Assembly: GCA_028687645.1 (NCBI GenBank)
Contig: JAQTZQ010000012.1
Span: forward strand, 1 to 32,736
Direction of reading: 5' to 3'
From: Rhodocyclaceae bacterium
Lineage (GTDB): Bacteria > Pseudomonadota > Gammaproteobacteria > Burkholderiales > Rhodocyclaceae
Length of the DNA stretch: 32,736 nucleotides
Part shown: one piece after another, positions 1-32,736 of the stretch
Layout: every line of letters starts with the position of its first letter
Position numbering within the stretch: the first letter of the stretch is position 1
The notes under the pieces: generated by a model
Databases searched by the model: none
The model's input: only the letters and a program-made list of their open reading frames with translations
Told to the model about the DNA's origin: nothing
Position numbers and translations under genes: made by a program

Positions 1-127
1 GACAACACCAACCCCACGGTCAACGCGCTAAAAGACGGCGAAAGCAAGACAGACAGCTACGAATACACCCTGACCGACGGCGACGGCAGCACGACCAAAG
101 CGACCCTGACGATCACCATCAAGGGCA
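1..127 (+). repeat. Copy 1 of exact 127-bp in-frame repeat in the adhesin
   Basis: Identical base for base to 724-850. The repeat encodes the end of a VCBS unit. The identity probably continues upstream of the window. Confidence 0.95.
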
Positions 128-3100
128 GCACGGAAGGCGTACCGACGATTGACGTCCCTGACGACAACCTTGCTGGACAAGGCGATGGCGACAAGACCGT
201 TGCTGAAACGGACGTCGCGATCGCGGGCAACTTCAGCATCACCGCCCCGGCCGGTCTCAAACAAATCACCCTAGGCAGCACCACGGTGAGCGAAGCTGAG
301 CTTGTCAACCTAAGCACCACCCCGGTCACCCTCGTCACCGATAAAGGCACGCTGGTACTGACCGGCTACGACGCCAGCAGCGGCCAAGTCAGCTACACCT
401 ACGACCCGAAAATACTGACCCACACAGACGGCGAAAGCCTGATCGACCGCATTGCCCTGACGGTCACTGACGACCTTGACATCAGCGGCACGCCGAACAG
501 CCTGGACATCAACATCACCGACAGCCAGCCGGTCGCGAAAGATGACGTCAACAGCATCACCGAAGACGGCACCCCGAACACCGTCGATGGCAACGTTCTG
601 ACGGGCGCGGGCGCGGACACCGTCGGTGGCGACAGCAACGCCAACCCGGTCACGGCGGCGAATGTCACCCTGACCTACGGCAGTCTGCAACTCAACAGCG
701 ACGGCAGCTACACCTACACCCTGGACAACACCAACCCCACGGTCAACGCGCTAAAAGACGGCGAAAGCAAGACAGACAGCTACGAATACACCCTGACCGA
801 CGGCGACGGCAGCACGACCAAAGCGACCCTGACGATCACCATCAAGGGCAAAACTGAGACCGTGCTAGAGGACGGTGATGAAACCAAGAGCGTTGCTGAA
901 GACACCACGCTATCAGTGACAAACGGCGCAGAAGGTGACTTGCTTAACAACAGTAGTGTTGTTGGAGGTACGCCAACCATTACTGGCTACAGCATTGATG
1001 GCGTAAGTGGTACTCAGGCTGTGGGTAGTAACGTTGATATCGATAAAGTGGGTACGTTAAATATCAGTGCAGATGGTAGCTATAGCTTTACGCCGGTAAA
1101 AGACTACTCTGGGGCTGTTCCTGTCATTACTTATACTGTTAGCAATGGTCAGGGTGGTACAGATACGTCTACCTTGAATCTCTCCGTTACTCCTGTTGCT
1201 GATACCCCAAAGGTGACAGTGGATATTGGCAGCGCTACGGAGATGAAACTTTCTGGAACGATTAATAAAGATAACTATGCGTCGATTAATTCGGGCTACA
1301 CCGTGGTTGCATCTTCAGGGACTGTTTCGACTAATGGTTCCCCAAATGGCTTTGGAGTTGCAGGTGATGTTATTGGTAACAAGAGTAATGCTACGTCAGA
1401 AATTCAGAGTGGTACTAGTGGAGAGTCTGAGAAGCTTCTGGTGACTTTCACAAATCCCACTCGTTGGGTTGATGTGAAGCTAGCATGGTTAGCTAGCGGA
1501 GAAGATGCGACTATCAAGCTTTACGGGCAGGATGGAAGCGTTATCCTCACTAAGTTGATTGATGGTGGCACCGATGGTGTTGATACTCTTTCCAGATTTG
1601 AGCCAACTACTGATTTGATCAAGAGTATTGAGTTCTCCGCCCCAACCAGTTCTGGTGGGGTGAATGATTACTTGGTTAATTCGATCTCATTTGAGTCTGT
1701 GGTTTCCAACAACTATCCGCTAACGATTACTGCCACACCAATTGATATTGATTACTCAGAGACAATTTCGACAATCAAGGTTGTTGTTCCTGAAGGGGCC
1801 ACGCTATCGGACGGTACGAAGAACGTCGATGGTACTTGGACATTGTCTCTAGTCAGCGATGGGGCTTACGTTGTAAGTGTTAATTCAACAACGAAAGCTG
1901 TGGAGATCACCGGATTGTCGATCACCATGCCAGCTTCTGCTTCTGGTGTTCAGACGCTCACGGTCACTGCGACTGCACTGGATGGGGCTGATACGGCTGA
2001 TGGTTCTGCAAGTATTTCGTTTGGAGGAGATTCTGGCGGAGGCGGTGGTGCCGGGAGTGCGCCAATTGCGGTTGACGACAATTTGTCTGGTACGGAAGAT
2101 ACGGTGCGGGTGATCAGTGCTGCTGATTTGTTTGGTGCTGATGGTACTGGATCAAGCAATGACCAAGACACTGATTCAAGCAGCTTTAGCAACATCACGA
2201 TTACCGCCTTGGGCTCAAATGGCACCTTGCTGCTGAATGATGTTCCGGTGTCCTTGAATCAATCGGTTAGCTTGGATGACATCAATGCTGGCAGTTTGAA
2301 ATTTGTGCCACAGGCCGATTTTAGTGGTCAGGCAAGCTTCCACTACACCGTCACAGACAGCTCCGGTAAGGTATCCAATGACGCTACCGTAAATCTGGCG
2401 ATTTCTCCGGTTGCGGATACGCCGACTGTATATGCGCATGTTACCAGTTTGGGTTTTGTTGCTTCTTCGACTAGTATTTTTTCGGATAACTTTAATTCAG
2501 GGCTGACGACGGGCGCATGGACACCCAATGCGATTCGAACCAATACCTTTGCTGAGGTTTCCGGCGGTAATGGCAAGACTTCGACGGAGTTGGCGCTGTT
2601 CAATTCCGTTGCATGGGCAGGTCAGACGGGTGGAAACACGAATGAGGAAGCCAATTTTTCCTCACGCTGGACAAGTCCAACAACAAATTCTGATCGCGTT
2701 GACGGTACTCGCTTTGCTGCTTATAACGTTGGCGGTAGTTCGGGGTCTGATGATGCCCAGGGTTTCTTGCAATATACGGGCTCCGACCTGACGGTGGCCG
2801 AGAAGACTTCGAAGAATTATGTGATTGATGTTCAGTTGTTTGCACAAGCCAGTTCTCCCCAGGCTAATGGCGTTGGCTTCATCTTTGGATATTCCGATGA
2901 CAGCAACTTCTTTTTGGCTCGCTGGGAGAATCCAAGTTCAGATTACGCACCAAATGGGGAATTGTTTAACCAATACCCAGGTCAATATCAGCAACTGTCA
3001 CTCGTGCAAGTATCTAATGGTACGGTGCGAGATTTGGCAACAACGTCGTTTAATGGCAGTGATTGGTTCAATTTACGCATTGCAGTGAGCGATACGGGAA

Positions 3101-3999
3101 TTGCTATCAATGCCGGCGACGTCGACAAAACGTCAATTACGGTAAGTCTCAATTACACGGTTACTGGCGTGGAAACTACCCCAGCTCTTGGCGAAGTGGG
3201 CTTTTATACCTTTGATAACGATTCTAAGGTTGCATTTGATAATTTGACTATCAGTGCGCAAGGTACGTATCGCTACACGCTGAATACCGAAGCTTTCCTT
3301 GGTGATATTGATGGTAGCGAAAGCCTTTCTTCGATAGCGCTGAGTGGCATTCCAGATGGTGTTTTGTTGTCAGATGCAAGTAACGGTGCAGCAATTCAAG
3401 TTGTTGGTGGTGCGGCTACGGTGGGTGTTGGTCAATCAGTCACTATGCAATCTGCGTCCGAATTGACTGCGGGGCAAATCAACGGGATTATCGCCAAGGT
3501 AACGGCAACTGAGACTACCGGTGGTGCTAGTGCGACTGATACCGATAACGTCAAGCTAGATACTGTGGCGGGCACTGACAGCGATGATTGGTTACAAGGT
3601 GGCAATAGCGCTGATTCGATTAGTGGTGCTGCCGGTAATGATGTGCTGCTGGGTGGTCAAGGCAATGACACGCTTGATGGTGGTGCCGGTGCGGATGTCA
3701 TTCGCTGGCGGCTTGGTGAGACGGGCACCGATACCGTGCAGAACTTTGGTTCTAATGCGGGTACTGATGTCCTTGATTTGCGCGATTTGCTACCCAACAG
3801 TGGGATTGATGCCGCCTCCTTGGATGCTTACCTAAACTTCAGCAAGCAAGGCAGTGATACGGTGATCGACGTCAAACCGGACGGCACAAACGTGACGCAG
3901 AAAATCGTGCTGGAGGGGGTTGATCTTGTTTCGACGGGAGGCAGTGATGTGGATATCATCTCCGACCTGATCAGCAAGGGTAAATTGATCACCGACTGA
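1..3999 (+). CDS. C-terminal part of giant RTX/VCBS-repeat adhesin (5' end outside window)
   Basis: The reading frame is open from the first base, so this is the last 1332 residues of a larger surface adhesin or biofilm protein of the LapA-like, type I-secreted class. Visible layout: two VCBS-type units (about residues 1-42 and 242-283, motif YEYTLTDGDGS), with a T1SS-143-like stretch between them. Tandem-95/cadherin-like segments follow (SYSFTPVKDYSG near 364, and after a Gly-rich linker at about 678-690). A ConA/lectin-like domain lies at about 817-1090. RTX nonapeptides come at about 1191-1236 (GGQGNDTLDGGAGAD), then a C-terminal secretion domain with LDLRDLL. RTX repeats bind calcium outside the cell; the C-terminus is the usual ABC-exporter signal. 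Base and codon use changes around position 850: GC-rich before, AT-richer after. No exporter or LapG/LapD-type genes are in view. The class is secure; the ligand is unknown. Confidence 0.9.
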   Translation, partial: DNTNPTVNALKDGESKTDSYEYTLTDGDGSTTKATLTITIKGSTEGVPTIDVPDDNLAGQGDGDKTVAETDVAIAGNFSITAPAGLKQITLGSTTVSEAELVNLSTTPVTLVTDKGTLVLTGYDASSGQVSYTYDPKILTHTDGESLIDRIALTVTDDLDISGTPNSLDINITDSQPVAKDDVNSITEDGTPNTVDGNVLTGAGADTVGGDSNANPVTAANVTLTYGSLQLNSDGSYTYTLDNTNPTVNALKDGESKTDSYEYTLTDGDGSTTKATLTITIKGKTETVLEDGDETKSVAEDTTLSVTNGAEGDLLNNSSVVGGTPTITGYSIDGVSGTQAVGSNVDIDKVGTLNISADGSYSFTPVKDYSGAVPVITYTVSNGQGGTDTSTLNLSVTPVADTPKVTVDIGSATEMKLSGTINKDNYASINSGYTVVASSGTVSTNGSPNGFGVAGDVIGNKSNATSEIQSGTSGESEKLLVTFTNPTRWVDVKLAWLASGEDATIKLYGQDGSVILTKLIDGGTDGVDTLSRFEPTTDLIKSIEFSAPTSSGGVNDYLVNSISFESVVSNNYPLTITATPIDIDYSETISTIKVVVPEGATLSDGTKNVDGTWTLSLVSDGAYVVSVNSTTKAVEITGLSITMPASASGVQTLTVTATALDGADTADGSASISFGGDSGGGGGAGSAPIAVDDNLSGTEDTVRVISAADLFGADGTGSSNDQDTDSSSFSNITITALGSNGTLLLNDVPVSLNQSVSLDDINAGSLKFVPQADFSGQASFHYTVTDSSGKVSNDATVNLAISPVADTPTVYAHVTSLGFVASSTSIFSDNFNSGLTTGAWTPNAIRTNTFAEVSGGNGKTSTELALFNSVAWAGQTGGNTNEEANFSSRWTSPTTNSDRVDGTRFAAYNVGGSSGSDDAQGFLQYTGSDLTVAEKTSKNYVIDVQLFAQASSPQANGVGFIFGYSDDSNFFLARWENPSSDYAPNGELFNQYPGQYQQLSLVQVSNGTVRDLATTSFNGSDWFNLRIAVSDTGIAINAGDVDKTSITVSLNYTVTGVETTPALGEVGFYTFDNDSKVAFDNLTISAQGTYRYTLNTEAFLGDIDGSESLSSIALSGIPDGVLLSDASNGAAIQVVGGAATVGVGQSVTMQSASELTAGQINGIIAKVTATETTGGASATDTDNVKLDTVAGTDSDDWLQGGNSADSISGAAGNDVLLGGQGNDTLDGGAGADVIRWRLGETGTDTVQNFGSNAGTDVLDLRDLLPNSGIDAASLDAYLNFSKQGSDTVIDVKPDGTNVTQKIVLEGVDLVSTGGSDVDIISDLISKGKLITD
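724..850 (+). repeat. Copy 2 of exact 127-bp in-frame repeat in the adhesin
   Basis: Identical to 1-127 with a period of 723 bp (241 codons), which keeps the frame. Perfect identity at synonymous positions points to recent duplication or gene conversion. Confidence 0.95.
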
Positions 4000-4015
4000 T
4001 CTCTTACGGTCAACA

Positions 4016-4050
4016 GCAAAAAGGGGCGGAAATTTCCGCCCCTTTTTTTA
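4016..4050. terminator. Bidirectional Rho-independent terminator
   Basis: A perfect 24-bp palindrome (4021-4044, arms AAGGGGCGGAAA / TTTCCGCCCCTT) is followed by a T run on the plus strand. A run of A before it gives a T run on the minus strand. It lies between the adhesin stop and the stop of the convergent Crp/Fnr gene, so it can serve both. Confidence 0.9.
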
Positions 4051-4067
4051 AGCTAAAAACTGAAGAA

Positions 4068-4763
4068 CTACCCTTCGTGCTTGCGCAGGTTAGAGACGTT
4101 GGGAATATGAATCGTCCGTCCTTCAACTCGAATCAGCTTCTGCTCCGTCAACTCATGGAGAATTCGTGAGAAGTGTTCCTGGGTCAGGTTAAGGCGAGAG
4201 GCGATGACGCCTTTGTTGGTGGGGAGGGTGACTGCAATGTTGAAGCCAATAAGGTCTTCATCGGAAAGTTCGCGCAGCAGGTAGCCGATAATGCGTTGTT
4301 TGCCGGAGTGGAGTGAGTAGGATTCGACGTCGTTCATCAGTTGATGCAGACGCATGGCCATGCCGGCGAGCATTTTCCGACTCAGGTTGTGGTCGCGCTC
4401 AAGTTCTTCAAAAACGGCATTTTTGGAAATGTGCAGGAGCAACGAGTCGCTCAGGGTTTGGGCAAAGACAATATAGGGCTTGTCCATGAACATCACTGCT
4501 TCACCAAAACTCTGGCCCTGCGTTAGCAATTCGACTACCTTTTCACCCCCCTGCGGCGAGGTAAAGGCAAGCTTTACCTGGCCATAAACCAGTAAGTGAA
4601 ATCCGGTGCACGGGTCATTTTTGTGGAAAAGAATGTCGCCCTTGCTGGCGTGAACTTCCCGGGTTGAGCGGGCGATTCGCTTGATTTCCTCGTTTGCCAA
4701 TCCGTTGAAAAGCGGAATATGGGTGAGCAGTGCTTCAATATTGACCGGCTGAGTAGCGTGCAT
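4068..4763 (-). CDS. dnr: Crp/Fnr-family regulator, Dnr-like (probable NO-responsive activator of nor genes)
   Basis: A 231-residue Crp/Fnr protein. It has an N-terminal cyclic-nucleotide-binding-type beta barrel (GDILFHKNDP...GFHLLVYGQVKLAF), a long dimerisation helix and a C-terminal winged helix with recognition region SRLNLTQEHFSRILHEL. It has no N-terminal Cys cluster of the FNR type, so an oxygen-labile 4Fe-4S centre is unlikely. In this class Dnr-type proteins carry heme and sense NO. I chose the ATG at 4763; a GTG at 4817 would add 18 poorly conserved-looking residues. It is the last gene of the nor cluster, about 70 bp after norD, so it is probably co-transcribed. The Dnr role is inferred from position and from FNR-like boxes before norC and norE. 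The family is secure, the exact name less so. Confidence 0.75.
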   Translation of the reverse strand: MHATQPVNIEALLTHIPLFNGLANEEIKRIARSTREVHASKGDILFHKNDPCTGFHLLVYGQVKLAFTSPQGGEKVVELLTQGQSFGEAVMFMDKPYIVFAQTLSDSLLLHISKNAVFEELERDHNLSRKMLAGMAMRLHQLMNDVESYSLHSGKQRIIGYLLRELSDEDLIGFNIAVTLPTNKGVIASRLNLTQEHFSRILHELTEQKLIRVEGRTIHIPNVSNLRKHEG

Positions 4764-4832
4764 GGTGGCTAGTAATAAATTAGAGCGCCGATGTTGGCAC
4801 TCGAATTTATACACCACAATAGTTCTAAATAA

Positions 4833-6674
4833 CTAGTCTCTAGTTAGTTGGGCGTAAAGCAAGGGGAGGCGTCGGGGCAGTTCTTCTGGTTTACGAATGA
4901 CACAAAAGCCGGCGGGACCAAACAGGTAGGGCAGGTAGGCGCCAGCTTCACGGTCGATGGTGACGCAGAAGGGCGTCAAACCCATGCGTCTGGCTTCATA
5001 GACGGCCATGCGTGTGTCTTCAATGCCGTAGCGGGAGTCATAGAGATCAAGGTCGTTTGGCTTGCCGTCGGTAATGATGAGTAGCAAGCGACGACCAGCA
5101 GGTTGTTCGTAAAGAATTTGAGACGATTGCCGCAAGGCTGCGCCCATGCGTGTGTAAAAACCGGGTTTGATGGCTAGGATACGACCGCGGGCTGCGGCGT
5201 CGTAGCGTCCATTGAATTCTTTGAGCAGGTGGAAACGGACATTTTGTCGCCGTAGTGATGAAAAACCGTAAATCCCGAAACGGTCACCGGTTGCTGAAAG
5301 CGCCTCGGAAAAAAGAAGCAATGAGTCACGGATGACGTCGACGATACGATGGCTGTCAGAGATCCAGGCATCGGTGGACATCGATAAATCAGCCAGTAGC
5401 AAGCAGGCAAGGTCGCGCTCACATCGGGCCTGGGCGAGATAGCCGCCAGTTTCTGGGGTGTGGCCGGAGCTGCGGTCAGCATGATTGCGGACACAGGCAT
5501 CAACATCGAGTTCAGCCCCATCTGGCTGGGCTTTCAGCCAACGTCGTTGCGGGGCGAGAGCGGCGAATTGGCCGCGCAGCTTTTTGGCGGTGCTGGCGAG
5601 TTCCGGCGGGAGTGCGGCGTGACCAGCATCTTGGGCGATCATTGGTTGCAAGCGGCAATGGTCTTTGAGCATGGCGGGCTTGCGATAATCCCATTCCGGT
5701 AGCGGGATGCCGGGGCCCACAGGGGTGTCATCCTCGGCGGCAGAGGGCAAGTCGAGGTCAAACTTGACTCTTGAGACGGCGGTTTCACCATCGCGCGTTA
5801 GTGAAAGTTTGTCGAGATCCTGGGCGGCATCTTTGGCATTGGGATTTTCATCATTGTCGTAAGCCCGGTTGACCCGGACATACTCTGCCCAGGTCGGAAT
5901 GCTTTCGGCGCGGAACATGGCGAGCATGGCCGCTTTGTTGTCTGGTGCGGTGACTTGTTCGGCTTTGTAGGCCTGCTTCTCGGTTTCGGCATTATTGCCG
6001 CTGCCCTCGGGTGGCAGGTTTTCATTGGCCGCGCCGACCTGCCCGGCTTGGCGCTCATCACTGCCGATCAGCCACAGCAGAACCGGCTGAGGCGGACGCG
6101 ATTTGATGGAAAACAGTGGCGGGAGGCCGTCTACCGAGCCGGGCTTTTGCAGTGCCTGGCGCAGGGCGTTTTCTTGCGCTGCCTCATCAGGCTTGAGTGC
6201 TTCCGGTGCAATACGGCTTGCCAGATGCGCAGTAACCAGGCGCTGATAGCGTTGCTGAAGGCCGGGGAATTGTGCCAGCGTGGCCAGGGTGGCGTTTTGA
6301 TTGCGAATAAACCAGGGCTTTCCCGGGCTGACATCGTTGGCGGCGAGGGCCGCGAGCCACAAATAGAGGTCACGATTGAGTGATTTTTCAGGGAAGGCGG
6401 CAATTTCTGGCGGTAAACGCAGGGTTTCCGCGTCGCGTCGTGCCTGGGCTACTTTTTCCGAGCTGCCGGCCAGACGTTGCAGCCAGCGTCGGCGAGCTCC
6501 GTGGTCTTCGAGGGTAGCGGCAGTAACTTTCAGGCCAGGGTCGCCGCCAAAGGCGCGAAACAAAATACCCGCTGTTTTTTCAACTTCTCCGAGCTTGACG
6601 ACGGCCTCCGGGTAATAGCCGGCGGCGGCTTTGGTCACCCAGTTATGCCAGAGTTTGCCAACAAATTCTTCCAT
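4833..6674 (-). CDS. norD: NorD, VWA-domain nitric oxide reductase activation protein
   Basis: A 613-residue protein with a C-terminal von Willebrand factor A domain. The MIDAS motif DLSMST (D-x-S-x-S) is near residue 428, and a second metal-site region reads TDGKPND. NorD proteins work with the AAA+ ATPase NorQ to activate the NorCB complex, probably through insertion of the non-heme iron. I chose the ATG at 6674 because it lies one base after the stop of the upstream ferredoxin gene and has a GGAGG 11 bases before it. Earlier starts (6734, 6701) would overlap that gene. The N-terminal two-thirds is helical and charged with no recognised motif, as is usual for the family. Cytoplasmic. Confidence 0.88.
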   Translation of the reverse strand: MEEFVGKLWHNWVTKAAAGYYPEAVVKLGEVEKTAGILFRAFGGDPGLKVTAATLEDHGARRRWLQRLAGSSEKVAQARRDAETLRLPPEIAAFPEKSLNRDLYLWLAALAANDVSPGKPWFIRNQNATLATLAQFPGLQQRYQRLVTAHLASRIAPEALKPDEAAQENALRQALQKPGSVDGLPPLFSIKSRPPQPVLLWLIGSDERQAGQVGAANENLPPEGSGNNAETEKQAYKAEQVTAPDNKAAMLAMFRAESIPTWAEYVRVNRAYDNDENPNAKDAAQDLDKLSLTRDGETAVSRVKFDLDLPSAAEDDTPVGPGIPLPEWDYRKPAMLKDHCRLQPMIAQDAGHAALPPELASTAKKLRGQFAALAPQRRWLKAQPDGAELDVDACVRNHADRSSGHTPETGGYLAQARCERDLACLLLADLSMSTDAWISDSHRIVDVIRDSLLLFSEALSATGDRFGIYGFSSLRRQNVRFHLLKEFNGRYDAAARGRILAIKPGFYTRMGAALRQSSQILYEQPAGRRLLLIITDGKPNDLDLYDSRYGIEDTRMAVYEARRMGLTPFCVTIDREAGAYLPYLFGPAGFCVIRKPEELPRRLPLLYAQLTRD

Positions 6675-6675
6675 C

Positions 6676-7647
6676 TCAGGCCTTGCCTCCGGCGTCTTCA
6701 TCCTGGTTAGAGAGTGCGGAAAATCCCGCTTCATTACGTCTTGCGGCGTCCTTGCTGACCCATTTCAATAACTGGCCATCGGGATTGTCGCGATTGACCG
6801 TACCGCAGGCTGAAATGCATTGGCCGCATTGGGTGCAGGCAAACATCCAGCGTTTGACGTTGCGCGGCTTGAGGCGCATCGGGCACACCGCATCGCAGGC
6901 GGAACCGTGACCATCGAGGCAACTGGCGCAATCGGTGAGACGCTTGCGCTCAAAGCCAACGACCATCGCCTCACGATTAAAAATCCAGGCAAAACTCTGG
7001 AAAATGCCCACGGCGCAGCCGTAACGACAGAAAAGATGGCGCGCGAAAAGGAATTCCAGGCTCAGGACGATCGTTGCTGCTGTCAGAAAAATCACTTCGC
7101 CACGATAGAGCGTAAAGGTGAACAGGCCGTGATAGACCTGAAATGGCGGCATCAGGTAAGTGAGTCCAACGACCGCCCAGGCAAAGGCAAAGCCAACTGC
7201 CGCCGGGACCACAAGGAGCCAGTAGCGCTTGTCGCGCGGGGTTGGTGAGCCGTCAGGCTCCCAGGGTGGCGTTTCTTTCTTTTCCCATACCGAATGTTTG
7301 CCGGTGGCGATGACCATCAGGCGGTTGATGGTTTCAACGACCGAAAAATGCGGACAAAGCCAGCCACAATAAAGGCGACCCCATTTCCAGGCCACCAGCA
7401 AAAGGAGGGCGCCGGTGCCGAGAATCGGTAAAAACAGGTACAAAATCAGGTTGACCGTAGCCGTTTGCCCATCAACCCGCCCGGCGATCAGGTCATCAAT
7501 GCCAATATGCCATTGGTAGGTGAGAAAATAGGCGTGTTTCTCGGTGAGGTCGTAACGCAGCAGGTCGAATAGCGGCGTCAGGGTGAATAGGGCAAAAAAG
7601 CCCATCTGCGTCAGCAGGCGGTAACGCTGTAATGCAGGTTTGCTCAT
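6676..7647 (-). CDS. NapH/NosR/CcoG-like membrane polyferredoxin in the nor cluster
   Basis: A 323-residue membrane iron-sulfur protein. Transmembrane segments lie at about 12-30, 65-88, 143-165 and 184-202. Two membrane-edge CxxxC pairs (C94/C98 in YCGWLCPH and C207/C211 in FCRYGCAVG) are typical of the Fer4_5 type. Two 4Fe-4S-like clusters follow: C240, C243, C251, C255 and C271, C274, C277, C281. Relatives pass electrons across or along the membrane (NapH, NosR) or act in oxidase assembly (CcoG). The second cluster ends CISACGTV, without the proline that normally follows the fourth Cys. The ATG at 7647 overlaps the stop of the upstream gene (ATGA), which fixes the start. Its role here is inferred: electron supply or metal-centre assembly for NOR. 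Confidence 0.8.
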   Translation of the reverse strand: MSKPALQRYRLLTQMGFFALFTLTPLFDLLRYDLTEKHAYFLTYQWHIGIDDLIAGRVDGQTATVNLILYLFLPILGTGALLLLVAWKWGRLYCGWLCPHFSVVETINRLMVIATGKHSVWEKKETPPWEPDGSPTPRDKRYWLLVVPAAVGFAFAWAVVGLTYLMPPFQVYHGLFTFTLYRGEVIFLTAATIVLSLEFLFARHLFCRYGCAVGIFQSFAWIFNREAMVVGFERKRLTDCASCLDGHGSACDAVCPMRLKPRNVKRWMFACTQCGQCISACGTVNRDNPDGQLLKWVSKDAARRNEAGFSALSNQDEDAGGKA

Positions 7648-8063
7648 TTTGTGGCGTGATCGATGGCCGGCCCAATCAGCGGGAAGCGCCAGGTTTGCCC
7701 GTTCATCGCCTTGATCAGCGCATACATGCCAAGCAGTACCAGCGTTGAATGGATGCAGGTGAAGTACAAAACGAGAATCACCCAGGTCCATTCCCAGTTG
7801 AGCCCGCCCAACGCGACGATCAGGCTGGAGAGCACAATGATCAAAAAGCCGCCGATTACGCTGACCCAGGTGGTTTGCTTGAGGTGTTGGCGTGCCAGTG
7901 GCGGCGCGCTGTCCTTGTATGTCAGCCAAAGCCCGACCAGACCGATGAAGGCGAGGCCAGGCAATAGCAGCAGGTTGATCAGATACAGTGCTTCAGCGAG
8001 GACGGCCAGGTTTTGCCCGGCCTTTTCTTCCTCAAAGCCGAAATCATCGTCCGAAAGTGGCAT
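7644..8063 (-). CDS. Small polytopic membrane protein of the nor cluster (DUF4870/Tic20-like layout)
   Basis: A 139-residue protein with an acidic N-terminus (SDDDFGFEEE). About three hydrophobic segments lie near residues 22-47, 66-87 and 91-115, followed by a short polar tail reading NGQTWRFPLIGPAI. The layout resembles the DUF4870/Tic20-like family, but I cannot confirm membership. It starts 20 bases inside norQ and its stop overlaps the ferredoxin start, so it is translated with both. That tight coupling suggests it belongs functionally to the nor operon, perhaps as partner or anchor of the ferredoxin. No catalytic motif is visible. Confidence 0.7.
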   Translation of the reverse strand: MPLSDDDFGFEEEKAGQNLAVLAEALYLINLLLLPGLAFIGLVGLWLTYKDSAPPLARQHLKQTTWVSVIGGFLIIVLSSLIVALGGLNWEWTWVILVLYFTCIHSTLVLLGMYALIKAMNGQTWRFPLIGPAIDHATK

Positions 8064-8826
8064 TCACAATTTCCATCAGCGCTTCGACGGTTTCTTCGTC
8101 GTCGGTCAAACTTTCAACCAGCGCGGCGCGGCAGGCGGCGCCGACATCAAAGCCAGATTTGATCAGGGTCGCGGCGTAAACCAGCAAACGGGTACTGACG
8201 ACTTCTTCGAGATCGCGATCCTTGAGGGCGCGGAAGGCTTTGGCAATGCCGACCAGACGTTTGGCCAGATCGGCATCGCAGCCAGTTTCGCCAAGCAGGA
8301 TGGAAATTTCACGTTCGGCACCCGGGAAATCGAAGCGCATGGACACAAAACGCTGACGGGTAGAAGGCTTCAAGCCTTTCATCAGGTTCTGGTAACCGGG
8401 GTTGTAGGAAACCACCAGCATGAAATTGTCGGGTGCCTCGAGCGTTTCTCCGGTGCGATCGATGGGCAGGATGCGGCGGTCGTCAGCCAGCGGGTGCAGA
8501 ACGACGGTGGTGTCCTTGCGCGCTTCGACAACTTCATCCAGGTAGCAGATGCCGCCTTCGCGTACCGCGCGAGTCAGCGGGCCATCCGACCAGTAGGTGC
8601 CTTGATCGGAAATCAGATGGCGGCCAACCAGGTCAGCGGCGGTCAGGTCGTCATGGCAGGCGACGGTGTACAGCGGCAGTTTCAGTCGGGCTGCCATGTG
8701 CGAGACAAAACGTGTTTTACCGCAGCCGGTAGGGCCTTTGATCAGCAGTGGCAAACGCTGATGAAAAGCGTGCTCGAAGAGCGATATTTCGTTGCCGGAA
8801 GGTTCGTAGAAGGGCAGTTCGGTCAT
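8044..8826 (-). CDS. norQ: NorQ, MoxR/CbbQ-type AAA+ ATPase
   Basis: A 260-residue AAA+ protein of the CbbQ/NirQ/NorQ group. Walker A is GPTGCGKT (31-38) and Walker B is ICYLDE (93-98). The sensor region is VSYNPGYQ, followed by the arginine-containing PSTRQRFV. NorQ forms a ring that, with the VWA protein NorD, remodels NorB to install or activate the catalytic iron. The start ATG overlaps the stop of norF (ATGA). The gene is full length for the family and has no missing motif. NirQ is an alternative name used in other species; the presence of norD and norCB here favours norQ. Confidence 0.92.
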   Translation of the reverse strand: MTELPFYEPSGNEISLFEHAFHQRLPLLIKGPTGCGKTRFVSHMAARLKLPLYTVACHDDLTAADLVGRHLISDQGTYWSDGPLTRAVREGGICYLDEVVEARKDTTVVLHPLADDRRILPIDRTGETLEAPDNFMLVVSYNPGYQNLMKGLKPSTRQRFVSMRFDFPGAEREISILLGETGCDADLAKRLVGIAKAFRALKDRDLEEVVSTRLLVYAATLIKSGFDVGAACRAALVESLTDDEETVEALMEIVNATFGR

Positions 8827-9092
8827 TTAAGTGAAATCCAGTAAGCAATCAGAATCAGACTGGAAACCAGTATAAGCCAGCCTTCAAGCAGAACGCGCCA
8901 CATCCTTGGTGCGTCGCGTAATTCCATAAAGTCGAGAATGACCAGCCGCCCCTTGATAAAGGCGATGACCAGCATGGCGACGATGGAGGCGGTGCCGGTG
9001 GCGCCCACTTCACCGAGATACCAGGTGGCAGCTGTCGCTAACATAAGAATCAGCCAGGCCCGGTGCGCCGAGTTTTTGAAAAAAGCGATCAT
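8823..9092 (-). CDS. norF: NorF-like small membrane protein (cytochrome c oxidase subunit IV family)
   Basis: An 89-residue protein with three predicted transmembrane helices (WLILMLATAATWYLGEV, SIVAMLVIAFIKGRLVI, LEGWLILVSSLILIAYW). This layout is typical of the prokaryotic COX IV/NorF family. The chosen ATG at 9092 overlaps the norE stop codon by one base (TAATG). A longer start at 9131 would lie within norE and is less likely. NorF is usually paired with NorE and supports full NOR activity without being part of the purified NorCB core. Confidence 0.82.
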   Translation of the reverse strand: MIAFFKNSAHRAWLILMLATAATWYLGEVGATGTASIVAMLVIAFIKGRLVILDFMELRDAPRMWRVLLEGWLILVSSLILIAYWISLK

Positions 9093-9688
9093 TAGTGCAT
9101 CACATAAACAAGAGGGAAAAGAATGATCCACAACAGATCAACCATGTGCCAATAGGCTGCTCCACTCTCCAAACCGTTCATGTGATGGCTGCCATAAGCG
9201 CCCTGGCGGGACTGAAACCAGAGTATGGCCAGAATCACCATGCCGAGAATGACGTGCATGAAGTGAAAAAAGGTCAGCGAAATGTAGAACATGTAGAAAG
9301 TATTGGTCGACATCGAGATGCCGGCGCCAAATTTGGCCGAATATTCAAATACCTTGACCACCAGAAAAGCGCCGCCGCAGAGAAAGCCGAGCAGAATGTT
9401 GCGTGAAATGGCTTTTTGCTCATCGCGGTGGGCTGCCTTAACGGCGAGTACGACAAACCATGAGCCGGTGATCAGTAAAACGGTGTTGAGTGCGCCAGCG
9501 TTGCGATCCAGTGTTTGCTGGTAGAGATTGAACAATTCGACGTGATTGGTGCGAGTGAAGGCATAAGCCGAAAAGAAAACGGCAAACGCCAGCAGTTCTG
9601 CCAAGATAAAAAACCAGATGGCAAGGTCACCAGGCAGATGCTTGGTAGGCACCGGATTGGGTGGTGCGACGGAGAGGGTATCGGTCAT
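9092..9688 (-). CDS. norE: NorE, cytochrome c oxidase subunit III-like protein
   Basis: A 198-residue protein with five hydrophobic helices and the COX III signature run (LTFFHFMHVILGMVILAILW, then AAYWHMVDLLWIILF). It is short like NorE rather than like full COX III. NorE and NorF are accessory membrane proteins of cNOR clusters. The ATG at 9688 is preferred; a TTG at 9736 is possible but would place the start inside an FNR-type site. There is no obvious Shine-Dalgarno before 9688. The predicted FNR-dependent transcription start falls on or next to this codon, so the mRNA may be leaderless. Confidence 0.88.
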   Translation of the reverse strand: MTDTLSVAPPNPVPTKHLPGDLAIWFFILAELLAFAVFFSAYAFTRTNHVELFNLYQQTLDRNAGALNTVLLITGSWFVVLAVKAAHRDEQKAISRNILLGFLCGGAFLVVKVFEYSAKFGAGISMSTNTFYMFYISLTFFHFMHVILGMVILAILWFQSRQGAYGSHHMNGLESGAAYWHMVDLLWIILFPLVYVMH

Positions 9689-9694
9689 ACGGTA

Positions 9695-9736
9695 ATGGTA
9701 GCGAGAAGTTAGGGTTTCTAACTTGATCTGAACCAA
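9695..9736 (-). promoter_or_regulatory. Candidate FNR/DNR-dependent promoter of norE
   Basis: On the minus strand, TTGGT-TCAG-ATCAA (9736-9723) matches 9 of 10 bases of the TTGAT-N4-ATCAA consensus. A -10-like TACCAT (9700-9695) lies 32 bases from the box centre, the spacing expected of a class II FNR promoter. It comes directly after the norB terminator. Confidence 0.55.
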
Positions 9737-9770
9737 AGAAAAAGGGCGCGGTTCAAAGAACCGCGCCCTT
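9733..9770 (-). terminator. Rho-independent terminator after norB
   Basis: A 13-bp perfect stem (9742-9754 with 9758-9770, arms AAGGGCGCGGTTC / GAACCGCGCCCTT) has a 3-nt loop. It is followed on the minus strand by TTTTTCTTT. It separates norCB from norEFQ and the following genes, so the catalytic subunits can be made in excess. Confidence 0.88.
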
Positions 9771-9797
9771 GGAGCTAATTGCTTGAATCAGCAGCGC

Positions 9798-11622
<1,825 letters not shown>

Positions 11623-11659
11623 TGGTTTTCCCCCTTTTCGGAAATTGTTTGGCGGGGCG

Positions 11660-11702
11660 ATGATAGTTGGGCGGGGTAAGGACTGACTTTGATGTTCGCT
11701 AA
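11660..11702 (-). promoter_or_regulatory. Candidate FNR/DNR-type promoter of norCB
   Basis: The minus strand reads TTAGC-GAAC-ATCAA (11702-11689). The downstream half-site is perfect and the upstream half weak. A -10-like TATCAT (11665-11660) lies 33 bases from the box centre. The predicted leader is about 30 nt. The Dnr-like protein encoded at the other end of the cluster is the natural candidate activator. Confidence 0.4.
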
Positions 11703-11713
11703 AAAATCACCCC

Positions 11714-11741
11714 GTGTCAGAAAACTTGTCGCAGGTATACT
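11714..11741 (+). promoter_or_regulatory. Candidate sigma-70 promoter of the NYN-LOTUS gene
   Basis: A -35-like GTGTCA (11714-11719, 4 of 6 matches), a 16-bp spacer and a -10-like TATACT (11736-11741) lie 27 bp before the ATG at 11769. It is divergent from the norC promoter. Visual match only. Confidence 0.35.
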
Positions 11742-11768
11742 CATTATTTTTAGTGACGATAGGGATTC

Positions 11769-13001
11769 ATGGCTGCCACCAATGACACCGCCAGCATGGC
11801 ACTTTTTTGCGATTTCGAGAATATCGCGCTGGGTGTGCGCGATGCACGCTACGATAAATTCGATATTCGCCCGATTCTTGAGCGGTTATTGGCCAAGGGC
11901 AGCATCGTGGTCAAAAAGGCTTACTGCGATTGGGATCGCTACAAGGCCTTCAAGGCCGGCATGCACGAGGCAAATTTTGAGCTGATCGAAATCCCGCATG
12001 TGCGCCAGTCGGGCAAGAATTCTGCAGATATTCGGCTAGTGGTCGATGCGCTGGATCTTTGCTATACCAAATCGCATGTTGATACTTTCGTCATTATCAG
12101 TGGCGATTCGGATTTCTCACCGCTGGTTTCCAAGCTGCGTGAGAACGCCAAACGGGTAATCGGAGTCGGCGTCAAGCAGTCCTGCTCCGATTTGCTGATT
12201 GCCAACTGTGATGAATTTATTTATTACGACGATCTGGTGCGTGACCATACTGCCCAGCGTCGTGACAGTCGCGAATCAGCGCCGCGCCGTACGCCGGAAG
12301 AGGAAAATAGCCGGCGGGAAAAACTTGAGGCACGCAAGACCAAGGCTATTGAGCTTGCGGCGTCGACTTTTTCGGACATGATTGCTGATCGTGGTGATAG
12401 TGAGCGGATTTGGGCCTCGGTGCTCAAAGAGGTGATCAAGCGTCGTAACCCCGGCTTCAATGAAACTTATTATGGCTTCCGCAGCTTTGGCAATTTGCTT
12501 GAAGAGGCGGCCAATCGTGGCCTGATCGGCTTTGGCCGTGACGAGAAATCTGGCGCTTACGTGACACGGGTTCAATTGCGCCCGACGACGGTAGAGAGCG
12601 CTGTAGCCGAAATTGAGCCATTGGTGGTTTTGCCTGCGGTCGACGCCGTTTCTGTGCCAAATAATGAGGTGCCAACGGTACAGCCTGGTGGTAGCGTTCG
12701 GCGACGGGGTGGGCGTCGTTCGCGGCGGGACGCTGAGCCCTCACCGATGGTCGCTGAGCTTGCGCCTGAAAGCGTTTCAGAAAATCAAGGAGCACCCGCG
12801 CCTGCCGAGATTGTTAGCCTTGTCGAGGCGAAAGTGCAGGAGAAAAATGCAGCGGAAGCCAAGCCGCGTCGTGGGCGCCGCCCCAAAGTTAAGCCGGCGT
12901 TGGATGCGCCGCTGCCTGATGCCGTGGTGATTGTCGCGGACGCCTTACCTGCCCCCGTTAAAAGGCGTAAAGCCCGCGTGACAAAGGCGGAGGCTAAATA
13001 A
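11769..13001 (+). CDS. NYN (LabA-type PIN-like) domain protein with OST-HTH/LOTUS domain
   Basis: A 410-residue protein. The N-terminal NYN domain (about 10-155) has the acidic positions expected of this PIN-like nuclease fold: ALFCDFENIA, KNSADIRLVVDALDL and FVIISGDSDFSPLV. An OST-HTH/LOTUS-like RNA-binding domain follows (about 205-270, with GFNETYYGFRSFGNLLEEA). The last 120 residues are low-complexity, Ala/Pro/Glu with Arg/Lys clusters (RRRGGRRSRRD, KPRRGRRPKVK), and are probably disordered and nucleic-acid binding. The family is expected to cleave or bind RNA; the target is unknown. An AGGG precedes the ATG. Its 3' end overlaps the convergent gene by 8 bp. Confidence 0.88.
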   Translation: MAATNDTASMALFCDFENIALGVRDARYDKFDIRPILERLLAKGSIVVKKAYCDWDRYKAFKAGMHEANFELIEIPHVRQSGKNSADIRLVVDALDLCYTKSHVDTFVIISGDSDFSPLVSKLRENAKRVIGVGVKQSCSDLLIANCDEFIYYDDLVRDHTAQRRDSRESAPRRTPEEENSRREKLEARKTKAIELAASTFSDMIADRGDSERIWASVLKEVIKRRNPGFNETYYGFRSFGNLLEEAANRGLIGFGRDEKSGAYVTRVQLRPTTVESAVAEIEPLVVLPAVDAVSVPNNEVPTVQPGGSVRRRGGRRSRRDAEPSPMVAELAPESVSENQGAPAPAEIVSLVEAKVQEKNAAEAKPRRGRRPKVKPALDAPLPDAVVIVADALPAPVKRRKARVTKAEAK

Positions 13002-13503
13002 CCTTGAGGAGTTGCGAGCGCAAATCTTCGGCCCGGCGTTTGCCCTGCACCGTGCCGGTGATTGCTGCATACCAAGGGCCAAATTGCTCGCGCAACTGCT
13101 CATGACTGGTTGCAGCAAAAACTGCCTCAACAATGCTCAGGTGTGAATAGGGGCCGACAAAGGATTTTAGGGAATTCATCATGTAATTTTTTGCCATCTC
13201 CAGCGCTTTTCTATCGAGAGTTTCCGGTAGTGGGCGGAAGGCAGAAATTGAGGGTAGCGGTTCCTCGGGGAGCGCTGTCTCGCCTGATGCGTCAAGCACG
13301 CCAGCGAGTTCAATATAGCCAAGCTCTTCAAGCATGCCCAGCGTGTGTTGCAAATCGTCGGCTTGTAACATGGCGCGCAAATCGTCGACCGTTTTTTTGC
13401 CGTCTATCATGATCAGCACGCGGCGCACACGCGGCGTCAGGCCGCCTGATTTATTGACGATTTCTTCCAGACCTTGGGGGGTTTTGGCGAACACAACGCC
13501 CAT
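12994..13503 (-). CDS. Conserved hypothetical protein with N-terminal winged-helix-like region
   Basis: A 169-residue soluble protein that I do not recognise by name. The first 70 residues (GLTPRVRRVLIMIDG...VDDLRAML...LGMLEELGYIEL) look like a small winged-helix or PatB-like domain, as seen in proteins that sense or regulate. A Pro-rich linker follows, then a helical C-terminal half (MAKNYMMNSLKSFVGPYSHLSIVEAVFAATSHEQLREQFGPW). It has a clear Shine-Dalgarno (GGAGA) 6 bases before the ATG. It is monocistronic as far as can be seen, lying between the panD terminator and the convergent NYN gene. No enzymatic motif is visible. Confidence 0.7.
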   Translation of the reverse strand: MGVVFAKTPQGLEEIVNKSGGLTPRVRRVLIMIDGKKTVDDLRAMLQADDLQHTLGMLEELGYIELAGVLDASGETALPEEPLPSISAFRPLPETLDRKALEMAKNYMMNSLKSFVGPYSHLSIVEAVFAATSHEQLREQFGPWYAAITGTVQGKRRAEDLRSQLLKVI

Positions 13504-13548
13504 TTTTTGTCTCCATTATTTTTGTCAAGTTTTGTGGGGCATTGTACA

Positions 13549-13576
13549 CAAAAAACAAAACCCGCCGAGGCGGGTT
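13549..13576 (-). terminator. Rho-independent terminator after panD
   Basis: The stem AAAACCCGCC / GGCGGGTTTT (13557-13576) is followed on the minus strand by a T-rich tail (TTTTGTTTTTTG). It lies 27 bp after the panD stop. Confidence 0.88.
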
Positions 13577-13602
13577 TTATTTGGGGCGGATACTTGAAAA
13601 AA

Positions 13603-13986
13603 TCAGGCAGCCGCTTGAATCGGAATCTTGTGACCGCGACGGGTAATGCGGTTTTGCGAATCAACGTAGATCAGTTCCGGCTCGTATTTGGCCAGTTCGA
13701 GTTCGTTATAGACGGCAAAGGTCGCAATAATCAGGATGTCGCCCGGCGAAGCGCGGCGTGCTGCCGAGCCATTGACCGAAATGACGCCTGAACCACGTTC
13801 GGCGCGAATCGCGTAGGTGGTGAAACGCTCGCCATTGTTGACGTTCCAGATGTCAATCTGCTCGTATTCCTTGATGTTGGCTGCTTCCAGCAGGTCTTCA
13901 TCAATGGCGCATGAACCCTCGTAATGCAGGTCGGCGTGCGTTGTGGTCACGCGGTGCAACTTGGATTTCAGCATGGTTCTCTGCAT
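13603..13986 (-). CDS. panD: Aspartate 1-decarboxylase (pyruvoyl enzyme)
   Basis: A 127-residue proenzyme. It cleaves itself at Gly24-Ser25 (YEGSC) to create the pyruvoyl group, then converts aspartate to beta-alanine for pantothenate. I chose the ATG at 13986 because it puts the cleavage Ser at the standard position 25 and gives the usual [12 protein letters not shown] start. An ATG four codons earlier (13998) is also possible. Conserved catalytic-region motifs [13 protein letters not shown] and [16 protein letters not shown] are present. It lies 89 bp after panC and has its own terminator. Beta-alanine made here is the substrate of PanC next door. Confidence 0.96.
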
Positions 13987-14075
13987 GGTTTCACTCATCC
14001 AGATAGTTGGGGGAAGCGAATTGTAACGGCTAAAACCCCTCTGTCAACGCTCTTTTCATGCGCTAAAAAGGTGCA

Positions 14076-14975
<900 letters not shown>

Positions 14976-14992
14976 TCACTAATCACCAATAA

Positions 14993-15811
14993 CTAGCCGT
15001 TGTAAGTGTGTTCAGGGCCGGGGTAGCTGCCGTCTTTGACCGCAGCAACGGCGCGGCAGGCGGCGTCGTGAATGCTGCTGGCGCCGTCCATGAAATTGCG
15101 CACGAACTTGGCTTTTTTGCCCGGTGGAATATCGAAAGCGTCGTGCAATACCATCACTTGGCCGGAGGTGTCCTTGCCGGCGCCGATGCCGATGGTGATG
15201 ATGTCAAGCATGGCTGTTACCAGCAGCGCCAGTTCGGCGGGAATCGCCTCAAGAACCAGCATGGTGGCGCCAGCGTCTTGCAACGCCAAGGCGTCATCCT
15301 TCACGCGCTGAGCGGCCGCTTCGCCTTTGCCTTGCACCTTGTAGCCACCCAGAACGTGCACCGATTGAGGGGTCAAACCGAGGTGGCCGCAGACCGGGAT
15401 GCCGCGCTGGACCATGAATTCAACTGTTGCAGCCATCTCGCGACCGCCTTCGAGTTTGACCATCTGGGCACCGGCGGCCATCAGCGTGACGGCATTGCGG
15501 TAAGCCTGTTCCGGCGACTCCTGGTAGCTACCAAAAGGCATGTCGGCAATGATGAAGGCACGGTCGCTGCCACGTTTGACGGCGGCGGTGTGGTAAGCGA
15601 TGTCGGCCACCGTGACGGGCAGGGTGGTGTCGTGCCCCTGAATGACATTGCCTAGTGAGTCGCCGATCAGCATGGATTCAATGCCAGCGGCGTCGAGCAG
15701 GCGCGCAAAGCTGGCGTCGTAACAAGTGAACATGACAATTTTTTCGCCCGCTTGATAAAGCTTGGCGAGGTCGGATTGGGTCAGGCGGCGGGTGATGGTT
15801 TGTGCGGACAT
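14993..15811 (-). CDS. panB: 3-methyl-2-oxobutanoate hydroxymethyltransferase
   Basis: A 272-residue TIM-barrel enzyme that transfers a hydroxymethyl group from 5,10-methylene-THF to alpha-ketoisovalerate, giving ketopantoate. Family motifs are FTCYDASFARLLDAAGIESMLIGDSLGN, GHDTTLPVT, ADMPFGSY and KLEGG. The ATG directly follows the stop of the upstream DMT gene (TAAATG), so translation is coupled. It is full length. It works with panC and panD just downstream; no panE is in view. Confidence 0.97.
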   Translation of the reverse strand: MSAQTITRRLTQSDLAKLYQAGEKIVMFTCYDASFARLLDAAGIESMLIGDSLGNVIQGHDTTLPVTVADIAYHTAAVKRGSDRAFIIADMPFGSYQESPEQAYRNAVTLMAAGAQMVKLEGGREMAATVEFMVQRGIPVCGHLGLTPQSVHVLGGYKVQGKGEAAAQRVKDDALALQDAGATMLVLEAIPAELALLVTAMLDIITIGIGAGKDTSGQVMVLHDAFDIPPGKKAKFVRNFMDGASSIHDAACRAVAAVKDGSYPGPEHTYNG

Positions 15812-16159
15812 TTAGGTTCTGAAAACGAAATAGACGGCGCCTAGGATACACAGAGCGGCCCATAAATAGTCAAGCTTGAGCGGCTGATCCATGTAAAAAA
15901 TGACGAAAGGCACGAAGACGGCGAGGGTGATGACTTCCTGCAAAATCTTGAGTTGGCCGAGATCCATTTCGGTGTGACCAACGCGGTTGGCGGGTACCTG
16001 AATCAGGTATTCAAAAAGTGCGATGCCCCAGGAAACGAGGGCGGCAATCCACCACGGTTTGTCGCTGAGATTCTTGAGGTGCGCATACCAGGCGAAGGTC
16101 ATGAAGACATTGGAGAGCGCCAGCAGACCGACGGTCTGCCAGAAAACCGGGAGGTTCAC
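15812..16159 (-). CDS. DMT-superfamily small membrane protein (DUF486)
   Basis: A 115-residue, four-helix membrane protein of the DUF486 type, related to one half of drug/metabolite transporters. Conserved features are NVFMTFAWYAHLKN, SWGIALFEYLIQVPANR and the C-terminal helix ALCILGAVYFVF. The start is GTG, overlapping the folK stop (GTGA), and the stop abuts panB. It sits inside a folate/pantothenate operon, but transport of an intermediate is only a guess; the family has no firm substrate. Confidence 0.85.
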   Translation of the reverse strand: MNLPVFWQTVGLLALSNVFMTFAWYAHLKNLSDKPWWIAALVSWGIALFEYLIQVPANRVGHTEMDLGQLKILQEVITLAVFVPFVIFYMDQPLKLDYLWAALCILGAVYFVFRT

Positions 16160-16632
16160 AGTCGGATAATGCCTTGATTGGCGACGGCCGGCAGCCAGGC
16201 GGCAATGGTGCCGCGTTTGGCCAGGGACAAATGTGGGGCAATTTCAGCCAGCGGCAGCAAGACGAAGGCGCGCAGGTGCAGGCGCGGGTGCGGCAGGGTC
16301 AGGCGCGGCAGATCGAGTTCCAGATCGTCGTAGAGCAGCAGGTCGAGATCAAGCGTGCGCGGGCCATTGCGTTCGCCACGAATACGGCCAAAGCGCTGTT
16401 CGATGTCGAGCAACTCGTCGAGCAGGGTTTCTGGCGGTAAGGAGGTTTCCAGGCGCGCTACGGCGTTGATGAACTCTGGTTGCTCGATGATGCCCACCGG
16501 CGCGGTGCGGTACAGCGACGAGGTTTGCGTAATCCGGCTGCTACTGATGTTGGCCAGCGCGCCAAAAGCGGCGAGCACGGTGGCGGCTGGGTCACCGAGA
16601 TTGGCGCCGAGCGCAACGTAGGCGGTGTTCAT
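16156..16632 (-). CDS. folK: 2-amino-4-hydroxy-6-hydroxymethyldihydropteridine pyrophosphokinase (HPPK)
   Basis: A 158-residue HPPK that passes pyrophosphate from ATP to the pterin precursor of folate. Motifs are VALGANLGDP at the N-terminus, PVGIIEQPEFINAVARLET and the signature RNGPRTLDLDLLLYDD that binds metal and ATP. The ATG overlaps the pcnB stop (ATGA). The pathway link with panB (which uses a folate cofactor) may explain the shared operon. Full length and intact. Confidence 0.96.
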   Translation of the reverse strand: MNTAYVALGANLGDPAATVLAAFGALANISSSRITQTSSLYRTAPVGIIEQPEFINAVARLETSLPPETLLDELLDIEQRFGRIRGERNGPRTLDLDLLLYDDLELDLPRLTLPHPRLHLRAFVLLPLAEIAPHLSLAKRGTIAAWLPAVANQGIIRL

Positions 16633-18014
16633 TCGGCGCTGTGGTCAGCCAAAGTATTATCCCCCAAGAGGACTTCCTTCGGGGCGCGGTCAACGTCGGA
16701 ATTGGCCGGTTTTTTACGACGACGGCGGCGCTTTTTATCGCCGGCCTGCTCCGGCATCAGCATCTCGGCGCGTTGCTCGCCATCGGCATTCTGGAAATCG
16801 GTCCACCATTCGCCCAGTTCGCTATCAATTTCACCGGATTCAGCGCGCAGCAGCAGGAAGTCGTAACCGGCGCGGAAGCGCTGGTGTTCGAGCAGGGCAT
16901 AAGGCCGCTTACCGGCGCGTTGCTCGAAACGCGGTTGTAGCGACCAAATGTCTTTGATATCGCCAGCAATACGGCGGGTGATGGCGAGCTTTTCGCCTTG
17001 CGTGTCAAGCACCGTATCCATCGCTTGGTGCAGCGCCGGAATTTTTGGTTCGCCAGCGGCCTTGAGCTTTTCCCAGTGGGCCAGCACCTCGTGCCAGAGC
17101 AAGGTGGCGAACAAGAAGCTGGGCGAAACGCCTTTGTTTAAGCGGATACGCTCATCGGTGTTGGCCAGTGCCGACATGACAAATTTTTCGCCCATCGGCT
17201 GCTCGAGAATAACGTCAAGCAGCGGCAGCAGGCCGTGGTGCAGGCCTTCATCGCGCAGTTGCGTGATGCATTTGACCGAATGCCCAGAGGTCAGTAGCTT
17301 GAGCATTTCGTCAAAAAGCCGAGCCGCCGGCACATTTTCCAGCAACACCGCCATTTCGCGGATTGGCTTGCTGGCGGCGGGATCGATCATTAGCCCGAGC
17401 TTGGCCGCAAGGCGCACAGCGCGCAGCATGCGTACCGGGTCTTCGCGATAGCGGGCGCGCGGTTCGCCGATCATGCGCAGGGTTTTTTGCTTGAGATCGC
17501 CGACGCCGTGGTGGTAATCAATGACGGCCTCGCTGGCCGGGTCGTAATACAAGGCGTTGGCGGTAAAGTCGCGGCGCGCGGCATCTTCGGCATGCGAGCC
17601 GAAAACGTTGTCGTTAAGCACGCGGCCATGCTCGTCTTTTTTGGTGTTGTCCGCCAACGCGCCACGGAAGGTGGTGACCTCCAGTGTTTCCTGACCCATC
17701 ATCACATGGACGATCTGGAAGCGGCGGCCAATGATGCGGGCGCGGCGGAAGTGTTTGCGAATTTCTTCCGGCGTCGCGTCGGTGGCAATGTCGAAATCCT
17801 TGGGCTCGGCGCCGATCAGCAGATCGCGCACCGCGCCGCCGACAACATAAGCCTGGTGGCCGTGGCCTTGCAGGGTTTCACAAAGACGCCGACTACCGCT
17901 GCTGATGCGGTCGCGGGTAATGCCGTGGGTGGAGACGGGAATGATGGCCGGCTCATGCTGCCCGACTTTGGTTTTTTTGCCGCCTAAAACGCGGGAAATG
18001 AATTTGCGGATCAC
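16629..18014 (-). CDS. pcnB: Poly(A) polymerase I
   Basis: A 461-residue nucleotidyltransferase that adds poly(A) tails to RNA 3' ends and speeds decay. The catalytic pocket is YVVGGAVRDLLIG followed by the Asp pair in PKDFDIATDA. RRDFTANALYYD and the RNA-binding region RYREDPVRMLRAVRLAAKLG follow. The basic C-terminus (KKRRRRRKKP) is typical of PcnB and separates it from tRNA CCA-transferase. The start is a GTG at 18014 with no visible Shine-Dalgarno. The gene lies 87 bp after the HAD phosphatase and heads the tightly overlapping folK-DMT-panB group. Confidence 0.94.
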   Translation of the reverse strand: MIRKFISRVLGGKKTKVGQHEPAIIPVSTHGITRDRISSGSRRLCETLQGHGHQAYVVGGAVRDLLIGAEPKDFDIATDATPEEIRKHFRRARIIGRRFQIVHVMMGQETLEVTTFRGALADNTKKDEHGRVLNDNVFGSHAEDAARRDFTANALYYDPASEAVIDYHHGVGDLKQKTLRMIGEPRARYREDPVRMLRAVRLAAKLGLMIDPAASKPIREMAVLLENVPAARLFDEMLKLLTSGHSVKCITQLRDEGLHHGLLPLLDVILEQPMGEKFVMSALANTDERIRLNKGVSPSFLFATLLWHEVLAHWEKLKAAGEPKIPALHQAMDTVLDTQGEKLAITRRIAGDIKDIWSLQPRFEQRAGKRPYALLEHQRFRAGYDFLLLRAESGEIDSELGEWWTDFQNADGEQRAEMLMPEQAGDKKRRRRRKKPANSDVDRAPKEVLLGDNTLADHSAE

Positions 18015-18101
18015 GAATTACCGTTCAATGAGCGTTTATGGCGCTACGAAAAAAGGCGAATTCTACCGCAAAGACATGATTTTTCATCGATTTTGGCGTT
18101 C

Positions 18102-18773
18102 TCAGTCGCGCAGGCTGATGATGATCCAGCCGGCGTTTTCACTGTGCTGACGCAGCTTGTCATCCGGGTCAACCGCGACGGGCGTTTTGACTTTATTCAT
18201 CAGCGGCAGATCGTTGTGTGAGTCGCTGTAGAAAAAGCTGTCTTCAAAACTGGCCCAGCACAAGCCGAGTGATTCCAGCCAGGCTTCAACGCGCTCGATT
18301 TTGCCTTCGCGGAAAGACGGCGTGCCGCGCGGCACACCAGAAAAGGCCCCGGTTTGCGGGTCGACCGCAGGAATCGTCGCAATCAGGTGGGGAATGCCGA
18401 AGGCGCGGGCAATCGGGCCGGTGACAAAGCTGTTGGTGGCGGTGACGATGGCGCACAGATCGCCATTGTCGCGGTGTTGCTTGACGACATCTTTCGCTTC
18501 CGCGCTCATGATCGGCAGGATATGGCGCTCCATGAATTCCTGATGCCAGGCATCGAGTTCAGCACGCGGATGACGGGTCAGCGGCGCGAGCTGGAAATTC
18601 AGGAATTCGTAGATGTCCAGTGTGCCATCCTTGTACTGCTGATAAAACTGAAGGTTTTTCGCTTCCTGCAATTCGCGATCAACGACCCCTTTGCTGATCA
18701 GGAATTGCGCCCATTCAAAGTCGGAATCGCCGCTGAGCAGGGTGTTATCGAGGTCGAAAAGAGCGAGATTCAT
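18102..18773 (-). CDS. HAD-IB family phosphatase (SerB-like)
   Basis: A 223-residue HAD hydrolase of subfamily IB. Motif I is DLDNTLL (nucleophile Asp8, general acid Asp10), motif II is VTATNS and motif IV is DSHNDLPLM. Phosphoserine phosphatase is the nearest well-known relative, but HAD-IB proteins beside hda and pcnB in betaproteobacteria are usually left with unknown substrate, and the SerB lid is not obvious. The start overlaps the hda stop (ATGA). Cytoplasmic. Confidence 0.88.
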   Translation of the reverse strand: MNLALFDLDNTLLSGDSDFEWAQFLISKGVVDRELQEAKNLQFYQQYKDGTLDIYEFLNFQLAPLTRHPRAELDAWHQEFMERHILPIMSAEAKDVVKQHRDNGDLCAIVTATNSFVTGPIARAFGIPHLIATIPAVDPQTGAFSGVPRGTPSFREGKIERVEAWLESLGLCWASFEDSFFYSDSHNDLPLMNKVKTPVAVDPDDKLRQHSENAGWIIISLRD

Positions 18774-19423
18774 GAATGGTTTTCCAGAGTGAGTAGTTCA
18801 CGCAACAGCGGCAGGGTGACTGCGCGTTTATGTTCCAGCGTGTAGCGGTCGAGCGCGACGATGAAGCCGGAGAGCGTGCGCATGTCGCGCGGCGCATGGC
18901 GCATCAGGTAAGCGATGGCTTCGGGCGTTAGCTTGAGTGCGCGTTCCTTGGCCTGGGCGGCGAGGGCGGCGGCCTTTTCGCTATCGGAGAGCGGTTGCAG
19001 GCGGTAGATCAAACCGGAGCCTAAGCGGGTGCGCAGGTCTTCGCGCAGCGCCAGATGGGCGGGCGGCTGATTTGTTGCGGTCAACAGCATTCCAGCGGCC
19101 ATTTTTAGGCGGTTGAAATGGTTGAAGAGGGCGATCTGACCGGTTTCGTTGAGTGATTCAACATGATCAACTGCCAATTGCCCGGCGTCTGGCGCGCTGT
19201 TCAGCGCAGGGTCAAGCGCTGCATCAATATAAGCAAAAGCACTGGCCAGTAGCAGATGCGAGCGACCGGAACCGATTTCGCCCCACAGGCAGAACGAGGT
19301 CTCAAGCTGCGCTCCAGCCAGCCAGCCGCACAGGGTGGCCAGCGTTTCCGTATTACCGCCGGGGACAAAATTGTCCAGCGTCGGCGGAGTTTCCGGCAGT
19401 AAATCGAGAATCAGCTGGCGCAT
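18770..19423 (-). CDS. hda: DnaA regulatory inactivator Hda
   Basis: A 217-residue DnaA-like AAA+ protein without a DNA-binding domain. The N-terminal QLILDLLP is the sliding-clamp-binding motif that lets Hda act with DnaN to turn DnaA-ATP into DnaA-ADP after initiation. The Walker A-like loop is GEIGSGRSHLL. Walker B is degenerate (LAVDHVE), and the sensor-II-like region is APRDMRTLSGFIVALDRY. It is the first gene of the minus-strand housekeeping run and divergent from the SNF2 gene, with 123 bp between them. Confidence 0.93.
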   Translation of the reverse strand: MRQLILDLLPETPPTLDNFVPGGNTETLATLCGWLAGAQLETSFCLWGEIGSGRSHLLLASAFAYIDAALDPALNSAPDAGQLAVDHVESLNETGQIALFNHFNRLKMAAGMLLTATNQPPAHLALREDLRTRLGSGLIYRLQPLSDSEKAAALAAQAKERALKLTPEAIAYLMRHAPRDMRTLSGFIVALDRYTLEHKRAVTLPLLRELLTLENHS

Positions 19424-19546
19424 CGGGAGGCTGGAGGCAAGTTAGAAGACAAGATTTTAGCAGTTGTCCTGAAATTGGGCTCCGAACAGCCCCAGAATCG
19501 ACCAAAAGGGCATAATTCACGGTTTGCTTTCAGATGCGATTTAATC

Positions 19547-22500
19547 ATGCCCAATGATCTGTTTGACTCAGCCGCTGCGACGCGTATGTCGGCGACGGCG
19601 GCGCAGCACGCTTTATCGGCGAACGCCCAATCGGTCGCACAGGCCAGCACCTTGCTGTGGAACTTTCGCACGCAAACCGAGTTAGGCAATTTTCTGGCCA
19701 AAAGCAGCTTGTTGGCCGAATCGGGCAAGCGCTTCACGGCGGAGGTGGTCAAGTCGGGGCTGACTGAGCTTCGGCGTAAAGGCTTGTTGGTGGAATACAC
19801 CAACCGTCCTGGCTATTTCCATCTGGCGGATGCGTTGCGCGTCCCGATTTATCGTGAGTGGCTGGATGCGGGGAACGGCAAGCAACTAGTCGCTGAGATT
19901 CTCAATTTTGAAGGCATCAGCCTGCCGCGCCTGCCCTACTACTGGGCGAGCGGTAAGCTGCCCGCCGTGATTGCGCTGGTGCGTGCGATGCTGCTCTCGG
20001 GCGCTGATAGTGAGGCGTTAAGGCCGCTCAGAAGCACCGTTGAGTCTTATCATGATTGGTCCAGCGTGCTTACCGAGGCGGTGCTTGTTCCTTTTGATGC
20101 GCAAAGTTTTCAATACATTAATCTGCAATTGCGCGACGAACTGGCTTACGGGGCAACCTTCTCCGTTTCGATCTATTGGCGCGAGGCTTATCTGCCTGTC
20201 GTGGCTTGGGCGACCAAAGCCCTGGCAACACGCCCAACTGAGGTTTCCAATAGTCTACGCTTTGTGTTAGCCGAGCTTGCCTTGCAACAGGGTAATTTGG
20301 ATCTGCTCAAGCAAGCAACGGATGGGATGGACAACGGCTTCGCTAGCGCGGTGCGCGCTGGCTTGCTGGTTTTGGATGGGCAATGGGAAGCCGGGCAAAA
20401 GGCCTTTGAGGCCGCTATCAAGCAGCGCCAGAACGAAACCGGGTCGCGCAAATATTTGCTCTCAGCGAGCCTTGCCTGGCTCTATCCTCTGGCGCTACTG
20501 GCTCAGGGGACGCCCAAGCACCTCGAATTAGCGCGCAAATATTGCGCAGCAGAATCCGGTAAGCGCGACCCCAGCGCGCATGATCCCTGGGGTTGCTGGG
20601 TGAATGCAATTGATTGTCGACTGGGCAAGACAGCGCTGGTCAAGAACGCGTTTTCGCTGGAGCCTTCGGAACACGAGCGCGTCGGATTAGGTTTGTTTTG
20701 GCGGGTGTTGTTGGCTGCTTGGCTGGGCTTGGAGGTGATTGATGCGCCGAAAAAAACAAAAACGCCAGCGGGTGTTGTTTCACCCATCGAGTTGCTGCGT
20801 CGCCACTTTGATGCCTTGAAGCTCGTGTCGCTACGCCGCCAACTGGACGGTGCCGATACGATCCTCAACGGCGGCGAGCCACCCGCCGGGTTTTTTATCG
20901 CCAGTCAAGGCGAGCGTTGGCGCGACGTCTTGACCGCTTTGCAAGCGCTTGGTGCCGAGGCGGGCGGCGGCGATGGCAGTGCCAAGCCCGCCGACACCCA
21001 GCGCGTGGTTTGGCAGATCAGCATTGGCAAACACGGCGAATTACTGGATATCAAACCCCTGGAGCAAAAACGCTCAGCGCGCGGCTGGAACACGCCCAAG
21101 GCGCTGAGTTTGTCGAAGCTGGCCGCCAATCAGGATTTACCGCCGTGGGACACCAAAGTGGCGCGTTGCCTGCACGCCGATCGCAGTTATGCCAATCGTT
21201 TTTATATTGATCATGCGGCAGCGATTGTGGCGCTGGTCGGCCATCCGGCGCTGGTGCTAGAGGGGGCGCCGGGGCAACTGGTCGATCTGGTTGAAACCCC
21301 GCCGGAGCTCGAAGTGGTGCGCCGGGGTGGTGAGTTTGTCATGCAGATGACACCGCCCTTGCGCCCCGAACCCGAAGGCGCGTACTACTATGACGCTGAG
21401 TCGCGCCGAGTCCTCGAGGCCTTGCGCCTGATTACGCTGCTCATCGACTCGCCGCAGCGCCTGCGCCTCGTGCGCTACAGCGCTGCCCAACGGCGTGCTG
21501 CGCAAATGGTGTCCGGTCGCTTCACCATTCCGGCCAGCGATAAAACCGCGCAGGCTGAGTTACAGAAAACGCTGCAAGCTTTGTCCGGCCACTTTCAAGT
21601 CAATGCCGATTCCGCTCAGGCCTCGCGCCAGGTGCCGGCAGAGTCGCGACTACGTGCCGAATTGGCCCCGGTGGGGGATTTTCTTTCATTGCGTCTGGTG
21701 GTCGCGCCGCTGGGCAGCGACGGCCCGCGTCACCCGGTCGCCAGTGGCCGGGTGCGTTTGATGGCGACCATCGGCACGGAAACCGTGGGGACGCAGCGTG
21801 ATTTGGCGCTTGAAAAGCAGCATCTTGATGCTGTGCTCGATGCTTTTTCGTTTTTGGATACTGACGAAGCGGGTCAAGAATGGGTAGTCGAAGACCCCGA
21901 GCAGGCGCTTGAGCTGGTCGAAGTTTTGCCCAAATTACCGGCGATTGCTGCGGTCGACTGGCCAAAAGGCAAGAAAATCCGCGTTGTTTCGGTGGAAACC
22001 GGCAGTCTTGGCATCAAGGTCAGCCGCGAACGCGACTGGTTCCGCGTCTCCGGGCAGGCCGGGCTGGACGAAGGGCTGGTTTTGCAACTGGAAACCTTGA
22101 TCACGGCAGCGCGTGAAAAAAGCCGCTTTATTCCGATGGGCGATGGGGTTTATGCCGCGCTGACCCGTTCGCTCAAGCAAAAGCTGCTGGATCTGGCGGC
22201 GGTCGCTGAATCCGATAAGCAAGGCAGCAAAGTGCCGCAAATCGCCGCCGCCTGGCTTGATGAAATTCTCGATGGCGCTGACGTCGATGCCAGCCCGGAT
22301 TTCCGCCGAGCCATCGAGCGACTGCGCAGCGCGCAAGCGGAAAACCCGGTGTTGCCCAAATCGCTGCAGGCCGAATTGCGTTCTTACCAAGAAGAAGGTT
22401 ACCAATGGGCGATGCGCTTGGCTGCAGCCGGCATGGGCGGTTGTCTGGCCGACGACATGGGGTTGGGCAAAACCTTGCAAGCATTGGCGGTCATGCTCAA

Positions 22501-23770
22501 ACGCGCCGCCGGGGGCCCGACCTTGGTTATTGCCCCAACATCAGTATGCGGCAACTGGCTGGCCGAAGCCTCGCGTTTTGCGCCCAGCCTGAATGTGCGG
22601 ATTTACAGCGAAGCCAGCGAGAGCGAGCGCGAAACACTGGTCACCCAAGCCGGGCCGCAGGATGTGCTGATTGTCTCTTACACCTTGCTGCAACTGGCGC
22701 AGGAGCGTTTTGCCGCTCATCAATGGCATACGCTGGTGGCAGATGAGGCGCAGGCGATCAAAAACGCCGCCGCCAAACGCTCGCAAGCGGTGTTTGATCT
22801 GCCGGCTGATTTCCGGCTGGCGCTTTCTGGCACGCCGGTTGAAAACCGGCTGACGGAATTGTGGTCGATCATGCGTTTTGTGAACCCTGGCTTGCTCGGC
22901 ACCCTCGCGCGCTTCAACCAGCGTTTCGCGACGCCGATCGAGCGCAACCGGGACCGCGACGCGCAACACGTCCTCAAGCGCCTGATCAGCCCCTTCGTCA
23001 TGCGGCGCACCAAAGGCCAGGTCTTGCAGGATTTGCCGCCGCGTACTGAGTTGCTGCTGTCTGTGGTGCCGGAAGCCGCCGAGGCGGCGCATTACGAAGC
23101 GCTGCGTCGTATTGCCATGCAAGAAGTCAGTGAATTGAGCGAATCAGCCGCTGGCCCGCAGGCCGGGCAAGCGCGCTTCAACATCCTCGCTCAATTGACC
23201 AAGCTGCGCCGCGCTGCTTGCGACCCGCGTTTGTCCAGCCCGGAGTTTGGGATCGCCGGAGCCAAGGTTCAGGCGTTTGCCGAGTTGGCGACTGAGCTCA
23301 CCGCCAACGGCCACAAAACGTTGGTTTTCAGCCAGTTCGTCGACTTCCTGCAAATCCTCCGCGCGCCGCTTGATGCGGCAGGAATCAGCTACCAATACCT
23401 CGACGGCGCCACCCCGGCCGCCGAACGCAGCAAGCGCGTTGCCGCCTTTCAGGCGGGCGAGGGAGATCTCTTCTTGATCAGCCTGAAAGCCGGCGGCTTT
23501 GGCCTCAATCTCACTGCTGCCGATTATGTCGTGATCACCGACCCGTGGTGGAACCCGGCGGCTGAAGATCAAGCCATGGGCCGCGCCCACCGCATTGGCC
23601 AACTGCGCCCGGTGACCGTCTATCGGCTGGTGAGCAAGGGCACCATCGAAGAACGGATCGTGGACTTGCACCACGACAAACGGGCGCTAGCCGACAGCAT
23701 CCTGGATGACGGCGATGCCTCGGCGCTGCCGTCCACTGAAGATCTGGTGGCGCTGATTCGCGGGGATTGA
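19547..23770 (+). CDS. Very large SNF2-family DEAD/DEAH helicase
   Basis: A 1407-residue protein. The C-terminal third is a complete SNF2 motor. It begins near residue 944 (LRSYQEEGYQW) and has Walker A DDMGLGKT, Walker B DEAQ near 1066 (DEAQAIKN), and motif III SGTPVENRL. A helicase C domain follows, with SLKAGGFGLNLTAADYV and the arginine-finger motif QAMGRAHRIGQ. The first ~900 residues are Ala/Leu-rich and helical with no motif I can name. Bacterial SNF2 proteins move on duplex DNA and appear in repair, transcription recycling and phage defence (DISARM and others), but no partner methylase is here. I chose the ATG at 19547; an upstream in-frame start at 19475 adds residues that do not look conserved. 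Confidence 0.9.
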   Translation: MPNDLFDSAAATRMSATAAQHALSANAQSVAQASTLLWNFRTQTELGNFLAKSSLLAESGKRFTAEVVKSGLTELRRKGLLVEYTNRPGYFHLADALRVPIYREWLDAGNGKQLVAEILNFEGISLPRLPYYWASGKLPAVIALVRAMLLSGADSEALRPLRSTVESYHDWSSVLTEAVLVPFDAQSFQYINLQLRDELAYGATFSVSIYWREAYLPVVAWATKALATRPTEVSNSLRFVLAELALQQGNLDLLKQATDGMDNGFASAVRAGLLVLDGQWEAGQKAFEAAIKQRQNETGSRKYLLSASLAWLYPLALLAQGTPKHLELARKYCAAESGKRDPSAHDPWGCWVNAIDCRLGKTALVKNAFSLEPSEHERVGLGLFWRVLLAAWLGLEVIDAPKKTKTPAGVVSPIELLRRHFDALKLVSLRRQLDGADTILNGGEPPAGFFIASQGERWRDVLTALQALGAEAGGGDGSAKPADTQRVVWQISIGKHGELLDIKPLEQKRSARGWNTPKALSLSKLAANQDLPPWDTKVARCLHADRSYANRFYIDHAAAIVALVGHPALVLEGAPGQLVDLVETPPELEVVRRGGEFVMQMTPPLRPEPEGAYYYDAESRRVLEALRLITLLIDSPQRLRLVRYSAAQRRAAQMVSGRFTIPASDKTAQAELQKTLQALSGHFQVNADSAQASRQVPAESRLRAELAPVGDFLSLRLVVAPLGSDGPRHPVASGRVRLMATIGTETVGTQRDLALEKQHLDAVLDAFSFLDTDEAGQEWVVEDPEQALELVEVLPKLPAIAAVDWPKGKKIRVVSVETGSLGIKVSRERDWFRVSGQAGLDEGLVLQLETLITAAREKSRFIPMGDGVYAALTRSLKQKLLDLAAVAESDKQGSKVPQIAAAWLDEILDGADVDASPDFRRAIERLRSAQAENPVLPKSLQAELRSYQEEGYQWAMRLAAAGMGGCLADDMGLGKTLQALAVMLKRAAGGPTLVIAPTSVCGNWLAEASRFAPSLNVRIYSEASESERETLVTQAGPQDVLIVSYTLLQLAQERFAAHQWHTLVADEAQAIKNAAAKRSQAVFDLPADFRLALSGTPVENRLTELWSIMRFVNPGLLGTLARFNQRFATPIERNRDRDAQHVLKRLISPFVMRRTKGQVLQDLPPRTELLLSVVPEAAEAAHYEALRRIAMQEVSELSESAAGPQAGQARFNILAQLTKLRRAACDPRLSSPEFGIAGAKVQAFAELATELTANGHKTLVFSQFVDFLQILRAPLDAAGISYQYLDGATPAAERSKRVAAFQAGEGDLFLISLKAGGFGLNLTAADYVVITDPWWNPAAEDQAMGRAHRIGQLRPVTVYRLVSKGTIEERIVDLHHDKRALADSILDDGDASALPSTEDLVALIRGD

Positions 23771-23792
23771 GGGCGCTTGGGGCGAACACGTA

Positions 23793-23830
23793 CGGTCAAC
23801 CTGATTTTTGAGCATATTTCTGGTTGACCG
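23793..23830. repeat. Intergenic inverted repeat (CGGTCAACC / GGTTGACCG)
   Basis: Perfect 9-bp arms (23793-23801 and 23822-23830) flank a 20-bp AT-rich spacer. It lies between the SNF2 gene and the AAA/nuclease gene. Its right part resembles 26957-26984. It could fold as a weak terminator but lacks a T tail. Confidence 0.75.
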
Positions 23831-23869
23831 CAGGTAAGGAGGCGGTTAGGTGCCGTTACAATCATTGCC

Positions 23870-25435
23870 ATGACAACGACCCAAACCCGCCAGAAATTGC
23901 CGATCGGTATTCAGAGCTTCGCCAAACTGCGCGAGCAAGGCTGTTACTACGTCGACAAAACCCGCCTCGCACTTGAGTTGATCGAGCAAGGGAGCCACTA
24001 CTTCCTCTCGCGCCCCCGGCGCTTTGGCAAAAGCCTTTTTCTCGATACGCTGGCGGAGCTCTTCTCGGGTAATCAGGCTTTGTTCAGCGGGCTGTATTGT
24101 GAAAGCCGCTGGGATTGGCAAACCCGCTACCCGGTGATTCGCATCAGCTTTGGGGCTGGCGTACTGCGTAACCGGGCAGAGCTTGATGAAAAAATTGCCG
24201 AAATTCTCGCCATTAACCAAGAGGCTTTGGGCATTACCTGCACGTTACTGCAGCACCACGCCCGCTTCGCCGAACTCATCCGTCAAGCCCACGCCCAGAC
24301 GGGGCAACGAGTCGTTGTGTTGGTGGATGAATACGACAAGCCCATCCTGGATAATCTCACCAGCCCCGATGCTGCTCGTGAGTTACGCGATGGTCTGCGT
24401 GATTTCTATTCGGTCATTAAAGATAGCGACGCCCACATCAAATTTGCCTTTCTCACCGGCGTTTCAAAATTCAGTAAAGTCAGCATTTTCTCCGGGCTGA
24501 ACAATCTCAACGACATCACCCTCGACGCGGCCTATTCAGCCATTTGTGGCTACACCGATAGCGACATCGATCGCGTTTTTGCGCCAGAACTCCCTGGCCT
24601 TGACCGCGATGAAATTCGTAGTTGGTACAACGGCTACAACTGGGGAGGTGAGGCGGTCTACAACCCTTTTGATTTATTACTCTTATTCAGCAAGCGCGCC
24701 TTTCGCCCCTACTGGTTCGAAACCGGTACGCCGACTTTCTTGGTTGACCTGATGATTCAGCGCCAAACCTTTACCCCCGACCTCTCACGCCAGCACTCCA
24801 GCTTGGAACTCCTTTCTGCCTTTGACGTCGACCACATCGAAGCCGCAGCTCTGTTGTTCCAGACCGGCTACACGACGATTCATGCGGTAGAGGAATACCT
24901 GCCCGGCCAGCAGGTTTATACCTTGGGCTATCCCAACAAAGAAGTCCAGACCAGTCTCAACAACGCCTTGTTACCCGCCTTGGGCCTCGACGGGCAGCGC
25001 GCTTTCACGCAGCGTCTCAATTTGCTCAGCCATCTGCGTGCGCAGGATTTCTCCGGGCTGGCGCAACACTTCAGTAGCCTCTACGCCAGCATCCCGCACG
25101 ACTGGTACCGCAACAATCCAATCGCCCAATACGAGGGTTACTACGCCAGCGTCTTCTACAGCCACATTGCAGCCTTGGGTCTGGACATCAGCGTTGAAGA
25201 CGCCACCCACCAAGGCCGCGTCGACATGAGCGTGCGTTTTAACGGCCAGGTTTGGCTCTTTGAATTCAAAGTGGTTGAACTCAGCCCGGAAGGCAAAGCC
25301 CTGGCTCAACTCAAAGCAAAAAACTACGCCGAGAAATACAAAAGCCGGGGCGAACCGATTCACCTGATCGGGATTGAATTCAGCAAAGAGACGCGCAGCG
25401 TGGTGGGGTTTGAGGTGGAGACTTTGTTGTCTTGA
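23870..25435 (+). CDS. AAA-ATPase-like protein with C-terminal PD-(D/E)XK nuclease domain (PF09820/PF08011 type)
   Basis: A 521-residue protein of the widespread AAA-ATPase_like plus DUF1703/PD-(D/E)XK class. It opens with LPIGIQSFAKLREQGCYYVDKT, typical of the family. Walker A is the variant RPRRFGKS, Walker B is VVVLVDEYDKPI, and a sensor-like FLTGVSKFSKVS follows. The C-terminal nuclease core is RVDMSVRFNGQVWLFEFKVV (Asp...Glu-x-Lys). These genes are often present in many copies and are spread by transfer; their function is not established, though a defence or mobile origin is often suggested. The gene is intact. It lies 99 bp after the SNF2 gene and may or may not share its transcript. 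Confidence 0.88.
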   Translation: MTTTQTRQKLPIGIQSFAKLREQGCYYVDKTRLALELIEQGSHYFLSRPRRFGKSLFLDTLAELFSGNQALFSGLYCESRWDWQTRYPVIRISFGAGVLRNRAELDEKIAEILAINQEALGITCTLLQHHARFAELIRQAHAQTGQRVVVLVDEYDKPILDNLTSPDAARELRDGLRDFYSVIKDSDAHIKFAFLTGVSKFSKVSIFSGLNNLNDITLDAAYSAICGYTDSDIDRVFAPELPGLDRDEIRSWYNGYNWGGEAVYNPFDLLLLFSKRAFRPYWFETGTPTFLVDLMIQRQTFTPDLSRQHSSLELLSAFDVDHIEAAALLFQTGYTTIHAVEEYLPGQQVYTLGYPNKEVQTSLNNALLPALGLDGQRAFTQRLNLLSHLRAQDFSGLAQHFSSLYASIPHDWYRNNPIAQYEGYYASVFYSHIAALGLDISVEDATHQGRVDMSVRFNGQVWLFEFKVVELSPEGKALAQLKAKNYAEKYKSRGEPIHLIGIEFSKETRSVVGFEVETLLS

Positions 25436-25514
25436 ACATGCAGGGCGGGGGGCTTACACCCGTCGGGCGCTATCGGCCGCTGAGCAAGGAAGGCGACGAA
25501 GCCGAATCAACTGA

Positions 25515-25554
25515 CAAAAATAAACCGCTGACACTGATGGTTCCTGTGTCAGCG
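25515..25554 (-). terminator. Rho-independent terminator after tyrS
   Basis: A 9-bp stem CGCTGACAC / GTGTCAGCG (25526-25534 with 25546-25554) has an 11-nt loop. On the minus strand it is followed by GGTTTATTTTTG. It lies 10 bp after the tyrS stop. The rest of 25436-25564 holds no gene that I can see. Confidence 0.8.
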
Positions 25555-25564
25555 ATAGTCCGTC

Positions 25565-26839
<1,275 letters not shown>

Positions 26840-26956
26840 TGCGTTTTCTCCACGGGGCAGGCGCCAGAAAGCTATCGGCCGGCGCCGGAAAATTGAGCCG
26901 GCGATTTTAGCAGAGGGGCATCTTGGTTCAGCGCTCGGTGAGCTGAGCGGACTTTA

Positions 26957-26984
26957 GATTTTTGGCGATATTCCCGGTTGACCG
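26957..26984. repeat. Degenerate second copy of the intergenic GGTTGACCG repeat
   Basis: It aligns without gaps to 23803-23830 at 23 of 28 positions and ends in the same GGTTGACCG. The left arm present in the first copy is not recognisable here. It lies between tyrS and the poly-Asn protein gene. Confidence 0.6.
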
Positions 26985-27006
26985 TGGCGAATGCCCGGCA
27001 GCCGGA

Positions 27007-27447
27007 TTAGCCGTTGTTGTTATTGTTATTATTGTTGTTATTGTTGTTGCTGAATCCGATTTCGAACGTAGGCTTTGCTGCCGCCGCCTCAGCGCTGCCG
27101 GGCAGGGTTAAGAGCAGAGCGGCGGTGCCGAGCATGACCAGTTTGCCATTGCCGGCGTAGCTGTCGGCATCGATTTCCGAGAGTTTTTTGTGGCTGCACC
27201 AGAGCGCATGTTGCCGACTGGCGGTGGGAACGGGAATGGTGTTGACGGCGCGACTACCTTCTTTTCCGGTGTGGCAAAAAATGTTGCCGTCGCTGAAGAT
27301 GAGATAGCCCGATTTGTTTTCCGTCGCGATCAGCCATTTGACCAGCCGCTCTTCAATGGCGGTGCGCTCCCGTCCGTCATCCAGGCGTAAGGCATTGAGA
27401 AAACATTCGACCGTGTAGGCGGTGCGGGCGAGTTCGTCAGGGGCCAT
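27007..27447 (-). CDS. Poly-asparagine-tailed protein, candidate radical SAM substrate (RiPP-like precursor)
   Basis: I do not recognise this 146-residue protein. Residues 1-100 are a polar, probably folded region with Cys15, Cys58 and Cys84. Residues 102-124 are a hydrophobic Ala/Leu stretch ending PGSAEAAAA, which looks like an internal or late signal segment with an AxA cleavage site. The tail is KPTFEIGFS, then twelve Asn (134-145) and a final Gly. The Asn codons are mixed (8 AAC, 4 AAT), which argues for selection on the protein rather than triplet slippage. The ATG follows the radical SAM stop by 2 bases (TGATCATG), so the two are translationally coupled; a TTG two codons earlier is less likely. 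By analogy with GrrA and HxsA cassettes, the low-complexity tail would be the modified part. That is inference. Confidence 0.65.
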   Translation of the reverse strand: MAPDELARTAYTVECFLNALRLDDGRERTAIEERLVKWLIATENKSGYLIFSDGNIFCHTGKEGSRAVNTIPVPTASRQHALWCSHKKLSEIDADSYAGNGKLVMLGTAALLLTLPGSAEAAAAKPTFEIGFSNNNNNNNNNNNNG

Positions 27448-27449
27448 GA

Positions 27450-29255
27450 TCAAGCGTCCGTCAGGTAGTGAAACTCAAGGTTCTGGAAGGGCAGGTTGAT
27501 GGCCTGCACATGGTAGAAAGCGTTCATTTTTTGCTTCTGATAATGGTAATCGCGCAAATAGCCGGTGGTGACCAGCAGATTGTTGCGTACGCCACGCTGG
27601 AACAGCGGCGCATGCAGGGCGAGCAGCGGGGCCAGATCAAGCATCGCCCAGTGCTCACCAAGCGGGCTGTCACTCAGGCAGTTGGCGAAGCGTTGGTAGG
27701 TGAACAAGTGCGCCTGCTTGCTGCGTTGCTCGTCGCCGTAGACCACCGGCGTGTCGCGCAGCACCTGCAGGTAGACCGTGTTGCGCAAGGGTTCCGGGCA
27801 GGCAACGGCGAGTAGATCACGGCATAGGTGCAGGCTAATTTGGTCGCCCGGCAGGATTGTGTGGCAATCGCTACGGGCTCGCAGGATTTGCGATTCCAGA
27901 GCCACATATTCGCCGTTGATCTCCAGTTGCCAGGCGTCAGCCCGATAAAGTTCAACCAGGGTTGGATCGCCGGCAATCAGCGCGCGCAGGCCGTTTTTGG
28001 GCTCAACCAGATCACTGGGCAGGACGAGCGCTGCGGGTGCCGGTGGCGGCGCCGGCATGTTGATAGCCAACGCCGGGTGGGCGCGAGCGATGTAGTTGCG
28101 GGCGTAGGCGGCCTGGTCGTTGCCGGCAAGGGCTGGAAAACGTAGCGGGTAATCGCGGTAGAGCGCCTTTTGCAGTTGGCAGGTATAGGACTTGGCCTGT
28201 TGGCGCTGGAATTTAACCACCGCGCAGCCGCTGTGACACTGCGCCAGGTGACCGCAGTTGTGGCAGTCGTCGGCCAGGCCGAACTGCTGATGGATGGCGG
28301 AAATTTTACGGGCACCACTGGCAAGAATGGTGTCGATGGGGTCGGTATACACGTTGCCGTAATGAAACTCCGGCAGACCTTGCCCGCGTACACAGGAATA
28401 AACGTTACCGTCGCCTTGCAGCAGATAGAAGCGTTCGCCGCAATTGACGGCATTGGTGCAGTAGCTTGGGGTGAATTCGTCAAACCAGTGCCGGCGCAAG
28501 CCTTCCTCCAGTTCAGTGCCAGCGAAGGCGGCATTGAGGGCGTCGTAAAGTGCCCGTTGTGCCGCCTCGTTGGCTGGCGCCAGTGGATTGCCTCGGGCAG
28601 CGGTGTTGAGCGCCGAAGGAAAGGCGAACATCAGGTTCATCTGGTTCATGTCGAAACCGAGTTCGCGGTGGATGTACCAGATGTCGTCGATCAACGCCGG
28701 AATGTCGGCCAGATGCTCGGCGGCCAGCGTCGCTGAAATTTTCTTGGCGTGCGGGTAAGCGGCAAGGCGGCGCAGGTTATCGCAAGCCAGATCGCGCCAA
28801 CCCTTGCCGCCCAGGGTGCGGCGATGTTCTTCGTGCAGCTTGAGTGGCAGGTCGATGGAGGCGCTGATCGATACCTTGTGGTGTTCGAACAGGTCGTAGA
28901 GCGGTGCAAATTTGTAAAGATTGGTCTTGATGTGCGGCGCCAGCTTTTTGTGCCCGAGCGCCGTGATGGCATCGAAATGCCGGAGGTAATGCGCGCGAAC
29001 CAGGCTGAACAGTTCGTCGAGCACCGCTGCTGGCAGGGTTGTCACCTCGCCACCGTGCAGCGATACGTTGAAGGCCAGCACGCCGGCCTCGTCGAGTGCC
29101 GTCAGCGCGTGACGCAAGGTGGATGCGGCGCGGGCGCTATCTTCCTTGAGTTTTGCCTCGGTCGTCTGCGTGCCCAGGTAGCAGTAACTGCAGCCCAGGT
29201 TGCAAGCCAGAGTCGGCACGTAAAGGAGGTGGATGGGACGGCTAGGGAGGTTCAT
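27450..29255 (-). CDS. Radical SAM/SPASM peptide maturase with unusual C-terminal extension
   Basis: A 601-residue radical SAM enzyme. The 4Fe-4S/SAM motif CxxxCxxC is C18, C22, C25 (CNLGCSYCY), and the GGE motif is at 68-70. A SPASM domain for auxiliary clusters is visible: C266, C272, then C288 in GDGNVYSC, then C331, C334, C340, C344 and C359 (CHNCGHLAQCHSGC). This set is seen in anSME-like and RiPP-maturing enzymes that modify peptides or proteins. Residues 370-601 form an extra domain with a Pro/Ala linker and no motif that I know. It lies between a two-helix membrane protein (6 bp upstream) and the poly-Asn protein (2 bp downstream), which is the obvious substrate candidate. It is not clearly any named subfamily (GrrM, HxsB, XyeB, FxsB). 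Confidence 0.85.
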   Translation of the reverse strand: MNLPSRPIHLLYVPTLACNLGCSYCYLGTQTTEAKLKEDSARAASTLRHALTALDEAGVLAFNVSLHGGEVTTLPAAVLDELFSLVRAHYLRHFDAITALGHKKLAPHIKTNLYKFAPLYDLFEHHKVSISASIDLPLKLHEEHRRTLGGKGWRDLACDNLRRLAAYPHAKKISATLAAEHLADIPALIDDIWYIHRELGFDMNQMNLMFAFPSALNTAARGNPLAPANEAAQRALYDALNAAFAGTELEEGLRRHWFDEFTPSYCTNAVNCGERFYLLQGDGNVYSCVRGQGLPEFHYGNVYTDPIDTILASGARKISAIHQQFGLADDCHNCGHLAQCHSGCAVVKFQRQQAKSYTCQLQKALYRDYPLRFPALAGNDQAAYARNYIARAHPALAINMPAPPPAPAALVLPSDLVEPKNGLRALIAGDPTLVELYRADAWQLEINGEYVALESQILRARSDCHTILPGDQISLHLCRDLLAVACPEPLRNTVYLQVLRDTPVVYGDEQRSKQAHLFTYQRFANCLSDSPLGEHWAMLDLAPLLALHAPLFQRGVRNNLLVTTGYLRDYHYQKQKMNAFYHVQAINLPFQNLEFHYLTDA

Positions 29256-29261
29256 GGTGAA

Positions 29262-29729
29262 TCAGGAAATTCCACTCGTTTGCACGTCAGGAACTGCACG
29301 CCGCACCTTGTCGATCACGCTTTTCGATACCTTGTCGAATTTGGCCGCCTTGTTTTTGCTGATTTTGTCGGCCTTGCGGGCATTGGTCGGAAATTTCTCA
29401 CGTTCGAGCGTGAAATTCTGCTGGCTGAGGGTGGTCAGCGACAAGCGCCCGGCTGATTGGTCGAGCATGATGCGGGTGACATTGTTGAAATAAATCAGGG
29501 TGCTCCCGCAAATCAGGTAGCGAGGGCCAAGCAACAGCTTTTTGGTGGAGAAGAAAAAAACGATCAGAGCCAGCAAAAACAGGGGGATCGCCAGAGGCGT
29601 CAAGCGCAGCGCAAATTGCGCCAACAGCGCACCCAACAGCAAGACGGCAGCAACCGGGCGTTGTTTGGGATGGCGATAACCGGGGCCGTCATGCTTGTAT
29701 TTCCAGGTGGCAAATGGGGTGGTGTGCAT
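29262..29729 (-). CDS. Small membrane protein with two helices and possible bacterial PH-like domain
   Basis: A 155-residue protein. It has a basic N-terminus, two closely spaced hydrophobic helices (about 25-42 and 45-61, with a short turn), a beta-rich stretch (LLLGPRYLICGSTLIYFNNVTRIMLD) and a very Lys-rich tail (NARKADKISKNKAAKFDKVSKSVIDKVRR). Two helices followed by such a strand-rich part resemble bacterial PH/YcxB-like proteins, but the match is by eye. It is 6 bp before the radical SAM gene and 30 bp after the helicase gene, so it probably belongs to the same transcript. It may be a membrane anchor or export partner for the modified product. Confidence 0.6.
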   Translation of the reverse strand: MHTTPFATWKYKHDGPGYRHPKQRPVAAVLLLGALLAQFALRLTPLAIPLFLLALIVFFFSTKKLLLGPRYLICGSTLIYFNNVTRIMLDQSAGRLSLTTLSQQNFTLEREKFPTNARKADKISKNKAAKFDKVSKSVIDKVRRAVPDVQTSGIS

Positions 29730-29759
29730 GGCTGGGCTGGTTGAAGTGGATGACGAAAA

Positions 29760-32443
29760 TCATAGCAGCAATGCTTGCAACTGATGATCGATTGATTCCC
29801 AGCGTTTTTCCGTCACCATCACGAAGCGGCAGCGTCCGGCGGACAGTTCGGCCCACAAGCCGCCGATCAGGCGATCATCCTCGGCTCCCTGCCAACGATC
29901 AGCACCTTTGTACTCAACCGCCAGCACCACGCCGTCCGGCAGTTGGCAAAGGAAATCCGGGTAAAAGCGGCCGTCGGCTTTTTGCAGGAAGAAGGAGCTG
30001 CCTTCGCGGCGTACCAGATTGCGCACCCAGAATTTGATCCGCCCCTTTTGCGCCTGAATGTCCAGCCAGCAAGCGCATTCAAATTCCTCGCGGCTATCAA
30101 AATCACCGATGCGTCCGTAAAGGTGCTTGCGGAAATCGAAGCGGCCAAAGCGGCCATCGTAATCCCGGCTCGGCGCGTAGGCCTGCGGATGAAAATTGAA
30201 GGCATTTTCGGCGTTGACCGTAACCATCTGCCCAACGGCCTCATTGAGAAAGGTTTTTTGCCAGGCCTGCTGGATTGCTTGGCGGCGCAGTTGGCGAATT
30301 TGCGCTTCGATCAAATTACGGATCAGGAACTTCTGCAAGTTGGCCCGCGCCAGCGTGACGCCGTCAACTTCCAGAAAAATGCGCAGCCAGTGGGCAACGA
30401 AGGCCTGTTTATCGGCGTGCGTCAGCGACGGCTCCGGCAAGTTGCGGCACAGCCAGGCGGCCAGACGAACGTCAGTCCAATGGTCGGCAGGGTAAGTCAG
30501 CCCCAGGTCGCGCTGCAAATCTGGCAGAAAGCGCGACACCATGCGACCCGAAGCCGCATCCACATCAATCTCGCCGCCTTCCGAAATTTTCAGATTGGCA
30601 TCAAGCGCCTGCAAATCGTCAGCCGTCGGGCGGGCATCATAAAGCGACAACGCCCACGGGTAATCGAGCACTTCCGGGTCATCAAACAGGCGCAACTCGC
30701 CTTGCACGCGCAAAGCCAGTTGCGGCACGCGGAATGACTCGCCCAACTCGGCGGGCGTCTGGAAAAAAGCCACTGCTGTCGTGCGGCTGACTTCTGCTGC
30801 CTGAGCAATCGCCGTCACCGCGGCTTCAGACTTGACCGAGGTCTGCAGCACCGCCGATTCTTCTACGGTCAACGGCGTAGAAATGGTCAAAATATTGAGC
30901 TTGCCATCCCAACTCAATTTGTCGCGAACCGTTTTGGGAACAACTTTCAGATCAGGCTTTTCCGGCAAAGCCACCGTTACCGGCTGCACCGTGGCGCGTT
31001 CAAAATCAAGCCCCGCCTGTTCCTGTCGCGCTGCACTAACAAACTCGCCCACTTCGCGCCGCTCAAACCCGGCCCCGCTAACCAGCCGATCACGCAGCGC
31101 GCTGGCCGTTTCACTGAAGTTGTGCGAGACCACAAAAGCGTAAGACTGATTGAGCAAGCGGTTTTGCCGATGCCGCGCTTGCGGCTGGCGCAAAATGCGC
31201 CCCAGCACCTGCTCGACGGCAGTGGCTGAATGCAGCGACGCCATGCTGACCAAAATGTAAGCAAACGGGCAATCCCAGCCTTCGGCCAGCGCTTTTTGGG
31301 TAATCACAAACTTCACCGGGCAGGCCGGATCGGCGATGCCCAGCTTGAAATCCGCCTCAACCTGCTCCAGCCCCTTTTCCTCGCCGGTCGCGATGATGAT
31401 TTCCTCGGCGGGAATCCGCTGATTGCTCACCAGTTCGTCCCGCACCCGCGTCACATCCAGCGTTTCCACCCCCGCCCGGCGCGGCTCGGCCTGAATCAGC
31501 ACAATCGGCCGCAAATAAGCCGCGCCGCCGCGCTGCTCCTCCTGTGCCAAGGCGTGCAAAACATCGCGCCGCGCCACCGCATCGGCCAGGCATTGCTGCC
31601 AGTTCGGCTCGGTTTCCAGCAACACCGGCAGCTTGATCATCTCCTCCGCCTTCAACTCGGCGGCAGAAACGCTATGCAACACATTCGACGGCGTGCGCTC
31701 CAGGTCAGGGGTTGCGGTCAACTCCAAAATACCGCTCGGATTTAAACGTGCCAGCATGTCGAAAGCCAGCTCAGTGCGGCTGTTATGCGCCTCATCGACA
31801 ATCACAAAAGGCCGGCGCAAGCGCAGCACATTCGCCAGCGAAAACGGCGTCGTCTGCTCAGCCCCTTGGCCCTCGGTCAGCAAAGCCGCCCGCTGCCCCG
31901 GCGCCAAGTGCTCAAAATGATGCATCAGCGTACCGCTCGACTGGTACACCTTGCGGCACTCCTCCTCTTCCACCTGAAACGCCTGCCGCGTGGCAACGAT
32001 CACCACCGTTGCCGTATCCAGCGTCGCGCGGGTGATGCTTCGTCCAGATCCATCACCGCCACCGGCCCCGCCTCGCGCAGCGCCAGATGGTACGGATGCT
32101 GGCGGTTTTTCAAGGCGCGCAAGGTTTGCTCACGAATCGGCCGCGACGGCACCAGCCACAACACCACGCTATGCTCGCTGCGCAACAAATGCGTATTGAC
32201 GCGCGCCACACTCTTCGCCGCCAACCAGGTTTTACCGCCGCCGGTCGGCACGCGCAGACAAAAATAGGGCATCTCCGGCGCAAAGCCGGCCAGCGGACGA
32301 TACGGCAAGCTCAAGCCCCATAAACGTTCCGTCGTCGCCGAAAAGGCAACAGCCGGCGAGGGCAGTTCATGGCAAGCCTTGAAATAGCTTTCAACGCTGT
32401 CCAGCACTTGCATCTGGTAGGTTTTGGGGGTGAAGGCGGTCAT
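29760..32443 (-). pseudogene. Type III restriction-like DEAD/DEAH helicase-nuclease, split by a frameshift
   Basis: Two reading frames together encode one protein of about 895 residues. The first (32443 to about 32036) has motif I RVPTGGGKTW and ends its native sequence at VAVMDLDEA before running into a stop at about 32000. The second (from about 32036 to 29760) continues with ITRATLDTATVVIVAT. It then has DEAH (VDEAHNSRTE), TATPD, and ALAEGWDCPF with QVLGRILRQP. A C-terminal PD-(D/E)XK nuclease reads RFYPDFL...LAVEYKGAD. Restoring one base near 32035 (GAAGCATCACC read as GAAGCAATCACC on the minus strand) joins the frames. The architecture matches Res subunits and related stand-alone restriction endonucleases. 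It is a recent mutation or a sequencing error, since the rest is intact. No methylase gene is in the window. Confidence 0.85.
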
Positions 32444-32464
32444 TTTTGGATTGATCCCAATGAA

Positions 32465-32731
32465 TTACTTATTGTTTTTCAGTGCCCATACAACATCTTC
32501 GCGAATGAAATTTTCGTCAATATCGGTCTTGGTTTCGCCTGTACAAAAAGAAGTTGGCACCAGCGTATGTTTAGTCGGCTCCAAATGTTGGATAACACCA
32601 TCGCGGCTGACGACAATTAACGTGCCGGTTGCTGCGGCGATTTCTCGGGCACGCAGGGCCGCCCGCTGGAGCGCCTGAAGGGAGCCGCGTAGAGCCGGGT
32701 TTTTGGCTTGACTGATGGGTAGTGGCTTCAT
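32465..32731 (-). CDS. Small conserved-looking protein upstream of the helicase-nuclease
   Basis: An 88-residue soluble protein that I cannot name. The first half is basic and helical (ALQRAALRAREIAAATG), followed by a strand-like segment TLIVVSRDGVIQHLEP and a polar, acidic end (KTDIDENFIREDVVWALK). The size and helix-then-strand layout recall small antitoxin-like or accessory proteins found next to restriction or toxin genes, but there is no decisive motif. It is 21 bp upstream of the helicase-nuclease on the same strand and is probably its operon partner. Its own promoter lies outside the window. Confidence 0.6.
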   Translation of the reverse strand: MKPLPISQAKNPALRGSLQALQRAALRAREIAAATGTLIVVSRDGVIQHLEPTKHTLVPTSFCTGETKTDIDENFIREDVVWALKNNK

Positions 32732-32736
32732 GGTTT

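Follow-up and report, generated by a model that had tools for sequence, protein, structure and literature searches.

The window, a stretch of 32,736 nucleotides on contig JAQTZQ010000012.1 of a Rhodocyclaceae bacterium (GCA_028687645.1), carries a compact cassette in which the gene of a radical SAM/SPASM enzyme is flanked by those of a hydrophobic protein and of a partner protein with a C-terminal run of asparagines (Table 1). The three minus-strand open reading frames lie where the initial annotation had placed them, and the partner indeed closes on ...FEIGF-S-N12-G-stop, i.e., the Phe-Ser, twelve Asn and Gly described there. The partner likely starts at the ATG at 27447, 2 nt past the enzyme stop codon; with the TTG start as listed, it would be two residues longer.

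Table 1. Features of the oligo-Asn cassette, in window positions.
Feature	Positions	Strand	Description	Basis
Three-gene cassette	27007-29729	minus	hydrophobic protein, radical SAM/SPASM enzyme and Asn-tailed protein	
Asn-tailed partner	27010..27447	minus	146 aa, candidate substrate; N-terminal domain (~residues 1-100), variable linker, S-N12-G end	ORF, model
Partner stop codon	27007-27009	minus		
Tail codons	27010..27051	minus	terminal Ser, 12 Asn (AAC/AAT mixed) and Gly	
Radical SAM/SPASM enzyme	27450..29255	minus	601 aa, extra C-terminal domain	
CxxxCxxC radical SAM motif	29181..29204	minus	C18, C22, C25	alignment
SPASM region	28179..28460	minus	eight invariant Cys (266, 272, 288, 331, 334, 340, 344, 359)	
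Enzyme C-terminal domain	27453..28130	minus	~residues 376-601	
Conserved hydrophobic protein	29262..29729	minus	155 aa	

The enzyme displays the features of a radical SAM/SPASM protein, a CxxxCxxC motif followed by SPASM cysteines for auxiliary clusters. The cysteines previously pointed out are borne out by an alignment of 15 enzymes of the family, in which 11 Cys (3 + 8) and no others are invariant; the N-terminal columns are absent for locus L049, since its contig begins within the enzyme gene. The score lies above the cut-off of the SPASM model TIGR04085 (40.2 bits, cut-off 27) and under those of Pfam Radical_SAM (20 versus 29.5) and Pfam SPASM (19.2 versus 21.5). An N-terminal RRE (PqqD-like) domain is absent, as the radical SAM motif begins at residue 18 and leaves no room before it. 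The C-terminal domain was aligned in 15 of 15 family members, phage relatives among them, and was detected in none of 38 other radical SAM loci; the structure model of the enzyme is poor (mean pLDDT 59), too weak for a fold assignment of this domain. The analysis suggests an undescribed SPASM family marked by a C-terminal domain of its own.

A gene for an Asn-tailed partner lies downstream of the enzyme gene in all ten bacterial loci found (the window, L002-L006, L028/L029 and L047/L049), the nine other enzymes being 42-87% identical to that of the window. The initial annotation had proposed to look for such co-occurrence in several genomes, and had named enzyme homologs lacking an Asn-rich neighbor as the outcome that would speak against the pairing; no such homolog was found among the ten. 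Enzyme and partner are a pair, and the Asn tail, given its recurrence in 10/10 bacterial loci, is not due to chance. Profiles of the two proteins match the identical three genomes, the own among them, out of 399 surveyed in the order. At the phylum level the own genome was the sole match (1/398 at E 1e-25), and a search of 100 genomes of relatives at E 1e-3 returned matches in 19, which apart from the own genome are partial matches of 24-33% identity to other radical SAM enzymes. Among the part of the loci inspected, Cre genes adjoin the cassette in L002, L003, and L005.

The structure model of the partner consists of two helices followed by five strands, with mean pLDDT values of 70-93 per 10-residue block over residues 1-100 and values <50 at residues 105-139. 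A fold search with this model gave nothing below E = 1, and an NCBIfam scan of eight partners gave no convincing family (best E 0.097, one member). The bacterial tails read S-N(9-16)-G or a near variant, with a Ser immediately before the run in 10/10 partners and, in the window, a Phe directly before that Ser. In eight tails, 63 AAC codons are interspersed with 32 AAT, and of 310 codon pairs compared between tails (aligned from the C-terminus) 121 differ synonymously; this mixture argues that the run is maintained as protein and not as a DNA repeat. The hydrophobic AxA segment described earlier in front of the tail turned out not to be general: it passes the threshold in just four of ten partners, which led us to reject it as part of the conserved system, and is absent by eye in L047 and L049. 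Half of the partners (5/10) carry no aromatic residue or His (F, W, Y, H) in their last 25 residues. The 155-aa protein, present upstream of the enzyme in 9/9 testable bacterial loci, is hydrophobic over residues 24-68, carries a conserved charged C-terminal part thereafter, and gave no convincing match in Pfam or NCBIfam. Of the two-helix membrane protein initially predicted, the hydrophobic character is seen; a two-helix hairpin is consistent with it.

Among known families, the enzymes of anaerobic sulfatase maturation (anSME) come closest. Their model TIGR03942 is the best NCBIfam match, and anSME (PDB 4k36-4k39) are the nearest solved structures both in sequence (5e-11, profile A3) and in fold (8e-5; TM-score normalized to query length, 0.29). 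Yet membership was rejected (64.9 versus 349.45 bits), the enzyme is ~200 residues longer at its C-terminus, and the sequence match depends on the phage sequence in the profile, eight bacterial enzymes alone giving nothing at 1e-6. No sulfatase was noticed among the ORFs adjoining the enzyme. The 3 + 8 Cys layout is anSME-like, the eight SPASM cysteines matching in number and spacing what we take to be the anSME ligands. In anSME the two auxiliary clusters are fully ligated and have been proposed as electron sinks (PMC8326336).

The likeness to GrrM/GrrA (OscB/OscA) and HxsB/HxsA, which had been put forward initially, holds for the gene layout, as these systems likewise combine a SPASM enzyme with a small neighboring protein whose C-terminal part is of low complexity, and fails for family membership: GrrM/OscB (TIGR04261, 54.4 versus 310 bits) and HxsB (TIGR03978, 49.2 versus 370 bits) were both rejected. 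Unlike in these systems, the repeat is of Asn, with no Gly-rich repeat in the tail, and the enzyme has an extra C-terminal domain. HxsB systems comprise a His-Xaa-Ser repeat partner and a second maturase, HxsC; the partner has no His-Xaa-Ser repeat, and the enzyme gene is the single radical SAM gene among six ORFs scanned around the cassette, so that no HxsC occurs there. Membership in XyeB (22.3 versus 450 bits), FxsB, YhhB, and AmcB was rejected as well, with scores far under the cut-offs. In TvgB/TvgA of Halomonas anticariensis (poly-cyclopropylglycine), a single SPASM enzyme acts again and again on one kind of residue within a C-terminal repeat region, where 2 Da are lost, the substrate there being Val in TVGG repeats (PMC9062424). 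Section 4 of that paper, which describes its 22 putative pathways in part, gives Aro-Xaa-Xaa-Asn and (Y/H)NR as other targets and there contains no Asn run; an Asn-run member may be among the 22.

The strongest evidence added beyond the initial annotation is a phage branch of the family. Viral contigs scanned with the window enzyme alone gave no relative, and scans with profiles found them: full-length enzymes (~31% identical) encoded two genes past the tail fiber in prophages that we call Campylobacter-type from the likeness of these contigs to a C. coli record and to CAM-P21, and that by gene content are presumably Mu-like. A DNA pattern for the Asn run had 0 matches in the viral contigs. 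At the protein level, at least two Asn occur among the last five residues in 13/13 fibers linked to the enzyme versus 0/17 sister fibers without it; counted by tip clusters, Asn ends are found in 7/7 with and 0/4 without (Fisher p = 0.003). Within the fibers from one common fiber search the figures are 7/7 and 0/17, or three versus four tip clusters (p = 0.03, by hand). Among other ORFs of those prophage loci, 2/156 have at least two Asn in their last four residues. The prophage loci are closely related, and the counts therefore represent few independent events.

The fiber search yielded 26 loci, of which 17 were kept as enzyme-free controls; seven (L050-L053, L058, L059, L074) were dropped as contigs of already counted enzyme loci, and L056 and L057 because they are cut within the fiber. 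Controls L055, L061, and L067 extend 0.6-1.3 kb downstream, and we infer enzyme absence there from a next gene of another type. Seven contigs of the 13 enzyme-linked fibers are shared with this search. For L073, with a split fiber, and L036, whose contig begins within the fiber, the tip alone was counted. The more distant phage locus L085, with an enzyme 31% identical to that of the window, does not fit the pattern cleanly: it has no fiber with an Asn-run end, only a 34-aa ORF ending NCTNNSNH before its middle protein; having a fiber gene of another type, it is not counted among the 13. CAM-P21 (L107), found later and also outside the 13, has a fiber ending STNNNNY, and its enzyme does not differ from the one in L031; for this type of enzyme, a single full-length relative turned up in the phage collection.

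Phage runs comprise 2-5 Asn after a T, S, C or G, frequently with a Tyr or Phe as the last residue, versus 9-16 Asn and a Gly in bacteria, and phage and bacterial tails may therefore not be treated alike. The 211-aa phage middle protein shows no likeness to either bacterial partner (homology rejected, hhalign probability <1%), and both branches were found to share just the enzyme and the Asn end. Conservation of the fiber tip could serve the middle protein instead of the enzyme. The enzyme-free controls, with a 343-aa fiber and a downstream gene, appear to occupy the same fiber slot as the H-fiber and Tfa-type chaperone of CJIE1-like Campylobacter prophages, whereas the enzyme-linked sisters have another, Asn-ended tip, another middle gene and a radical SAM gene. 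The C-terminus of the H-fiber is by experiment its receptor-binding part and needs its downstream gene (PMC7882524). Several radical SAM genes are reported from virulent Campylobacter phages (PMC2853527, PMC12398825). PHROG 1802, a phage family labeled "radical SAM domain-containing protein" with no assigned function, has the Campylobacter enzyme among its matches (6e-142) and also covers residues 13-595 of the window enzyme (6e-39). Its profile mostly matches other SPASM enzymes (58/299 genomes) and also 10/14 control genomes, and was therefore not used for counts; among the matches listed, the window enzyme alone extends beyond position 414 of 556.

We propose that the cassette is a chromosomal protein modification system, and consider it probable that this SPASM family oxidizes the C-terminal oligo-Asn of the partner, and of prophage fiber tips. 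The pairing is observed; the Asn run as substrate, the bond made and the biological role are our inference. The enzyme would bind the partner, probably through the family-specific C-terminal domain, and would perform repeated two-electron oxidations along the Asn run, most likely at C-beta or C-alpha of Asn; each event would remove 2 Da and yield either dehydro-Asn or a crosslink of neighboring Asn. The upstream hydrophobic protein would probably anchor the product or export it. Enzymes of this family in the Campylobacter-type prophages, where the middle protein is unrelated, may modify the oligo-Asn tip of the fiber, the receptor-binding protein.

Several other explanations were weighed against this one. 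The run could be a recognition tag or flexible tail, the enzyme modifying another residue or protein, e.g., the adjacent Ser as in anaerobic sulfatase maturation. The best NCBIfam match and the nearest solved structures are indeed anSME, and a Ser precedes every bacterial run; yet, with 64.9 bits, the enzyme stays far under the anSME cut-off of 349, and the variable residue before the phage runs leaves the Asn run as the sole common feature, so that we regard this as unlikely. Iterative epimerization, turning alternate L-Asn into D-Asn with no mass change, so that the tail would resemble a beta-helix as polytheonamide does, seems less likely still. A homopolymer would suit a walking enzyme, and Asn residues are reportedly among the targets of PoyD. 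The latter acts many times on its precursor, with a second epimerization in vitro two residues from the first, but peptide epimerases rely on a critical Cys (PMC8326336). Here all invariant Cys are used by three clusters: in the 15 enzymes none extends beyond the presumed ligands, i.e., no extra Cys of the type of PoyD or EpeE.

Cyclophane formation as in XyeB, GrrM or FxsB, joining an aromatic residue to Asn, is in our view very improbable. Asn is a known ring partner in Trp-x-Asn, most phage ends close with a Tyr or Phe, and the window tail has its Phe just before the Ser. However, three-residue cyclophane enzymes such as XyeB act on an Aromatic-x-x motif in the core, which the five partners devoid of aromatic residues and His in their last 25 residues cannot offer, and the XyeB, FxsB, GrrM, YhhB, and AmcB models score far under their cut-offs. 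We give hardly any weight to the run being a neutral product of trinucleotide slippage beside an unrelated enzyme. Homopolymer runs often arise in this way and the length varies (9-16), but the mixed AAC/AAT order, on which we rejected this explanation, the fixed C-terminal position and the presence of a run in 10/10 loci, even where the enzyme is just 42% identical to that of the window, argue against it.

Oxidation of the Asn run thus remains our preferred reading. Its wider form, in which an undescribed SPASM family marked by its C-terminal domain modifies C-terminal oligo-Asn, one branch on a dedicated, probably membrane-linked bacterial protein and the other on the receptor-binding tip of phage tail fibers, moving together with that tip as an exchangeable module, we hold at about even chances. 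Among the matches listed from the open PMC literature (titles and beginnings of abstracts), we found no radical SAM enzyme with an Asn-run substrate and no radical SAM modification of a tail fiber; the open PMC library holds 0 papers joining radical SAM with Asn-rich, and 0 joining radical SAM, tail fiber, post-translational modification, and phage. A run of one ordinary residue is the only feature common to two otherwise unrelated candidate substrates, which makes the chemistry directly testable. If the proposal is true, Asn runs would join the targets of radical SAM enzymes, and a phage enzyme with no assigned function (PHROG 1802, in part) would gain one. It would also be a case of a phage receptor-binding protein modified by a radical SAM enzyme, meaning that phages chemically alter the fiber tip that chooses their host, a change that sequence-based host prediction ignores.

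A putative modification system is encoded by three closely packed minus-strand genes, the last of them specifying a protein with a poly-Asn tail, and the trio is present as described in the initial annotation (see table). Intergenic gaps of 6 nt and 2 nt make it very likely that the cassette is a single transcript.

Coordinates of the cassette and the adjoining gene in the window
Feature	Position	Strand	Place
Hydrophobic protein, 155 aa	29729-29262	minus	first in transcription order
Radical SAM/SPASM enzyme, 601 aa	29255-27450	minus	second in transcription order
Partner, 146 aa, C-terminus F-S-N12-G	27447-27010	minus	third in transcription order
ORF, 424 aa, which we take to resemble tyrosyl-tRNA synthetase	26839-25565	minus	next gene past partner

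Genome searches added nine bacterial loci to that of the window (five in a scan of genomes of the species, two among 399 genomes of the order and two among 369 of the class, own genome not counted), with enzymes ranging in identity to that of the window from 86-87% (L003) down to 49% (L047) and 42% (L049, where the gene is cut at the contig edge). The co-occurrence of enzyme and Asn-tailed neighbour proposed as a check on the pairing is borne out, as a protein of 133-152 aa ending in an Asn run is encoded directly downstream of the enzyme in all ten bacterial loci, window included. The runs, bounded by Ser before and Gly after, count 9, 11, 12, 12, 12, 12, 13, 14, 15 and 16 residues; the L002 partner has an additional S-N3 block ahead of its run, and that of L049 ends in N15-GNNGNNG. 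AAC and AAT codons are mixed, in an order that differs among the tails, which indicates that the run is maintained by selection on the protein. Profile comparison connects the eight more closely related partners to those of L047 (105 columns) and L049 (52 columns) through their N-terminal domain. The hydrophobic segment noted before the Asn tail holds for the window but not as a general trait, exceeding the threshold in only four of the ten partners. A hydrophobic upstream protein is encoded in 9/9 loci whose contig extends that far (eight aligned, L047 by eye).

The cassette is rare, found in 1/398 genomes of the phylum sample and 3/369 of the class sample (own genome counted in each), and the partner profile and the enzyme match the identical three of 399 order genomes. 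Such a thin, scattered distribution suggests horizontal spread. Genes of the envelope-related cre regulon adjoin the cassette in three of the loci inspected for them: creB (L002) or creB-creC (L005) downstream, and creD with a NagZ-like gene upstream (L003). In the window, overlapping ORFs at 29760-32006 and 32000-32443 each align with part of the ResIII helicase model (only weakly in the case of the larger ORF) and are perhaps a single gene split by a frameshift or assembly error. The plus strand opposite the Asn codons carries a long Leu run (window 27014-27160; bacterial locus L029, 5219-5551), so that automated gene calling could report a false poly-Leu ORF there. A same-genus genome (G017) encodes, beside a different radical SAM enzyme, a protein with an NW-rich-repeat C-terminus (QWFNWQNWGNWNNWPNWRNWGNWFNR; L025, minus strand, 2147-2479), a candidate for a different low-complexity target.

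Among the best 25 of its 42 NCBIfam matches, which include DynA and PapB, the window enzyme fits radical SAM/SPASM models generally and no curated family specifically. It passes the general SPASM model (40.2 bits, cut-off 27) and falls below the cut-offs for anSME (64.9 against 349), GrrM (54.4 against 310) and HxsB (49.2 against 370), as it does for both relevant Pfam models. By the membership tests applied, it belongs to none of the GrrM, HxsB, anSME and XyeB families. An alignment of 15 members (ten bacterial, L049 without its N-terminal columns, and five phage) contains exactly eleven invariant cysteines, namely C18, C22, C25 and eight SPASM cysteines, whose spacing we take to be that of the two auxiliary clusters of anSME. 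The nearest solved structure is anSME, both by sequence, with a profile including the phage enzyme (none reaches 1e-6 with a profile lacking it), and by fold, in a search from a weak enzyme model (mean pLDDT 59). The C-terminal ~225 residues beyond the SPASM part align across the whole family, and in 38 other radical SAM loci no match to this domain was seen. Elsewhere in the genome of the window, another hit of the phage radical SAM profile (G000:C190:2399-3520) ends before the C-terminal part.

The family extends to phages: the window enzyme shares 32% identity, over 98% of its length, with a protein of a plasmid-borne Campylobacter coli prophage, and also matches the isolated phage CAM-P21. 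Profile scans of viral contigs gave 11 loci, then two more (L083 and L085). In L031, within a contractile-tail cluster, the gene order is tail fibre, 211-aa middle protein, radical SAM enzyme and DUF1353 protein. In this phage branch the Asn end is carried by the fibre, one gene upstream of the enzyme's immediate neighbour, and across the loci it takes the forms STNNNNY, SSNNNNY, ATNNNNY, SCNNNNN, TGNNF, SGNNF, MGNNF and MGNNS. The enzyme gene is apparently interrupted in L045 and L083; sister prophages have intact copies. L085, a 97-kb metagenomic viral contig whose enzyme is 38% identical to the Campylobacter ones, does not fit this pattern, as no Asn-ended fibre of Campylobacter type was found on it. 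Just before its middle protein and radical SAM genes, a 34-aa Thr/Asn-rich ORF (L085:5268-5372, C-terminus NCTNNSNH), preceded by a plausible ribosome-binding site, might encode a small Asn-rich substrate, or be due to chance.

Common to both branches are the enzyme, C-terminal domain included, and an Asn run at a protein C-terminus; no further shared element was found, the phage middle protein being unlike either bacterial partner. On the simplest reading, the enzyme's target is the Asn run. Passages of PMC8326336 describe the anSME auxiliary clusters as fully cysteine-ligated, proposed electron sinks, and report a critical cysteine in peptide epimerisation by radical SAM enzymes. Two fully ligated auxiliary clusters and the lack of a spare invariant cysteine favour a net two-electron oxidation over epimerisation. 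In five of the ten bacterial partners the last 25 residues include neither an aromatic residue nor His, and Cys is absent from the final 35 residues of all ten, so that aromatic cyclophanes and thioethers do not serve as general explanations. We propose instead an oxidative modification at Asn carbons, which the SPASM enzyme would iterate along the run, much as TvgB, in the sections of PMC9062424 that describe it, repeatedly makes cyclopropylglycine in TVGG repeats with a loss of 2 Da. None of the papers listed in our searches of the open-access literature describes this enzyme/Asn-tail system, and we class the cassette as a putative SPASM-type modification of a ribosomally made protein, new in substrate type, enzyme domain and phage branch.

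Sister prophages without the enzyme encode fibres whose N-terminal part resembles that of the enzyme-linked fibres (matched segments 75-100% identical). In these prophages the gene that follows specifies a 168-aa relative of tail-fibre families. At least two Asn lie within the last five residues in 13/13 fibres with the enzyme versus 0/17 without, or in 7/7 versus 0/4 tip-similarity clusters (Fisher p = 0.003). The fibre search that yielded the controls recovered just seven of these 13 enzyme contigs; restricted to those seven, the counts are 7/7 versus 0/17, or 3 versus 4 tip clusters (p = 0.03, calculated by hand). As background, at least two Asn in the last four residues occur in 2/156 other non-redundant ORFs of these loci (L083 excluded). 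The CJIE1-like H-fibre is presented in portions of PMC7882524 as a proven receptor-binding protein dependent on its downstream gene. The enzyme-bearing prophages appear to have exchanged tip, middle gene and enzyme jointly. In Campylobacter-type prophages these three elements seem to act as a single exchangeable module (L054, L055, L060-L073 and L075 without the enzyme versus L035-L045 and L083 with it).
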